This document shows positions 1-64,000 of a stretch of 64,000 nt of DNA, in pieces. Below the pieces are notes generated by a model, which was not told the DNA's origin, searched no databases, and worked only from the letters and a program-made list of their open reading frames with translations. The stretch lies in NCBI GenBank assembly GCA_018666775.1, contig JABIXC010000017.1:1-64000 (forward strand). The letters run 5' to 3'. Positions within the stretch are counted from its first letter, which is position 1, and every line of letters begins with the position of its first letter. The DNA comes from Rhodospirillales bacterium. GTDB lineage: Bacteria > Pseudomonadota > Alphaproteobacteria > SMXQ01. Made by a program: the position numbers and the translations under genes.

Positions 1-383
1 ATGTATTTCGGGATAAACCACCCCTCACCGGCAAAGGTGGCCGGGTTTTCAAGAACGTCACCGGCAATTTTGATGCGGCCCTCTTTGACGGCTCTGGCGA
101 TTTGCGGCTTGATTGAATTCAGCCAAAGCTCTGGTGCGATGTCGGGTTTGCCCTTTTCGGTCATCGACGTCATGGTTGGCACCGTGTCGCCCGGAACCGT
201 TTCAACATCACAGCCATAGCCATGTTTTAAAATCAGCCGATCAATATTGGCAGCCGCTTGCGCGCTCGCCCAATTCATCTCGGCAATGGTGACTTTGCCG
301 CATGCTGCACTTGCCACCCCGACCCAAAATTGGCCCACCATCATGGCGACCATTAAGGCCCCGGTCACAAAGGCCCGTTTCAT
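1..383 (-). CDS. Glycine betaine/choline-type ABC transporter substrate-binding protein, 5' part
   Basis: The reverse strand reads from ATG at 383 leftward off the window edge, so only about the first 127 residues are present. A signal peptide (MKRAFVTGALMVAMMVGQFW, then VGVASA) is followed by ACGKVTIAEMNWASAQAAAN, which resembles the start of OpuAC/ProX-type periplasmic receptors for betaine, choline or proline betaine. An AAGGAG lies 6 nt before the ATG at 383; an ATG at 386 is too close to it. The protein would deliver a quaternary amine to a membrane permease/ATPase pair presumably further left. The family call rests on the N-terminal part only. Confidence 0.75.
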   Translation of the reverse strand, partial: MKRAFVTGALMVAMMVGQFWVGVASAACGKVTIAEMNWASAQAAANIDRLILKHGYGCDVETVPGDTVPTMTSMTEKGKPDIAPELWLNSIKPQIARAVKEGRIKIAGDVLENPATFAGEGWFIPKY

Positions 384-711
384 CATCAGCTCCTTTTTGG
401 CGCCCCTCATTGTGGCGCTGGGCAGCCATAATTGGTGGCTGGGTGGTGTGAGTGTGGCACCTGTGGGGATCAAATTATAGATGTTTTATGCAGCCCTTTC
501 TGGACGTTACATGGTTGGCAAACCGTGCGAGATCAGCTTGGTCCGTCATAGACGCACAAAGATTGAAATGATTGGGCAGCATTTTCAAACACATTTCTGG
601 AGGGGCAGTTTTGCTTCCTATAGTTTAATTTAAATCGCCATGAATAGATAAGATTGCAATATCGCGAAGTTTTTACTAATCATGGTAGAGACCAAAAAAA
701 TGGGGGAATGG
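384..711. other. Intergenic region between divergent genes
   Basis: About 330 bases separate the divergent binding-protein and protease genes, so promoters for both should lie here. I see A/T-rich stretches near 620-680 but no confident -35/-10 pair, operator or RNA element. Confidence 0.4.
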
Positions 712-2055
712 ATGAATACGCCAGTTATTAGACGGGTTGCATTAATTGTTGCTGCTTTTGCACTGACGAGTGGTTGCGTCTTTACCGCCACCAAGATGAT
801 GATCCCAAGGGTTGAACCTTTAGACCGTTCGGCCATTTCCAAACCCCTCCATAAACAGGCCAGTTTTGCGCTCAGCAAGGTTGTGGCAAACATCAAGCGC
901 GGGACGGTGATCGGCCGGTATCCAATGGGCGGGATAGATGGCATTGAAGGAACGTTTTGTAACTTCACGGGCAGATCATTGTCTTTTTTGTATTGGGACA
1001 ATGGTTCCAGAATTCTGGGCAATTGGGGCACAGAATTTGGAGAGGTGTTTCATGATGTCGTCTCTAAGGCCGGGGTGAACATCAAGGGCGATCCCCATGA
1101 TCTGTTTAAGCGGAAAAAATCTGCGCAAAAAGCGGAGTATATGATTGGTGCAAATATTACGAAAATCGCCAGCAATATATGCCGGGAAACCGATGTTATT
1201 AATGGCGGAAGACTAAACCAATTTAGTGGCGAGTTTTATGTGGATGTTGAGTGGTCAATCTTATCCACGGTCACGGATCAGGTTGTGTTTAAACTCAAAA
1301 CACAAGGCTATCATAAACAGGTCAAGCAGATCAGAAATGGACCGTTGTTAATGTTCCAGGGTGCGTTTTCTAATGCCGCCCAGAACCTTGTCACCAGTGC
1401 AAAATTTGTCACCTTGGCAGAGCGGAAAAGTGATAGCGCTCCAGCGCGCAGTTTTGCGGGTACTGGGTTAAAGATAAATTTCAAGCCAGAAACGGATCGG
1501 CCAATCAAATCAAAGATGGCAAAGGTTCTGTCGGCAGTTGCGACAGTACGTATCGGCGGGGGCCATGGTTCTGGATTTTTCATTTCAAATGATGGCTATA
1601 TGCTAACAAATGCCCATGTCGTTGGTGATTCCAAAAAGGTTGGTGTCGTGCTTAACAATGGCATTGAGGTGCCCGCCCGCGTCATTCGAAAATTAAAGAG
1701 CCGCGATATTGCCTTAATCAAGGTTGGGCTGCATGTGCCAAACCCGCTTCCCATTCGCCATAAACCCCTCACCAGGCTAGAGCAGGTTTACGCGATCGGC
1801 ACGCCGATTGAAGAAGGGCTACATTCCACAATTTCGAAAGGCATCGTCAGCGGGTTTAGAAACTTTAATGGAAAAAAGTTTATACAATCAGACACGTCAA
1901 TATCGCCCGGCAACAGCGGTGGCCCGCTTGTTGATCAGAATGGCAATGTTGTTGGCGTTAGTGTTCTAAAAGTTGTCACCCCTGGCGCCGAAGGCCTCGG
2001 CCTATTCATCCCCATATCAAATGCCCTCTCGGCCCTGAAAATCAAGGCAAAGTAA
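712..2055 (+). CDS. Trypsin-like serine protease, probable lipoprotein
   Basis: 447 residues from the ATG at 712, which follows a GGGGGA; an in-frame ATG at 682 would add ten polar residues before the signal. The N-terminus is hydrophobic and ends LTSGC (Cys22), a somewhat atypical lipobox, suggesting a membrane-anchored periplasmic protein. Residues ~40-260 match no family I recognise. Residues ~280-445 are an S1C/DegP-like trypsin fold: GSGFFIS, NAHVV (His302), RDIAL (Asp332) and GNSGGPL (Ser402) form a complete catalytic triad. Unlike DegP it ends right after the protease domain and has no PDZ domain. Substrate unknown; envelope quality control is the likely role. Confidence 0.85.
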   Translation: MNTPVIRRVALIVAAFALTSGCVFTATKMMIPRVEPLDRSAISKPLHKQASFALSKVVANIKRGTVIGRYPMGGIDGIEGTFCNFTGRSLSFLYWDNGSRILGNWGTEFGEVFHDVVSKAGVNIKGDPHDLFKRKKSAQKAEYMIGANITKIASNICRETDVINGGRLNQFSGEFYVDVEWSILSTVTDQVVFKLKTQGYHKQVKQIRNGPLLMFQGAFSNAAQNLVTSAKFVTLAERKSDSAPARSFAGTGLKINFKPETDRPIKSKMAKVLSAVATVRIGGGHGSGFFISNDGYMLTNAHVVGDSKKVGVVLNNGIEVPARVIRKLKSRDIALIKVGLHVPNPLPIRHKPLTRLEQVYAIGTPIEEGLHSTISKGIVSGFRNFNGKKFIQSDTSISPGNSGGPLVDQNGNVVGVSVLKVVTPGAEGLGLFIPISNALSALKIKAK

Positions 2056-2140
2056 AAGCGACAACGCGTTATCAAAACGGGCTGAAAGTATTTAAGAAGA
2101 CAGGGTAAGCTATGCCAGCATTCATTGTTGAAAGGGCATC

Positions 2141-3016
2141 TTGTTGAATCGTTTTAGGTATATCCCACTGCGCACCGTGTTGTTTACGGCCATTGCCATG
2201 GTGGCGTTTGCTGCGAATTCATTGTTGTGTCGGTTGGCTTTGGGCGAAGGGCTTATTGATGCGGCAAGCTTTACGACCGTCAGGGTGGCCTCTGGTGCGC
2301 TGGCGCTGAGCTTGATGGTGCTGCTGCGTCGGCAAGGCCTTGATCATGGCACGAAAGATTGGCGTCTTGGGGCCATGTTGTTTACGTACATGGTGTTTTT
2401 TTCCTTCGCATATTTATCACTCAGTGCGGGGACGGGGGCGTTGGTGCTTTTTGGCGCGGTTCAGCTGACGATGTTCATTTTTGCGTTGCGCGATGGCGAA
2501 CACTTTCCGCGCTTGTCATGGGCGGGCCTTACGCTGGCCGTTGTTGGGCTGATTTATTTGGTGTCTCCCGGATTGAGCGCGCCCGATCCATTGGGGGCCA
2601 TCTTCATGATGATTGCGGGGATTGCCTGGGGGCTTTATTCGTTGTCGGGCAGGGGCGTCTCAGACCCCCTCAAGGCCACTGCGGCAAGCTTCGCCTATTC
2701 GGTGCCTTTGGCGTTGATTGTCAGCCTGTTTTTTTGGAACGATTTTAGCGCCACGCCCTATGGCTTGCTCTTGGCGGTGGCATCGGGGGCTATCACCTCT
2801 GGCTGTGGCTATGTCATTTGGTATGCAGCCCTTCCCGGCCTGACGGCCAGCCGTGCCGCGACCGTGCAGCTCTCCGTGCCGGCAATCGCGGCCTTTGGCG
2901 GGGTCCTTTTGCTTTCTGAACAGATAACGCTGCGTCTGTTGCTGGCCTCTGCCGCAACGCTGGGTGGCGTTGCAATCGTGTTGGCACAGCGCTCAGTCAA
3001 ACAAGACAGGTCATAA
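2141..3016 (+). CDS. DMT-superfamily EamA-type transporter
   Basis: 291 residues, almost entirely hydrophobic, with about ten predicted membrane segments arranged as two EamA halves (residues ~10-140 and ~150-285). This fits drug/metabolite exporters of the inner membrane; substrate cannot be told from sequence. There is no in-frame ATG at the 5' end; the TTG at 2141 is preceded by AAAGGG at suitable distance, and the next ATG (about 2198) lies within the first membrane segment. It stands alone between the protease and msrA genes. Confidence 0.85.
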   Translation: MLNRFRYIPLRTVLFTAIAMVAFAANSLLCRLALGEGLIDAASFTTVRVASGALALSLMVLLRRQGLDHGTKDWRLGAMLFTYMVFFSFAYLSLSAGTGALVLFGAVQLTMFIFALRDGEHFPRLSWAGLTLAVVGLIYLVSPGLSAPDPLGAIFMMIAGIAWGLYSLSGRGVSDPLKATAASFAYSVPLALIVSLFFWNDFSATPYGLLLAVASGAITSGCGYVIWYAALPGLTASRAATVQLSVPAIAAFGGVLLLSEQITLRLLLASAATLGGVAIVLAQRSVKQDRS

Positions 3017-3115
3017 ATTTACCCCAATGCGCATTGAACGCCTAAGCGCCATGGGTGACCTGCCTGAAAAGCAGTGCTAAACTTTTTGGATTGGAGACCA
3101 CAAAGGAACAATGCC

Positions 3116-3769
3116 ATGAACGTATTTAACCATCGGGGAGCTGCCCTCGCACTTGTTCTTGGCGTGGCCCTTATGTTTTCCCAGATGGTTCCAACCGCGG
3201 CACAGGACAAACCCGGGGCCTCAGCGGTAGCGATCTTTGCGGGGGGCTGTTTCTGGTGCGTCGAATCTGATTTTGATTCTGTGCCGGGCGTGCTTGATAC
3301 TATCTCTGGCTATACAGGCGGGCGGGTGAAAAATCCCACCTATGCCCAGGTCACCGCTGGTGCCAGTGGCCACCGAGAGGCAGTGAAGATTACCTTTGAT
3401 CCCAAACAGGTGAGCTACACCACGCTGGTTGATATCTTTTGGCACTCGGTCGATCCCACCGACGGCGGCGGCCAGTTCTGCGACCGGGGCCAGAGCTACA
3501 CCTCTGCCATCTTTGCCACCAATCCGGCACAACGCCAATTGGCGATGGCCTCAAAGGCCAAGCTCATCAAATCGGGGGTGCTCAAAAAACGCAAGGTCCG
3601 GACCCCGGTGCTCACGGCCGGGCCGTTCTACGCTGCTGAGGATTACCACCAGAATTATTACAAACGGAGCCCCTTGCAATACAAGTTTTACCGCTATCGC
3701 TGCGGGCGCGATGCCCGGCTCAAGGCCCTATGGGGCGCCGACGCCATGCGCGGTATAGATACGCACTAA
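3116..3769 (+). CDS. msrA: Peptide-methionine (S)-S-oxide reductase MsrA, exported form
   Basis: Reduces methionine-S-sulfoxide in proteins using a catalytic cysteine. The active-site GGCFWC is present (Cys45), followed by the family motifs SGYTGG, HREAV and QFCDRGQSYTSAIF. The N-terminus (MNVFNHRGAALALVLGVALM..., A-A-Q) is a signal peptide, so this copy should work in the periplasm. A CGRD near the C-terminus may carry a resolving Cys. The start at 3116 has AAGGA 8 nt upstream; an ATG at 3111 is out of frame and stops at once. No msrB is adjacent. Confidence 0.93.
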   Translation: MNVFNHRGAALALVLGVALMFSQMVPTAAQDKPGASAVAIFAGGCFWCVESDFDSVPGVLDTISGYTGGRVKNPTYAQVTAGASGHREAVKITFDPKQVSYTTLVDIFWHSVDPTDGGGQFCDRGQSYTSAIFATNPAQRQLAMASKAKLIKSGVLKKRKVRTPVLTAGPFYAAEDYHQNYYKRSPLQYKFYRYRCGRDARLKALWGADAMRGIDTH

Positions 3770-3998
3770 GCGGGCACCAGACCGAGCGCCGCACCGGCTT
3801 GGGCTTAACCGCACAAACCGCCCCAAACCACCAAAAACCGTCCCTCACATGGCAGCCATGTGGCGTCTTGGTCACTTTTGATTTGTTTTGGGGGGGGATA
3901 TAAAATATACAACACGCATTGCTGACGACATGCACCATGCCCCCGGTGGGGATGCGGGTTTAAGCGTCGTTTCATCTGCATCTTATAGGAGAACCATC

Positions 3999-4259
3999 AT
4001 GGCCAGGAAGCAGCCCAAGGGCACGACGAGTTACGTCATGTATGATGTGGTCTTTGATGATGATAGCCGCAATTCAAACTGCAAAGTGCCAGCAGAGGTT
4101 CTTCAAGGCATTGAAGGGGATGGGGCAGTAGAGGCCTATTTCGCAGAGCAGCAAGCCAAGATCGCCGAGATGTCTGGCAAGCAACGGCCCAAGATTGTCT
4201 CCATCGTCCGGTCCGGCAAGAAGAAAGACAAAGACACAAAGAAAAAAGGCAAGAAATAG
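3999..4259 (+). CDS. Small protein of unknown function with Lys-rich tail
   Basis: 86 residues. A clear TAGGAG lies 7 nt before ATG 3999, so translation is credible. Residues 1-70 look folded (TSYVMYDVVFDDDSRNSNC, then an amphipathic stretch), followed by an extremely basic tail, GKKKDKDTKKKGKK. I do not recognise the family. The basic tail could contact nucleic acid or an acidic surface, but this is inference. The 46-bp repeat/terminator copy beginning at 4305 ends its transcript. About 230 bases upstream (3770-3998) hold no gene and an A/T-rich patch near 3895-3915 that may be its promoter. Confidence 0.7.
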   Translation: MARKQPKGTTSYVMYDVVFDDDSRNSNCKVPAEVLQGIEGDGAVEAYFAEQQAKIAEMSGKQRPKIVSIVRSGKKKDKDTKKKGKK

Positions 4260-4304
4260 CCCGTTCCCAAGCCCTGAACACCGTTCCACCGCATAAATGA
4301 ATTC

Positions 4305-4350
4305 AGCCCTGGCAAATCGCCGGGGTTTTTTGATTTTTAGCGGGTTTTGG
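4305..4350. repeat. 46-bp perfect direct repeat, left copy
   Basis: Runs from AGCCCTGGCAAATCGCC through AGCGGGTTTTGG and is identical, base for base, to 5922-5967. The bases just outside the two copies differ (C/A on the left copy, G/T on the right). The copies bracket the A/T-rich gene at 4470-5888; one repeat plus the unique segment is 1617 bp. Each copy contains a rho-independent terminator. Confidence 0.95.
4307..4331 (+). terminator. Rho-independent terminator in left repeat
   Basis: CCCTGGC pairs with GCCGGGG (seven pairs, one T-G) around an AAATC loop, followed by six T. Placed to end transcription of the 86-residue protein gene. Confidence 0.8.
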
Positions 4351-4409
4351 AGCAGAAAATCAATAGTTGAGTGCGGGCGGATGAAACCTGATTATCTTAG
4401 GTAGAATAA

Positions 4410-4415
4410 TATAAT
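4410..4415 (+). promoter_or_regulatory. Candidate -10 element (TATAAT)
   Basis: A perfect TATAAT lies 55 bases before the start at 4470, in an A/T-rich stretch. The hexamer at the -35 distance is weak. It implies the inserted gene carries its own promoter rather than relying on read-through from the left. Confidence 0.4.
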
Positions 4416-4469
4416 AGTAAATTTCTATAGGTTGTGTAGCATGGGTTAAAATAATTGGGGAGGATTGAA

Positions 4470-5888
4470 ATGGATTTACCTAGCTACCTAAAATCTGGTG
4501 AAGTTGCTCGCTTGTTTCCCGTAATTTCTGATTCTGGGAAAGAACAGAAAGCGACTTCAATTTTTTTATCAGTTTTATCTGCTGTCCCTAAATTTGCAGA
4601 TGGGGTTCTTTCTCAAATTGGTCAGCGTGTCGGTACAAGGGCCATTGTAAATACGTTTATCGAGGTGGTTCCGGCGAAGAGTGTGATCGCTAATAAGAAG
4701 GATCGTCCTGATGGATTAATTGAGGTTCAGGTGGGTAAGAAGCGCTGGCTAGCCCTAGTAGAAGCAAAAATAGGGACCAGCAAGTTGGATAAAAACCAAG
4801 TAGAGCGTTACTTGCAGCTTGCGAGGGAAAACGGCATTGATGCCGTGATTACAATTTCAAATGAATTTTCATCCTCTCCAACGCATTCACCAGTTAAGGT
4901 GAATAAAAACCTTATTCGAAGCGTGCATTTGCTTCATTTCTCATGGACGGCGCTCCTGACGAATGCTGTGTTGATGCATGAACAGGGGGAACGTTTAGAT
5001 ACAGAACAGGCGTTTTTGATACGGGAATTTATTCGTTTCTTTTCACATGAATCTGCCGGTGTGAGCGGGTTTACTTCCATGCCCCCAGCTTGGGGTGAAG
5101 AAATTGGGCATATTCAGGCCGGAGGCTTTATTCAGAAGGGTGATAATGCTGCTGATATTGTATCTGCTTGGTATCAGGAATTACGTGACCTCGCCCTTCA
5201 AATGAGTCGTGCGATTGGTTGTAATATATCATTGAAAATGAGCCGGGCTCATGAAAGCGATCCGGAACTTCGGCTTAAAAATGGATCAGAGTTTTTAGCA
5301 ACCCATGGAAAACTGGAAAGCATTCTGGAGGTTCCGAATGCGGCATCTGACCTATTTATAACGGCGGATCTTCGTGCAAAGTCTATTAAAGTTGCCATGA
5401 AATTGGATGCTCCTAAAGAAAGAAAAACAACCAAGGCCCGGGTGAATTGGTTGTTACGCCAGCTAAAAGATATAAAATTAAATGACGTTAAAGTTGGCGT
5501 GGTATGGGCATCTCGAGTGGCGACCTCATACTTTTCGTTGGAAGAATTATTAGAGAATCCCGAAATTGTGAATGAGGTGACAACGTCCTCAGAGGTTCGA
5601 GCCTTTGAAGTGATCGTTACCACTTCAGATACTCGACGGTTTAAAGGGCGGCGCACTGTCATTGAGGACCTAGAAGATTTAGTTCCCCGTTTTTATGAAT
5701 TTCTTGGACAACATCTTCGTGCGTGGAATCCATCACCACCAAAACCGGTACATTCAGTGCAGGAAAAAGGCAGTACTGATCCCAAAAACCCGCCCATTGC
5801 TAAGAGTGAGGCTGGGATCGCTGGAAATGCACATAATGACTTGCTGGAGATTCCCAATTTCTTGAAGCGGATAAGTGGACAGCTTTAA
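4470..5888 (+). CDS. PD-(D/E)XK nuclease-like protein in a repeat-bounded insertion
   Basis: 472 residues from ATG 4470 (GGAGG 6 nt upstream). The first ~130 residues carry a PD-(D/E)XK core: R79-P80-D81-G82, then E98-A-K100 after a strand (KRWLALVEAKIG), then Q110 and Y114, the usual order and spacing of the fold. The rest (residues ~200-470) shows no motif I recognise. Codons are visibly richer in A/T than in all neighbours, and perfect 46-bp direct repeats bracket the gene, which suggests acquisition by transfer. No methylase, helicase, integrase or toxin/antitoxin partner is adjacent. A solitary nuclease-like gene of this kind could be a single-gene phage-defence factor, but that is inference; a housekeeping or degraded restriction function is also possible. 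Confidence 0.75.
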   Translation: MDLPSYLKSGEVARLFPVISDSGKEQKATSIFLSVLSAVPKFADGVLSQIGQRVGTRAIVNTFIEVVPAKSVIANKKDRPDGLIEVQVGKKRWLALVEAKIGTSKLDKNQVERYLQLARENGIDAVITISNEFSSSPTHSPVKVNKNLIRSVHLLHFSWTALLTNAVLMHEQGERLDTEQAFLIREFIRFFSHESAGVSGFTSMPPAWGEEIGHIQAGGFIQKGDNAADIVSAWYQELRDLALQMSRAIGCNISLKMSRAHESDPELRLKNGSEFLATHGKLESILEVPNAASDLFITADLRAKSIKVAMKLDAPKERKTTKARVNWLLRQLKDIKLNDVKVGVVWASRVATSYFSLEELLENPEIVNEVTTSSEVRAFEVIVTTSDTRRFKGRRTVIEDLEDLVPRFYEFLGQHLRAWNPSPPKPVHSVQEKGSTDPKNPPIAKSEAGIAGNAHNDLLEIPNFLKRISGQL

Positions 5889-5921
5889 AAACTTCTGATT
5901 TCATAAAATTTTAAAGACAAG

Positions 5922-5967
5922 AGCCCTGGCAAATCGCCGGGGTTTTTTGATTTTTAGCGGGTTTTGG
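5922..5967. repeat. 46-bp perfect direct repeat, right copy
   Basis: Identical to 4305-4350. It starts 33 bases after the stop codon of the PD-(D/E)XK-like gene. Loss of the segment between the copies by recombination would leave one intact repeat and one terminator behind the 86-residue protein gene. Confidence 0.95.
5924..5948 (+). terminator. Rho-independent terminator in right repeat
   Basis: Same 7-bp stem, AAATC loop and T-run as in the left copy, here ending the PD-(D/E)XK-like gene. Confidence 0.8.
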
Positions 5968-6050
5968 TGGTTTTTTAGAGTTAATTTAGCGTGCTATTCA
6001 CGTCTTTTTAAGGGGATTGGGGCAGGTTATCAGGAGCGGCGGGGTGTTTT

Positions 6051-6521
6051 TTGCCGAGTTTTTTTGAGGTGTATCGCGTGGACAGAGAAGCCTATCTAGA
6101 GGCATTGGGAGGCCGGGAATGCATGGAGCGAGTCCATCGCATTTTCTATGGCAAGCTATTGTCTCATCCATGGCTGAAGGGGTTTTTTGAAGGCAAAAGT
6201 CGCGATTTTCTGGAATCCCAACAAACCGATTTCTTCCTGTCAGAGCTGTGCGGCGTTACCGGTTATTTTGGCCGGATTCCGGCATCGGCCCACACCCATT
6301 TGTTTATCACCGATGAAGTGTTCGAATTGCGCCATGTCATTTTGAAAGAAGCCCTGCACACGGCAAAAGTGCCCGTTGAACTGCACGAGCGTTGGTTGCA
6401 ATTCGACATGAGCTTCAAGTCAGGGATGGTCAAGGCATCCATTGATGAATGCAAAGGCCGATACAAAACAGAACCGGTTATTTCTGTTCCAAAACCGGCC
6501 CACAAATCAGCGGTCGCTTAA
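6051..6521 (+). CDS. Truncated (2/2) hemoglobin-like protein
   Basis: 156 residues or slightly fewer. The pattern LGGRECMERVHRIFYGKLL, then LKGFFEGKSRDFLESQQTDF, then GRIPASAHTHL fits the truncated globin fold; the His of the SAHTHL segment is the likely proximal haem ligand. Such proteins bind O2 or NO. It is longer than the ~120-residue norm because of a C-terminal tail (KTEPVISVPKPAHKSAVA). The start is uncertain: TTG 6051, GTG 6069 and GTG 6078 are all in frame, with only a distant GGAG upstream. It stands alone. Confidence 0.72.
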   Translation: MPSFFEVYRVDREAYLEALGGRECMERVHRIFYGKLLSHPWLKGFFEGKSRDFLESQQTDFFLSELCGVTGYFGRIPASAHTHLFITDEVFELRHVILKEALHTAKVPVELHERWLQFDMSFKSGMVKASIDECKGRYKTEPVISVPKPAHKSAVA

Positions 6522-6531
6522 ACGCGATTTT

Positions 6532-7128
6532 TTAATCCAGTGCATTTATTTCGAACGGCACCTGGTCTGGGCCGTGGCCCCGGTACGTGGTGTTGGTGTC
6601 TGGTTTAAACCGGCCTTGTAAAACCTTTCCCACCAATCTTTCCGAACGAATAATGATGGCAACGGATCGTTCCTTGCCCCCGTTTTCCGCATGAATGCCA
6701 AAGGGCGGCACCAGATCGACGGCGCCCCGGGTCCCTATGGTTTTGCTTTCACATTCAACCACCGCATGGCCTTCGACCAATCCATCATCGGTGCGTCGAT
6801 AGCGCGCCAGTTCTTCTGTGCCATCAACAATGCCATAGGCCGTCCAGGCATGAGCGTGATCGTGGATGCCACGCTGGCGGTCAATGGTGCGCACCACGGC
6901 GTTGATGACAAAATTGTAATCGGTGTCTTCGTGGAGCAAGAGGTTCTTGTGGCCCTCTGTTGATGGCCAGGTTTTGGAATGGGCAAGAATGCTGTCGTCA
7001 TTGATCAGGTCTTGCAAAAGATCTTTGGCCCGGTTCATGGCGGCCTCTGTGTCGCCCTTTGCATCGGCGAAGGCCAAACGCAGGTTTTGGATAAAATCCT
7101 TAAAGGCGGGCAGTTGCGGGTTTGCCAC
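6532..7128 (-). CDS. Cupin-type protein, cysteine-dioxygenase-like
   Basis: About 198 residues. The segment IHDHAHAWTAYGIVDGTEEL holds the His-x-His metal motif of the double-stranded beta-helix fold, and the overall pattern resembles predicted metal-dependent enzymes related to cysteine dioxygenase type I. A thiol or small-molecule oxygenation is plausible; substrate unknown. The start is probably GTG 7128 (GGAG with 7-nt spacing); the adjacent TTG at 7131 is also possible. The nearest ATG (7135) is in another frame. It is divergent from the TauD gene at 7209. Confidence 0.65.
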   Translation of the reverse strand: MANPQLPAFKDFIQNLRLAFADAKGDTEAAMNRAKDLLQDLINDDSILAHSKTWPSTEGHKNLLLHEDTDYNFVINAVVRTIDRQRGIHDHAHAWTAYGIVDGTEELARYRRTDDGLVEGHAVVECESKTIGTRGAVDLVPPFGIHAENGGKERSVAIIIRSERLVGKVLQGRFKPDTNTTYRGHGPDQVPFEINALD

Positions 7129-7208
7129 CAAACATCTCCTGTTTGTTTTATGTCTCTTGCCTAAGGGTGGGATAATCTTTGGGCCCAGGCAAGCACCTTG
7201 ACCCTTTC

Positions 7209-8102
7209 ATGCCTGAAATGGGAACATGGGACATGGATGGATTAGAGACATTAGAGGTTAGGGAGCTTTCCCCCGTGTTGGGCGCGGAGATTCTGGGGCT
7301 TGATCTTAGCAAGCCATTATCCGGTGCTGTGGTCGAGCAAATCCGGGAATTATGGCTGAAATACTGCGTTCTGGTGATCCGGGGCGAAGAGATCACCCAG
7401 GAAGAGCAGCTGCGTTTTGCCGCTAATTTTGGCACGCTGGGGGAACGTAAACGGGCAAAAAGCGCTCTGAAAAAAGCCACCGAAGGCATTTATCAAAACG
7501 AACCCCATACCCTTTTGGTCAGCAACATTACGGTCGATGGAAAGCCCATTGGGGCCTTTGGCGAAGGCGATATGTGGTTTCACATCGATGCGGGCTATAC
7601 AGAACGGCCCTATAAACACACTTTTTTGTATGGGGTGGAATTGCCATCCAGCGGGGGCGATACGCTGTTTGCGAATGGCTATATGGCTTATGATGCACTG
7701 TCTGATGATCTTAAAAAGAAGATCACTGGGCGCAAAGCGCTCCACATCCATCAATACAAACGATCCGCAGAGGTGGACCTGTCAGAAGACATCAGCAAGT
7801 CGCCCCATTGGTATCACCCAATGGTGGTGACCCATCCTGAAACGGGGCGCAAATCATTGTTTGTTGATCGGTTGATGACCGCCGCCATCGAGGGTATGGA
7901 TGCAGACGAAAGCAAAGACCTGTTGAGCCAGTTGTTCGACCATATCGAGCGTGCGGAATTCATTTATGCCCATCAATGGGCCTTACATGATTTGGTGATG
8001 TGGGATAACCGTTGTCTGGTTCATGGGCGGACCTATTTCCCAGAGGATGAAGATCGCTTGTTGCGCCGTTGCACGATTGAAGGTGAACCGGTTCACGAAT
8101 AA
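7209..8102 (+). CDS. TauD/TfdA-family 2-oxoglutarate-dependent dioxygenase
   Basis: About 297 residues. The Fe(II) facial triad is visible: WFHIDAGYTERP supplies His-x-Asp and DNRCLVHGRTYF the distal His; RLLRRCTIEGE supplies the Arg that binds 2-oxoglutarate. The family hydroxylates sulfonates, carnitine-like betaines or aryloxyacids; the substrate cannot be assigned. In-frame ATGs at 7209, 7218 and 7233 are all poorly preceded by SD sequence; homologues usually begin close to LEVRELSP, so 7233 is also credible. Two further TauD genes lie at 52942-54665. Confidence 0.88.
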   Translation: MPEMGTWDMDGLETLEVRELSPVLGAEILGLDLSKPLSGAVVEQIRELWLKYCVLVIRGEEITQEEQLRFAANFGTLGERKRAKSALKKATEGIYQNEPHTLLVSNITVDGKPIGAFGEGDMWFHIDAGYTERPYKHTFLYGVELPSSGGDTLFANGYMAYDALSDDLKKKITGRKALHIHQYKRSAEVDLSEDISKSPHWYHPMVVTHPETGRKSLFVDRLMTAAIEGMDADESKDLLSQLFDHIERAEFIYAHQWALHDLVMWDNRCLVHGRTYFPEDEDRLLRRCTIEGEPVHE

Positions 8103-8130
8103 ACGGGTTTATCGTTTACCACTCACGCCT

Positions 8131-9099
8131 CTACCACTCACTTGTTTGCACAAAGTGTCGCGCTGCGAACTGATAGGTTTCGCGGATCAGAAAATCGGCA
8201 TCTGCCTTGTCGCTGGGGTTTTTATCAGCCCATTTATTAAGCAATTCTTCCCATAGCATAAAGATGTCCCGCAGCTGGTCCCGGACCTCGCGGATATGGG
8301 CAACCTGGGTATCAAATTGACGCAGGGTGTTGAGAACTTCGCAGGTGTAGGCATCAAGCTCGTCGAAACGATCAAAGGTTTCCCGGATGGGCGTGTCGAC
8401 CAAGGTGTTGCAGCGAATGATCGATTCGTGGACAGATTTTTCATTGCTATAAGAGGATGCAAACGTCTTCATCTTCTTTTGGACGAGCTTGATTTTCTGC
8501 ATCTGTTCGCGGAGCGCATCAATATAGCACATTTCCATGGCAAGACGTTCCGCCAGTTCCTTGGTGCCCTCAAGCTTGTCTTCGACATTTTCGCCCAGCG
8601 TCAGCTTTTCCGACATGGCGACATATTCTTTTTCGGCCAAAACACCCATTTCTGTTTCATTCGCTTTGGCAATAAGTTGCTCAGTCGTAAACTCGCCGAT
8701 ATCTTCGCCGGTCGATTGCAGCGCCAATTGCAGTTTGATACGGCTGCGGGCGATTGTTTTGTATTTTTCATCAATCATCCAGGGCGCGGTGCCCAGCAGA
8801 ACCTCGCGGGGGAGAGAATCGCCCGGGCGGATTTCGCGCACATATTTCAGGCCCATGGTGACGTAATGCAAAAGCTTTGAATCAATGGAATTGTCCTTGA
8901 TTTCAAAACCGTCAGCAATCTGGCGAACGGGGATACCGGCCACCGCATCACCGATGGGGACAAACAGGGCAATTTCATCGCCGTCTGAAGTCTTTCGAAA
9001 AACGGCACAATCAATGCTGAACAGTTTGTGTTCGAACAAAAAATCGATGGTTTTGGGGAGAGACAGATCCTCCAGTGATACTTCTTCTGTCATGGTCAT
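8131..9099 (-). CDS. Conserved-type protein of unknown function, helical C-terminal half
   Basis: 322 residues, soluble, no signal peptide. Residues ~1-110 look mixed alpha/beta (FEHKLFSIDCAVFRKTSDGD, APWMIDEKYKTIARSRIKLQ); residues ~140-310 are charged and almost wholly helical with coiled-coil character (EKEYVAMSEKLTLGENVEDK and onward). I do not recognise a family. The in-frame ATG at 9093 is a second possible start. It converges on the TauD gene with 28 bases between stops. Confidence 0.75.
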   Translation of the reverse strand: MTMTEEVSLEDLSLPKTIDFLFEHKLFSIDCAVFRKTSDGDEIALFVPIGDAVAGIPVRQIADGFEIKDNSIDSKLLHYVTMGLKYVREIRPGDSLPREVLLGTAPWMIDEKYKTIARSRIKLQLALQSTGEDIGEFTTEQLIAKANETEMGVLAEKEYVAMSEKLTLGENVEDKLEGTKELAERLAMEMCYIDALREQMQKIKLVQKKMKTFASSYSNEKSVHESIIRCNTLVDTPIRETFDRFDELDAYTCEVLNTLRQFDTQVAHIREVRDQLRDIFMLWEELLNKWADKNPSDKADADFLIRETYQFAARHFVQTSEW

Positions 9100-9199
9100 G
9101 GCTTAAGCAATCCGACTGAGTGAGCTGATTCTAAGCGCCAGACCCGATTTTCAGGCCCAAGCGGAATAGGGGCTTTAAATATCGCGGTATAACCTAAAT

Positions 9200-9215
9200 G
9201 AGTTATTAACCCTGA
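9200..9215 (+). repeat. 16-bp direct repeat, copy 1
   Basis: GAGTTATTAACCCTGA, repeated exactly at 9415-9430, 215 bases downstream. It could be a regulator-binding site or a trace of duplication. Confidence 0.6.
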
Positions 9216-9414
9216 TGAAATGATTGCGGCATTGTTGCTTCCAAAATTAAGGATGTGTTGGAAACTGGCGGTTTTTAACAAGAAGTTCCGAAGAAAATTC
9301 GGCGATTTTAGCCCATCAGCCCCAACGTTACAGTATTGATAAAACCCACTTTGGTATCAGAGCCGCCCCAATTACGGGACGCTTGATCCGGGCATATTGG
9401 TGTATTTGCCAAAG

Positions 9415-9430
9415 GAGTTATTAACCCTGA
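9415..9430 (+). repeat. 16-bp direct repeat, copy 2
   Basis: Second exact copy of GAGTTATTAACCCTGA, 70 bases before the start of the TctC-type gene. Confidence 0.6.
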
Positions 9431-9500
9431 CCGGAAGGGGTGGTAGGTTGACCCACTCAAAATGGATAATTCGCTTAAAAATCCTTACAGGGGGAAGAAT

Positions 9501-10820
9501 ATGATTTCGAAAAAAATGACAATTTCTCGCGGGCTTGCGGGACTCCTCGGCGTTGCGGTGGTGGCAACCACGACGATGGCGGCGATGGCGGCCTCACCCG
9601 CAGAATTCTATAAGGGCCGCAAATTGCAGATGATCGTCGGCTCCGACCCCGGCGGCGGGTATGACACCTATGGCCGGCTGGTGGCTCGCCATATCGGACG
9701 CTTCCTGCCCGGAAAACCATCCCGGATTATCGTGAAAAATATGCCGGGTGCTGCTTCCATCGTCAGCGTCAATTACGTCTATAATGTTGCGCCTCAAGAT
9801 GGCTCTGTTATGGGTGCCCCCCAGCGGAGTATTCCCTTCGCCCAAATTTTGGGCAAAAAAGGCCCACGTTACTTGTCATCGAAGATCAACTGGTTGGGCA
9901 GCCTCAATAACGAAGCAGGCGTCGTCTACACCTGGCACAAGGCCAAGGTGAAGACCATGCAGGATGCCTTTAAGCATGTGGCAATCTTTGGTGCGGTTGG
10001 TCCCAATGACACGGAATATTATCCATCCCTGTTGAACAACACCATGGGAGCGAAATTCAAATTGGTGATGGGCTATTCATCCTCCACCACCATCCGCCTT
10101 GCCATGGAACGGGGCGAAGTGGAAGGCCAGACCCAGTCTTGGTCATCGCTGCGCAATGGCAATCCAGAATGGATTTCTGGAAACAAGGTCAATGTCTTTG
10201 TGCAGTTGTCGTTGAAGAAACATCCAGACCTGCCCAATGTGCCGTTGGTGTTTGATTTCATCACCAAGGAGCAGATCCTGCCACAGTTCACCGTCGATGA
10301 GGTCAAGACCTATTGGCGTTTGATGCTGACAGAAAAGGCCATGGGCCGTCCCTTCATGCTGGGCCCAAAGGTCCCTGCAGATCGGGTTGCTGCCATGCGC
10401 AAGGCCTTCACTGCCATGGTGTCAGAGAAGAAATTCCTGGCAGAAGCCAAGAAACGCAGGCGTGAGATTGTCTTTGTTTCCGGTGGTGAAATTCAGAAAA
10501 TGATTGGAAGCATGGCAGCCGCGCCAAAAAAGACCATTGAGAACCTGGCCAGCCTGATCCGCTACAAGGGGCCGATCAAGCGGGTAAAGGAAGCCCTGGC
10601 GCGCCATTCCGGCAAGGTCACCAAGACCAAAAAAGGCGGTCGCCGTATTTACCTTATGTTTAAGGGTAAAGAAGTGAAGGCCAAGGTTTCGGGATCGCGC
10701 ACCAAAGTCATGCTCAACGGTAAAAAGGTGAAGCGCAAAAAAATCAAGGCTGGCATGACCTGTACCTTCGTCTATCCGGGTGCCGGCCAGGAAGCGAAAG
10801 AAGTGAACTGTAAGAAGTAG
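9501..10820 (+). CDS. TctC/Bug-type periplasmic binding protein with basic two-Cys C-terminal module
   Basis: 439 residues from ATG 9501, preceded by GGGGGAAG. After a signal peptide ending near AAMAA, the binding-protein fold begins KLQMIVGSDPGGGYDTYGRL, the hallmark of tripartite tricarboxylate transporter receptors, and includes KKHPDLPNVPLVFDF. No tctA/tctB genes are nearby, so it is an orphan receptor. Residues ~377-439 are extra compared with normal Bug proteins (~300-330): a Lys/Arg-rich segment beginning KKGGRRIYLMF and ending in GMTC, a Tyr-Pro-Gly-rich turn and a final Cys, spaced C-x15-C. The same module occurs at the ends of the products of 19515 and 49765. A terminator follows. 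Confidence 0.88.
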   Translation: MISKKMTISRGLAGLLGVAVVATTTMAAMAASPAEFYKGRKLQMIVGSDPGGGYDTYGRLVARHIGRFLPGKPSRIIVKNMPGAASIVSVNYVYNVAPQDGSVMGAPQRSIPFAQILGKKGPRYLSSKINWLGSLNNEAGVVYTWHKAKVKTMQDAFKHVAIFGAVGPNDTEYYPSLLNNTMGAKFKLVMGYSSSTTIRLAMERGEVEGQTQSWSSLRNGNPEWISGNKVNVFVQLSLKKHPDLPNVPLVFDFITKEQILPQFTVDEVKTYWRLMLTEKAMGRPFMLGPKVPADRVAAMRKAFTAMVSEKKFLAEAKKRRREIVFVSGGEIQKMIGSMAAAPKKTIENLASLIRYKGPIKRVKEALARHSGKVTKTKKGGRRIYLMFKGKEVKAKVSGSRTKVMLNGKKVKRKKIKAGMTCTFVYPGAGQEAKEVNCKK

Positions 10821-10841
10821 TTTTGGGGAACACCTGAACGA

Positions 10842-10875
10842 AAACGCCCTCGGGGAATTCCCGGGGGCGTTTTTA
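10842..10875 (+). terminator. Rho-independent terminator, probably bidirectional
   Basis: AACGCCCTCGGG and CCCGGGGGCGTT form a long stem around GAATT, followed by TTTTTAT; a run of A precedes it, so it can also serve the convergent gene on the other strand. Confidence 0.9.
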
Positions 10876-11223
10876 TGTGTGCTTTAAACCCTTTTGCACC
10901 GTGTCGGTGAAGCCGACCGTCACATTGGCACCGCCCTCAATCACAGGGCGCTTGATCAGGGTGGGGGAGGCTGCCATCAGGGCGATGGCGCGTTTGTCAT
11001 CCAGATTGGCCCGGGATGGTTCCGCCAAGCCCTTCCAGGTGGTAGAGCGTTTGTTCAGGACCGTTTCCCAGCCCAACGCCCCAACCCAGGCGGTAATTTT
11101 AGACGCATCAATGCCGTCTTTGCGGAAATCGTGAAACCGGTGTTCAATGTTTTGGGCCGACAGCCATTTCAGGGCTGATCTGCAGGTATCACAATTTTTA
11201 ATGCCGTAAACGATAATCATCAT
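10873..11223 (-). CDS. ArsC/Spx-family reductase, YffB-like
   Basis: 116 residues with a thioredoxin-like N-terminus: YGIKNCDTCRSALKWL places the redox Cys in a CDTC motif. KRSTTWKGL and LIKRPVIEGG match the ArsC-family core. The KNCDTC form is typical of the YffB subgroup, which is not a proven arsenate reductase and probably uses glutathione. Two consecutive ATG codons follow an AGGA; either may start. It converges on the TctC-type gene, sharing the terminator. Confidence 0.85.
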   Translation of the reverse strand: MMIIVYGIKNCDTCRSALKWLSAQNIEHRFHDFRKDGIDASKITAWVGALGWETVLNKRSTTWKGLAEPSRANLDDKRAIALMAASPTLIKRPVIEGGANVTVGFTDTVQKGLKHT

Positions 11224-11355
11224 TTATCCTGTTTCTTGTCATTTTCTTGATTATAGACCGATTTTTTTAGATGCAGGGCTTTGCGTTTGGCGCGGGCTCT
11301 TGTAAAACAGGAAACCACACAGAAAACCAGACCGATACAGAAACGGGGAAGTAAT

Positions 11356-11577
11356 ATGGACGCCATCGAAATTGCAAGGGTACAGACCTATCTACGGACG
11401 GCCTTTGACAATCAGCGCATTATGATCGACCAACCGAAAAAGCCGGGTGCGCCCATCGAAGTGCGCACCGGCCCGGAATTTGTCGGCGTGCTGCATCGCG
11501 ACGAAGATGAAGGCGAAGTGTCATACACATTGATGGTTTCCATTCTGGAAGAAGACTTGCCCCCAACCGGAGGCTGA
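11356..11577 (+). CDS. DUF3126-like small protein
   Basis: 73 residues. The sequence EIARVQTYLRTAFDN ... GAPIEVRTGPEFVGVLHRDEDEGEVSY ... ILEEDLP matches the compact alphaproteobacterial DUF3126 family as I remember it. Function unknown. ATG 11356 follows GGGGAAG. It is followed after 36 bases by the transporter gene and may be cotranscribed. Confidence 0.82.
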   Translation: MDAIEIARVQTYLRTAFDNQRIMIDQPKKPGAPIEVRTGPEFVGVLHRDEDEGEVSYTLMVSILEEDLPPTGG

Positions 11578-11613
11578 GCGTGGGCGGCTAAGCCGCGACA
11601 CACGGGGCCACAC

Positions 11614-12342
11614 ATGAACCCAGAATCATTATTGACCCGTTCTGAACATGTTTTTGCCATCTTGATGGCGGGTTTTGTCGTGGTGTTGGTGTTGACCAAC
11701 ATCATCGGGGTAAAGTTGTTTCTGGCATTCCCCGAAACCATGCCCCAGGGTTTATTCGGAGAATCCATCACCCTGACCATGGGGTTGATCACCTATCCCT
11801 TTACGTTTTTGATGACCGATATCGTGTGCGAGGTCTATGGCCGCAAAAAAGCAAATTTGATGGTGGTGACAGGCTTTGTCATGAGCCTGATTTCTTTGGT
11901 GTTCATTCAAATCTCATTGGTGTTGCCAGGCGCACCTGCCTGGACTGCGGGCAGTGTCCATTATGGGACGGTTGGCGAAATGCAACGCGCGTTCGAATCC
12001 GTCTTTACGCTGCCGGGCATTTTAATCTTTGGGTCCATGACGGCGTATCTTGTGGCCCAATTGATGGATGTGCGGTTGTTTCATTTCTGGAAACGGGTGA
12101 CCAATGGCCGCCATTTATGGCTGCGCAACAATGCCTCCACCATGATCAGCCAGATGGTCGATACGGTCATCGTGAATTCGATTTTTTTAGGCTTTGGCCT
12201 TGGCCTGCCGTGGGTTTTGGTGGGGAAAATTATTATCGCCAGTTACCTGTTCAAGGTTTTGATGGCCTTGGCCGATACGCCCTTTATCTATCTTGGGGTC
12301 TATTGGGTGCGTCGGATCACGGGCCAAGCGCACGCGAAGTGA
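11614..12342 (+). CDS. Queuosine precursor transporter (YhhQ/VUT family)
   Basis: 242 residues with about six membrane segments. The TLTMGLITYPFTFLMTDIVC segment and the following EVYGRKKAN are the characteristic YhhQ signature, as is the polar helix WLRNNASTMISQMVDTVIVN. The family imports 7-deazaguanine precursors of queuosine across the inner membrane. No queuosine synthesis genes are in the window. Confidence 0.88.
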   Translation: MNPESLLTRSEHVFAILMAGFVVVLVLTNIIGVKLFLAFPETMPQGLFGESITLTMGLITYPFTFLMTDIVCEVYGRKKANLMVVTGFVMSLISLVFIQISLVLPGAPAWTAGSVHYGTVGEMQRAFESVFTLPGILIFGSMTAYLVAQLMDVRLFHFWKRVTNGRHLWLRNNASTMISQMVDTVIVNSIFLGFGLGLPWVLVGKIIIASYLFKVLMALADTPFIYLGVYWVRRITGQAHAK

Positions 12343-12416
12343 TTGCCGCTTGGCCATTCTCTGTCTAAAATGGCGATAGAACCTCGAAAAGGGGTCCATT
12401 ATTAGGGAGAAAGCAC

Positions 12417-13562
12417 ATGACACCAGAAGAGAACAAAGCCTTAACGCGTGTTGGCCCCGGAACGCCCGGCGGTGAAATGTTGCGCCGCTATTGGTGGCCG
12501 GTATTTCTGTCTGATGACCTGAAAAATGAACCCGTTATTGTGCGCCATCTTGGCGAAGATTTTGTTTTGTTCCGCGAAGGCAAAGGCCAAGTCGGGCTTT
12601 TGGATAAATCCTGTCCCCACCGTGGCGTCTCCATGGAACATGGCCGGGTCGAAGACACAGGCATTCGCTGTTGCTATCATGGCTGGCTGTTCGATGCCGA
12701 TGGCCAATGTCTGGAGACCCCGGCAGAACCTGTTGGATCAACCCTGAAAGACGGGGTGAAAATGCGCGCCGGTCAGGTGCGGGAACTTTCGGGATTTGTA
12801 TTTGCCTATATCGGGCCGATGCCGGTGCCGGTGTTGCCGAAATATGATTTGCTATCGCGCGAAGACATGCACCGCGAAGTATGGTCAAAAACCGATCATT
12901 GCAATTGGGTGCAACGGGCCGAAAATGGTGCCGATCCCTATCATTCCATGTCGCTGCATGCGCCGGTTTACCCATCGATTGCCTTGAAACGGGCAGAGGT
13001 TGAATGGACCGAAACCTGGTATGGGTGCCGCCAGGAATCCCATTACCCCGGAGAGCTGACCAATATCAGCCACCAGATTTTTCCGTCATCCACCCGTCGT
13101 CATGGCGCCCGGGTTGGCACGGTGCCCAGCGAATTTTTCCACATTCGTGTGCCCACCGATGATGACCTGACCACCACGTTTTATGTGAAGGCCAATGCGG
13201 CGCCAGAAGGCCCATATCGATTGGTCAGCTCTGGTGCGCGAAAAAATGTGCGGGGCGTCTATGAAAAGGTTGATGATGGCTGGTGGCGCGTTGTTTCCAA
13301 TGAACAAGATCGCGCCGCCCAGGAAAGCCAGGGGTTGATTTATGACCGCAGTAAGAATGAAACGCTGGGAACATCGGACCGGGGCGTTGTGATGTGGCGA
13401 CACATGGCTTTTGAATCGATCAAGGCCGTTCAAGAAGGCCGCGACCCGGCAGGGGTGGTGCGCGAAGGTGATGAAAATGCCGAACAAATCATCGAATTTG
13501 ATGCCAGCAAAAACTTCTCTGATTCCGCTCGCGAACTCGGCGAAGAACGCGCGCTCAGCTAA
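12417..13562 (+). CDS. Rieske-type aromatic ring-hydroxylating oxygenase, alpha subunit
   Basis: 381 residues. The N-terminal Rieske domain has CPHRG and CCYHGWLFD, giving the C-x-H and C-x2-H ligands of the [2Fe-2S] cluster. The catalytic domain begins CNWVQRAENGADPYHSMSLH, with the Asp/His ligands of the mononuclear iron. It resembles the phthalate/vanillate oxygenase group that oxidises aromatic acids or O-demethylates. No ferredoxin reductase is adjacent, so its electron donor must be elsewhere. AGGGAG precedes ATG 12417. Its stop overlaps the stop of the convergent aldolase gene by four bases. Confidence 0.92.
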   Translation: MTPEENKALTRVGPGTPGGEMLRRYWWPVFLSDDLKNEPVIVRHLGEDFVLFREGKGQVGLLDKSCPHRGVSMEHGRVEDTGIRCCYHGWLFDADGQCLETPAEPVGSTLKDGVKMRAGQVRELSGFVFAYIGPMPVPVLPKYDLLSREDMHREVWSKTDHCNWVQRAENGADPYHSMSLHAPVYPSIALKRAEVEWTETWYGCRQESHYPGELTNISHQIFPSSTRRHGARVGTVPSEFFHIRVPTDDDLTTTFYVKANAAPEGPYRLVSSGARKNVRGVYEKVDDGWWRVVSNEQDRAAQESQGLIYDRSKNETLGTSDRGVVMWRHMAFESIKAVQEGRDPAGVVREGDENAEQIIEFDASKNFSDSARELGEERALS

Positions 13563-14341
13563 TCCCTGAACCCGGGATCGGCGCGGTCCAGCATTTCGAG
13601 ATGTGAATGCCATTCTGCGGGCGGCGTTATGTGGTCGCGCGGGCGGTTGGCCTGTTTTGCTGTGTATTTCACCACGTCCATGTCTGGCAGGTTAAGCGCG
13701 CCCCCGGTGTTCATGGCGGCCACCTGAACCCGGCATGCGGTCTCCAGAGAATAGCTCCAGCGAAAGGCCGACCACATGCTGGGGGCGGTTACCAATAGCC
13801 CGTGATTGCGCAGGATGATCCAGTTGCGCGTGCCCAGATCGGCCACCAATCGGTCGCGTTCTTCCAGGTCCGTCGCATAGCCTTCATAGTTGTGATAGGC
13901 CATGTCGGCGACGAAGCGCATGGATTTCTGATTGACCGGCAACAACCCGCATTCCAGCGCCGATACCGCCATGCCTGCGGTGGTATGGGTATGGACGCAG
14001 CATTCCACATCGGGTCGCGCGCCCATGATGGCGGAATGGATGACGTAGCCGGCGCGGATGACGGTGTCGGGGGTGTCGTCCAGAATTTGGCCTTCAAGGT
14101 TGATCTTGATCAGGTCCGATGCCCGCATCTGGTGAAACAACCGGCCTTCGGGATTTAATAAAAACTGGTCATCGGTTCCTGGCACCCGGGCCGAAATATG
14201 GGTCGATGTCTTGTCGTCCATATCGTAATGGGCGATCAATCGATACATGGCGGCCAGATTGACGCGGGTTTCGCGCTCCTGATCGCTCATAGGGGGATGG
14301 TTGCCTTCAAGGCGGGTGATGGATACCGGTGATGCACACAT
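13559..14341 (-). CDS. Class II aldolase/adducin-family protein
   Basis: 260 residues from ATG 14341 (GGGAGAG upstream). NLAAMYRLIAHYDMDDKTST, CVHTHTTAGMAVSAL (the His-x-His zinc site) and RNHGLLVTAP are standard class II aldolase motifs. Family members cleave or decarboxylate sugar-phosphate-like or hydroxy-oxo compounds; some members sit in aromatic degradation clusters, which would suit the neighbouring oxygenase. Specific substrate unknown. A longer reading to 14389 lacks a ribosome binding site. Confidence 0.87.
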   Translation of the reverse strand: MCASPVSITRLEGNHPPMSDQERETRVNLAAMYRLIAHYDMDDKTSTHISARVPGTDDQFLLNPEGRLFHQMRASDLIKINLEGQILDDTPDTVIRAGYVIHSAIMGARPDVECCVHTHTTAGMAVSALECGLLPVNQKSMRFVADMAYHNYEGYATDLEERDRLVADLGTRNWIILRNHGLLVTAPSMWSAFRWSYSLETACRVQVAAMNTGGALNLPDMDVVKYTAKQANRPRDHITPPAEWHSHLEMLDRADPGFRD

Positions 14342-14530
14342 GATTTGTCTCTCCCTGTTTTGTCCCGTCTTATGCGCGAGATCATGCAAAGAGGTTAGAA
14401 GAAATGAGCCTTTGATTCAAATGGCTTTGCTTGCGTGGGCCACACTTGCGTAGGTGCGTGTTGTAGGTTACCAAGAATGAAAGCGGTTTTTGGCTGAAAA
14501 CTGTATAAATTTTAATGGTGGAGGAACCCC

Positions 14531-15481
14531 ATGACCACGTTGGTAACCGGTGCCGGGCTGATCGGCACGGCATTTGCTCAAAATGCCCTGAAGCGTAATG
14601 AAGATGTTGTTTTTTTCGATCCTGAACCAAGGGCAGACTTTATCGCAAAAAAACTGGGCACAAAAGATGTGGCGCAGGTGCGCGGCGATGTTCGTGATCT
14701 GCCTAAATTGATCGAAACCATCAAAGAATATAAATGCGAAACGGTGGTCCATACCGCAGGCATTATTGGCGGCAAGGTGGATCAGTTGATGTATTCAGCC
14801 CTGCAAATCAATATTCAGGGCACCATGAATGTGGCAGAAGCGTCACGCTTAATGGATGTCAGGCGTCTGGTTCATGTTTCAACGTTTGGTGTCTATGACA
14901 TGCGCCGCGATGATACCCCTAAAGTAATGTCGGAAGATTGGCATCGTGGCCATGGCCGGTCTTATGGCAATTCAAAGGTTGCGAAGGAACTGATCTTGGA
15001 GGCCTATCACAACCGCTATGATCTGGAACTGGTGGGGGTGCGCCCGGCCAATGTGTTTGGCAACGGCCATTTCTGGTCCGGTTCAGGGGGTGGTGCGAAA
15101 ATTCATGAATTGATGGTGGCAGGTCATGAAGGCAGGGTTGCAAAAATTCCCGAAGGCCAGACCATGGCAAATGAATATATTTATTCAAAAGACATCGGGG
15201 CCATTATGGATGCCGCAGCCACCGTGCCCCAGCCGAAAGAGATGCTGTTCTTTAATGGCGGCACCGGCATTAACACGCCGTTCGATGATCTGATTGGGGC
15301 CGTGCAAAAAATTCACCCGGGGCTTGAATACGAAGTGATCCCCGGCAAGGGGGGCAAGAACCGGGACACCATTCTTGATATGGGGGCCGCCAAAAAACAT
15401 CTGGGGTTTGAACCGGGCTACAGCCTTGATGCGGCTTTGGCCGATTATGCTCAGGAAATTTCAGAGATCGGGGCATTTTAG
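14531..15481 (+). CDS. NAD-dependent epimerase/dehydratase family protein
   Basis: 316 residues, extended SDR. MTTLVTGAGLIGTAFA contains the G-x2-G-x2-G-like NAD-binding turn; HVSTFGVYD and RSYGNSKVAKE give the Ser and Tyr-x3-Lys of the active site. VGVRPANVFGNGHFW is the typical substrate-binding segment. ATG 14531 follows GGAGG. It may act on a sugar nucleotide or on a catabolic intermediate of the surrounding cluster. Confidence 0.85.
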   Translation: MTTLVTGAGLIGTAFAQNALKRNEDVVFFDPEPRADFIAKKLGTKDVAQVRGDVRDLPKLIETIKEYKCETVVHTAGIIGGKVDQLMYSALQINIQGTMNVAEASRLMDVRRLVHVSTFGVYDMRRDDTPKVMSEDWHRGHGRSYGNSKVAKELILEAYHNRYDLELVGVRPANVFGNGHFWSGSGGGAKIHELMVAGHEGRVAKIPEGQTMANEYIYSKDIGAIMDAAATVPQPKEMLFFNGGTGINTPFDDLIGAVQKIHPGLEYEVIPGKGGKNRDTILDMGAAKKHLGFEPGYSLDAALADYAQEISEIGAF

Positions 15482-15497
15482 AATTACTTGCCCGTGA

Positions 15498-16763
15498 TCA
15501 TTTGCCGGTGATCATTGATTTAACGAAATCAATGTGGAGGCGCAGGTGATAAAGCTGTTCGGTATGGCCCAAAGGCACGTGCAGCTCTCCGACCTGAATT
15601 TGAATTCGGTCCAGCCTCTCGACAAGCTCTTTTAAAACACTGTCGCCTTTTCGAAATTGTTCTTCGATTTCGCGCAATTCACCGTACCAGCGATAAATGC
15701 GCCGACGTATCCCCCAGCGATACGCAGGTGGTGCAATTTTGAACAGGGGAAACAGCAGGGTCAGCAACGGCACCAACATGATCATCAGCCGTTCTGCCAT
15801 GACGGCGGCCCAAAACGGCAAAACGCGGCGCAGGAAACTTGGCCCCGATTTCAGATACCGCTGGGCATCTTCGTCGATGGGAAAATCAAGAAAGCGGTGG
15901 GATGGGAAAACACCTGCGGGCGTTGTCAATCCACCGGGCTTGTGAACCTTGGTGATGGTGGCCATTAACAAATTGGTCAACGCCGGGTGCAGATCGTCAC
16001 GCACCACCAGGGCCGCCGTTGGGGCCAGCATGGTCACATCGCGTGAAGGCGTATCGCTTTCAAGCCCCAATGCGCCCCGGGGCAAGGAGACCTCGGAAAG
16101 ATAGGCATATTGCCGCATATAGGCTTTGGCCCGGGAAAAGTTCATGAGGTGAATGTTGGGCCTGCGTAATTGGGCCAGCAATCCGGGTGACAGTTTGGCG
16201 GATACGAAAATGGCTGCATCGACTTTGCCAAAGCCCAGCAAAGCCCGTGCTTCGGCTCCGCCAACGTTAACCAGCGTCGAATTATCCCCATACACGCCGT
16301 TGGCCGATAACAAGGTCCGCGCCAGAACCCGGGTGCCGGACCCCTTCATGCCAATGGCAATGCGCTTGCCTTTCAGCTCGCCGATGTTGCGCGGTGGTTT
16401 CTGTCCCCGGGTTAACAGCCAGACCGGCTCATAAAACAGACTGCCCAGCGATTTCAACCCCGGCGCCCCATATGGATCACCGATGCCGCCCTGAACAAAG
16501 CCCATGCTCACGCCGCTTTTGGGGTCTGTCAGCAGGGAAAGGTTTTCACGGGCCCCTGCGGTATGGCGAATTTTGACGGTAATGCCAGATTATTTAAGGG
16601 CGGTTTTATACTGTTCGGCAAAGGCACTATAGGCACCATTGGGGCCGCCGGTGGCAATGGTGATGGTCTTGGGCGGTGCCGGATCAACAAAGCGATAGGT
16701 CACCATGAAACCAATGATGACAATCACGGAGATGGGCAGGTAGATTTTTAGAAAATCGCGCAT
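15498..16763 (-). pseudogene. TAXI-family TRAP-type binding protein gene interrupted by an in-frame UAA
   Basis: Reading from ATG 16763, the product starts MRDFLKIYLPISVIVIIGFM (membrane anchor/signal), continues with TITIATGGPNGAYSAFAEQY, the hallmark of TAXI receptors, then meets TAA at 16592-16590 (codon 58). The same frame goes on unbroken with SGITVKIRHTAGARENLSLL to the stop at 15498, so this is one substitution, not a frameshift. The downstream part keeps GMKGSGTRVLARTLL and ends with a hydrophobic segment near MIMLVPLLTLLFPLF and a coiled-coil tail. Translation could restart at GTG 16511, but that product would lack export signal and the N-terminal lobe. No TRAP permease genes are adjacent. 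Without the stop it would be about 421 residues. Confidence 0.82.
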
Positions 16764-16848
16764 AAAATCATTTTAAAGGTTTTGATGGGTCTCGTGATCC
16801 CCTAAATTGAGGAAAATTAAAATAAGTAAGCCATTAAGGGAACCTGAC

Positions 16849-17559
16849 ATGCCCAAAAAAATCGATGCTTATCTCTGGACCACCGGAAACGCCCGCAAGA
16901 TATTTGTGATGTTCGAAGAAACCGGTCTGGAATACAACACCTTAATCGTCAATATCCGCAAAGGCGAACAATTCGCCCCGGATTTTCTGAAAATCAGCCC
17001 CAACAATAAAATCCCGGTCATTGTTGATCCCGATGGGCCAGATGGTGAAACGCTATCGATCTTTGAATCTGGCGCCATTTTGGAATATCTCGGCGATAAA
17101 TCCGGACAACTCCTGCCCAAATCGGGCGTGGCGCGCTACAAGGTGATCGAATGGCTGCATCTGGTCGCGGCCAATCTTGGCCCGGCCCTAGGACAGGCCC
17201 ATTATTTTGTCCATGAATTTCCCGAAGGCAATGAACACGCCGCCACGCGCTTTCGCAATGAAACCGCGCGCCTGTTCAAAGTGCTCGATGAACAATTGAT
17301 CGATAAAGACTGGATCGCCACCGACGCATACACCATCGCCGATATCTCGGCCTATGGCCGCGTGCGCGGCTGGAAAAACGCCGGCATCCAAATCGATGAC
17401 ACCCCGCGGCTGAAAGACTGGCTCGCCCGCATCGAAGCCCGCCCCGCCGTACAACGCGCCGATAAAATCATTCAAGACCTCAACACCAAACTCCGAGGCG
17501 ATGTCGCCGTTGACCAACATTCTATCCTCTATGGGGATCGACAGATGGCCCGGAAGTAG
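16849..17559 (+). CDS. Glutathione S-transferase family protein (YfcG/Ure2-like)
   Basis: 236 residues. The thioredoxin-like N-terminal domain has WTTGNARKIFVMFEETGLEY, SPNNKIPVIVD with the cis-Pro, and SIFESGAILEYLGDKSG with the glutathione-binding Glu-Ser. The C-terminal domain (residues ~95-220) is helical. The N-terminal Thr-x-Asn-type active site fits the nu-class, which has disulfide-bond reductase activity. AAGGGA precedes ATG 16849. It faces the convergent VOC gene with only three bases between stops. Confidence 0.88.
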   Translation: MPKKIDAYLWTTGNARKIFVMFEETGLEYNTLIVNIRKGEQFAPDFLKISPNNKIPVIVDPDGPDGETLSIFESGAILEYLGDKSGQLLPKSGVARYKVIEWLHLVAANLGPALGQAHYFVHEFPEGNEHAATRFRNETARLFKVLDEQLIDKDWIATDAYTIADISAYGRVRGWKNAGIQIDDTPRLKDWLARIEARPAVQRADKIIQDLNTKLRGDVAVDQHSILYGDRQMARK

Positions 17560-17562
17560 GGG

Positions 17563-18273
17563 CTAAAGCTTTCCCTCAGCCTTAAATTTAATCACTTCGT
17601 CGCGGTTGCGGAGGATTTTTTCGTCTATGCCTTGGTCGGATAGTTCGCCCATTTTTGCGGGATCAAAGAAGCCGGCGGCCATGTCGTAATCGGTGCCGGG
17701 GCGGTATTGAATCCAGTGTTTGAATTCGGTGCAGAGTTCTGGCGTGTCGAAATTATCGATGTAGGTTTCGATCTCGTTGCCGTCTGGGTCTGTGTAATAG
17801 AATGACGTCGATTGGCCGTGGTTGATGCAGTGCGCTGGATCAATGCCCCATTTTTTGGCCTGGCGATAAAGTTTCACCAAATCTTTTAGCGATGCATATT
17901 GAAACGCCGCATGGGCAATGCCGCCGCGCCCGGTGGCGAAGGTGCAGCCCGGGCGTTCCAGAATGGCAAAGCGGTGGTCGCGGTTATCCCAGGAAATAAA
18001 CGCCGCACGCGCGCCGCCAAATTGGCGCTTGTCGCGAAAATTGACCGGCGGGGCATCAAAAAACCGGGTGTAGAAATCGACCATCTTTTCATAATTTTTA
18101 TCGGTGCCGATGGAGACATGGATGAGCGCGGTGGGCTTTGGCACCTCACCCCCTTCGGGGATGCGTTCATCGGGACCGGGGATATAATTTTCTTTAAAAT
18201 TTGCGAGCCACATGTCGTCGTCGGTACGGATGTCGCCTTTGTCGCCTCTGTTGCCAATGTCGCCTTCTGCCAT
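17563..18273 (-). CDS. VOC-family (extradiol dioxygenase-like) protein
   Basis: 236 residues. ALIHVSIGTDKNYEKMVDFY starts the first beta-alpha-beta-beta-beta unit with its His; GGIAHAAFQY gives the second His and DPDGNEIETYIDN the Glu, so a complete metal site is present. This is the arrangement of single-domain extradiol dioxygenases. AGGGAGG precedes ATG 18273. It lies 28 bases downstream of the FAH-type hydrolase gene, on the same strand, consistent with ring-cleavage chemistry in one operon. Confidence 0.87.
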   Translation of the reverse strand: MAEGDIGNRGDKGDIRTDDDMWLANFKENYIPGPDERIPEGGEVPKPTALIHVSIGTDKNYEKMVDFYTRFFDAPPVNFRDKRQFGGARAAFISWDNRDHRFAILERPGCTFATGRGGIAHAAFQYASLKDLVKLYRQAKKWGIDPAHCINHGQSTSFYYTDPDGNEIETYIDNFDTPELCTEFKHWIQYRPGTDYDMAAGFFDPAKMGELSDQGIDEKILRNRDEVIKFKAEGKL

Positions 18274-18301
18274 GAGAGCCTCCCTGAAATAAGTGTTATT
18301 T

Positions 18302-19330
18302 TTATGTGTTGTGTTTCCACTGCCAGCTGGGGGGCAATGGGTCTTCGATGATGTGGTTGCGCATGGTGCCGATGCCGATGACTTCGGATTCCAAAATATC
18401 GCCCGGCTTTAATAATTTATCATCACCGCCATCTTTGCCACTGGCCACCCCGGCGGGTGATCCGGTCAGCACCACGTCGCCCGGCAGCAATTCGATTTGG
18501 GAAATATAGGAAATGATTTGGGGAATTTTCCAGATCATTTCTTCGGTGTTGGCATCCTGGCGGATGTCACCGTTCACCCGGGTGCGGATGGCCAGATTGT
18601 TGGGGTCTGTAATTTCATCGGCGGTGACAAAACATGGCCCCATGGGGCAAAACCCATCAAAGCTTTTGCCCAACAATCGGTTACCTTCCAGCCGTTCAAC
18701 CTTGCCCACATCGCGGGCGGTGACATCATTGGCAATGGTGTAGCCGGCAACCATGTCCATGGCGTGTTCGGCGGGCACATTTTTGCACCGCGTGCCAATG
18801 ACAAAGGCCATTTCGGTTTCATAATCCATCATCTTGCACGCCGCCGGTTTGACGATGTCATCATGGGGGCCAACGATGGCCGATGATCCCTTGAACCAGG
18901 TGGTGGGCAGGGCAAAGGGCTGTGGGGAATCGCTCATTTCTGCGTGATGGGCGCGATAATTTCGCCCAGCCGCGATCACCTTTGATGGGTTGAGGGGGGC
19001 AAACAGCACGGCATCGGCCAATGGGGTAAACAAGGGTTCATCGTTTAAGCCCCGCGCATCCAGATGGGCAGCCTGTTTTTCTAAATAGGCCGCGCCTGCG
19101 CGCGCAGCATCCATTGCGGCGGGGCCTGCGGTCAGCAAAGCGGTGCTTTCTGGGCCAATGCGCAATTGGGCCACGTCTTCGGCCTGCGTATCGCCAGATT
19201 CTGCCAACATCCGGGCATAGCCCGCGCGCACATCACCGATGGTGTCTCCGGTGCCGTTATTGTTGATTAAAACGCCTAATCGCCGCGCCCTTGGCCGTTC
19301 GCCCATAGCCGTGTAGCTGAGAAGTTTCAT
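18302..19330 (-). CDS. Fumarylacetoacetate hydrolase-family protein
   Basis: 342 residues. A ~100-residue N-terminal domain precedes the FAH core: AAGRNYRAHHAEM, WFKGSSAIVGPHDDIVKP, DYETEMAFVIG (metal-binding acidic residues), and IANDVTARDVG. GDVVLTGSPAGVA near the C-terminus is the usual turn. Family members hydrolyse or isomerise 2,4-dioxo acids, including meta-cleavage products, in line with the VOC gene next to it. Transcribed first in the pair. A second FAH-family gene lies at 46308. Confidence 0.9.
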   Translation of the reverse strand: MKLLSYTAMGERPRARRLGVLINNNGTGDTIGDVRAGYARMLAESGDTQAEDVAQLRIGPESTALLTAGPAAMDAARAGAAYLEKQAAHLDARGLNDEPLFTPLADAVLFAPLNPSKVIAAGRNYRAHHAEMSDSPQPFALPTTWFKGSSAIVGPHDDIVKPAACKMMDYETEMAFVIGTRCKNVPAEHAMDMVAGYTIANDVTARDVGKVERLEGNRLLGKSFDGFCPMGPCFVTADEITDPNNLAIRTRVNGDIRQDANTEEMIWKIPQIISYISQIELLPGDVVLTGSPAGVASGKDGGDDKLLKPGDILESEVIGIGTMRNHIIEDPLPPSWQWKHNT

Positions 19331-19514
19331 AATGGGTGTGCTCCCTTTTGCATTCCCCGTTTCGGGTTATTTTTCTTAACCATTCCCACAGCTTAGACCG
19401 GGGTGAGATCGGAGGGAAGGGCGTTGACCAGCGCGCCGGATTGCGGCACTCTGTCACCAAGGCCGCGACAAACAGGCGGTGGTACATATAGATATGACAG
19501 GGAAGGGACTATTC

Positions 19515-20888
19515 ATGAAACGCATGATGATGATTGCCGCCACGGTTGCGGCAGGAATTGGCATGGCACCGCTGGCAAATGCGGCTGACCTGCCCAAAAC
19601 AACGCAGAAAATGCTCAAGGCCTTAAAGCTGAATGCATCCATCCTGAAAGGTGTGGATCAGGAACTGACGGTTCCAAAGGCATGGCTGAAGACAGCACGG
19701 AACAAGGAAAAGATTGTCAAGATCTACACCACCATGCGGCCGAAAGCATGGAAGAAGATGAATGACATCTGGAAAGAACGCTATCCCGGGATCGAGCTGA
19801 AACATTCAGAGGTTCGCGGCGCCGGCAGACGGTATATCCGGCCTTTGGCAGCCTTCAAGGAAGGCCGTTATCTGACCGATATCGTCATGGGGCTTTCTGG
19901 CAACGTCTATTTGTTCCGCAATGCAAACGCATTCCACAGCCTTGCTGATATTCCCACCTATAAATCGGCAGTGCCCGATGCCACCAAACAAAAAGACCAT
20001 ATTGCTGCGGCAACGCGGTCACGTTATTGGTGCATGTCGTATAACACCAAGCGGGTCAAAAAATCTGATCTGCCCAAAACCTGGGATGATCTGGTCAATT
20101 CAAAGCGCTTTGGCGGTAAAAAACTTCTGATCGGCAACCGGCCCAATAACTGGCTGTTGAACCTGTGGGAAGCCAAGGGCGATGACTGGGGCCGTGATTT
20201 CACGACCAAGATGATGAAGGGCCTGAAGCCTCAGCTTCGCAAAGAAGGCATGAGCGGCCTGTTGCAGCTTGTCATTCTGGGTGAAGGCGATGCGGCAATC
20301 CCATCGGCCATGAACCGGGTTGCACCGCTTCATGACAAGGGTGCGCCCATTGGCCATCATTGCCCGACACCGGTGGTCAACACCGTGTCTGAATTGGGTG
20401 TGTTCAAGAATGCACCCCATATCAATGGTGCGAAAATCTGGGTCAACTGGTTCTTGTCAAAAGAAGGCCAGATTGCACAATATTGGGCCAATAAATCGAC
20501 GCCCGTTCACAAGGGATTGCAGGGCAAGGAATTCATCCGTTGGCCCGCAAGCGTCAAGGGTAAGGCCCTGGCCGTTCACGGCACCGATTCGGCGGCAACG
20601 TCGGTTCGTCTGGCCAAATTCTGGAACCCATTGTGGCTCGGTGGTGGGGGATATATCCCACCCAAGGCCAGCATCGTTACGGTCAAGCTTGAAGCCGTTA
20701 AACGGGGTGGTCGTCGCATCCATTTCACGGTCAATGGCAAAAAAGACAAGGCCAAGGTTTCAAGAAGCCGGACCAAAATTGAAGTCGGCGGAAAATCAGC
20801 CAAGCGCAAGGATATGAAGGTCGGCATGACCTGCAAGGTAAAATATCCAGCAGGCGGCGGCGAAGCCAAATACATCAAGTGTAACTAG
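19515..20888 (+). CDS. ABC importer periplasmic binding protein (iron/polyamine type) with basic two-Cys module
   Basis: 457 residues from ATG 19515 (GGAAGGG upstream). Signal peptide to about LANAADLP; the core (residues ~70-370) resembles type 2 extracellular solute-binding proteins: KIVKIYTTMRPKAWKKMNDI, then LGVFKNAPHINGAKIWVNWF and FLSKEGQ near the end. It begins an operon with a fused permease, a beta-propeller protein and an ATPase. Residues ~396-457 are the same kind of basic module as in the two TctC-type proteins: KRGGRRIHFTVNGKK, then RTKIEVGGKSAKRKDMK, then GMTC and a terminal KC, again C-x15-C. Ligand unknown; iron, thiamine or another small ligand is possible. Confidence 0.88.
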   Translation: MKRMMMIAATVAAGIGMAPLANAADLPKTTQKMLKALKLNASILKGVDQELTVPKAWLKTARNKEKIVKIYTTMRPKAWKKMNDIWKERYPGIELKHSEVRGAGRRYIRPLAAFKEGRYLTDIVMGLSGNVYLFRNANAFHSLADIPTYKSAVPDATKQKDHIAAATRSRYWCMSYNTKRVKKSDLPKTWDDLVNSKRFGGKKLLIGNRPNNWLLNLWEAKGDDWGRDFTTKMMKGLKPQLRKEGMSGLLQLVILGEGDAAIPSAMNRVAPLHDKGAPIGHHCPTPVVNTVSELGVFKNAPHINGAKIWVNWFLSKEGQIAQYWANKSTPVHKGLQGKEFIRWPASVKGKALAVHGTDSAATSVRLAKFWNPLWLGGGGYIPPKASIVTVKLEAVKRGGRRIHFTVNGKKDKAKVSRSRTKIEVGGKSAKRKDMKVGMTCKVKYPAGGGEAKYIKCN

Positions 20889-20909
20889 TACCAATTGTCA
20901 TCCAAGACG

Positions 20910-20937
20910 GCCCCGGCGCATATAATGGCGTCGGGGC
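20910..20937 (+). promoter_or_regulatory. Intercistronic hairpin after the binding-protein gene
   Basis: GCCCCGGCGC and GCGTCGGGGC form a 10-bp stem (one G-T) around ATATAATG, without a following T-run. Such hairpins commonly protect binding-protein mRNA and lower expression of the downstream permease; that role is inferred. Confidence 0.6.
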
Positions 20938-20967
20938 GGCCTTGCGCAATTGGCCTAAGGAATTTTA

Positions 20968-22755
20968 ATGGCAGTTGATACATTTAATGGGCCAGCACAA
21001 GCCGGGCTGATGGTCAGGTTGAAATCAAGGCTTCGCAGGTTCAACCCATGGCATTGGGCCTTGTTCTTCCTGATCCTGATCATGGTTGGGCTACCCTTTA
21101 TCTTTCTGATTTTGGGGTCTCTCTCCAGTGCCCAGGTGCCAACGGACATAACGCTTTCAGAGCTTGATTTTGAAAATTATTTTGATGTCTGGTGGGACCC
21201 ATCCACCTATTCGCTGTTTTACAACACCTTTGTTTATGTCACCGGGGCGACGGCGTTGGGGATTACCATGGCGGCGTGTCTGGCGTGGCTTGTGGAACGC
21301 ACGGATGTTCCCGGGAAAGTATGGATTTATGCAGGCGTGCCCATGACGCTGGCCATGCCGGGCATGTTGCAGGCCATGGCGTGGGTGTTGCTGTTATCGC
21401 CCCGGGTTGGCTTCCTGAACACCTTTTTTACGGAGACCTTGGGCATCCCCATGGACCCCATCAACATCTATTCCATTGGCGGGATGATCTTTGTTGAAGG
21501 CCTGCGTTTGGTGCCCACAGCGTTTCTGATGCTGGTGCCATTGCTGCGTTCCATGGATCCGTCTTTGGAAGAGGCTGCCTATATGTCTGGCGCCAATCCA
21601 GGTTCAACCCTTCGGAAGGTAACCATCCGGCTGATGTTGCCGGGTTTGGTGGCCATTGTTATCTATCAATTCATCACGGCATTTGAAGTGTTCGAGGTGC
21701 CGGGCATTTTGGGCATGCCCGCTGATATTTTCGTGTTTTCAACCAAGATTTATGCCATTCACCAAACGGCAACCGTGTTGCCCGCGTACGGCAAGGCCAA
21801 TGCATTGGCGATGATCTATATGGTGGTGGCGGTGATTGCTACCATTGCCTATTCCCGGGTGATTGCCCATCAGGAACGGTATTCCATCGTTACCGGAAAG
21901 GGCTATCGCCCCCGGTTGACGTCACTGGGCTCTTGGAAGTGGCTGGCCTTTTTGGGGGCGGGTCTGTTCTTGCTGTTTTCCATCATTTTGCCGTTCTTCG
22001 TGTTTTTATACGTCTCTCTCTTGCCCTTCGTCCAAGCCCCCAGCTGGGAGATTTTCGGGACAATGACGACGGAGCATTACTGGGGTCTTGGCGATGACCA
22101 GTGGATTGGCATTTCCATCTGGAACACCATCATGTTGGTGGTGGTGACCTCCACCGGCACGGTCTTGCTGTCATTTCTTGTGGCTTTGGTGGTCGTGCGG
22201 TCAAAATTCGTTGCCAGGAAATTACTGGATCAATTGGCATTTATGCCCCATGCCATTCCGGGCATCGTTTTGGGGCTGGCCTTTATGTGGGTGTTTTTGC
22301 AAGGCGACAAGATCGGCATTACGCTGTTTGGCAGCCTGTGGGGCATTTGTATTGTCTTCATCATCAGCTACATTTCATACGGCACCCGGGCGATGAACGC
22401 AGCCATCATGCAAATCCATAAAGAACTGGAAGAGGCGGCCCATGTTTCCGGTGCGCGCCAATGGCGAACCATGGTGCGGGTGTTTTTCCCACTACTGTTG
22501 CCATCCTTTGTCGGTGTCTGGATATGGGTCATGCTTCATGTTGTGCGTTCGGCATCTTTGCCGCTGATCCTCTATGAAGGGCCAGAAAATCAAGTTTTGG
22601 CAGTTTTGATATGGAACATGTGGGACGAAGGTGAAATTCAGGCTGTGGGGGCACTTGGGGTCTTGATGATCCTGCTTTTGATGCTGATCACCCTTGCGGT
22701 CCGGTCATACGCATTTGGGTCCTCCACCAAAATTCAGGGTGATGCCAAGAAGTAG
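20968..22755 (+). CDS. ABC transporter permease, two fused membrane domains
   Basis: 595 residues with about twelve membrane segments, arranged as two complete permease domains as in FbpB/SfuB-type iron(III) permeases. Each half has an EAA loop that contacts the ATPase: EEAAYMSGANPGSTLRKVTI and EEAAHVSGARQWRTMVRVFF. Hydrophobic segments start at about residues 30, 85, 120 and 325. AAGGA precedes ATG 20968. It lies 79 bases after the binding-protein gene in the same operon. Confidence 0.92.
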   Translation: MAVDTFNGPAQAGLMVRLKSRLRRFNPWHWALFFLILIMVGLPFIFLILGSLSSAQVPTDITLSELDFENYFDVWWDPSTYSLFYNTFVYVTGATALGITMAACLAWLVERTDVPGKVWIYAGVPMTLAMPGMLQAMAWVLLLSPRVGFLNTFFTETLGIPMDPINIYSIGGMIFVEGLRLVPTAFLMLVPLLRSMDPSLEEAAYMSGANPGSTLRKVTIRLMLPGLVAIVIYQFITAFEVFEVPGILGMPADIFVFSTKIYAIHQTATVLPAYGKANALAMIYMVVAVIATIAYSRVIAHQERYSIVTGKGYRPRLTSLGSWKWLAFLGAGLFLLFSIILPFFVFLYVSLLPFVQAPSWEIFGTMTTEHYWGLGDDQWIGISIWNTIMLVVVTSTGTVLLSFLVALVVVRSKFVARKLLDQLAFMPHAIPGIVLGLAFMWVFLQGDKIGITLFGSLWGICIVFIISYISYGTRAMNAAIMQIHKELEEAAHVSGARQWRTMVRVFFPLLLPSFVGVWIWVMLHVVRSASLPLILYEGPENQVLAVLIWNMWDEGEIQAVGALGVLMILLLMLITLAVRSYAFGSSTKIQGDAKK

Positions 22756-22850
22756 GGGGCGCGCTTGCGCTAGCCAAGGGAATGAAGGACAATAGCTTTA
22801 ATATAAAAAACGGCCCAAAAGGGCTGAATATCGGGGAGAGCGTAGCGTAA

Positions 22851-24161
22851 ATGAGCGGACCAATTACCCACAATACCCGCCATATATGTCGTCTGGACAT
22901 TGAAGGTGGCGGCCAGGTCAGGACCGATGGCAATTTTCTCTATATTGCCCATATGGAACCGCCTTTTGGCACCTCAATCTATGATATTTCAGACCCCCGG
23001 AAACCTAAGATGGTTGGCAAGGTAGAACTGCCAAACGATCATTCCCACAGCCACAAAGTGCGGGTTGCTGGCAACACCATGATTACCAATGCAGAATTCT
23101 GGTATCGGGGTTCCATGGGCAAAGCGCGCAAGGTACGCGGGGCACAGCTTTCTTTGGAAAAAACGTTGGGTCGGCCAGCAAGCCACGAAGAATTGGCAAA
23201 AGAGGTTGGGGCCAACGCCGAAGACATTCCGGAAATGATCCGCGTTGAAAACGCCACCAATTACGATGAAGGCGGTTTTCATATGTGGGATATTTCGGAT
23301 AAATCCGCACCAAAGCATCTTCATTTTGAAAAGACCTTTGGCAAGGGCGCGCATCGCTTCGATATGGATGAAAATTACGCTTATATTTCCACCGAAATGG
23401 AAGGCTTTGTCGGCAATATTCTGGTGATCTATGACATCACCAACCCGTCAAGCCCGCAAGAGGTTTCGCGTTGGTGGTTGCCCGGTCAAAACACGGCTGC
23501 GGGTGAAACGCCCACCTGGCCCGGGGCTTATGTGCGGTTGCACCATGCATTGCGTTCAGGGGATGAACTGTGGGCAGGCTGCTGGGGCGGTGGCCTTGCG
23601 GGCATTGATATCAGCGACATCAAAAACCCAAAGACATTTTGCCATTACGATTATCACCCCCCTGTCCGCGAAGTAAGCCACACCTTTATGCGTGTGCCTT
23701 TCAAGGTGGCGGGTCGCGAAATTGCGTTGGCCATTGATGAAGAAGGCAGCAGCCCGTATGTGGGCCAAATGCATGCCTACATGTGGGTGTTCGATGTCGA
23801 AGACCGGACCAACCCAAAACCCATCTCCACGTTCTCCATGGAAGAAGGGGACAGCCCCTATGCCAAAATGGCCATTAATTCAGGGGAACGGTTTGGCGCC
23901 CATCAATTCCGTGAAAAAATGACCGATACCCTGGTTTACGCAACATGGTTTGCAGGGGGGTTGCGGATTGTCGATATCGCCGATCCCATGCTGCCCACGG
24001 AAGTTGGATCCTTTATTCCAGAGCCAAGTACAGGCCGCGATGGTGTTAAAGGCCATCAATCGGTTCAAAGCAATGATGTTGATCTGGATGATCGCGGCAT
24101 TATTTACCTCCTTGATCGTTTCAAGGGACTGGACGTAATTGAATACACCCCTCATGCTTGA
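22851..24161 (+). CDS. LVIVD-repeat beta-propeller protein inside the ABC operon
   Basis: 436 residues, no signal peptide, so probably cytoplasmic. Repeated blades of the form Y-D-I-S-D-P-x-x-P appear: SIYDISDPRKPKMVGKVEL, HMWDISDKSAPKHLHF, VIYDITNPSSPQEVSRWW, GIDISDIKNPKTFCHY, VFDVEDRTNPKPISTF and RIVDIADPMLPTEVG. This is the LVIVD pattern. His residues are frequent (DHSHSHK, GAHRFD, LHHALR, GAHQF), possibly binding metal. Residues ~100-135 interrupt the propeller with a charged helix pair (SLEKTLGRPASHEELAKEVG). It lies between permease and ATPase genes (95 and 29 bases), so it is probably coexpressed with transport, but its role is unknown. Confidence 0.82.
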   Translation: MSGPITHNTRHICRLDIEGGGQVRTDGNFLYIAHMEPPFGTSIYDISDPRKPKMVGKVELPNDHSHSHKVRVAGNTMITNAEFWYRGSMGKARKVRGAQLSLEKTLGRPASHEELAKEVGANAEDIPEMIRVENATNYDEGGFHMWDISDKSAPKHLHFEKTFGKGAHRFDMDENYAYISTEMEGFVGNILVIYDITNPSSPQEVSRWWLPGQNTAAGETPTWPGAYVRLHHALRSGDELWAGCWGGGLAGIDISDIKNPKTFCHYDYHPPVREVSHTFMRVPFKVAGREIALAIDEEGSSPYVGQMHAYMWVFDVEDRTNPKPISTFSMEEGDSPYAKMAINSGERFGAHQFREKMTDTLVYATWFAGGLRIVDIADPMLPTEVGSFIPEPSTGRDGVKGHQSVQSNDVDLDDRGIIYLLDRFKGLDVIEYTPHA

Positions 24162-24190
24162 TTGCATAATTACTAACAAGAGAGTCTGAC

Positions 24191-25291
24191 ATGATTAAAA
24201 TTGAAAACCTCCATGTTCACTATGAAAGTACCGAAGGCAGGGTTCACGCGGTGCGCGGAATCAACATCAATGTTGCCGAAGGGCAATTTTATACGATGTT
24301 GGGCCCATCCGGTTGTGGCAAGACGACCACGCTGCGCTCTCTGGCGGGTTTGGAACGGCCATCGGGCGGGACCATCTCAATCAATAATCAGGTGGTGTTT
24401 TCTGCCGATAACCACACCATGGTCCCGGCGTACAGGCGCGACATTGGGATGGTATTTCAAAGCTATGCCATTTGGCCCCACATGGACGTTTTCAACAACG
24501 TGGCCTTCCCCTTGCAGGAAATGAAGGGGCGCTTCACAAAAGCAGAAATCCGCGAAAAGGTCTTGAAGGCACTGGAACTGGTGCAGCTTGTTGGCTACGA
24601 AGATCGCCCGGCACCGTTTCTTTCCGGTGGCCAGCAACAGCGTCTGGCATTGGCCCGGGCGTTGGTTCGCGAACCTCAGGTTTTGTTGCTGGATGAACCG
24701 CTTTCAAACCTTGATGCAAAGCTTCGTGAAGAAACCAGAACGGAAATTCGCGATCTTGTAAAACGGCTTGGCATCACCACCATTTATGTGACCCATGATC
24801 AGTTAGAAGCATTGACCATGTCTGATGTGATTGCGGTCATGGAAGAAGGCTTGATCGTACAAGAAGGGTCCCCGACCGAGATTTATCAGACCCCCAAAGT
24901 TCGTTTTGTTGCTGATTTCATTGGTTTGACCAATTTCATCGAAGGCAAGGTGCGGACCGCCGCCAGCAAGGGTGGCATGGGCGAAGTTGAAACGGCCAAT
25001 GGCATCATCCGATGCAGCCTGCCCAATGGTTCCACCACGGGGGACAATGTGGTTGTCGTTGTGCGTCCCGAAGATGTGAATGTCATTCCGGCAAAGGACG
25101 CCATAAGCGGTGAAAATATTTTGGAAGGCAAAGTATCCGTCGCCATGTTTATGGGGGATTCGAAGGAATACCGCATTGCATTGAAGGATTCATCGCTGCG
25201 TCTGAAAATGCATCCCTCAACGGACTTCACCGAAGGCGAAGTGGTGCGCATTGAAATTCCGGCTGATTGCTGCCGAGCACTTTCCCGGTAA
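24191..25291 (+). CDS. ABC transporter ATP-binding protein (FbpC/PotA type)
   Basis: 366 residues. Walker A GPSGCGKTTTLRSL, Q-loop VFQSYAIWPHM, signature LSGGQQQRLALARAL, Walker B VLLLDEPLSNLDAKL and switch His in YVTHDQLEALTMSD are all intact. A C-terminal TOBE-like region (residues ~245-360) fits the iron/polyamine/opine importer class. It closes the four-gene operon and is followed by a strong terminator. Confidence 0.94.
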   Translation: MIKIENLHVHYESTEGRVHAVRGININVAEGQFYTMLGPSGCGKTTTLRSLAGLERPSGGTISINNQVVFSADNHTMVPAYRRDIGMVFQSYAIWPHMDVFNNVAFPLQEMKGRFTKAEIREKVLKALELVQLVGYEDRPAPFLSGGQQQRLALARALVREPQVLLLDEPLSNLDAKLREETRTEIRDLVKRLGITTIYVTHDQLEALTMSDVIAVMEEGLIVQEGSPTEIYQTPKVRFVADFIGLTNFIEGKVRTAASKGGMGEVETANGIIRCSLPNGSTTGDNVVVVVRPEDVNVIPAKDAISGENILEGKVSVAMFMGDSKEYRIALKDSSLRLKMHPSTDFTEGEVVRIEIPADCCRALSR

Positions 25292-25317
25292 GCCAGTCAC
25301 AAACGCGTAAGATTAAA

Positions 25318-25354
25318 AAAAGGGCGGCACCTGCAAGAGGTGCCGCCCTTTTTA
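25318..25354. terminator. Bidirectional rho-independent terminator
   Basis: AAAGGGCGGCACCT and AGGTGCCGCCCTTT form a perfect stem around GCAAG, with A-run before and T-run after. It serves both the ABC operon and the convergent Mo-hydroxylase operon. Confidence 0.93.
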
Positions 25355-25374
25355 ATTTTGTTCGACAAAGATAT

Positions 25375-26169
25375 TTAGCTGGCGGATTCCACAGCGCGCT
25401 TGGCCATGACAGAAATCAGGTGGGCTCGGTAATCAGAACCACAATGAATATCAGACATCAAGTCGTCTTCGCCGTAAGCAATACCATCAATGGCATCGGC
25501 TGAGAAATTGGCGGAAAGGGCTTTTTCCATATCCGTTGCTCGGAACACACATTCCTTTGCACCCGTAATGGCCAGACGGACATCACTGCCAAATTTGGCA
25601 ACAAATGCACCAACCATGGCAAACCCGGATGCGGGTTGGGGGAATTTTATGTAAGCGGCGGCATCGGGAATGGGGAAGTGAATGGCGGTGATAATTTCGC
25701 CTTCTTCCAGCGCCGTTTCAAACAAGTCGAGGAAGAAATCATCGGCAGCGATTTTGCGGCTGTTGGTTTCTATTGTAGCCCCAAGCCCAAGCACGCCTGC
25801 AGGATAATCAGCAGCGGGATCAGAATTGGCAACCGATCCACCCATGGTACCACGATTGCGAACGCTTGGATCGCCAATACCGCCAGCAAGGGCCGCCAAG
25901 GCCGGAATGGCCTTTTGTACATCAGCGGAGGTGTTGACGGCCACATGGCGAGTCATGGCACCGATAGAGACGGTGTCAGCGGAAACTGAAATGGTGTTGA
26001 GCCCATCGACGCCGCCCAGATCAACCAGATCACTGGGTGATGCAAGGCGAAGCTTCATGGAAGGGATCAAGGTCATGCCACCCGCAAGCAATTTGCGATC
26101 CTCAGCATCGGCGGCTATTTTGGCCGCTTCATCGAGGCTGGCGGGGCGGTGATAGTTAAATTCGTACAT
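25375..26169 (-). CDS. Molybdenum hydroxylase FAD subunit (CoxM-like)
   Basis: 264 residues. NYHRPASLDEAAKIAADAED opens the domain; LLAGGMTLIPSMKLRLA and RGTMGGSVANSDPAADYPA are the two FAD-binding motifs of the xanthine dehydrogenase/CODH medium subunit. It passes electrons from the 2Fe-2S subunit to an acceptor. Last gene of the leftward operon, 16 bases after the CoxS-like gene. Confidence 0.92.
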   Translation of the reverse strand: MYEFNYHRPASLDEAAKIAADAEDRKLLAGGMTLIPSMKLRLASPSDLVDLGGVDGLNTISVSADTVSIGAMTRHVAVNTSADVQKAIPALAALAGGIGDPSVRNRGTMGGSVANSDPAADYPAGVLGLGATIETNSRKIAADDFFLDLFETALEEGEIITAIHFPIPDAAAYIKFPQPASGFAMVGAFVAKFGSDVRLAITGAKECVFRATDMEKALSANFSADAIDGIAYGEDDLMSDIHCGSDYRAHLISVMAKRAVESAS

Positions 26170-26185
26170 TTGTTTTCTCCCTGGC

Positions 26186-26665
26186 TCAGCCCTTGTTCAT
26201 GGCTTTGATACCACTTTCGATGGCTTCAACGATGTGTTGATAGCCAGTACAGCGGCAGATGTTGCCTTCCAGTTCCTGGCGGATGGTTGCTTCATCGGCA
26301 TCGGGAATGCGGCGTGCGATATCACATCCCACCATCACCATGCCCGGGGTACAGAATCCGCATTGCAGACCATGATGTTCCCAAAAGGCCTTTTGCATGG
26401 GATGAAGTTCATTATCGCCGGACGCCAGTCCTTCGATGGAAACCACATCGGCCCCTTCGCACTGAGCTGCAAAAATGGTGCAAGACTTAACGGCTTCGCC
26501 GTTGAGATGCACATTGCAGCACCCGCATTGGGATGTGTCACAGCCCACATGGGTCCCTGTCAGGCCCAGATGTTCTCTAATGTATTGAACAAGAAGTGTA
26601 CGGTCTTCGACGTCCGCAGATACATTCTTGCCGTTTACGGTCATACTGACTTTTGTCGTGGCCAA
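26186..26665 (-). CDS. Molybdenum hydroxylase [2Fe-2S] subunit (CoxS-like)
   Basis: 159 residues. [16 protein letters not shown] plus a further Cys binds the plant-type cluster; [13 protein letters not shown] and [15 protein letters not shown] bind the second. The start is best placed at TTG 26665, which has an AAAGGAGGG at ideal distance; the longer reading to 26701 has none. Forms the small subunit of the L-M-S complex. Confidence 0.93.
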
Positions 26666-26701
26666 GGGTTCCCTCCTTTTGTTGCCGCCCTGATTATGCA
26701 C

Positions 26702-27286
26702 TTAAGTGTGTAGTATCCAAAGCACGGTTAGGCCTGCTGCTGCAAGCCCCCAGAACAGAATTTGGCAGCTATTTGCGGAATTCTGTCCTGTATTAGGTGT
26801 TGCCGGTTGGGCTGGTGCCGCAGAACCGGCATCTGTCTCTTTATTTTTGTCTGCGAAATAGGCTTCAAAGCTCTTGAAAAACTGTCCTGCAAGCTTTTTA
26901 GCTGTGCTGTCGATCAACCGTTGGCCGATTTGGGCCAATTTTCCGCCGACACTGGCGTGCGCCGTATAGGTAATGATGGTTTCGCCATCTTCTTCACGAA
27001 GCAATACCTTGGCCTCACCCTTACCAAAACCAGCAACGCCCCCTGAACCCTGACCGGTCAGGGTATAGCCGTTGGGCGCATCAATGTCGCTTAAGGTCAC
27101 TTCGCCAGAAAAACTGGCTTTTACAGGGCCAATGGAAAGCTTCACCTTGGCCGTGAATTCGGTGTCTGACTTTTTATCCACTTCCTGGCATCCGGGGATG
27201 GCCAGTTTCAGAATCTCGACATCGTTAAGGGCTTCCCAGACTTCTTTCTGGGGGGCAGGAATGCGTTGTTCGCCTGTCATATCCAT
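26702..27286 (-). CDS. CoxG-like SRPBCC protein with C-terminal membrane anchor
   Basis: 194 residues. EQRIPAPQKEVWEALNDVEI and LKLAIPGCQEVDKKSDTEF are the CoxG/SRPBCC signature. A Pro/Ala-rich linker leads to a C-terminal hydrophobic helix (LFWGLAAAGLTVLWILHT), matching CoxG's role of tethering CO dehydrogenase to the membrane. ATG 27286 shares its A with the TAA of the large-subunit gene (TAATG), so translation is coupled. Another in-frame ATG lies at 27280. Confidence 0.88.
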   Translation of the reverse strand: MDMTGEQRIPAPQKEVWEALNDVEILKLAIPGCQEVDKKSDTEFTAKVKLSIGPVKASFSGEVTLSDIDAPNGYTLTGQGSGGVAGFGKGEAKVLLREEDGETIITYTAHASVGGKLAQIGQRLIDSTAKKLAGQFFKSFEAYFADKNKETDAGSAAPAQPATPNTGQNSANSCQILFWGLAAAGLTVLWILHT

Positions 27287-29655
27287 TATTCGGTTATTCC
27301 CTTCGTACGTGCCTGATTGATGGCATACCATACCCGATTGGGGGTCAATGGCATATCAATGGTATTCACGCCCATCGGCTCCAGGGCATTTAACACAGCA
27401 TGAACAAAGGCCGGTGGTGCACCGCAACACCCGGCTTCGCCCGCACCCTTGACCCCAAGCTCATTGTTGGTGCTGGGGACAGGATTGAACAGGGCTTCCA
27501 TGTGTGAAAAATGATGGGCTCGGGGCATGCCATAATCCATGAAGGAACCGGTCAGCAATTGGCCGGTTTCTTCGTCATAGACCAGATTTTCGGTCATGGC
27601 CTGGCCAATACCCTGGGCGACACCACCATGGACCTGGCCGTGAACAATCAGGGGGTTGAGAACCACACCGCAATCATCGGCGGCGGTAAAGGCCTGCATT
27701 TCGATTAATCCGGTTTCCGGGTCCACTTCAACTTCACAGATATGGCAGCCATTGGGGAAGCTCATGTCTGCGCGGCCACCGGGGCGCGCATAAAGATAGG
27801 TTTCATCCAGTTCCGGTTCCATGTCATCGGGTAATTTTGATGGGTCATGGGCGGCTTTAGCTACTTCATCGATGGTGACAGAGCCCGTTTTGGATTTGAA
27901 TTCACCTGCGTCAAAGGCAATGTCATCCTCGCCCGCCTGCAAAAGATGCCCGGCGATTTTCTTGCCTTTTTCAATGATGGCATCACAGGCCCGAAGAATG
28001 CCAACCCCGCCCATTTGTGACGATCTTGAACCGAAGGTGCCGGCCGACCCTTCGGGCTGGGTGTCAGTATCGCCTTGAACCAGATTGATGGAATCAAAGG
28101 GCACACCCATTTTTTCGGAAATGATCTGGGAATAAACCGTGGCATGGCCTTGGCCGTGGGAAAAGGTGCCAGAAAAGATGGTGACGGTGCCGTCGTCTTC
28201 GAAACGCACACGCATAACCTCTTCGGGGCGCCCTCCGGCACCTTCCAGAAAAGAGCCCATGCCAATGCCACGGAGGCGGCCATGTTTTGCTGATTGGGCG
28301 CGCCGGGCTTCGAATGTGTCCCACTTGGCAGCTTTCACGGCCATATCCTGACAGCCAGCAAAATCGCCGCAATCAATGCTCAGGCCCATCTGGGTGGCAT
28401 AGGGGAAATCGGTCATGTAATTGCGCTTGCGAAGTTCTCCGGCATCAATGCCCAGTTCCTTTGATGCGGTCTGCATCAACCGTTCAACAATGTAATTGGC
28501 CTCAGGCCGGCCCGCGCCGCGATAGGTATCGGTGGATACCGTGTTGGTCATCACGTTCTTGCAGGAATAATACAGCACCGGAATGTCATAACAGCCGCCA
28601 ACGATGCGCCCGCCGCCGTCAACGCCACAGCGACAGCTGTTTTCGGTGACCCAAGAGCCAATATTGACGTGGGTCAGAATTTTCATGCCCAGCACTTTGC
28701 CATTTTCGTCAAAGGCCATTTCGGCATCATTGACCTGATCGCGCCCGTGAAGGTCGGAGACAAAGGTTTCAGAACGATCGCCGGACCATTTGACCGTGCG
28801 GTTCAGCTTTTTGGCGGCATAGGCCACAGCAATGGTTTCGGGATAAATTTTCGACCGGGTGCCAAAACCACCCCCTGTATTGTCCGAAAACTGGCGAACC
28901 TTATCGATATCATCGTCATAGAGAAACTCGGCGACAGCCGTTTGCACCCGGTTACCACCCTGATGGGGGGTGTAGACGGTCATCAGGCCTGTATCGGTAT
29001 CAATGGCTGCGGTGCAGACCTTTGGTTCCATGGGGACCGGCACCAGTCGGTTGTTGATCAGATCAACAGAAACAATTTTATGGGCCAAAGCTGCCACCGC
29101 GTCATAGGCATCAGAGGTGTCATTTTCCCAATGCAGCGCGCAGTTATCGGGATTTTCGTCATGAATGGCGGGCGCGCCTTCGGCCAGGCCCTGTTTGGCC
29201 GTCACAATGGCGGTCAGTTCTTCGACATCCAATTCGATCAATTCGGCGGCATCCTTAGCCTGATTGGCGGTCTCGGCGATGACCATGGCAAGGGGCTCAC
29301 CTGCATATCGCGCCTTGTCGGTCGGCATGGGCAGGCGACGGGTCTTGAAAAGCGGGGTCCCATCCAGTTCTTTTAAGGGAACATCGACAGAAAACCGGCC
29401 AACACCATCGGCTTCCAGATCGCTGCCTGTATAGACCCCAATCACGCCGGGGGCTTTCAGTGCGGCATCAGTATTGATGCCAATGATGCGGGCATGGGCA
29501 TAAGGGGAGCGTAAAAAGGCAAGATGGGCCTGGCCTTCCAGATTGATATCATCAGAATACTGGCCGCCACCGGTCAAAAGGCGCTGATCTTCTTTGCGTC
29601 GGACCGGCTGTCCAACCCCAAATTTTTCTGCAAATCCTTCAGTGCTACCTGTCAT
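27286..29655 (-). CDS. Molybdenum hydroxylase large subunit, form II CODH-like
   Basis: 789 residues from ATG 29655. GVGQPVRRKEDQRLLTGGGQ at the N-terminus and GVKGAGEAGCCGAPPAFVHA with the catalytic Glu at the C-terminus place it in the xanthine dehydrogenase/CODH family. The active-site loop reads TDTYRGAGRPEANY, the AYRGAGR-like form II type, not the AYxCSFR loop of proven aerobic CO dehydrogenases. CO oxidation is therefore not supported; the likely activity is hydroxylation of a heterocycle or aldehyde. It starts the operon. No coxD/E/F-type maturation genes are present. Confidence 0.92.
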   Translation of the reverse strand: MTGSTEGFAEKFGVGQPVRRKEDQRLLTGGGQYSDDINLEGQAHLAFLRSPYAHARIIGINTDAALKAPGVIGVYTGSDLEADGVGRFSVDVPLKELDGTPLFKTRRLPMPTDKARYAGEPLAMVIAETANQAKDAAELIELDVEELTAIVTAKQGLAEGAPAIHDENPDNCALHWENDTSDAYDAVAALAHKIVSVDLINNRLVPVPMEPKVCTAAIDTDTGLMTVYTPHQGGNRVQTAVAEFLYDDDIDKVRQFSDNTGGGFGTRSKIYPETIAVAYAAKKLNRTVKWSGDRSETFVSDLHGRDQVNDAEMAFDENGKVLGMKILTHVNIGSWVTENSCRCGVDGGGRIVGGCYDIPVLYYSCKNVMTNTVSTDTYRGAGRPEANYIVERLMQTASKELGIDAGELRKRNYMTDFPYATQMGLSIDCGDFAGCQDMAVKAAKWDTFEARRAQSAKHGRLRGIGMGSFLEGAGGRPEEVMRVRFEDDGTVTIFSGTFSHGQGHATVYSQIISEKMGVPFDSINLVQGDTDTQPEGSAGTFGSRSSQMGGVGILRACDAIIEKGKKIAGHLLQAGEDDIAFDAGEFKSKTGSVTIDEVAKAAHDPSKLPDDMEPELDETYLYARPGGRADMSFPNGCHICEVEVDPETGLIEMQAFTAADDCGVVLNPLIVHGQVHGGVAQGIGQAMTENLVYDEETGQLLTGSFMDYGMPRAHHFSHMEALFNPVPSTNNELGVKGAGEAGCCGAPPAFVHAVLNALEPMGVNTIDMPLTPNRVWYAINQARTKGITE

Positions 29656-30053
29656 GATTCCTGCTTTTGTCCTTTGCGGACCCCGCACCCCATCAATGCA
29701 GGGCCATCCCATAAAAAGGGGCCCTAAAGAGGTGTTACGGAACCCGTTGGTGGGTGCCCTGAATTAAGGGGACACCTTGATTGAGGCCGGATTTTATAGC
29801 CTTCACCCCCGTATAGGAAAGCATAATTAACACTGTTTCGTATTTTATAAATGGGGGCGGTGAGGGGCATTGGTTTCATGAAATTTATCTTAATTAAGAA
29901 AATTAACAATCATTCTCAATTACATGTAATTAAAAGATTTTTTAAAATAAAAAAGATTTTTGGTCTGGGCGTTTCCCAAGGGCCTTTTCTGCGCTATAAA
30001 TTGTGTAGAAAGCTAATAAATTGGGCATTGCCCAAAAAACGGGAGAAACCGCT
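29656..30053. other. Divergent promoter region, A/T-rich
   Basis: About 400 bases between the Mo-hydroxylase operon and the amidohydrolase gene. The part from 29860 to 30000 is strongly A/T-rich and should hold promoters for both directions. A Fur-box-like sequence at 29904 is listed separately. Confidence 0.45.
29904..29918 (-). promoter_or_regulatory. Fur-box-like sequence
   Basis: The reverse strand reads TGAGAATGATTGTTA, matching the 7-1-7 Fur consensus TGATAATNATTATCA at 11 of 14 positions. A regulator of the Fur family (Fur, Mur or Zur) could act here on the Fe-S/Mo enzyme operon. In A/T-rich DNA such a match can arise by chance. Confidence 0.28.
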
Positions 30054-31100
30054 ATGACCGTCATCGATGCCGATGCCCATGTGATTGAAAACGAGGCAAC
30101 CTGGCAATACCTGTCAGAGGCAGACCGCCAGTATCAGCCCATGGTGCTTCAGCAAGTTGACGGGGTTTTCGGTCATACCAATCGCGGGGCAGTTTCCAAA
30201 GAATGGTGGATGGTTGGCACCCATGTCCAGCCAGCGGATCGCAACATCAATGTAGAGGATCTTGACCCGGAATCGCGCAATCTGACCAATGTCAAAAGCA
30301 GGCTGGATCATATGGACCAGTTGGGCATTGATGTTCAGGTGCTGTATCCGACCATTTTCCTGTCTCCCTGTTCGCCCGATGCGGCGGGGGAATTCGCGCT
30401 GTATCATTCCTATAATCAATGGCTGGCAGATATCTGGAAACAGGCGCCGGACCGGCTGCCCTGGGCGGCTATGGCGCCGTTGAATTCCCTGCATAAATTG
30501 CGCGAAGAACTTGAATTTGCCAAGGCAAACGGCGCGGTTTCTATCTTTGTGCGCCCCTTTGAATGCGAAAGAGGGATGTTTGAAACCTATTTCGATCCCT
30601 TATATGAAGCCGCACAGGATCTGGACCTTGCGGTGACCTTCCATGCGGGAAACGGGTCGTTTCAGAACCACAAATTCCTGGAACCCCATAATTTTGCCAA
30701 ATTCAAGCTGTCCATGATTGCCGCCTTTCACGGGCTTTTGGAATTCGAAGTACCAAAACGGTTTCCCGGTGTGCGTTGGGGGTTGATTGAAGCCAGTGCC
30801 AGTTGGGTGCCCTACGCCTTGATTGATGCGGAAAAGCGCCTGAAGCGTAAGGGTAAACGATTGTCTTCGGACCCCCTGAAAGACAACAACATCTTTGTCA
30901 CCATCGAGATGACCGATGATATCCCCTACATCATTGATCGGGTTGGGGACGACAATCTGGTTGTGGGCACTGATTATGGCCACACAGACACCTCTGCCGA
31001 AATCGAAGCCCTGCGTATGCTGCGCGATAACGGCAAGGTCAATGAAACCAGCATCAACAAGATCCTTGGCCCCAATTCCGAGGTCCTTTACGGCCTGTAA
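30054..31100 (+). CDS. Amidohydrolase-family metal-dependent hydrolase
   Basis: 348 residues from ATG 30054 (GGGAGAAA upstream). MTVIDADAHVIENEATW contains the strand-1 D-x-D-x-H form found in ACMSD-like members; FHAGNGSF supplies a further His, and VGTDYGHTD the final Asp. These enzymes are TIM-barrel decarboxylases or hydrolases of cyclic or aromatic acids. It lies opposite the Mo-hydroxylase operon, so the two may act on the same class of compound. Confidence 0.87.
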   Translation: MTVIDADAHVIENEATWQYLSEADRQYQPMVLQQVDGVFGHTNRGAVSKEWWMVGTHVQPADRNINVEDLDPESRNLTNVKSRLDHMDQLGIDVQVLYPTIFLSPCSPDAAGEFALYHSYNQWLADIWKQAPDRLPWAAMAPLNSLHKLREELEFAKANGAVSIFVRPFECERGMFETYFDPLYEAAQDLDLAVTFHAGNGSFQNHKFLEPHNFAKFKLSMIAAFHGLLEFEVPKRFPGVRWGLIEASASWVPYALIDAEKRLKRKGKRLSSDPLKDNNIFVTIEMTDDIPYIIDRVGDDNLVVGTDYGHTDTSAEIEALRMLRDNGKVNETSINKILGPNSEVLYGL

Positions 31101-31116
31101 TCCGGGCTTTCAGGCA

Positions 31117-31153
31117 TAAAAAAGGGCGGTGCGCATAGGCACCGCCCTTTTTA
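31117..31153. terminator. Bidirectional rho-independent terminator
   Basis: AAAAAAGGGCGGTGC and GCACCGCCCTTTTT form a stem around GCATAG, between the amidohydrolase gene and the convergent VOC gene. Confidence 0.92.
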
Positions 31154-31168
31154 ATGACTGTGCGGCAC

Positions 31169-31564
31169 CTACGGTGCGATGCCCTTATCGGAATCGTGGA
31201 GTTCCAGAACATTGCTGTCGGGATCATGGAAATAGGCGCTGCGCCCGGTAAAGGTTGCATCGCCGTGGCGTTCTTCATCCTTGAAGACTTTGATGCCTTT
31301 TTCCGCCAGATAGACAAGTGAGCGGTCATATTCATCGGCATCGACATAAAATGCGGTGTGGATATCGTGGACATCGGTGGGGTTGGGATCGATGGGTTTT
31401 TCAGAATAGGTCAGAACGAAATAATCGCTCAGACATTTGCAGAAAACCATGTGTTTGTTTTCGCGGACGAAATCAAAGCCCAAGGTGTCGCAATAGAACG
31501 CTTTGGATCGTTGCAGATCTTTCACGGGGATGGTGAAATGGGTTAGCCCCTTCATTTTGATCAT
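31169..31564 (-). CDS. VOC-family (glyoxalase/bleomycin resistance-like) protein
   Basis: 131 residues, one VOC domain. GLTHFTIPVKDLQRSKAFYC, VHDIHTAFYVDADEY and FHDPDSNVLELHD supply the His, His and Glu of a metal site. It may dimerise to a dioxygenase, isomerase or glutathione-transferase-like enzyme; substrate unknown. The in-frame ATG at 31555 is an alternative start. Confidence 0.85.
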   Translation of the reverse strand: MIKMKGLTHFTIPVKDLQRSKAFYCDTLGFDFVRENKHMVFCKCLSDYFVLTYSEKPIDPNPTDVHDIHTAFYVDADEYDRSLVYLAEKGIKVFKDEERHGDATFTGRSAYFHDPDSNVLELHDSDKGIAP

Positions 31565-31653
31565 GGTGTTACTCCCTTAATGTTTTTCCTTATTATACGA
31601 ATGATTTTTGAAAATCGCCAGCCCCGCCATCCATCGTATCAAGGGGTGTCGTA

Positions 31654-32007
31654 ATGCTTGTTCCCCGCATCAAACCGGGCATCTGGGTTAAGGCCCAGTT
31701 GCGTCTTGCCGATCTGGAGGGGCGTATTTTTACGGTTTTGCGCCGGGGCGATGACGATGGCGGGACGATTATTGTCAAAATTGTAGACAGAGGTGGCATG
31801 GCCGATGTTTTGGCCCAAACTACGGCAACCTCTGGCACCGGTGAGCTGGCCTGGTATCGGCCCCTTGGCCCGGAACCCGTCAGTGATGGGGATGCGGACG
31901 CCTATATTGCCCGCCAAGGCGATTTTGACCCCGATATTTGGGCTTTGGAGGTCATGGACCGGGATGGAACCTATGAAATTAGCGGCACCGTGCTGGATCA
32001 GGGGTAG
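31654..32007 (+). CDS. DUF1491-like protein
   Basis: 117 residues. RIKPGIWVKAQLRLADLEGR, DGGTIIVKI and AYIARQGDFDPDIWALEVMD correspond to the DUF1491 pattern as I remember it from alphaproteobacterial genomes. Function unknown; no signal peptide or catalytic motif visible. Confidence 0.78.
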   Translation: MLVPRIKPGIWVKAQLRLADLEGRIFTVLRRGDDDGGTIIVKIVDRGGMADVLAQTTATSGTGELAWYRPLGPEPVSDGDADAYIARQGDFDPDIWALEVMDRDGTYEISGTVLDQG

Positions 32008-32106
32008 AGGGGCGTCTTTTGATGTTCTGGCAGGCGTTAAAAAACCTGTTACACTGTTTGCAACGAAATAGGCCAAACAGGGCCAGAAAATAGGGAAGAA
32101 ATAAAG

Positions 32107-32577
32107 ATGAGCAGCATGCGAGAAGAAATTACCGAAGCAGACCACATTGAAGCTGAAAACAGCGTGGTCAAATTCAGCTACACCAAGCCAGAGGGCTTTG
32201 ATCGGGCAAAGGTTTCTGTTCGTCTTGGCCAGACCGATCATATTCGGGGCATGGTTCAGGTGATCAAAGATGGTGGGGAAAATAACCTGCATTATCATTC
32301 ACGCGTCGATGGCATGTTCACGGTCTTGTCGGGACGCATCCGGTTCTACGGTCCCGAAGATGTTGTGATCAGCGAATGCGGCCCCATGGAAGGGGTGATC
32401 ATTCCCCGCAACGCACGGTACTGGTTTGAGAACATCGGTGAAGGCGAAGCGGAAGTGATGCTGGTTCAGGGATTCCACGTTCCCGGAGCAGAAACATCCG
32501 GGCGCACAGATACCTCTGAGCGCAAGCTCGCCGATGCGGGTAACATGGATCAGACCTATAACGCGGTGGTCAAATAA
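32107..32577 (+). CDS. Cupin-domain protein
   Basis: 156 residues. GGENNLHYHSRVDGMFTVLS carries the first cupin motif (two His, with the Glu position replaced by Asp), RIRFYGPED follows, and GVIIPRNARYWFENIGEG is the second motif, with no obvious His. Probably a small-molecule-binding or isomerase-type cupin. AGGGAAG precedes ATG 32107. It converges on bipA with 27 bases between. Confidence 0.8.
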   Translation: MSSMREEITEADHIEAENSVVKFSYTKPEGFDRAKVSVRLGQTDHIRGMVQVIKDGGENNLHYHSRVDGMFTVLSGRIRFYGPEDVVISECGPMEGVIIPRNARYWFENIGEGEAEVMLVQGFHVPGAETSGRTDTSERKLADAGNMDQTYNAVVK

Positions 32578-32604
32578 GGCCAGTTCTGCTGGTTGGCCTA
32601 AACT

Positions 32605-34431
32605 CTATTCAGTAGTCGCTTTTTGGCGCGCGGTGCGTTTGCGATCTACGGCATCCAGCTGGCGCTTGCGCAGCCGGAAGGCCTTTGGCGTAACCTCAAC
32701 CAATTCATCGTCTGCAATATAGGCGATGGCTTCTTCCAGAGAGAACCGGATGGGCGTGGTCAGGGTGACCGCTTCATCCTTTCCCGATGCCCGGGTATTG
32801 GTCAGATTTTTTGCCTTCAGCGGATTAACTTCAAGATCATTGCCGCGACTGTGTTCGCCAATAACCATGCCCGCATACACTTGCTCACCGGCACCTAAGA
32901 ACAGGCGTCCACGATCTTCCAGATTCCAAAGCGCGAATGCAACGGTGGAGCCTTGTCCGATTGAGACCAGAACCCCGGAATGGCGATCCGCAATGGAACC
33001 TTTGTGGGGGGCATATTCATGAAACAGACGGTTCATGATGCCGGTGCCACGGGTGTCGGTCAAAAATTCAGAATGATAGCCAATCAATGCCCGGGTAGGT
33101 GCGTGAAAGACAAGGCGTTGCTTGCCGCCACCCGATGGGCGGATTTCCACAAGATCGGCGCGTCGTTGGCTCAGTTTTTCAACAACGGAGCCTGAAAATT
33201 CATCATCGACGTCAATCACAACTTCTTCGATAGGCTCCATCCGTTTCCCGGTTTCTGGGTCTTCCTTGAACAAAACCCGGGGGCGGCTGACGGCCAGTTC
33301 AAAGCCTTCGCGTCGCATGGTTTCGATCAACACAGAAATTTGTAGCTCACCCCGGCCTGCAACTTCAAATTCACTGCCACTTTGTGTTTTGCCAATGCGG
33401 ATGGCAACGTTGCCTTCGGCTTCGCGTTCAAGGCGCGCGGCAATCATGCGCGATGTCACTTTGTCGCCCTCTTGTCCGGCCAGGGGCGAATCATTGATAG
33501 AGAACGTCATGGCCAGCGTTGGCGGATCAACCGGGGTTGCTGCAATGGGCCGGGTTTCGGCAAGATCACAAATGGTATCTGCAACCGATGTTTTTCCAAG
33601 CCCGGCAACCGCGACAATGTCGCCAGCTTGGGCTTCTTCAACAGGCACGCGTTCCAAACCCCGAAAGGCGAGCAGGCGGGTAACCCGGCTGGACTCGACA
33701 GGGTTACCTTCACGATCAATAGATTTAACATCCTGATTGGCCTTGATGGACCCGCTTTGAATCCGCCCGGTTAAAATCCGGCCAAGATAGGGGTCGTAGG
33801 AAAGGATGGTGACCAAAAGGCGCAAGGGTTCACCGGCTTCCACATTTGGCGCCCGGACATCGCTGACAACCAGATCAAGAAGGGGGTTCATGTTTTCATG
33901 GGGGCCAGTAGGCTCTGCTGCTGCCCAGCCTTGTTTTGCCGATGCAAACAGGGTTGGGAAATCGAGTTGTTCTTCATTGGCGCCAAGGGCTGCCATAAGA
34001 TCAAAGACTTCATTTTGAACATCAAAGGGCCTGGCATCTGGCCGGTCGGTTTTATTGATGACAACGATGGGCTTGAGCCCAAGGGCGAGTGCTTTGCCAA
34101 GAACAAATTTGGTCTGGGGCATTGGCCCTTCGGCGGCATCGACAAGGACAACCACGCCGTCAACCATGGACAGGATGCGTTCGACCTCTCCACCAAAATC
34201 CGCATGGCCCGGAGTGTCGACGATGTTGAGCCGCGTATCCTTCCAGACAAGGGAGGTGCATTTGGCAAGAATAGTGATCCCGCGTTCGCGTTCGATATCG
34301 CCGGAATCCATGGCGCGTTCGGCGACCTTTTGGCCTTCGCGAAACGTGCCTGCTTGTTGCAACAAGCAGTCGACGAGGGTGGTTTTGCCATGATCAACAT
34401 GGGCAATGATGGCGATGTTACGAAGGTCCAT
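32605..34431 (-). CDS. typA: Translational GTPase TypA/BipA
   Basis: 608 residues, normal length. [17 protein letters not shown] (G1), RGITILAK (G2), [16 protein letters not shown] (G3) and [10 protein letters not shown] (G4) are intact, followed by EF-G-like domains and the BipA C-terminus ([20 protein letters not shown]). It binds the 70S ribosome and assists 50S assembly, especially at low temperature or under stress. Monocistronic here; the divergent oxidoreductase gene begins 140 bases away. Confidence 0.96.
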
Positions 34432-34570
34432 TTTTTCTTACTTTCAGGTGTTGGGATGCGCAAACATAGTGATCTTCTGGCTGGGATCAAGGTTAACGAT
34501 CAAGATTGACCGACCTTCTTTGCCGCCGTATACCCAATGCGGAAAGATTTTGTGCCCAAGGAGACGAAAA

Positions 34571-35677
34571 ATCGCAGAAAACGTAGACTTAATCGTTATT
34601 GGCGCGGGTGTCGTGGGATTGGCCGTGGCACGTGAAATGGCCATGGCTGGACGCGAAGTTATCGTCCTTGAGGCAGAAGACGCTATTGGTTTGGGCACAT
34701 CTTCGCGAAATTCCGAAGTTATCCATGCGGGCATCTATTATCCCAAAGACAGTTTGAAGGCGAAATTTTGTGTTGAAGGGCGCAAATTGCTCTACCCATA
34801 TTGCGAATCCCGGGGGGTTGATTTCAGGCGATGCGGTAAATTGATCGTCGCCAGTGATGAAAGCCAAATTGATGGCATGGCCGAAATTCAGGCCAAGGCG
34901 CTTGCCAATGGTGTTGATGACATTCAATGGCTCGATGGAGATGCAGCCAAGGCATTAGAGCCTGACCTGAATTGCGTTGGGGCATTGTATTCCCCATCGA
35001 CCGGGATCATCGATAGCCATGGATTGATGCTCGCCTATCAAGGGGACGCCGAAGATAATGGTGCCATGATCGCGTTCAAAAGCCCGCTTGTTGCCGGGCG
35101 CGTAACCGATGGGGGCATCGCGCTAAGCATCGGGGGGGAACAGCCCACAACCCTGCTCGCCAAAAGCGTCGTTAATTCGGCGGGTCTGTTTGCACAAGTG
35201 GTTGCGAGTGCGATTAATGGGCTTGACCCCAGCACCATCCCGCCCCGGCATTTTGCCAAGGGAAATTATTTTTTCTGTTCGGAACGCAGCCCGTTTAGCC
35301 ATTTGATTTATCCCGCCCCCGAAGCGGCGGGCCTTGGGGTGCATTTGACCCTTGATCTTGGTGGTCAGGCAAAATTCGGTCCCGATGTCGAATGGGTTGA
35401 TGACATCAATTACGATGTGGACCCAAAACGGTGCGAAGGATTTTACGAAGCCGTGCGCCGCTATTGGCCGGGGCTTCCCGATGACAGTTTGCAGCCGGCC
35501 TATTCTGGCATCCGTCCAAAAATTCAGGCCCCCGGTGAACCTGCAATGGATTTTATGGTTCAAGGCCCCAATGAGCATGGCGTGCCCGGATTGGTAAATC
35601 TGTATGGCATTGAATCACCGGGCCTGACCGGATCACTGGCCATTGCCGGTGCGGTTCGCAGCGCCTTAGAGGCCTAA
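34571..35677 (+). CDS. FAD-dependent oxidoreductase, L-2-hydroxyglutarate oxidase-like, possible AUC start
   Basis: 368 residues if begun at ATC 34571. [20 protein letters not shown] is the Rossmann FAD motif, and [20 protein letters not shown] is characteristic of LhgO-type DAO-family enzymes that oxidise 2-hydroxyglutarate or similar hydroxy acids. No ATG or GTG fits just before the motif; the frame can be extended to 34406 but that part is non-homologous and overlaps the typA start. AAGGAG at 34558-34563 stands 7 bases before ATC 34571, giving (M)[10 protein letters not shown], a normal N-terminus. A TTG near 34547 is the other option. The dusA gene follows after four bases. Confidence 0.82.
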
Positions 35678-35681
35678 AGCC

Positions 35682-36671
35682 ATGGGCACCATCAACCACC
35701 GTCTTTCCGTTGCCCCAATGATGGATTGGACCGATCGACATGAGCGTTTTTTCCTGCGCCGAATAACCGCCCGCACCTTGCTGTATACAGAAATGATCAC
35801 CACGGCGGCGATTATCCACGGGGATCAGGAAAAGCTTTTGGGCTTTGATGCCAGCGAACATCCCTTGGCGCTCCAGGTCGGGGGATCGGATGGAGAAGAA
35901 TTGGCGACCTGCGCAAAGCTGGCGGCGGACCTTGGCTATGATGAGATCAATCTGAATGTTGGCTGTCCATCTGACCGTGTGCAATCAGGGCGGTTCGGCG
36001 CATGTTTGATGGCAGAACCCGCTCTGGTGGCAGAATGCGTTTCAGCCATGATGTCAGGCGGCATTCCCGTGACGGTGAAATGCCGGATCGGCATTGATGA
36101 CCGGGATTCTTATGATGACCTTCTGGATTTTATTACTACTGTGCAAAAGGGGGGCATCACATCCTTTACGGTGCATGCCCGAAAAGCGGTTCTTTCAGGG
36201 CTCAGCCCAAAGGAAAACAGGGACATTCCACCCCTTCGCCCCGAAGATGTCTATCGTTTGAAAGCAGAATTGCCCGACCTTGAAATCGTCATCAATGGGG
36301 GCATTTTAGACCTTGATGCGGTCCGCCATCACCTGGATCATGTTGATGGGGTTATGATTGGCAGGGCCGCCTATCACAACCCGTGGATGCTGGCGCGCGC
36401 CGATGCGCAAATATTCGGTGATCCCCCAACCGGTCTTACCCGGAATGCGATCATTGCCGACATGGTTGATTATGCCGATGACCATATCAGCGCAGGCGGG
36501 CGGCTTATGGATATCACCCGTCATATGCTAGGGTTGTTCCAAGGGGTTCCAGGTGCAAGGGCGTGGCGCAGGATGCTGACGGAAAAAGCCCGGCTCGACA
36601 ATGCCCGCCCGGAATTATTGATGCACGCAGCAGCGGCAATCCCTGAAGAAATACGCTTGCAGGCCCATTAA
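35682..36671 (+). CDS. dusA: tRNA-dihydrouridine synthase A
   Basis: 329 residues. LSVAPMMDWTDRHERFFLRR is the DusA-specific N-terminus; INLNVGCPSDRVQSGRFGAC holds the catalytic Cys; FTVHARKAVLSGLSPKENR and VINGGI complete the FMN/tRNA-binding barrel. It reduces U20/U20a in tRNA. The start lies four bases after the oxidoreductase stop; probably cotranscribed with it and with the membrane protein that follows. Confidence 0.94.
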   Translation: MGTINHRLSVAPMMDWTDRHERFFLRRITARTLLYTEMITTAAIIHGDQEKLLGFDASEHPLALQVGGSDGEELATCAKLAADLGYDEINLNVGCPSDRVQSGRFGACLMAEPALVAECVSAMMSGGIPVTVKCRIGIDDRDSYDDLLDFITTVQKGGITSFTVHARKAVLSGLSPKENRDIPPLRPEDVYRLKAELPDLEIVINGGILDLDAVRHHLDHVDGVMIGRAAYHNPWMLARADAQIFGDPPTGLTRNAIIADMVDYADDHISAGGRLMDITRHMLGLFQGVPGARAWRRMLTEKARLDNARPELLMHAAAAIPEEIRLQAH

Positions 36672-36688
36672 CAAATCAGGAGATCGGC

Positions 36689-37123
36689 ATGTTTGGAAAT
36701 CCATCTTTGATGACCCGTGTGGGTGTTGGTAAAGGTATCGGGTTTGGTATCGGGTTAATCGGTTTTTTCGTTTTGCCGCATTTGTGGCCAGAGGCAAGCT
36801 CGCACCTGCGATGGGGCATTTTGCTGTGGTACACGACCTTTGGCGCAATCATCGGGGTGTTTGGCATCTTTACACACCACCCGGTGCTGAAGATTCCTAT
36901 GCCATGGTGGGTGCGTGATCCGGTTCTGGGCGCGTGGCTGAATTTTGTTTTGACGTTCTTTGCCTATGAACCGATGAAGGCAATGTTACACGCTACCTTT
37001 GGGGCCGATGGGTTATTTGTATCGCCCTATTGGTTTGTTGCCGAGGGCGCGTTGATAGGCCTTTTCATCGGCTATTTCGCAACCCGGTTTGGCGGTGAAG
37101 GGGTTAAGACCGCTAATTGGTAA
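36689..37123 (+). CDS. Small integral membrane protein of unknown function
   Basis: 144 residues with three to four hydrophobic helices (GIGFGIGLIGFFVLPHLW, WGILLWYTTFGAIIGVFGIF, VLGAWLNFVLTFFAY, FVAEGALIGLFIGYFATRF). AGGAG lies well placed before ATG 36689. I do not recognise the family. It converges on the SUF operon with five bases between stops. Confidence 0.7.
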   Translation: MFGNPSLMTRVGVGKGIGFGIGLIGFFVLPHLWPEASSHLRWGILLWYTTFGAIIGVFGIFTHHPVLKIPMPWWVRDPVLGAWLNFVLTFFAYEPMKAMLHATFGADGLFVSPYWFVAEGALIGLFIGYFATRFGGEGVKTANW

Positions 37124-37128
37124 CGGGG

Positions 37129-37488
37129 CTAGATACTGAAGGATTCGCCGCAGCCACACCGGCCGGTCTCATTGGGATTGCGGAAAACGAACCCTGATTG
37201 CAGGTGTTTAACTTCGTAGTCAATTTCGGTGCCGAAAATAAACAGGGCAGCCATAGGATCAATGACGATGGTCATGCCCCGGTCTTCGACCACGTCGTCA
37301 TTGGCGCCAATTTCAAATGCGTAATCCATGACATAGGTTTTGCCAGAGCATCCGCCTTCGCCAACGCTGATGCGCAACCCCAGTGCCGGTTTGTCTGATT
37401 TATCCAGAATTTTTTGAACTTGATCGGCTGCTGCCTGGGTCAGGTTGACCGGTTTGGGCCGTTCATTCGTGGGTGTTGTTTCGCTCAT
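37129..37488 (-). CDS. A-type Fe-S carrier protein (SufA/ErpA-like)
   Basis: 119 residues. GLRISVGEGGCSGKTYVMDY contains the first conserved Cys and GRCGCGESFSI the C-terminal C-G-C pair, the three cluster ligands of the A-type carriers. Receives clusters from the SufBCD scaffold and hands them to apo-enzymes. Last gene of the SUF operon; two bases after sufT. Confidence 0.92.
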   Translation of the reverse strand: MSETTPTNERPKPVNLTQAAADQVQKILDKSDKPALGLRISVGEGGCSGKTYVMDYAFEIGANDDVVEDRGMTIVIDPMAALFIFGTEIDYEVKHLQSGFVFRNPNETGRCGCGESFSI

Positions 37489-37490
37489 GA

Positions 37491-37859
37491 TCAGATAAAC
37501 CCCAATTCAAGTTTTGCTGCTTCTGACATGCGTTCTGGCGTCCAGGTTGGTTCCCAGACCAGTTCCAGATCAACATTGCGCACGCCGGGGACGGTGGAGA
37601 CCTTGTTTTCAACTTCGCCCGGCATGGATTCGGCCACCGGGCAATTGGGTGTGGTCAGGGTCATGATCAATTTGACATCGCCTTCGTCGTTGATATCAAC
37701 ACTGTAGATCAGGCCCAATTCATAAATATTAACGGGTATTTCCGGATCACAGATGGTGCACAGCATGTCCCTTATGGGTTGCTGCAGGGTCTGGTTCCCC
37801 GTGTGTGCCGTGCCAATCGGCGCTTCTTCTGTGATGGCCTGTGGGTTCATTTCATCCAT
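37491..37859 (-). CDS. sufT: SUF assembly protein SufT (DUF59/MIP18 family)
   Basis: 122 residues. CTICDPEIPVNIYELGLIYS is the DUF59 hallmark (D-P-E-x-P), TTPNCPVAESMPGEVENKVS carries the conserved Cys. Acts in Fe-S maturation of particular target proteins. Located between sufU and the A-type carrier with gaps of two or three bases. Confidence 0.92.
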   Translation of the reverse strand: MDEMNPQAITEEAPIGTAHTGNQTLQQPIRDMLCTICDPEIPVNIYELGLIYSVDINDEGDVKLIMTLTTPNCPVAESMPGEVENKVSTVPGVRNVDLELVWEPTWTPERMSEAAKLELGFI

Positions 37860-37862
37860 GAT

Positions 37863-38315
37863 CTACTCCGTAACGACCGTGTCGCTGGCATTTTCTAGGG
37901 CGGCTTTCAGGGTGTGCCAGGCAAGCGTTGCGCATTTAACCCGCATGGGATAATCGCGAACACCGGCCAGCACCTGTAATTTTTCCAATCCATCATCTAA
38001 TGCATCGCCTTCATCATTGCCGGTCATGGCATTGTGAAACCGTTCGAAAACGTTCTGGGCCTCTTTGATGGTCAGGCCTTTCAACATTTCTGTCATCATG
38101 GAGGCCGACGCCGTGGAAATGGCGCAGCCATTGCCTTCAAAGCTGACGTCCTTGATGCGGTCATCTTCGACCAATGCATAAATGGTAAAGCGATCCCCAC
38201 AGAGCGGATTGTGGCCCTTGGATTCCCGGTTGGACGGATCAATGTGGCCAAAGTTCCGGGGGCTTTTGGAATGATCCAGGATCACTTCCTGATAAAGGTC
38301 ACGCATATCTGTCAT
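37863..38315 (-). CDS. sufU: Zn-dependent sulfurtransferase SufU
   Basis: 150 residues. Cys residues in HNPLCGDRFTIYALV, GNGCAISTASASMM and VKCATLAWHTL, plus the Asp of CGD, match the SufU zinc/sulfur-acceptor site. It accepts persulfide sulfur from SufS. ATG 38315 overlaps the TGA of sufS (TGATG), so translation is coupled. Presence of SufU rather than SufE as partner is notable. Confidence 0.93.
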   Translation of the reverse strand: MTDMRDLYQEVILDHSKSPRNFGHIDPSNRESKGHNPLCGDRFTIYALVEDDRIKDVSFEGNGCAISTASASMMTEMLKGLTIKEAQNVFERFHNAMTGNDEGDALDDGLEKLQVLAGVRDYPMRVKCATLAWHTLKAALENASDTVVTE

Positions 38316-39580
38316 CAGCCAAACAACTCCCTGACTTTGTCGATTGCCCCAACCAGCGCATCTATATCGGCCCGGTTGGTATAAACCCCAAAGGACGCCC
38401 GTGCCGTGGCCGGAATTTTCAAGCGATCCATCACCGGCTGGGCACAATGATGTCCGGTCCGAATGGCAACCCCTTCGCCATCAAGAATGGTGCCGATGTC
38501 GTGGGGGTGGGCGTAATCCAGCATGAAAGAAATCACGGCGGCCTTTTGGGGCGCATTGCCGATAATTTTAAGACCCTTCAATTGAGAAAGCTGTTCGGTG
38601 CCATAGGCCATCAAATCGGCTTCGTGGGCTTCAAGGCCGGGCATATCCAATGCGGCAAACCAATCAATGGCCGCACCCAACCCAATGACGCCTGCAATGT
38701 TCGGGGTGCCTGCTTCAAATCGATACGGTGGATCGGCATATTCCGTGTGCTCAAAAGAGACGGTCCGGATCATGTCGCCGCCGCCCTGCCACGGTGGCAT
38801 GGCTTGAAGCAGATCGTATTTGCCATACAGAACACCGGTGCCAGTGGGGCCGTATAATTTGTGCCCGGAAAAGGCATAGAAATCGCAATCAAGATCGATG
38901 ATATCCACCCGGGTATGGGGAACCCCTTGGGCACCATCAATCAGAACCAGCGCCCCTGCATGGTGCGCCATTTCGGTGATGGCCTTGATGGGCAGAACCG
39001 TTCCCAGCGCGTTGGATACCTGGGTTATGGAAACCAGTTTGGTGCGTGGGCCCAGCAGGGATTCTATTTTTTCAAAAACAAGATTGCCGTCATCATCAAT
39101 GGGGATGACCCGAAGGATGCAGCCTTTTTCTTCGCATAAAATTTGCCATGGCACGATATTGGAATGGTGTTCCATTTCCGTGATCAGGATTTCATCGCCT
39201 TCACCCAGATTGGCCCGGCCCCATGTCTGGGCGACCATGTTGATGGCAGCCGTTGTCCCGCTGGTGAAAATGATTTCTTCTTCACGGGCAGCATTGATGA
39301 AGGCGCGGGTCTTTTCCCGGACCGCTTCATACGCCTCTGACGTTTCAGCCGACAATAAATGCACGCCGCGATGCACATTGGCATAGGTGTGTTCGTAGGT
39401 GTGCGTGATGGAATCGATCACGCATTCAGGCTTTTGGGCCGATGCAGCACTGTCCAGAAAGGCCAGCGGTTTGCCATGGACCTGGCGGGAAAGGATCGGG
39501 AACTGGGCGCGCACAGATGCGACATCAAAGGGTGCGGTGATTAGCCCATCTGTATTCTCTATGGCTGTGGATTTAGCCAT
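38315..39580 (-). CDS. sufS: Cysteine desulfurase SufS
   Basis: 421 residues from ATG 39580. FLDSAASAQKPECVIDSI and ANVHRGVHLLSAETSEAYE open the fold; FYAFSGHKLYGPTGTGVLYG carries the PLP lysine; RTGHHCAQPVMDRL the active-site Cys. It removes sulfur from cysteine as a persulfide. Its first 8 bases overlap the end of sufD. Confidence 0.95.
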   Translation of the reverse strand: MAKSTAIENTDGLITAPFDVASVRAQFPILSRQVHGKPLAFLDSAASAQKPECVIDSITHTYEHTYANVHRGVHLLSAETSEAYEAVREKTRAFINAAREEEIIFTSGTTAAINMVAQTWGRANLGEGDEILITEMEHHSNIVPWQILCEEKGCILRVIPIDDDGNLVFEKIESLLGPRTKLVSITQVSNALGTVLPIKAITEMAHHAGALVLIDGAQGVPHTRVDIIDLDCDFYAFSGHKLYGPTGTGVLYGKYDLLQAMPPWQGGGDMIRTVSFEHTEYADPPYRFEAGTPNIAGVIGLGAAIDWFAALDMPGLEAHEADLMAYGTEQLSQLKGLKIIGNAPQKAAVISFMLDYAHPHDIGTILDGEGVAIRTGHHCAQPVMDRLKIPATARASFGVYTNRADIDALVGAIDKVRELFG

Positions 39581-40916
39581 TGTCTTTGTCCCCCAATGTG
39601 TCGCGCCAATGTTGGAAATGGCGTCGTAAAAGGGTTGAAAGGGTCGCTGCATTGGCATTAATGGCACCAAAACGATCTATGGCATCCTCGATAAACCCGG
39701 CGATCAAAAGGTCGCGGGCTTGTTTGGGGGGAATGCCCCGGGCGGCCATATAAAACAGGGCGTCACGATCAAGATCACCAACGGTGGCACCATGGGCACA
39801 TTGAACATCATCGGCCAGAATTTCCAGTTCGGGCTTGGCATCGGCAACGGCGCGGCCAGACAGCAAAAGGGTTTGGGTTTTTTGCCGAGCATCGGTGCCA
39901 ATGGCGTAGGGTGCCACATGGATGCGACCCTGGAAAACGCCATGGGCGTGATCGTCCAGCACGGATTTGAACAGTTCTTCTGTCGCGCAATCAGGTTGGC
40001 CGTGGTGAACCCGCGTTGTGTGATCGATGTGTTGGCCATCGCGCCCCAGCGTGATGCCATAAAGCCGCGCGGTGCCCCCGGAGCCATTAAAGGCAACATC
40101 GGTTTCCTGTCGCGACAGGGCAGCACCGGATGCAAAGGCAAAACTTGAATATTCTGCGCGTTCTTCCAGCGCAACCTTTGCCCGGTTCAGATGGATGGCA
40201 AGGGCGGCTTCGTTCTGGATGCGCCCGTGGATCAGGCTGGCATTTTTACCAAGGGTGATATCACTGACGGTGTTGGTGAAACTCTCACCAATTGCGGGGC
40301 CATTGATTTCAATGATGGATGCCTGTGCCCCATGGCCCAAGGTAATGACATTGCGCATATGCACGGCAGCCCCGGGCGTTGATGCATGGGAAACAATAAC
40401 AATGGGCTTTTCGACAATAATGCCATCGCCGAGCGTGATGACGGCGCCATCGGTCATGAAGGCGGCATTCAGGTCCATCAGGGAATCGGCAATGCCAGCA
40501 CCCGCACTGATGTGGCTTTCCAGTTTTTGAGAGTCAGTATTCAGCGCAGCCCCAAGGGTGGTGAGGGCAAGTCCTGAAACAGCCATATTGGAAAGATCAC
40601 AAAGATCTTCGCGAAGATGCCCATCGACAAAGACCAACAGGGCCGCGATGTCGTCTGGCAGGAAGGATTTATCAAATGCCGGTATCGTTTTGGCCTTTGG
40701 CGCATGGATGACAGGATGAAATGGGGTTTTGGCCAAAGTGTTCAGCTGGGTGTATTTCCATGCCTCTACCCGCCGGTTGGGCAGGCCCGATGCCGAAAAG
40801 CGTGCCAGGGAATCGCTGCGCAATGTGGGGGCACCAACCAGATCATCAAGACCGGCCGCGATATGGGCTGCGACCGTTTTTGATTCATTGGCATTGATTT
40901 GGATGGGCGTTGTCAT
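39573..40916 (-). CDS. sufD: SUF scaffold component SufD
   Basis: 447 residues. The C-terminal half is the parallel beta-helix of SufB/SufD: AEYSSFAFASGAALSRQETD, VHHGQPDCATEELFKSVLDD, VAPYAIGTDARQKTQTLLLS, and CAHGATVGDLDRDALFYMAA. Forms SufBC2D with the neighbouring gene products. It starts nine bases after sufC. Confidence 0.94.
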   Translation of the reverse strand: MTTPIQINANESKTVAAHIAAGLDDLVGAPTLRSDSLARFSASGLPNRRVEAWKYTQLNTLAKTPFHPVIHAPKAKTIPAFDKSFLPDDIAALLVFVDGHLREDLCDLSNMAVSGLALTTLGAALNTDSQKLESHISAGAGIADSLMDLNAAFMTDGAVITLGDGIIVEKPIVIVSHASTPGAAVHMRNVITLGHGAQASIIEINGPAIGESFTNTVSDITLGKNASLIHGRIQNEAALAIHLNRAKVALEERAEYSSFAFASGAALSRQETDVAFNGSGGTARLYGITLGRDGQHIDHTTRVHHGQPDCATEELFKSVLDDHAHGVFQGRIHVAPYAIGTDARQKTQTLLLSGRAVADAKPELEILADDVQCAHGATVGDLDRDALFYMAARGIPPKQARDLLIAGFIEDAIDRFGAINANAATLSTLLRRHFQHWRDTLGDKDNG

Positions 40917-40925
40917 GTTGATCTC

Positions 40926-41693
40926 TTAAGCCACACTTTGATTGGCGGATGTGATTTCCCCATAGCCTGATGCCTCAAGCTCGAGGGCCAGTTCTTTGCC
41001 GCCGCTTTTTTCGATCCGGCCATTGGCAAGCACATGGATGCGGTCAGGAACAATGTGGTCCAAAAGCCGTTGGTAATGGGTGATGACCAGCATGCCACGA
41101 CCGGCATCGCGCATGTCATTCACGCCGCGCGCCACCAGTTTCAGGGCATCGATATCAAGGCCTGAATCGGTTTCATCAAGAATGGCCAGAGCAGGGGCGA
41201 GCATTTGCATCTGAAAAATCTCATTGCGTTTCTTTTCGCCGCCGGAAAACCCGACATTGATCGGCCGGGTCAGGAAACTGTCATCCATATCCAGCGCTTT
41301 CAACGAGACGCGTGCGCGTTTGAGAAACTCCATGGCATCCAGCGGTGTCTCCCCACGGGCTTGACGCTGGGCGTTGACGGCGGCTTTCAGAAAAATAGAA
41401 TTGGCCACACCCGGAATTTCGACCGGGTATTGAAAGGCCAGAAACACCCCGGCTTGTGCGCGTTCATGGGTATCCATGTCCAAAAGGTTTTGGCCTTTGA
41501 ACAGAATTTCCCCCGATGTTGCCGTGTAGCCTTCGCGGCCAGACAACAGATATGACAGGGTCGATTTGCCCGCACCATTGGGGCCCATGATGGCGTGGAC
41601 TTCGCCCGCGGGCAGGATCAGGTCCAGCCCTTTGAGGATTTCCTTGCCATCGATGGTGGCATGGAGGCCATGAATTTCAAGCAGCTCTGACAT
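40926..41693 (-). CDS. sufC: SUF ATPase SufC
   Basis: 255 residues from ATG 41693. Walker A GPNGAGKSTLSYLLSG, the signature FSGGEKKRNEIFQM (SufC form), Walker B LAILDETDSGLDIDAL and the H-loop ITHYQRLLDHI are intact. Drives conformational change of SufBD. ATG overlaps the sufB stop (TAATG). Confidence 0.96.
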   Translation of the reverse strand: MSELLEIHGLHATIDGKEILKGLDLILPAGEVHAIMGPNGAGKSTLSYLLSGREGYTATSGEILFKGQNLLDMDTHERAQAGVFLAFQYPVEIPGVANSIFLKAAVNAQRQARGETPLDAMEFLKRARVSLKALDMDDSFLTRPINVGFSGGEKKRNEIFQMQMLAPALAILDETDSGLDIDALKLVARGVNDMRDAGRGMLVITHYQRLLDHIVPDRIHVLANGRIEKSGGKELALELEASGYGEITSANQSVA

Positions 41694-43168
41694 TAGCCAA
41701 CACTTCCTTCTAAACTGACGCCAAGGAGCTTTTGCGCCTCGACTGCGAATTCCATAGGCAGCTTTTGCATGACTTCCTTGCAAAAACCATTGACGATCAA
41801 CGACACGGCGTCTTCGGTGCCAAGGCCACGGCTTTGGCAATAAAACAACTGGTCATCGGAAATTTTTGATGCGGTTGCTTCGTGTTCAACACGCGCTGAC
41901 TGGTTGCGCACCTCGATATAGGGCACGGTGTGTCCACCACAGGCATCGCCAATCAACAACGTGTCGCACTGGGTGTAGTTCCGCGCATTCTCAGCCTTTG
42001 GGTTGATCCGCACGAGGCCCCGATATGTGTTTTGCGATTTCCCGGCTGAGATGCCCTTGGAAATAATGGTAGAGCGTGTGTTGGGGGCAAGGTGGATCAT
42101 TTTGGTCCCGGTGTCGGCTTGTTGCATGTTGTTGGTAATGGCGACGGAATAAAATTCACCCACAGCACCTTCTGCTTCCAACAAAACAGATGGGTATTTC
42201 CAGGTGATGGCCGATCCGGTTTCAACCTGGGTCCATGAAATTTTTGCATTCTTTCCGCGGCATGCCCCGCGTTTGGTGACGAAATTGTAAATGCCACCTT
42301 TGCCATTGGCGTCACCCGGATACCAATTTTGAACGGTGGAATATTTTATGTCGGCATCTTTCAGTGCCACCAGTTCCACCACGGCGGCGTGCAACTGGTT
42401 TTCGTCGCGCATGGGCGCGGTGCAGCCTTCTAGGTAGCTGACGGAACTGCCTTCATCGGCGATGATCAGGGTGCGTTCAAACTGGCCGGTCTGGGCGGCA
42501 TTGATCCGAAAATAGGTGGAAAGATCCATGGGGCAGTGCACCCCTTTTGGGATGTAGACAAAGGAGCCTTCGGAAAACACCGCCGAATTCAGGCAGGCAT
42601 AAAAATTATCATTTTGGGGCACAACGGCACCAAGATAACGCTTCACCAAATCCGGGTGTTCGCGCACGGCTTCGGACATCGGGCAAAAGATAATGCCCAG
42701 TTCCGCAAGTTTTCCCTTAAATGTGGTCGCAACAGATATAGAATCAAACACGGCATCCACGGCAATGCCCGCAAGGGCTGCGCGTTCTTGCAAGGGGATG
42801 CCCAGTTTTTCATAGGTTTCCAATAATTTCGGATCAACCTCGTCCAGGCTTTTGGGCCCATCCTTGTTTGATTTGGGTGCGGCGTAATAATAAAGGTCCT
42901 GAAAATCGATTTCGGGATAAGACACATTGGCCCAGGTCGGTTCGTGATTGGCCAGCGTCTTCCAATGCGCAAAGGCCTTCAGGCGCCATTCCAAAAGCCA
43001 TTCGGGCTCATCTTTTTTTGCCGAAATGAAACGGACGATGTCTTCGTTCAATCCCTTTGGTGCAAAATCCTGTTCCAGATCGGTGACAAACCCATATTTG
43101 TATTCGCCGTCGGTCACGGCGCGCACGGCATCCATGTCTTGATCTTGTGTGTCATCAGGGGCGCTCAT
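41693..43168 (-). CDS. sufB: SUF scaffold component SufB
   Basis: 491 residues from ATG 43168 (GGAGG upstream). [20 protein letters not shown] and [19 protein letters not shown] mark the N-terminus; [18 protein letters not shown]-like text, here [20 protein letters not shown], and [20 protein letters not shown] carry conserved residues of the cluster-building site. Its ATG overlaps the TGA of the regulator gene by four bases (ATGA). Confidence 0.96.
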
Positions 43169-43611
43169 TGTTTGCCTCCTGAGACTGATTTTTCCTGCAA
43201 CATGGGTGCTGGGGTGGTCAATTCTGCAAGGGATACCTGATCCAGCGCATGATGGATGGCATCGTTGATTTTGTGCCACCCGGCACGCGTTGGGCATAAG
43301 GTTTGAACGGTGCAATCTTCGGTGCTGTCATCGACGCATTGGGTCAGGGCAATGGGGCCATCAATGGCAGCAATGATATCGGCGACGGAAATTTGATCGG
43401 GCGTTGCGGCAAGCCTGTAGCCACCCTTGGCCCCACGCACGCTTTTTAAAACATCATTGCGGGCGAGCGTTGCCAGAATTTTGCTGACCGTGGGCATGGG
43501 AAGCGCCGTGCGCGCAGACAGGTCGAGTGCGTTAAACACATGCTTTGGGTCATCGCCCATCTGGGTGAGCAGGACAACGGCGTAATCGGCGAGCCTGGAT
43601 AGCTTAATCAT
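43165..43611 (-). CDS. Rrf2-family SUF regulator
   Basis: 148 residues from ATG 43611. [20 protein letters not shown] and a winged helix ([29 protein letters not shown]) are typical of the Rrf2 SUF regulators defined by TIGR02944. Three Cys in [16 protein letters not shown] (C-x7-C-x5-C) are candidate Fe-S ligands, so it may sense cluster status and repress its own operon. First gene of the SUF operon; 43612-43762 should hold the promoter, where TTGACT on the reverse strand is a possible -35. Confidence 0.9.
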
Positions 43612-43762
43612 GGTTTTTCCCGGTCTAAATCCCAAGATTCCAGCCGCTTTAAAGGCGACCAGATCAGTATGAATTAGAAATCGGATATTCAGGCAATAAA
43701 GTCAACCCCGTTTGTCAGGTTTATTGACCTTTTTTGTTATTAAACAGTGCCTTAGTGTTTTT

Positions 43763-44440
43763 CTATGCCGGGATATGATCATCCAGAAAGGCCAAAGCGA
43801 TTTTGCGGGCGGCTTTGGTGGCCTCAGGGTGATGGCGGGGACCGCGTTTTTCATTGTCAAAGCCGTGCACGGCACCGGGATAAATATGGAAGGGGATTTC
43901 TGGATGTCTGGCCCTGAAAATGGCAATTTTTTCGGGGCTAAGCGCGGTATCCAGTGCGCCGACATGAATTTCAATGGGGCATTTGGCTTCCAAATCAAGG
44001 TAGCGGTTAATTTCACCCCCGTAATAGGAAACCGCACAGGCGAATTCACTATCACCCGCTGCCATCCATGCCAGTGATCCGCCAAAGCAAAAGCCAATGA
44101 TCCCAACCTTGCCGGTGTGTGAGACCGCATCGCGGGCGGCCTCTAAATCCATCAATGCCTTTGACCAATCATAATTTCGATAGAGTTCCTTGGCCCGGCG
44201 GTTACCTTCATCATCATATTCGATGACCAATCTACCCGGGTCCGCGCGGTCATACAGGCGCGGGGCAATGGCGCAATAGCCATGATCGGCATACATTTCT
44301 GTTACGGCTTGTAGATAGGAATTAACCCCATACATTTCCTGAGCAATCACCAGCCCGCCTTTGGGCGTGGTTTTGGGCATGGCCATCCATGCAGAACATG
44401 TGAAGCCGTCACTTGCCGTGATGTCGATCCATTCTCCCAT
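43763..44440 (-). CDS. Dienelactone hydrolase-family protein
   Basis: 225 residues, alpha/beta hydrolase. GIIGFCFGGSLAWMA has Cys as nucleophile, as in true dienelactone hydrolases, with Asp in VGALDTALSP and His in YPGAVHGFDN. Opens lactone rings in chlorocatechol-type degradation or related esters. Last gene of the leftward catabolic set; eight bases after the SDR gene. Confidence 0.9.
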   Translation of the reverse strand: MGEWIDITASDGFTCSAWMAMPKTTPKGGLVIAQEMYGVNSYLQAVTEMYADHGYCAIAPRLYDRADPGRLVIEYDDEGNRRAKELYRNYDWSKALMDLEAARDAVSHTGKVGIIGFCFGGSLAWMAAGDSEFACAVSYYGGEINRYLDLEAKCPIEIHVGALDTALSPEKIAIFRARHPEIPFHIYPGAVHGFDNEKRGPRHHPEATKAARKIALAFLDDHIPA

Positions 44441-44448
44441 GCGCTTAC

Positions 44449-45249
44449 CTACAGGTGGTTGGACCCGCCCTCACAGGCGATGGTCTGTCCGGTGACGTAA
44501 TCACTGGCAGATGCCAGCAGGAACAAAACTGTGCCAACCAGATCTTCGGGCATTTGCAGGCGGGGGATGGCGGCGGAGCCTTTCATTTTTTCTTCCCGGG
44601 CTTTCCAATGGGATTCCGGCATGATGGCACCGATGGTTTCACTTTTGGTCAACCCCGGACAGACCGCATTGACGCAGATGCCTTCGGGGCCAAGATCATG
44701 GGAAATGGACCGGGTGAACCCGACCACGCCGGCTTTGGACGTGGTGTAATGCAACCGCCCGGTAGTCCCGGTCAGCCAGGTTGAGGATGAAATATTGACG
44801 ATCTTGCCATAGGCCTGTGCCACCATGGTGTCATGGACTGCCTTGCAGCAGTTAAAGATGCCCTTCAGGTTGACCGCCATCAAATGATCCCATTCATCTT
44901 CGGGGATGGTGGTCCAGTCCTTGCGTTTGGGAATGCAGGCATACAGGGCACCATTGTTAATCAGCCCGTGAATGGCCCCAAAATTATCCACGGCTGTCTT
45001 TGCCATGGCCTGACAGGCCTTGAAATCAGACACGTCGGTTTCAATGAAAACCGAACTGCCACCCGCCTGGTTGATAATCTGGGTCAGCCGTTCGCCTTCT
45101 TCTGCTGCGACATCGGCGATCACCACATTGGCACCAACTTCGCCCAATGCTTTTGAATAAACCTTGCCGATGCCCACAGCCCCACCGGTGACGATGATGG
45201 TTCTGCCGGTCAGATCAAATAGACCCTTTGCTGAAAATTCTTCTGCCAT
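44449..45249 (-). CDS. Short-chain dehydrogenase/reductase
   Basis: 266 residues. GRTIIVTGGAVGIGKVYSKA (cofactor motif T-G-G-x3-G-x-G), LINNGALY (N-N-G-A form of NNAG), NISSSTWL and LHYTTSKAG (Ser, Tyr-x3-Lys). The C-terminus SDYVTGQTIACEGG is typical. Asp in VVIADVAAEEG suggests NAD(H). A close paralogue is at 54682. Confidence 0.92.
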   Translation of the reverse strand: MAEEFSAKGLFDLTGRTIIVTGGAVGIGKVYSKALGEVGANVVIADVAAEEGERLTQIINQAGGSSVFIETDVSDFKACQAMAKTAVDNFGAIHGLINNGALYACIPKRKDWTTIPEDEWDHLMAVNLKGIFNCCKAVHDTMVAQAYGKIVNISSSTWLTGTTGRLHYTTSKAGVVGFTRSISHDLGPEGICVNAVCPGLTKSETIGAIMPESHWKAREEKMKGSAAIPRLQMPEDLVGTVLFLLASASDYVTGQTIACEGGSNHL

Positions 45250-45278
45250 TTTGGCTGCTCCCTAACACGTAATATTTT

Positions 45279-46292
45279 TTATCCCAAAGTAGGGTCCAGA
45301 ATAACCTTGCCCGGAACTGATCCCGACTCGATCAAACGATGGGCATCAGCGATCTGGCTTAACGGAAAGACCTTGTGGATGTTGACCTTGATTTTGCCTT
45401 CTCCAGCGGCTTTCAGCGCATCTTCCACGTTTTCGCGGGTTGACCCGGCAGAGCCTATGATGGTTATTTTTGAATCATAAAGTTTGAAACAATCAAGCTC
45501 GACAACGGGCCCACCATGAGCACCCGCCGTGACCAGCCGCCCACCATGGGCAATCGCGGCAAATGCCTTGGGCCAGGTTTTGGGGCTGGAGATATTGTCA
45601 TAGACAAGATCAACCCCGTGGCCTTTGGTGATTTCCATCACGGCTTCGGTCAGGTCTTCTTCGCCGTAATTGACGACGAAATCAGCCCCAAGATCGAGGC
45701 CGATTTGTGCCCGGTCAGCGGACCCCGCAGCACCAATGACTTTGGCACCGGTCATCTTGGCAATTTGGACGCCAACACTGCCGAGCCCCCCGGAACAGCC
45801 CATGATCAAAACCCATTCGTCTTTTTGTAGTTTTCCCTTGGTGAACATCAGGTGGAATGCTGTGGGACAATGGCGAATGACAACGGATGCTTCGTGGTAG
45901 TCCAGATTTTTTGAAATCGGCATACAGGCATCGGCATGGGCAAGGACCAATTCTGCATCCCCGCCCCAACGACGAACCCCCAGCATGCCGTCTTCTCCCG
46001 GACCGGCGCGCGATAGCACGGAAACATGATCGCCAATTTTGGGCATTTTGATGCCCTCTGCTGGTTTGCCCAGCCCGACGACTTCGCCCGATGGATCAAC
46101 GCCCAGAATGCCGGGCAAAATGGGATCGCGCTGCATCTGCTTGCCGGCACGAACCGCACAATTAAGCACCCGGTTAACGGTGGTGGCGTGGACCTTGACG
46201 ATGACCTGTCCCGGCCCCGGGGTGGGGTCGGGCACGGTTTCGTATTTCAGGACTTCTGGTGGGCCGAACTCGTGAAAAATTGCTGCTTTCAT
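45279..46292 (-). CDS. Zinc-type alcohol dehydrogenase/quinone oxidoreductase (MDR family)
   Basis: 337 residues. MKAAIFHEFGPPEVLKYETV and PGPGQVIVKVHATTVNRVL open the GroES-like domain; WVLIMGCSGGLGSVGVQIAK is the nucleotide-binding turn; GSVPGKVILDP the C-terminus. The catalytic zinc Cys and structural four-Cys loop are not evident, so a zinc-free enoyl or quinone reductase is likely. SDs and spacing suggest cotranscription with the flanking catabolic genes. Confidence 0.87.
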   Translation of the reverse strand: MKAAIFHEFGPPEVLKYETVPDPTPGPGQVIVKVHATTVNRVLNCAVRAGKQMQRDPILPGILGVDPSGEVVGLGKPAEGIKMPKIGDHVSVLSRAGPGEDGMLGVRRWGGDAELVLAHADACMPISKNLDYHEASVVIRHCPTAFHLMFTKGKLQKDEWVLIMGCSGGLGSVGVQIAKMTGAKVIGAAGSADRAQIGLDLGADFVVNYGEEDLTEAVMEITKGHGVDLVYDNISSPKTWPKAFAAIAHGGRLVTAGAHGGPVVELDCFKLYDSKITIIGSAGSTRENVEDALKAAGEGKIKVNIHKVFPLSQIADAHRLIESGSVPGKVILDPTLG

Positions 46293-46307
46293 ATTACTGC
46301 CTGGCCT

Positions 46308-47249
46308 CTATTTGGGGTCTGTGAAACTGGTGCTGATGGTGCCCAGGTCGCCGATGGTGGTGACGATTTTGTCGCCGGATTTAAGATAAAGGCCACGGCC
46401 TTTGCCAACGCCTGCGGGGGTGCCAGTGGAAATAACATCACCCGGTGCCAGTGTCAGATGTTCGCTTAAATATGCGATCTGTTCTTCGATCCGCCACCAC
46501 ATTTCACCGGAATTGCCATTTTGCATCTGTTCGCCATTGAGCCACAGTTCGATGGATTGGTCGTAGATGTCTTTGATGTGTTCTTTCGGTGTGATCCACG
46601 GCCCCATGGGTGCAGAACCATCCCAGTTTTTGCGCCGGAAACGATCGCGGCGGAAGGCATCTTCTTGTGGGGTGTTGTCCTTGCTGGCTTTTGGGCCGCG
46701 CACTGACATGTCATTCATGACGGTATAGCCCGCGACATAATCAAAGGCGTCTTCTTTGGATACGCCATAACAGGGTTTGCCAATCACAACAGCCACTTCA
46801 GATTCCCAATCAATGGCGGTCGATGTGCGTGGCAGATGAATGACACTGCCATCGCCAACAACCGTTTGGCGCGGGGTTTTCTGGAACAGCACCGGTGCAT
46901 TGATGGATTTATCAGGCATGACCCCGGTGTTGCCCATTTCTTTGGTGTGGGCGGCATAATTGGATGCCATGCAAAAAATTGTGCTGGGGTAAAGCAGAGG
47001 TGCCAGCAATTTCACATCAGAGAGATTGCTTGTCGCATCCCCGTGGCCACCGTTGGCACATTCATCGGCAAGCGTTGAAAGCCAGGCGTTAGATTTGTCC
47101 CATTCTTCGAGCAGCATGAGCGTGGATGAAATATCCACCGGTGCATTGCCAACCTTGGAAAGGTCGATGACCTTGTCATTGATAGCAATTCCGGCGTTGG
47201 GTTTTCCGTTTGCACCTTCGGTGTTCAACAAATGATAAAGCGTGCTCAT
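46308..47249 (-). CDS. Fumarylacetoacetate hydrolase-family protein
   Basis: 313 residues. CMASNYAAHTKEMGNTG, IDWESEVAVVIGKP (metal-binding Glu residues), TVMNDMSVRGPKAS and GDVISTGTPAGVGKG are the FAH core motifs. Likely hydrolyses or decarboxylates a ring-cleavage product. Begins 51 bases downstream of the two-domain VOC gene on the same strand. Confidence 0.9.
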   Translation of the reverse strand: MSTLYHLLNTEGANGKPNAGIAINDKVIDLSKVGNAPVDISSTLMLLEEWDKSNAWLSTLADECANGGHGDATSNLSDVKLLAPLLYPSTIFCMASNYAAHTKEMGNTGVMPDKSINAPVLFQKTPRQTVVGDGSVIHLPRTSTAIDWESEVAVVIGKPCYGVSKEDAFDYVAGYTVMNDMSVRGPKASKDNTPQEDAFRRDRFRRKNWDGSAPMGPWITPKEHIKDIYDQSIELWLNGEQMQNGNSGEMWWRIEEQIAYLSEHLTLAPGDVISTGTPAGVGKGRGLYLKSGDKIVTTIGDLGTISTSFTDPK

Positions 47250-47300
47250 GATTTCTCCTTTTTGGGTAATGGTCGTTGATTGAAAAAAGAATGTGGATTG

Positions 47301-48566
47301 TCAGGAAATGGGTCCCAGAAATGGCTCACCCATATAACTATCTGTTGCTTGATCTAGCGAATCTGGCCAAACCCCGGATTTTATTTTGCGCCGTTGGGAT
47401 AGGGGCCTTGGGGTGGCGTTCCAGCCGATCTGTTCGATGTAATCATAAAGTTGGACCGCATGGCCATCGGGGTCACGAACAAAGAAATTATAATCCATGC
47501 CTGGGAACAGTTCGTGGGGCAGTTCAAAAACGTCACAGCCCTTTTCCTTCAGGAATTCGCGGGCGTTGCGAAGTTGTCGATAATTGCAGACTTGCATGCC
47601 AATGCTGAAATTGTTGGTGTGTTCAGACAGGCCCAATTCTTTGCGCAATTCAATGGGGTAAAGGGCAACCGCATGGTGTTCGGTGTTGCAGCGCAAGAAG
47701 GCGCAACGGTGCCCCTTAAAGGTCACTTCTTCTGTGAGAGAAAAGCCCAAGGTATCTGTATAAAACCGCACGCCAGCATCGACGTCTTTTAAAAACAACC
47801 GCACCGGCCCCATGTGGATGACCTTGAAAGGTCGCGCGATTTTTACACCATCAACATCAAAAACAGCATCGGGCTTGTCGGCGCTTTTGTGGCGATACCC
47901 ATCCATAACCTTGACGCCTTTGGCCATGGCCTCGGTGGTTTCTGTATATTCTGAAATTTGGGGCAGGGTGGGTGCTTCGCGAAAAACCCGATCCCGCATC
48001 TCTACGGGCTTTGAATGACCATCCCAACCGACTTGTTCAATCCCGTAATACAATTCGTTCACATTGCCATCGGGGTCAGTGATGTAGGTGTGCCAGTTGG
48101 ACCCGGGCATGTCGCGCCCGGAACGCACGGTCGGCACCTTTTTGTTGGCAAACCATTTGATAGCATCATTGATCTGGCCAAGGCTGCCGCATTGCCAGGT
48201 GATCTGGTTGGTGGTGACCCCCTTCGGCCAGCGCCCGGGCGGGTCGGATACTTCGCGTAAATCCCGGTTGAACAAAACCATGGCATGGTGGTCTGAACCG
48301 TACCGGGTAAAGACGCCAATGGGGGGGCCTTTGACCAATTTGCGCTGTTCATCGGTTAATCGGTGGCCGGCATCAAGGATGTCGGTGATGTCGAACCCTA
48401 AAAACTGGGTATAGAATTTGACGGCGGTTTCCACATCATCGGAATTGAAGCCAAAATGGCCCAGCCTTGAAATGCGAAAGGGGCGCGCCAGCTTGACACC
48501 GCCAACAGCGAAACCGCCATCACCGGTGGGGGGTGCGTAGAAATCGTCAAAATCTGCGTCGTTCAT
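47301..48566 (-). CDS. Two-domain VOC/extradiol dioxygenase-like protein
   Basis: 421 residues from ATG 48566, preceded by GGGGGGAAAA. Domain 1 (residues ~30-190): ISRLGHFGFNSDDVETAVKF, SDHHAMVLFN and DPDGNVNELYYG supply His, His and Glu. Domain 2 (~235-400): IHMGPVRLFLKDVDAGVRFY, EHHAVALYP and DPDGHAVQLYDY, where the first His appears replaced by Pro and the Glu by Gln. So the N-terminal domain seems to hold the metal, the reverse of classical two-domain catechol 2,3-dioxygenases. First gene of the catabolic set. Confidence 0.85.
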   Translation of the reverse strand: MNDADFDDFYAPPTGDGGFAVGGVKLARPFRISRLGHFGFNSDDVETAVKFYTQFLGFDITDILDAGHRLTDEQRKLVKGPPIGVFTRYGSDHHAMVLFNRDLREVSDPPGRWPKGVTTNQITWQCGSLGQINDAIKWFANKKVPTVRSGRDMPGSNWHTYITDPDGNVNELYYGIEQVGWDGHSKPVEMRDRVFREAPTLPQISEYTETTEAMAKGVKVMDGYRHKSADKPDAVFDVDGVKIARPFKVIHMGPVRLFLKDVDAGVRFYTDTLGFSLTEEVTFKGHRCAFLRCNTEHHAVALYPIELRKELGLSEHTNNFSIGMQVCNYRQLRNAREFLKEKGCDVFELPHELFPGMDYNFFVRDPDGHAVQLYDYIEQIGWNATPRPLSQRRKIKSGVWPDSLDQATDSYMGEPFLGPIS

Positions 48567-48653
48567 GCTATTTTCCCCCCACGTATTTTTTTTTGCCCCA
48601 CTTTTGGCGTGGGGTTCACGTTCTATAATATACCAAAAATCCACATGTAAAAG

Positions 48654-48681
48654 AGACACAGGGAAATAGACACAGGGAAAT
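48654..48681 (+). repeat. Tandem 14-bp duplication carrying the ribosome binding site
   Basis: AGACACAGGGAAAT occurs twice head to tail immediately before the YciI-like gene. The second copy places AGGGA about 10 bases before ATG 48687; the first adds a second, distal AGGGA. Confidence 0.85.
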
Positions 48682-48686
48682 AAACT

Positions 48687-49058
48687 ATGAGCACCCCAAA
48701 AAAGCGCGATAATCGCCCCCAATATTACGTTTTCTGGATGAATGTTGTTGATCCGGCCCCAAAAACCGATTTAAGCGTCGAAGAAATCAGGTATCAGCAT
48801 TTTGCCTATCTTGGGGATTTAGAGGCCCGGGGCATTCTTTTGGCCGCAGGACCCTTTATGGACAGCGATGGTTCGCGCCATGGGGCAGGGATGATGATCC
48901 TGCGAGCGGGCACAATGGCTGAGGCCGATATGATTGCCGCAGAGGAGCCGTATCGCAAACATGGCCTGCGCAGCCACAGCCCAACGCCTTGGCAATGGGC
49001 CGAAGGCTCGGTTACCCAGACATTACGGATAAAGGCAGGCGAATTTGACGTGCTTTAG
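48687..49058 (+). CDS. YciI-like protein
   Basis: 123 residues. QYYVFWMNVVDP, HFAYLGDLEARGILLAAGPF, GAGMMILRAGTMAEADMIAA and EEPYRKHGLRSHSPTPWQWA are the dimeric alpha/beta-barrel pattern of the YciI family, with the conserved His near residue 32. Function usually unknown; relatives act as isomerases or muconolactone-type enzymes. It is divergent from the VOC gene and its stop overlaps the stop of the AhpD-like gene by three bases. Confidence 0.85.
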   Translation: MSTPKKRDNRPQYYVFWMNVVDPAPKTDLSVEEIRYQHFAYLGDLEARGILLAAGPFMDSDGSRHGAGMMILRAGTMAEADMIAAEEPYRKHGLRSHSPTPWQWAEGSVTQTLRIKAGEFDVL

Positions 49059-49603
49059 GATTTTGGCTCTTCTGGAGCCCCGTGGCGTTCGGAATTATAG
49101 GCCATGCCAGCGGCGCGATCCTTGAACTTTTCAGGGTCAGGGTTCAGCCCGTGGCCGAGCGTCAGTCGGTTCATGAAACTGAACCGGCAAATCACCAAAA
49201 TGGCATCGTGAAGGGCCTGTTCCTCCCAGCCAGCATCGAAAACGGCTTGGGCATCCCCATCGGTGATTTGGTTCGGGGTCAGGGTCAGGATTTTGGTAAA
49301 GCGCAGGATTGCCTTAAATTTATCATCGACCAGCAGGCTTTCTGCATCGTCGCAGAAATTATCAAACAGGGCATCATCGGCGCCCAGCTTCTTTGCCACT
49401 TCGGAATGCCCCCCATAGCAATACTCGCATTTATTAAGGTGGCTGACATAGGCAGCAATGGTTTCGCGCTCAGCCGCGCTCAGCGGTGAATCGCCCCGCA
49501 TAATAATGCGGCCCATTTCCCCTTGAGCGCGCCTTGCATCGGGCTTCAGGCCAAAAACTTCACCAACATTGGCATTTTCGGACAGGGATTTGAAAAATGG
49601 CAT
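49055..49603 (-). CDS. AhpD-like peroxidase-related protein, CxxC form
   Basis: 182 residues from ATG 49603 (AAGGAG upstream). LSAAERETIAAYVSHLNKCE and CEYCYGGHSEVAKKLG hold the AhpD/carboxymuconolactone-decarboxylase motif C-x2-C-x3-H. It should act as a thiol-dependent peroxidase or reductase. It is divergent from a TctC-type gene, an arrangement repeated at 51124-52859. The paralogue there lacks the first Cys. Confidence 0.88.
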   Translation of the reverse strand: MPFFKSLSENANVGEVFGLKPDARRAQGEMGRIIMRGDSPLSAAERETIAAYVSHLNKCEYCYGGHSEVAKKLGADDALFDNFCDDAESLLVDDKFKAILRFTKILTLTPNQITDGDAQAVFDAGWEEQALHDAILVICRFSFMNRLTLGHGLNPDPEKFKDRAAGMAYNSERHGAPEEPKS

Positions 49604-49764
49604 GCTCTGGGCTCCTTGAATTTTTCCTATAAATCCGTGATTTGCAGCCCTATGGCAAGGCCAATTGCGAATTCTGGGCGTTCTGGTTGCCATGGGGGAT
49701 GAAAAATAGCAGACTGTTCGGCAATAAACATTCCAAAAACAATATATTTGAACAGGGGAGCTTT

Positions 49765-51069
49765 ATGCGTAAATCACATTCTATACTCTTGTCTATTGTA
49801 AGCTTGGCGATTGTCGGCGGCCTTTCCGGTCAGTCTGCATCGGCAGACGCAATCAGCGATTTTTACAAAAAAACACGGCTCAAGGTTATCGTCGGCTATT
49901 CGCCCGGTGGTGGGTTTGATCGTGGTGGCCGTGTCGTTGGTCGCCATATTGGCAAATATATTCCAGGCACCCCAAAGACAATTGTCCAGAACATGCCCGG
50001 TGGTGGTTCTATGCGTTCGTTAAACTGGCTGGCCCAGAAGGCCCCTAAAAATGGTGCGGCCATTGGTCATTTCCATCCTGCCGCCGTGCGTGAGCATTTG
50101 CTGGGTGGCAAGGGCGTAAAGTTTGATCCGCGTAAATTCACTTGGCTGGGCAGTTATAACCGCGAACGTGCGGTGACCTTTGTCCGCGCTGGTCGCGGCA
50201 TCAAAACAATCCAAGATGCCATGGAACGTGAAGTGATCATTGGGGCCACATCGCCACGCTCTGGCGGGGGGGCATATCCCCAGATTATGAATCATGTTCT
50301 CGGCACCCGTTTTAAAGTTGTGGTTGGCTATGGTTCCACGGGTGAAAGCACGTTGGCCATGGAACGGGGCGAGGTTCATGGCATTGGTTCATGGTCGTGG
50401 TCCCAAATAAAGAGCCGCAAGAAAAAATGGCTCAAGGATAAATTCATCAATGTTCTGATCCATGTGTCTATTGCCAAGCATCCGGACCTTCCCCATGTGC
50501 CGACACCGCTTGACCTGGCCAAGACCAAGGACGACCGCGATGTTCTTGAAATGATTTTTGGTTATCAGGAATTGGGTCGGCCCTTTGCGGCACCTCCGGG
50601 AACCCACGCAGAACGCGGCAAAGCGTTGCAAGCCGCCTTTAACAAGATGGTCAAGCAGGAAGACTTCAAAAAGGCGATTGAAATTGCTGGTTTGGAAGTT
50701 TCCGCCATGGACAATAAACAAGTCATGGTCTTGCTGAACAAGTTCTACGGCCTGCCTGCAAAGACCCTGGACCGGGGCAAGACCATTTATGCAGAAATGC
50801 GTTCCGGTCGTTTGTCCAAGGCCAAGAAGAAAAAGACCAAGGGCCTGAAGCTTGTCAAAGTTAAAGGCAAGGGTCGTAAGATGAAGCTGACCTTTAAGGA
50901 TAAATCAGGCCAGACCTGGAAGTTCAAAGCGCGTGAAAAGAAATTGGGCAAAAAGCTGAAGATCAATGGCAAGAAAGCCAAGGTTAAAAGCATGAAGCCT
51001 GGAATGGTTTGCACCATTTCATATTACGGCAAAGGCGGACTTGCCTATTCGGCCAACTGCAAGTCGTAA
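49765..51069 (+). CDS. TctC/Bug-type binding protein with basic two-Cys C-terminal module
   Basis: 434 residues from ATG 49765 (AGGGGAG upstream). Signal peptide to about GQSASADA, then LKVIVGYSPGGGFDRGGRVV and AKHPDLPHVPTPLDL, standard for tripartite tricarboxylate-type receptors. No tctA/tctB nearby. Residues ~350-434 form a very Lys-rich extension: a KKKKTKGLK linker, then KGKGRKMKLTFKDK, KKLKINGKKAKVKSMK, GMVC and a final NC, again spaced C-x15-C as in the products of 9501 and 19515. The AhpD-like gene is divergent, 161 bases away. Confidence 0.88.
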   Translation: MRKSHSILLSIVSLAIVGGLSGQSASADAISDFYKKTRLKVIVGYSPGGGFDRGGRVVGRHIGKYIPGTPKTIVQNMPGGGSMRSLNWLAQKAPKNGAAIGHFHPAAVREHLLGGKGVKFDPRKFTWLGSYNRERAVTFVRAGRGIKTIQDAMEREVIIGATSPRSGGGAYPQIMNHVLGTRFKVVVGYGSTGESTLAMERGEVHGIGSWSWSQIKSRKKKWLKDKFINVLIHVSIAKHPDLPHVPTPLDLAKTKDDRDVLEMIFGYQELGRPFAAPPGTHAERGKALQAAFNKMVKQEDFKKAIEIAGLEVSAMDNKQVMVLLNKFYGLPAKTLDRGKTIYAEMRSGRLSKAKKKKTKGLKLVKVKGKGRKMKLTFKDKSGQTWKFKAREKKLGKKLKINGKKAKVKSMKPGMVCTISYYGKGGLAYSANCKS

Positions 51070-51089
51070 ACACGAAAACGTCGTTTAAT

Positions 51090-51126
51090 AAAAACACCTC
51101 TGTGGGAAACCACAGGGGTGTTTTTA
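51090..51126. terminator. Bidirectional rho-independent terminator
   Basis: AACACCTCTGTGG and CCACAGGGGTGTT pair around GAAA, flanked by A- and T-runs, between the TctC-type gene and the convergent AhpD-like gene. Confidence 0.92.
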
Positions 51127-51642
51127 TTTGTCATAAGACATATTAAGCGCGCGGGTTTCTGCTTCTGCTTCGTTTGCGATTAAGCCGTGGCCAAGGGTCA
51201 GGCGGTTCATCATGGAAAACCGGGCACAGACCAAGATGGCATCGTGGAACGATTGTTCATCCCATCCGGCAGCAAAAACCATGTCGGCATCGGTTTGGGT
51301 GATCTGGTTCGGGCTCAGGGTCAGTTTCTTGATGAAACGCAACAAGGGCTTTAATTCATCGCGCACCGGGGCGGTGTCGATGTCATCGAGCAGGGGTTCA
51401 AACACGGCCCGATCGACCCCCAATTTTACTGCTGCCCGGGAATGGCCCGCAAAACAGTAATCTGATGCGTTTAGTTCGCTGGTGTAGGCGGCGATCATTT
51501 CCTTGTCTGCGGGGGTTAATTTGCCTTCTCTGCGCATAAAAGCGCGCGAAAAGATGGTCAGGCCTTCATGGGCCTTTTTGTTAAACGTGTCCCACATTTT
51601 GCGGACTCCGGCATCTTCGGGAAGGGATGGGAAATAAGGCAT
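51124..51642 (-). CDS. AhpD-like peroxidase-related protein lacking the first CxxC cysteine
   Basis: 172 residues from ATG 51642. LTPADKEMIAAYTSELNASD and DYCFAGHSRAAVKLGVD align with the paralogue at 49055, but the first Cys of CxxC is Ser (S-D-Y-C). LSPNQITQTDADMVFAAGWD and FSMMNRLTLGHGL are shared almost word for word. One remaining Cys suggests altered or lost thiol chemistry. Divergent from the TctC-type gene at 51783, 140 bases away. Confidence 0.87.
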   Translation of the reverse strand: MPYFPSLPEDAGVRKMWDTFNKKAHEGLTIFSRAFMRREGKLTPADKEMIAAYTSELNASDYCFAGHSRAAVKLGVDRAVFEPLLDDIDTAPVRDELKPLLRFIKKLTLSPNQITQTDADMVFAAGWDEQSFHDAILVCARFSMMNRLTLGHGLIANEAEAETRALNMSYDK

Positions 51643-51782
51643 TCTGCCATGCTCCTGTTGTTGCGGCGTTATCTGATTATACAAGGTTGCGTCTGTCCGT
51701 AAAATCGAGCCATTATACCCCCAACCCCGATATATGGGAGGTGGGAAGGGGTTTAATTAACCCGCCAATAAACAGGGAGACT

Positions 51783-52859
51783 ATGATGAAAGCGAGTGTT
51801 CTTCTCGCCGGACTGGGCGCTTTGGCGCTTTTGGGTTCCGGAGCAAGTAATGATGCCAGCGCTGCAGGCGTGGCTAAAGTTTATAAAGGCAAGTCGGTCG
51901 ATGTGATCGTCGGCTACAACCCCGGTGGCGGTTATGACGCTTATACGCGTCTTCTTGCACGCCATATTGGGAACCACATTCCTGGCAAGCCCAGGACCAT
52001 TGTTAAAAACATGGGTGGTGCCGGCAGCCTGAAAGCTGCAAATTATCTGTACAATGTTGCCAAGAAAAATGGCCGCATCTTTGGCATGTTCGCCGGTGGT
52101 GTTGCCATGGATGCATTGATCGGGGGTCGCAAGACCCGCTTTGATCCGCTCAAGTTTAATTGGCTCGGGTCTATGACAGAATCTTCCAGTGCTTGTTATG
52201 CCTGGCATACCACGGGCTTTAAAACCCTGAAGGATGTCATGAAAAAGGGCGGCAAGCGGATGATCCTTGGTGCATCTTCCGGTGGGTCTTCCACGGCAGC
52301 ATGGCCGAAGACGATGAATGCCTTTATTGGCACCAACTTTAAGGTCATCACTGGCTATAAAGGCTCCAAGGGCATTATTCTTGCCATGGAACGTGGTGAA
52401 GTGCAGGGCTTATGCGGTTACTTTATCTCATCGATCCGCAATGTTCGCCCAACCTGGTTGAAGGAAGGCAAGGTCGTTATGTTGGTTCAGGAAGCCAAAA
52501 AACGCCATGCTGATTTCCCCAACATCCCAACCGTGTTTGAATATGCCAAGAACAAGGCAACCAAACAGGCCTTTAATCTGGTCTTTGGCTGGCAGGTCAT
52601 GGGTCGTCCCTTTACCTTGCCACCAGGGGTTGCCCCGGACCGCGTCGCAGCAATGCGCAAAGCTTTCTGGGATACGATGCAGGACAAAAAGTTCCTGAAA
52701 GATGGCAAGAAAAGCCGTCTGACGATCAAGCCCCGGACCTACAAGCAGGTTAATGCCTATCTTAAAGAAGCCTGGGCATCACCAAAGAAAGTCGTGAAAT
52801 CCGTCTTTTATGCATTGGATCGCGACAAGAAAAAGCATAAGAGAAAGAAGAAAAAATAA
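51783..52859 (+). CDS. TctC/Bug-type binding protein with short poly-Lys tail
   Basis: 358 residues from ATG 51783 (AGGGAG upstream; a second ATG follows at 51786). Signal peptide to about NDASAAGVA; VDVIVGYNPGGGYDAYTRLL and KRHADFPNIPTVFEY are the receptor motifs. In place of the two-Cys module it ends in KKKHKRKKKK, as if only the linker remains. Orphan receptor; forms the second AhpD-like/TctC divergent pair. Confidence 0.9.
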   Translation: MMKASVLLAGLGALALLGSGASNDASAAGVAKVYKGKSVDVIVGYNPGGGYDAYTRLLARHIGNHIPGKPRTIVKNMGGAGSLKAANYLYNVAKKNGRIFGMFAGGVAMDALIGGRKTRFDPLKFNWLGSMTESSSACYAWHTTGFKTLKDVMKKGGKRMILGASSGGSSTAAWPKTMNAFIGTNFKVITGYKGSKGIILAMERGEVQGLCGYFISSIRNVRPTWLKEGKVVMLVQEAKKRHADFPNIPTVFEYAKNKATKQAFNLVFGWQVMGRPFTLPPGVAPDRVAAMRKAFWDTMQDKKFLKDGKKSRLTIKPRTYKQVNAYLKEAWASPKKVVKSVFYALDRDKKKHKRKKKK

Positions 52860-52883
52860 CCGGCATTCGGTTATCTCTAAATG

Positions 52884-52916
52884 AAAAGGGCGGTGCGGTT
52901 GCACCGCCCTTTTTAA
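52884..52916. terminator. Bidirectional rho-independent terminator
   Basis: AAAAGGGCGGTGC and GCACCGCCCTTTTT form a stem around GGTT, between the TctC-type gene and the convergent TauD gene. Confidence 0.92.
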
Positions 52917-52941
52917 TATGGGCCTTTTTTTTGGGATTTTT

Positions 52942-53799
52942 TTATGCAGGAATTGGCTGTTCACCGATGGTGACAAAACGGCGCAACAGTCTTCGTTCAT
53001 TGGGGTCAAAATCTGTTCGCGCATGAACCGTGGTGCGGTTATCCCAAATGATCAGATCATTTGGCTGCCATTGATGGCTATAGCGAAATTGGGGTTGTTC
53101 GATGTGTTTGAACAAACGTTCCAGCAAGGCAGCAGACTCTGCCTTATCCAGACCTTCAATGGCGAAGGTCATTAATTGGCTGATGTAAAGGGACTTGCCC
53201 CCGGTTTCGGGGATCACCATGACCGCAGGGTGGGCGTGGCTTAGGTGCGTTGTGTTGTTTTCCCGAAGCGTGGTGCCATGAAGAAAGCCTTGCAAGGCCT
53301 TGCGCCCCGATAAAAGCGCCTTGGTGTCATCATCAAGGGCATCATAGGCGGCAGTGGTCGATGCAAACAGGGTGTCACCGCCTTTTTTGGGCACCTCTAC
53401 CCCATATAACACGGTCGCACGTGCCGGGGTTTCCACATAAGACATGTCGGCATGAAATTCCATTTCCCCATCAGGGAGCGATCCAATGGGTTTGCCGTTT
53501 TCACGAATGTTGGACACCAACATGGTGTAGCCATCATAGGGATCAGCGTCTTCACGCTTTGATTCGTTGCGCATGTCGGCCGGTCTGGGACGTTGGTGCA
53601 GATCGCCGAAAATTTTTGAAACCTCAACCTGGTCGTGTTCGCTTAAAACCTGATCATGAAAAACGATGATCCCGTGATCCAGCCATGCCTGAAGGATGAC
53701 CGCTCTGGTTTTATCATCGAGTTCTTGTGACAAATCGATGCCGCTGATTTCGGCGCCAATATTCTGGGTTAAGGGGGTAACGGTTACGCTCATGTTCAT
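52942..53799 (-). CDS. TauD/TfdA-family dioxygenase
   Basis: 285 residues. MEFHADMSYVETPARATVLY (His-x-Asp), IWDNRTTVHARTDFD (distal His) and RRLLRRFVTIGEQP (2-oxoglutarate Arg) complete the site. SVTVTPLTQNIGAEISGIDL is the usual N-terminus. Second gene of a leftward run after SDR (54682) and TauD (53811); 11 bases separate the two TauD genes. The second ATG at 53793 may be the real start. Confidence 0.9.
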   Translation of the reverse strand: MNMSVTVTPLTQNIGAEISGIDLSQELDDKTRAVILQAWLDHGIIVFHDQVLSEHDQVEVSKIFGDLHQRPRPADMRNESKREDADPYDGYTMLVSNIRENGKPIGSLPDGEMEFHADMSYVETPARATVLYGVEVPKKGGDTLFASTTAAYDALDDDTKALLSGRKALQGFLHGTTLRENNTTHLSHAHPAVMVIPETGGKSLYISQLMTFAIEGLDKAESAALLERLFKHIEQPQFRYSHQWQPNDLIIWDNRTTVHARTDFDPNERRLLRRFVTIGEQPIPA

Positions 53800-53810
53800 T
53801 GCTTTCTGTT

Positions 53811-54665
53811 CTATGCCGGGCGTTCGCCCTGAATGGTCAGGCGCTTCATGATGCGGGTTTCCGCTTTGGGGAAATCACATCGGGCATGGGTCAAGCAACG
53901 GTTGTCCCAGATCAGGACATCGCCTTTGCGCCAGCTGTGTTTGTAAATAAAATCGGTACGTTCCATATGGTCATAGAGAAGCGCCAGCAATTCATCGCTT
54001 TCGTGCCTCTCCATGCCAACAATTTCCTGGGTCATCAGACGATTAATATACAGCGCCCGGCGTCCCGTGACAGGATGGGTGCGGACCATGGGATGGATGA
54101 AATGGGCAACATCATCCCAGTTGTTCTTGCGGGTTTTATTATCCGTCGTCACAGCGCTGTTATAGGTAAATGCATGAAGGGCTTGTTTGCCCAGCACTTG
54201 GGCCTTGATCACACGGGGCAGGGTTTCATAGGCCTTGTACATGTTGGCAAAGGCGGTTTCGCCGCCATGGAGGGTTGGTTGCACGGCGTATAACATCGTG
54301 GCTGCCAATGGCTTTTCAATATAGATGCCGTCGGAATGAAATTCGATTTCCCCTTCCGCCAGACTGCCAATGTATTCGCCATTTTCCTTCAGGTTGGAAA
54401 TCAGCATGATATAGGGGTTCGAGTTATCCTCAGGCTCATCATTTTTGTCGGCAAAACGGGACCACGGGGCCAATTCCCCGAACCGTGCCCCGAAAGCGAC
54501 TTGTTGGTCTTCGGTGATATTTTGATCGCGCAATACCAAAAGCCCAAATTGATGCCAGGCAGCAAGGATGCCAGCAAAATCATCATCATCGATGCCAGCG
54601 GCAATATTGATGCCGCTGATTTCAGCGCCCAGTGCCGGGGATATGGGGGTAACGGTGATGGTCAT
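53811..54665 (-). CDS. TauD/TfdA-family dioxygenase
   Basis: 284 residues from ATG 54665. IEFHSDGIYIEKPLAATMLY, IWDNRCLTHARCDF and RIMKRLTIQGE supply His-x-Asp, His and Arg. Paralogous to the adjacent gene at 52942 but clearly diverged, so the two probably differ in substrate. Starts 16 bases after the SDR gene, in the same operon. Confidence 0.9.
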   Translation of the reverse strand: MTITVTPISPALGAEISGINIAAGIDDDDFAGILAAWHQFGLLVLRDQNITEDQQVAFGARFGELAPWSRFADKNDEPEDNSNPYIMLISNLKENGEYIGSLAEGEIEFHSDGIYIEKPLAATMLYAVQPTLHGGETAFANMYKAYETLPRVIKAQVLGKQALHAFTYNSAVTTDNKTRKNNWDDVAHFIHPMVRTHPVTGRRALYINRLMTQEIVGMERHESDELLALLYDHMERTDFIYKHSWRKGDVLIWDNRCLTHARCDFPKAETRIMKRLTIQGERPA

Positions 54666-54681
54666 GATCGCTGATCTCGCC

Positions 54682-55455
54682 TTAGTGCATGGTGTGGCCG
54701 CCGTCGACATTGAGCAGTTGGCCGGTAATATAGGCCGCAGCGTCTGACAGCAAAAATGAAACAGCACCGATCAGGTCTTCGGGGACCTCCAAACGGGGGA
54801 TCGCCCGATTTTCGGATTCTTTGGCTTTGATATAGGCCGGATCTGAAAGTTCGATCTGGGTTTGCGACATGGTGAACCCGGGTGCCACGGTATTGACCGT
54901 GATGCCAACGGGGCCGACCTCGCGGGCAAGGGCACGGGTAAAGCCAACGACCCCCAGCTTTGATGTGGTGTAATGCAGGCGATCTGGGCCACCATAAAGC
55001 GCGCGGCCGGATGAAATGTTGACGATACGCCCGCGTCCCTGGGATTTCATTTGGGGATACACCTCGCGGCAGCACAAAAACAGCCCCCGCAAATTCACGG
55101 CCATGACCTTGTCCCATTCATCGACATCGATTTCGAAAAAAGGCTTTCGGGTCAGTTTCTGAAGATAGGCTGCATTGTTGATGATGCCGTCGATTTGGCC
55201 ATAGGCACCGATGGTTTCGGCAACCATGTTTTTAACAGCTGCTTCATCGGTGACATCGGTTTCAATTGCCAATGCGGTGCCGCCATCATTGGCGATGGCC
55301 TCAGCCGTCTCAACCCCTGCAGGGCCATCGATTTCTGCAATCACCACCTTGGCCCCTGATTTGGCCAGATGTTCGCAATAGACCCGGCCAATGGCATGGC
55401 CACCACCGGTGACGATGATGACCCGGTTTGTAAGATCAAAGATATTCTCTGCCAT
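54682..55455 (-). CDS. Short-chain dehydrogenase/reductase
   Basis: 257 residues. NRVIIVTGGGHAIGRVYCEH, IINNAAYLQ, NISSGRALYG and LHYTTSKLG provide cofactor motif, N-N-A, Ser and Tyr-x3-Lys. Acidic residues after strand 2 (VVIAEIDGPAG) suggest NAD(H). First gene of the SDR-TauD-TauD operon, so it may oxidise the alcohol formed by a dioxygenase. Paralogue at 44449. Confidence 0.92.
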   Translation of the reverse strand: MAENIFDLTNRVIIVTGGGHAIGRVYCEHLAKSGAKVVIAEIDGPAGVETAEAIANDGGTALAIETDVTDEAAVKNMVAETIGAYGQIDGIINNAAYLQKLTRKPFFEIDVDEWDKVMAVNLRGLFLCCREVYPQMKSQGRGRIVNISSGRALYGGPDRLHYTTSKLGVVGFTRALAREVGPVGITVNTVAPGFTMSQTQIELSDPAYIKAKESENRAIPRLEVPEDLIGAVSFLLSDAAAYITGQLLNVDGGHTMH

Positions 55456-55541
55456 TGAATGCTCCTAACAAAACGCAGCGGACAAAAGGCCCATGAGGCC
55501 CATTATGCCCCGCCACAGCGTCTGGAACAATCACGTGAGCC

Positions 55542-57125
55542 TTATTTTTTGTCTGATCCCCGGGCCAGAAAAGCGGGCATATGTTCGCCAAGACCAACCG
55601 TTTGTTGGGAATTGGGGTTTTGGGAGCGGGCATTATCTGCTTTTGGCGCTGGTTTCGGGTTTTGGCTGCGCGAAGGGCGTGCAGTTTCAGTCCGGGCCGC
55701 AGGCTTGGTATCTTTTGATGTGGTTTGGGCAGCAGAACTTGTGGTGACCGGCTGGTTTTGGACAGTGTTGCCGCTGGCACCCGATGTGGTTTGGGCATTC
55801 GCTTGGGCACTCGCTTGGACACCATTACTGGCACCCGATGTATTGCTGGCACCAGATGTATTGCGGGAACGCCCTCGCCTTGGACGGCGGCGTTTCGCTT
55901 GACCCTCTGGCTTGGCTGCTGTTTGTGTGGGGTCCGTTTTGGAATCAGCTTCAGGTGCAGCGGTCGTTTCCGTGTTGCTTTCGGCTGCAACTGCGGGCGG
56001 TGTCTTTTTTTGGCTGTATTGGGGGATTTGCTTGCCAATCAGTTTTTGAATCGCATCAATGTATTTTTTGTCCTCACCCGTTACCAACATGACGGCGCGG
56101 CCTTTGGCTCCGGCGCGACCGGTACGGCCAATGCGGTGGATATAATCTTCGGCGTGGAAGGGGACATCGTAATTGAAAACATGGCTAAGCCCGGCAATAT
56201 CGATGCCGCGCCCGGCAACGTCTGTTGCTACCATATAGGTAATCTTTCCGGATTTGAAATTTTCGAGCGTTTCTGTTCGCGAAGCCTGTGCCATATCGCC
56301 ATGGAGTGGGCATGCGGAAAAACCGGCGCTCTTTAGGTATTTTGCGACGGCATCCACATCGCGTTTGCGATTGCAGAAAATCAGCGCGTTTGTCACGGGT
56401 TCCTTTTTGAGAAGATCGCGAAGGGCTGCTTGTTTTCCGGTGTCTTTTCCCGGTGCCGAGATTAAAAAATGTTCAACGGTTTCCGCTGCGGATGTTTTTG
56501 GGGTAATGGTAATTTCTTTTGGATTCATCAAAAACTTGTCAGCCAGCCGCTTTACTTCTTTTGGGAAGGTGGCTGAGAAGAACAGGGTTTGCTTGATCTT
56601 GGGCAGGAAGCTCGCAATGCGTTCGACATCAGGAATGAACCCCATATCCAGCATGCGGTCAGCTTCATCGATGACCAAAATTTTGGCATCGGTCAACAGA
56701 ATGCGTCCGCGTTCAAAATGGTCAATCAGGCGCCCAGGTGTTGCGATCAGGACATCAACGCCCCGATCCAGCTTTGCCACCTGTGGACCAAAAGATTCGC
56801 CGCCGATCAAAAGCGCCATGGAAAGTTTCGAGTACTTGCCATAGATCGTAAAGTTTTCAGCAATCTGTGCGGCGAGTTCCCGGGTTGGCGTCAGAATGAG
56901 GGAGCGGGGCATCCGTGCCCGGGCTCTGCCCTGAGATAAGATGTCGATCATGGGAAGGGTAAAGGAGGCGGTTTTTCCGGTGCCGGTCTGGGCACAGCCC
57001 AGAATATCGCGCCCCATTAATACATAGGGGATGGCCTGTTCCTGGATGGGGGTCGGTGTTTCATAACCGGCGTCGGTGACGGCCCGAAGGACTCCATCAG
57101 AAAGACCCAATAGGTCAAATGTCAT
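55542..57125 (-). CDS. DEAD-box RNA helicase with long low-complexity tail
   Basis: 527 residues. Q motif PTPIQEQAIP, motif I AQTGTGKT, II DEAD, III SAT, and VI HRIGRTGRAG are intact in residues ~1-375 (RhlE-like). Residues ~380-527 are disordered: acidic/Thr-rich, then KRRRPRRGRSR, then repeats of N-T-S-G-A-S and a Gln/Ala/Thr-rich stretch. Such tails bind RNA and promote condensates. Probably ribosome assembly or mRNA decay. Confidence 0.94.
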   Translation of the reverse strand: MTFDLLGLSDGVLRAVTDAGYETPTPIQEQAIPYVLMGRDILGCAQTGTGKTASFTLPMIDILSQGRARARMPRSLILTPTRELAAQIAENFTIYGKYSKLSMALLIGGESFGPQVAKLDRGVDVLIATPGRLIDHFERGRILLTDAKILVIDEADRMLDMGFIPDVERIASFLPKIKQTLFFSATFPKEVKRLADKFLMNPKEITITPKTSAAETVEHFLISAPGKDTGKQAALRDLLKKEPVTNALIFCNRKRDVDAVAKYLKSAGFSACPLHGDMAQASRTETLENFKSGKITYMVATDVAGRGIDIAGLSHVFNYDVPFHAEDYIHRIGRTGRAGAKGRAVMLVTGEDKKYIDAIQKLIGKQIPQYSQKKTPPAVAAESNTETTAAPEADSKTDPTQTAAKPEGQAKRRRPRRGRSRNTSGASNTSGASNGVQASAQANAQTTSGASGNTVQNQPVTTSSAAQTTSKDTKPAARTETARPSRSQNPKPAPKADNARSQNPNSQQTVGLGEHMPAFLARGSDKK

Positions 57126-57271
57126 ATGATTATTTCAGCTTTCAAAAATATAAAAAAATGGAAAATATATTGTTGCCACTGCTTTGGTGGCCAATATTTG
57201 GCGCCAACATAGTCAATTGGAGCCCAACTTGAAAGGATTAAGACAAAAAACCCGATTTGTGTGGGGAAAGG

Positions 57272-57859
57272 CTAATCATTCGTTTTCGGGCCGCCATGAT
57301 CCTGTGTCAGGACATAATCATGGCCCTGGGGAAATAAATCCTGTACCGATTGGCGGATCAGGGCCCGAAACCGGGGGTCTTGTGCGGATTCTGGCATGCT
57401 GGTTTCTGCTGTAATGGCCGAATGCGCATCGTTTTCAAAGCACCATGCCAAGTGAACCGTTAACACGTCATCAGGTTTCTTGGCAGATTTTTTAGCCCTG
57501 ATTTTCTTGGCCGTGCACAATGTCGATGGCTTGGGATTGGCATTAAAGGCGACAATGACCCTGAATTCCCTGCCTGTTGTTTGGGCATCGCTATATTTGG
57601 GGGTGGTGGTGAAATTGGTGGGCATGCCCTCATTGGCCCCTTGCATATGCTGTGTCAGGGCCTGAGCAAAGGCAGCCTTATTCATCGCAAATGGATTGCC
57701 ATGGATTTGAACAGTGGTGTCCTTGCCAGCCAGATAGTTGCTGAAATTCATGTAGTCATAGGCGGTGTCGAATTCGGCATCGATAATGCGAATGCTGTCA
57801 CCGCTGCATGCACCGAGAAACAGGGATAAAATTCCAGCGATTAAGAGCTTTGTTTGCAT
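57272..57859 (-). CDS. Lipoprotein of unknown function
   Basis: 195 residues. A good lipobox, LFLGACSGD (LGAC), predicts lipidation at Cys18. The body contains AYDYMNFSNYLAGKDTTVQI and VLTVHLAWCFEND, resembling nothing I can name. Single gene, between the helicase and parE. Confidence 0.75.
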   Translation of the reverse strand: MQTKLLIAGILSLFLGACSGDSIRIIDAEFDTAYDYMNFSNYLAGKDTTVQIHGNPFAMNKAAFAQALTQHMQGANEGMPTNFTTTPKYSDAQTTGREFRVIVAFNANPKPSTLCTAKKIRAKKSAKKPDDVLTVHLAWCFENDAHSAITAETSMPESAQDPRFRALIRQSVQDLFPQGHDYVLTQDHGGPKTND

Positions 57860-57988
57860 GTCTATGAAACTCCTAGCGCACGGCTGCGCATAAACAGGGT
57901 TATTATCGCTTATAATGAAAGGTTGGATACAGAATTTTTATCAAAATTTTGTGAAGACACCGTGGGTGTGCCCAAACAAACTCGATGT

Positions 57989-60001
57989 TTAAATATCCAG
58001 CTTGGCCGCATCACCGGCATGTTCCTGAATGAATTGCAGCCGTAATTCCGGTTTGCGTCCCATCAGGCTCTCGACCCGTTGGGCGGTGGCTTTGGCTTCG
58101 CCGTCAGGAATGGTAACCCTGAGCAAGACGCGCCCTTCTGGTGCCATGGTGGTTTCCTTAAGCTGCATCGGGGGCATTTCCCCCAAGCCTTTAAAACGGC
58201 TGATCTCCACTTTGCCTCGCCCTTTGAAGGTGGATTTCATCAGGGCATCTTTGTGGGGATCGTCTCTGGCATAGATCACGGTCCCACCCTGGCTTAGGCG
58301 ATACAGTGGCGGGACAGCCAGATACAAATGCCCTGATGTGATCAATTCAGGCATTTCACGGTAGAAAAATGTAATCAGCAGCGATGCAATATGGGCCCCA
58401 TCAACATCGGCGTCGGTCATGATGATGACCCTTTCATACCGCAGCTTTGAAAGATCAAACCGGGTGCCTGATTCTGAGCCCAAAGCCAAGATCAGGTCGC
58501 GGATTTCCAGATTGGCATGCATCTTTTCGATTGTGGCCGTCGCGACGTTTAGAATTTTACCCCGAAGCGGCAGGACCGCCTGGGTGCGACGATTGCGGGC
58601 CTGCTTGGCCGATCCACCGGCCGAATCCCCTTCGACCAGAAATATTTCAGTGCCATCTGATGTGGCCGCACTGCAATCGGAAAGCTTTCCGGGCAATCGA
58701 AGCTTGCGGGTGGCGCTCTTTCGTTTTTGCTCTCTGGCGCGGCGGTTGGCCAGGCGTTCGTCTGCTTTTTCGATCAATGCCTGAAGCAACCGGTCGGCAG
58801 TGATGGGGTCGCCTGATAGCCAGTGATCAAAATGATCTTTGATAGAGGCGTCCACCATGCGCTGGACATTGGGGTTCGACAGTTTTTCCTTGGTCTGGCC
58901 CTGAAACTGGGGGTCGCGGACAAAGACCGAAATGGCCCCCAATGCACCATCCATAATGTCATCAGAGGTGACCTGGGATGCCTTGCGGTTGCCAGACAAT
59001 TCGCCATAGGCCTTGATGGCCCGGCCAAGCCCTGCGCGCAGCCCACTTTCGTGGCTGCCGCCTTGGGATGTAGGCACGGTGTTACAATAGGAATCGATAT
59101 GGCCTTCCCCGTCGACGGGCCATGTCAGCGCCCATTCAACCCGACCTTCTTCACCCTGGCCATTCGCCAGTCGAGATTCTCCAAAAAAAGGCGCCTGAGT
59201 CAGGCTGTTTCGATCGCCAAGGGCTTCGGTGACGAAATCCAGCAACCCACCCGGAAAATGAAGAACCGCTTTTTCTGGCGTTTTATCGTTCTTGCCGATC
59301 AGTTCAGGTGCGACCTGCCAGTGAATTTCAACGCCACGATAAAGATGTGCCTTGGCCCGCGCCATACGGTACAGGCGTGCGGGTTCAAAGCAGACATCGG
59401 GGCCAAAGATTTCCGCGTCCGGGTGAAACCGAATGCTTGTGCCCCGTCGATTTTGTGCAGCGCCTGTGGATTTAAGCTTTGTTACCGGCGCGCCGCGTGA
59501 ATAGTCCTGTTTCCAAAGCTTGCGTTCACGGGCAACTTCAACTTCCAGTTCATCGGCCAATGCGTTGACCACCGAAAGCCCAACCCCGTGCAGGCCGCCA
59601 GAGGTTTCATAGGCATCAGAAGAAAATTTGCCACCGGAATGGAGTGTGGTGAGAATGACTTCCAGCGCGGATTTATTTTTGAATTTTGGGTGGGGATCAA
59701 CAGGGATGCCCCGACCATTGTCGCGTACAGTCAACCAGTTTCCAGGCTCTAAAATCAGGTCAATGCGGCTGGCTTCATTGGCCACCACTTCATCCATGGA
59801 ATTATCAAGGATTTCAGCTCCCAGATGATGCAGGGCGGTAATGTCCGTGCCACCAATGTACATGCCGGGCCGGCGGCGTACCGGTTCCAGACCTTCCAGA
59901 ACCTCAATGTCTTTTGCGGAATAAGTGCTTTTCTTTTTTTTTGGGGCGTCAAAAAGTTCCGGCTTTGTGGCTTTGCTGGTTTTCGTGGGTTTTTTGGCCA
60001 A
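57989..60001 (-). CDS. parE: DNA topoisomerase IV subunit B
   Basis: 670 residues. GHKL ATPase motifs EILDNSMDEV and DNGRGIPVD, the lid GLHGVGLSVVNAL, and the TOPRIM motifs FLVEGDSAGGSAKQ and IMTDADVDGAHI are complete. The Lys-rich N-terminus (MAKKPTKTSKATKP) and shorter TOPRIM region distinguish it from gyrB. Decatenates chromosomes with ParC, which is not in the window. Confidence 0.95.
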   Translation of the reverse strand: MAKKPTKTSKATKPELFDAPKKKKSTYSAKDIEVLEGLEPVRRRPGMYIGGTDITALHHLGAEILDNSMDEVVANEASRIDLILEPGNWLTVRDNGRGIPVDPHPKFKNKSALEVILTTLHSGGKFSSDAYETSGGLHGVGLSVVNALADELEVEVARERKLWKQDYSRGAPVTKLKSTGAAQNRRGTSIRFHPDAEIFGPDVCFEPARLYRMARAKAHLYRGVEIHWQVAPELIGKNDKTPEKAVLHFPGGLLDFVTEALGDRNSLTQAPFFGESRLANGQGEEGRVEWALTWPVDGEGHIDSYCNTVPTSQGGSHESGLRAGLGRAIKAYGELSGNRKASQVTSDDIMDGALGAISVFVRDPQFQGQTKEKLSNPNVQRMVDASIKDHFDHWLSGDPITADRLLQALIEKADERLANRRAREQKRKSATRKLRLPGKLSDCSAATSDGTEIFLVEGDSAGGSAKQARNRRTQAVLPLRGKILNVATATIEKMHANLEIRDLILALGSESGTRFDLSKLRYERVIIMTDADVDGAHIASLLITFFYREMPELITSGHLYLAVPPLYRLSQGGTVIYARDDPHKDALMKSTFKGRGKVEISRFKGLGEMPPMQLKETTMAPEGRVLLRVTIPDGEAKATAQRVESLMGRKPELRLQFIQEHAGDAAKLDI

Positions 60002-60116
60002 GGTTTTGATCCATTACGCATGTTTAAGAAATATAGGTATAGGGGGGCAGATTGCAGCGCGCAAGCATCATCCAGTGCTTTTTATCTCTAATACCGCAAT
60101 ATATGGTGGTTTTTAG

Positions 60117-60159
60117 TTAAAAAAATAACCGGCCTCTCTTGATGGAGAGGCCGGTTTGT
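60117..60159 (-). terminator. Rho-independent terminator of the glnB-glnA operon
   Basis: On the reverse strand AACCGGCCTCTCCATCAAGA continues to GAGAGGCCGGTT with ATTTTTTT after it; the stem is perfect over 12 pairs. Confidence 0.92.
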
Positions 60160-60198
60160 AGGCTAGGTGGCCCGAAAGGGCCAATTCAGATTTTTGGC

Positions 60199-61611
60199 TT
60201 AAGAACTGTAATACATGGAGAACTCGACCGGATGGGGGGCTTGTTCGAAGGTGGTGACTTCTTCCCATTTAATATCGAGATAACCCTGGATCTGTTCTTC
60301 GGTGAAGACGTCACCCTTGAGCAGGAAGTCCTTGTCGTCCCAAAGCGCGTCAAGCGCTTCGCGCAGGCTTCCGGCAACGGTGGGGACATTGACCAGTTCT
60401 TCTGGCGGCAAATCATAAAGATCCTTATCCATGGCATCACCCGGATCGATCTTGTTTTCAATGCCGTCAAGGCCAGCCATCAGCATGGCAGAGAATGCAA
60501 GATAGGGGTTCGCCGTGGGATCGGGGAAGCGTATTTCGACGCGTTTTCCCTTGGGGTTGGTGGCATGGGGAATGCGGCATGATGCGGAACGGTTGCGCGA
60601 TGAATATGCCAATAGCACGGGTGCTTCAAAGCCCGGCACCAGACGCTTGTAGCTGTTGGTGCTGGGATTGGAGAAGGCATTGATGGCGCGCGCGTGCTTG
60701 ATGATGCCACCGATATAATGCAGTGCCGTTTCAGAAAGATCGGCATATCCAGATCCAGCAAAGACGTTCTTGCCGCCTTTCCAGATGGACTGGTGACAAT
60801 GCATGCCAGAACCGTTGTCATCGACCACGGGCTTGGGCATGAAGGTTGCCGTCTTGCCATAGGAATGGGCGACCATGTGAACAACGTATTTATAGACCTG
60901 AAGGTCATCGGCGGCTGCTAACAGGGAGTTGAATTTGATACCCAGTTCGTTCTGGGAAGGGGCCACTTCGTGGTGGTGTTTTTCCATATCCAGACCCATT
61001 TCAATCATAACGGTGGTCATTTCCGCGCGAAGGTCGGTCATGGAATCGACAGGCGGGATGGGGAAATAGCCACCCTTTGGCCCTGGGCGATGGCCGAAAT
61101 TGCCTTCTTCGAATTCCTTGGTGCTGGACCATGGGCCTTCTTCGGAATCGATCTTGTAGAACGTGTGCTCCTGAGAAGAACCAAAACGGACGCTGTCGAA
61201 GACGAAGAATTCAGCTTCGGGACCAAAATAGACGGTGTCACCAACGCCGGTGGAATTCATGTAGGCCTCAGCCTTGATGGCTGTGGAGCGCGGGTCGCGG
61301 GAATAGGGCAGGCCTGTGCTTGGTTCCAGAACGTTGCAGAAAAGGATCAATTGGGGCTGCGCTGTGAATGGGTCCATGACCGCCGTTGACAGGTCTGGCA
61401 TCAGGTTCATGTCAGATTCATTGATGGCCTTCCAGCCGGCAATGCTTGAGCCGTCAAACATGATGCCTTCAGCAAACATATCTTCATCAACGGTATTGAC
61501 GGCCTGGGCCGTGTGTTGCCATTTGCCGCGTGGATCGGTAAATCGGAAATCGACATATTTGACGTCGTTTTCCTTGATCATCGCTTGAACTCTTTTGACA
61601 TCGTCGGACAT
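60199..61611 (-). CDS. glnA: Glutamine synthetase type I
   Basis: 470 residues, the usual length. [67 protein letters not shown] and [10 protein letters not shown] are the metal, ATP and glutamate sites. [11 protein letters not shown] contains the Tyr that is adenylylated by GlnE. Makes glutamine from glutamate and ammonia. It follows glnB after 84 bases, in one operon. Confidence 0.97.
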
Positions 61612-61695
61612 TTTTCAGCTTTCCCTTATTTTTTAGGTTATTTAATCAGCCAATTTAGCGGCCTGAATGAGGTGGAGAGGGGCAGATAAGCCTGA

Positions 61696-62337
<642 letters not shown>

Positions 62338-62338
62338 G

Positions 62339-62415
62339 GCGGGTGTAGCTCAGCTGGTTAGAGCGCCGGATTGTGATTCCGGAGGTCGGGGGTTCGAGCC
62401 CCCTCACTCGCCCCA
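62339..62415 (+). tRNA. tRNA-His (anticodon GTG)
   Basis: Acceptor GCGGGTG pairs with CACTCGC; D-arm GCTC...GAGC; anticodon arm CCGGA-TTGTGAT-TCCGG with GTG anticodon; T-loop TTCGAGC; encoded CCA. A G stands at 62338 (position -1) opposite C73, the canonical bacterial identity pair, in contrast to the G-1-lacking, A73 form known from some alphaproteobacteria. Confidence 0.95.
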
Positions 62416-62425
62416 TTTCCCTTTT

Positions 62426-63091
62426 TCAGGCTTCTGGCTTGTTCTCACTATCCCCTGTCGCTTCAGACGTTTCGGTCTGTGGCGCATCTGGTTGATCTTT
62501 TGACCCCAGCATTCGGAACAACCAGCCAAAGACCTTGCGGATGCCTCGCCAGATTTTGGGCAAAATCCAGACCATCAAAAGAATAAAGACGATTAGTGCA
62601 GCGCTAAACAGCCAGGGATGCTGCAAGGCGGCCCAAACGCCGCCAAAAACGGCCATGTCTTCGCCGATGGACAGGGTCCAGTTGGAAAAGGGTTCCGGGG
62701 ATGCATTAACAACGGCACGGGTGCCAGCCTTTGTGGCGTGGGTCGTTGCAGCAAGGCTGCCACCGGCGATTAAGGCGGCGAGCTCTGCCCCGGCCCCTAA
62801 TTCGCCGACCGCACCGGCGGCCAGCATGGCACCGGCTGGAATGCGCACAAAAGTGTGCAAGCCGTCCCAGATGGTATCAACGCCTGGAATTTTGTCTGCG
62901 AAAAATTCAACCGCATACATCAGTCCGGCGGCACCAATGACCAAAGGATTGCTGAGCACCTGCAATTCGGCGGGCAGGGTGACGCTGCCGGTGATGCCCA
63001 TGACGCCAAGGGTTAATATGGCAGCATACAAATTGATGCCGCTCCCCCATGCCGCCCCCATAGCCAGCGAGATTGTTTCAATGGTGTCCAC
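62426..63091 (-). CDS. DUF4126-like integral membrane protein
   Basis: 221 residues with four to five hydrophobic segments. SLAMGAAWGSGINLYAAILT, FFADKIPGVDTIWDGLHTFV and GGSLAATTHATKAGTRAVVN are characteristic of the DUF4126 family; the C-terminus is a charged, Glu/Thr/Pro-rich tail. Function unknown. Its stop lies 11 bases from the tRNA-His 3' end, convergent. Confidence 0.82.
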   Translation of the reverse strand: MDTIETISLAMGAAWGSGINLYAAILTLGVMGITGSVTLPAELQVLSNPLVIGAAGLMYAVEFFADKIPGVDTIWDGLHTFVRIPAGAMLAAGAVGELGAGAELAALIAGGSLAATTHATKAGTRAVVNASPEPFSNWTLSIGEDMAVFGGVWAALQHPWLFSAALIVFILLMVWILPKIWRGIRKVFGWLFRMLGSKDQPDAPQTETSEATGDSENKPEA

Positions 63092-63209
63092 GGGTGCTCC
63101 TTTGATTTAAGTGCTTAATCTGGCGCATTGTTTGTCGCCATCTGTGGCAATATGCTGACACAGGCTGCTTGGAAAGCCAAATTTTATAGAATTAGAAAGG
63201 CCCGGTTTT

Positions 63210-63974
63210 ATGATCACCCTGTATCACGGATTGGCTTCAACGTGCTCTAAGAAGGTGCGCTTGACGCTGTTTGAAAAGGGGCTGGAATTTGAAAGCCGAT
63301 TGGTCAATCTTCAAAAATTTGAACAACACAATCCGGACTATCTGGCGCTCAATCCATCCGGGGTGGTGCCGACCCTGGTCCATGACGGGCGTGCCATTGT
63401 CGAATCCACCCTGATCATTGGATACATTGACGATGTTTGGTCAAGCCCGGCCCTTAGCCCCGAAAACGCCTATGATCGTGCCCGTATGGGGCTTTGGACC
63501 AAATGGTCCGATGAACATGCCTACAAGGCCGTTTATGTGCCGACCTGGGATAAATTATCGCGCCCGGTTGCCAGCAAATTCACCGATGCGGAACTGGATC
63601 AATATCTGGCCAAAATTCCTACTGCTGAACGCCGTGAACGGTGGCGCGCGACCGCCAGAGAAGGCTTTACAGAATCCGAATTCAAAGCGGCGTATTCCGA
63701 AATGGAATTGACCTTTGATCGCATGGAAGCGGCCCTTGCAATTGCTGGCCCGTGGCTGATCGGGTCGTTCTACAGCCTTGCCGATATTGCCATGGTGCCT
63801 TTTGTTGAACGCATCAATGATTTGCGCCCGGATCTGCTATTGGGCGGTACATGGCCACGGGTGAGCGATTGGTGCGATGCGATAGCTGAACGCCCTGCGT
63901 ATGAAAAGGCCTTTTTCTTTGAAGGCCATGACGCCAGCATTTCTGCCATTCGAAAGGCGCTGGGGCTGGATTAG
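63210..63974 (+). CDS. Glutathione S-transferase family protein
   Basis: 254 residues. MITLYHGLASTCSKKVRLTL with Ser/Cys near the active site, LNPSGVVPTLVHDGRAIVES (cis-Pro and glutathione-binding Glu-Ser) and a helical C-terminal domain with AGPWLIGSFYSLADIAMVPF, the N-capping-box motif. Detoxification or isomerisation role; substrate unknown. AAAGG precedes ATG 63210; ends 26 bases before the window edge. Confidence 0.9.
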   Translation: MITLYHGLASTCSKKVRLTLFEKGLEFESRLVNLQKFEQHNPDYLALNPSGVVPTLVHDGRAIVESTLIIGYIDDVWSSPALSPENAYDRARMGLWTKWSDEHAYKAVYVPTWDKLSRPVASKFTDAELDQYLAKIPTAERRERWRATAREGFTESEFKAAYSEMELTFDRMEAALAIAGPWLIGSFYSLADIAMVPFVERINDLRPDLLLGGTWPRVSDWCDAIAERPAYEKAFFFEGHDASISAIRKALGLD

Positions 63975-64000
63975 CCTTAAAAGGTAGAGCCCGATTTTAG

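Follow-up and report, generated by a model that had tools for sequence, protein, structure and literature searches.

The window, by which we mean the entire 64-kb stretch of DNA analyzed here, appears to carry a horizontally acquired one-gene nuclease cassette, probably anti-phage, that was inserted with a long target duplication of a kind that varies from site to site; we consider this explanation fairly likely.

A single foreign-looking gene between perfect terminator repeats

The cassette is delimited by a 46-bp direct repeat, present in two identical copies with a spacing of 1617 bp, as the original prediction had it; what it stated about the sequence otherwise proved right, too. The locus includes the following features:

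3999–4259, + strand: gene for an 86-residue host protein (p86) with the duplicated terminator; flanks the insert on the host side (open reading frame and profile search)
4305–4350, + strand: left copy of the 46-bp repeat, intrinsic terminator after the 86-residue gene (repeat search, folding, terminator scan)
4351–4469, + strand: A/T-rich leader of the insert, with a presumed promoter and a GGAGG ribosome site (sequence)
4470–5888, + strand: gene for the predicted 472-aa PD-(D/E)XK nuclease (open reading frame, alignment, structure models)
5922–5967, + strand: right copy of the 46-bp repeat, terminator of the nuclease gene (repeat search, folding, terminator scan)
6051–6521, + strand: downstream gene for a globin-like protein, likewise on the host side (PF01152, E 2.6e-5)

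This is the only pair of perfect direct repeats of 46 bp in the window, and a search that allowed up to 3 mismatches detected no further matches to the 46-mer in the 64 kb (0 in 100 shuffles). As anticipated, each copy comprises an intrinsic terminator, with an 8-bp stem and a 5-nt loop followed by T6 (−15.3 kcal/mol; the hairpin within the 46-mer is CCCTGGC-AAATC-GCCGGGG), and both copies were also picked up by a terminator scan. The left copy starts about 45 bp past the stop codon of the 86-residue gene, and the right copy about 33 bp past that of the 472-residue gene. The GC-rich 21-nt core of the repeat, AGCCCTGGCAAATCGCCGGGG, searched with up to 3 mismatches against the whole 2.41-Mb genome, was found only at the two repeat copies; the 46-mer is therefore not a dispersed terminator. 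Two further candidate identities of the repeat were discarded. A phage attachment site was rejected given that an exact 29-nt pattern from the 46-mer is absent from IMG/VR and that no integrase element with the same site was found; an integron gene cassette was rejected given that no attC character was seen in what is a plain terminator hairpin with an 8-bp stem, present at two places only.

The sole gene between the repeat copies encodes a protein of 472 aa, with the ATG preceded by GGAGG, and neither an integrase nor a transposase is encoded between the two repeats, in agreement with the initial description of the insert. Promoter-like matches in the leader are no more numerous than expected by chance. 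The composition of the insert is A/T-rich and foreign-looking, with a G+C content of 0.431 compared with 0.522 for the window; equally low values were obtained for only 2 of 624 segments of the same size. The neighbors of the nuclease gene in the window encode MsrA, the 86-aa protein, the globin, and a 199-aa protein, none of which is a defense gene, and no cognate DNA methyltransferase gene adjoining the nuclease gene was found in the window.

Elsewhere in the window, a 27-bp stretch recurs at positions 10101–10127, 50356–50382, and 52383–52409 (copies 85% identical); by eye, the gene at 9462–10820 appears to encode a tripartite-transporter-type substrate-binding protein, and the recurrences may reflect paralogs. 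This gene is preceded by imperfect 37-bp copies (78%) at 9179–9215 and 9394–9430, 215 bp apart and both ending in GAGTTATTAACCCTGA, a possible regulatory repeat.

A predicted PD-(D/E)XK nuclease with a possible chaperone-like C-terminal domain

The 472-aa protein produced no family match in searches against Pfam, NCBIfam, PADLOC, and PHROG, and no match to solved structures in a sequence-profile search; weak matches to DO-GTPase2 and ZPR1 (E about 0.1) were treated as chance. Judging from these comparisons, the protein is a member of an undescribed family. The PD-(D/E)XK-like residues that had been recognized at the outset, P80-D81, E98-x-K100, Q110, and Y114, are present at these positions, and an alignment of 32 members shows D81, W93, E98, K100, Q110, and Y114 to be invariant, along with N131, H156, W159, G197, M204, and W208. 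In the AlphaFold model of the full protein, which was built from four sequences and has a mean pLDDT of only 67, residues about 20–190 form a predicted PD-(D/E)XK core of the alpha-beta-beta-beta-alpha-beta type (helix 24–48, strands 58–64, 82–88, and 91–99, helix 108–120, strand 125–130), with D81 located before strand 2 and E98-x-K100 closing strand 3. The predicted fold thus contains the nuclease site that the original prediction called for. Structure comparisons with this model matched EcoT38I (E 1e-4), AF1548 (Z 8.1), AspBHI, MspJI, and PaqCI (Z about 5–8), and FokI, McrC, and Cap4 (Z 5–7), and a search of a viral structure library yielded nothing beyond generic restriction-endonuclease-like matches. 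Taken together, the D...(D/E)xK site in the alignment and the core fold in the model place the protein in the PD-(D/E)XK superfamily, and we predict that it is a stand-alone endonuclease bearing QxxxY, which, following ExK, is a motif of RecB/Cas4-type nucleases.

The C-terminal domain (residues about 230–420) was also modeled alone, with a pLDDT of 77.5 and a pTM of 0.76. Its structure matches are dominated by type III secretion chaperones and YbjN proteins (Z 5–8), including Spa15 (Z 7.7, rmsd 3.6 over 126) and YbjN (Z 7.5, rmsd 4.0 over 134); other folds matched are those of AmyR, ExsC, and CesT. Judged against the alpha-beta3-alpha-beta2-alpha succession taken to define the TY-chaperone fold, and with all Z scores below 8, the model is suggestive of a TY-chaperone-like fold (type III chaperone/YbjN); a Foldseek search with this domain gave no match with an E-value below 0.001. 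The structure search with the C-terminal half retrieved no DNA-reading domain such as SRA or B3, an absence that is uninformative. Domains of the TY-chaperone type are reported as components of bacterial immune systems (PMC9503650).

Sporadic distribution and defense context of the family

Homologs of the nuclease were identified in 21 of the 385 genomes sampled from the same class (Alphaproteobacteria, about 5%, the source genome included), 12 of the 398 genomes of the phylum sample, 12 of the 369 genomes (about 3%) of another proteobacterial class, and one further genome-contig record (L013); none was found in the ten further genomes that represent this family or order. Additional homologs are encoded on 11 Rhodococcus and Streptomyces plasmids, where the annotation assigns them to a TerD protein, with the TerD domain fused at the N-terminus; the proteobacterial proteins that were examined come without the TerD part. 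Two phage contigs also carry homologs, and no homolog was found among the INPHARED phage records. In the genomes G169 and G780 (L052 5493–7999; L122), the homolog is split into two reading frames and is perhaps decaying. Across about 30 loci and some 250 neighboring ORFs, no conserved neighbor, be it an antitoxin, a methylase, or another gene, was detected, so that the gene travels alone; in most cases, it stands apart as a transcription unit set off by intergenic DNA. Taxa are intermixed in the family tree, and horizontal mobility of the nuclease gene is the best reading.

The surroundings of several homologs include phage or defense genes. On one phage contig (L099), the nuclease gene lies just ahead of genes for an HNH protein, terminase, and portal, and on the other (L098), a serine integrase, a terminase, and a ParB-methyltransferase are encoded alongside the homolog. 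The last of these genes (L098 2646–4001), near that of the serine integrase, has a ParB-like part ahead of its DNA methyltransferase part. Other loci encompass a type IV restriction enzyme (L073), a DISARM/Brx-like helicase with a DRT-type (DRT-associated) exonuclease (L043), a SIR2 protein (L076), and a large helicase (L045) near the homolog, and the TerD-fusion loci of Rhodococcus have ThiF, JAB, and DUF6602 genes nearby, with a SIR2 gene, too, in one of them. On the Rhodococcus plasmids L034 (12279–16130) and L084 (783–4640), the ThiF, Mov34/JAB, and DUF6602 genes near the TerD-nuclease fusion form a set that is possibly a ubiquitin-like defense operon. The original prediction had suggested checking homologs for a location in defense islands, and several do lie near defense genes; this tally is supportive only, because the count has no matched control. 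From this context, we infer that the family nuclease is probably defensive, most likely anti-phage.

The nuclease might instead be a stress or DNA-repair enzyme that spreads horizontally, an alternative we regard as tenable and yet rather unlikely. The TerD fusion in Actinomycetota, suggestive of a TerD-linked stress response, and the QxxxY motif that the protein shares with RecB/Cas4-type nucleases fit such a role; the sporadic distribution, the carriage by phages, and the defense neighbors are more typical of defense. Because this alternative concerns function only and could hold alongside any mode of insertion, its probability and those given below for the modes of insertion are not mutually exclusive shares.

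Duplications of different length around the gene in relatives from separate clades

Evidence on the mode of insertion comes from repeats that straddle the gene in other genomes. Straddling repeats of at least 20 bp were detected at 3 of the 49 homolog loci, compared with 1 of 1062 control intervals from the same contigs. With the window omitted, because it had been chosen for having a repeat, the count is 2 of 48 (one-sided Fisher p 0.008 against an earlier set of 830 controls, with rows that are not fully independent). The single control with a 20-bp perfect repeat (L037) adjoins a possible tandem pair of related genes. In a gapped repeat search, controls also scored at low identity, probably owing to repeated or paralogous coding sequence. 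The remaining 46 of the 49 homologs have no recognizable flanking repeat, and hence the repeat is not a fixed feature of the family.

The two relatives found in repeat-bounded cassettes, which the original prediction had suggested looking for, differ substantially from the window and from each other. In G026, about 400 bp are duplicated on both sides of the gene, with 99% identity where the sequence could be read, given an N gap in the second copy; the repeat takes in the 3′ end of a DUF6134 gene, and a search of this genome retrieved only the intact DUF6134 gene and one 3′-terminal fragment on the far side. In G246, the repeat consists of 21 perfect bp inside 52 bp at 79% identity and contains the last codons and the stop of an FMN oxidoreductase gene, the far copy being a diverged form of the same C-terminus (KTETTKAMVRG* versus KTETAKAKAMVRG*). 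A congener of G246, G148, has the nuclease gene at the same place, and another one, G013, has the same two neighbors and no nuclease gene, that is, an empty site, which is too diverged for a base-by-base reading of the single repeat copy. The three repeat-bounded members fall in separate clades of the tree, and their duplications, of 46 bp, about 400 bp, and 21 bp (52 bp diverged), are different in sequence each time; in all three cases, host DNA from a gene 3′ end or terminator is duplicated around the nuclease gene. For the window itself, no empty site was found among the family members, where the msrA-p86-globin gene order is not kept; the homologs of p86 and the globin in genomes of the same family are 27–41% identical and have other surroundings.

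Mode of insertion and a possible mechanism

By analogy with the two other members and the empty site elsewhere, we propose that, at the window locus, the nuclease gene entered the genome directly behind the 86-residue gene, duplicating 46 bp that include the terminator of that gene. The host gene would thus retain its terminator and the newcomer would gain its own, and the newcomer would therefore be an insulated transcription unit. The insertion machinery would most simply be repair or a single cross-over of gene-bearing DNA at short homology. Of the two modes of insertion originally envisaged, target duplication at a terminator thus gains support from the two analogous members and the G013 empty site; site-specific integration at a common att site becomes less likely. 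None of the three results that would have told against the original prediction was obtained: a dispersed 46-mer, relatives uniformly free of repeats, or a predicted fold devoid of the nuclease site.

Quite unlikely, in our estimate, is passive homologous recombination, whereby a donor with the gene beside a p86 terminator would have contributed it through a single cross-over or a tandem-duplication intermediate that left two terminator copies, with the gene playing no part in its own transfer and selection merely keeping it. The far copy in G246, a diverged host 3′ end, is what donor DNA or an old duplication would give, but the identity at the window locus amounts to just 46 bp, and no donor with such an arrangement was found.

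Site-specific integration in trans through a tyrosine recombinase, with the 46-mer as att and the gene as an integrase-less passenger, is distinctly improbable. A perfect repeat that holds an inverted repeat, sits at a gene end, and keeps the gene intact would be in keeping with it, the hairpin resembles a recombinase core as well, one homolog is on an integrase-bearing phage contig, and the genome encodes four tyrosine recombinases, all on contigs other than that of the repeat. However, the genome contains no further copy of the 46-mer, so that no resident integrase element shares it, and the exact 29-nt pattern is absent from IMG/VR. The other repeat-bounded members, moreover, have repeats of other sequences and sizes (21 and about 400 bp); because the three duplications vary in both respects, a phage-type mechanism that relies on one shared att site is less likely.

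A very improbable further proposal is that the gene is a mobile unit of a novel sort, in which the nuclease drives its own spread by cutting chromosomes at or near gene 3′ ends, with repair inserting its gene along with long target duplications, and with the chaperone-like domain or the fused TerD tying the cutting to phage infection or stress. Finally, the chance that the repeat is accidental or an assembly product is negligible: the draft assembly comprises 19 contigs, but the repeat consists of 46 identical bases, a result not obtained in any of the shuffles, and lies inside a 641-kb contig with unique flanks.

Under the preferred reading, insertion of a defensive nuclease gene with target duplication, the target would be a phage or a plasmid. 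Without a methyltransferase partner, the nuclease must be restrained otherwise, either by recognition of modified DNA or by activation via the chaperone-like domain. We infer that activation or targeting through a protein-sensing domain is to be favored over modified-DNA recognition; the C-terminal domain would sense a protein or nucleoprotein that is foreign or altered, and would then release nuclease cutting.

Comparison with known systems

For restriction-modification genes, descriptions of long target duplication date back more than 20 years, and we know of no agreed mechanism. These genes insert with long, variable target duplications (Nobusato 2000 and Furuta 2010, via PMC3031569, PMC3874152, and PMC1643837). 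The present case is similar in that a nuclease gene would be inserted as a unit without an integrase or transposase and is flanked by direct repeats of host origin that measure from tens to hundreds of bp, the length of which depends on the site; unlike the insertions described there, it involves a lone nuclease gene without a methyltransferase and duplications at gene 3′ ends or a terminator. A family of single genes, three members of which come from different clades and are flanked by duplications of unequal size, is a simpler system in which to study the process; if one nuclease gene moves by long target duplication, the question of whether its own nuclease activity is required can be asked.

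With respect to the protein, a type II restriction-modification system is not matched, there being no cognate methyltransferase beside the nuclease in the window or conserved across the family. Type IV enzymes (MspJI-AspBHI, McrC, Mrr) and EcoT38I-type enzymes share the predicted nuclease core fold and the D-ExK site, and the type IV enzymes need no partner methylase; unlike all of these, the present family shows no sequence family match and has a C-terminal domain that, as modeled, resembles chaperones and YbjN rather than a known DNA-reading domain. Shedu is a sporadic single-gene PD-(D/E)XK defense system that combines a nuclease with an extra domain. The family nuclease likewise is one protein with a predicted PD-(D/E)XK nuclease and an extra domain, and occurs sporadically; unlike Shedu/DUF4263, it has no PADLOC match and just one weak, unrelated Pfam match up to E 1. 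Integron cassettes differ in their attC ends and their array at an integrase, neither of which is matched by the terminator-hairpin repeat.

The TY-chaperone domains of immune systems (PMC9503650) are akin to the C-terminal domain in its modeled resemblance to Spa15, YbjN, AmyR, ExsC, and CesT; unlike in those systems, the domain is joined to a PD-(D/E)XK nuclease, and no ADP-ribose system genes were seen alongside. This architecture, a nuclease plus a chaperone-like fold, appears to be unusual and is missed by PADLOC. TerD-family proteins are related through the N-terminal fusion on the Rhodococcus and Streptomyces plasmids, with the proteobacterial members examined lacking TerD. Overall, this is an unnamed, fairly widespread family of predicted nucleases that is scattered in Proteobacteria, fused to TerD in Actinomycetota, and carried by phages.
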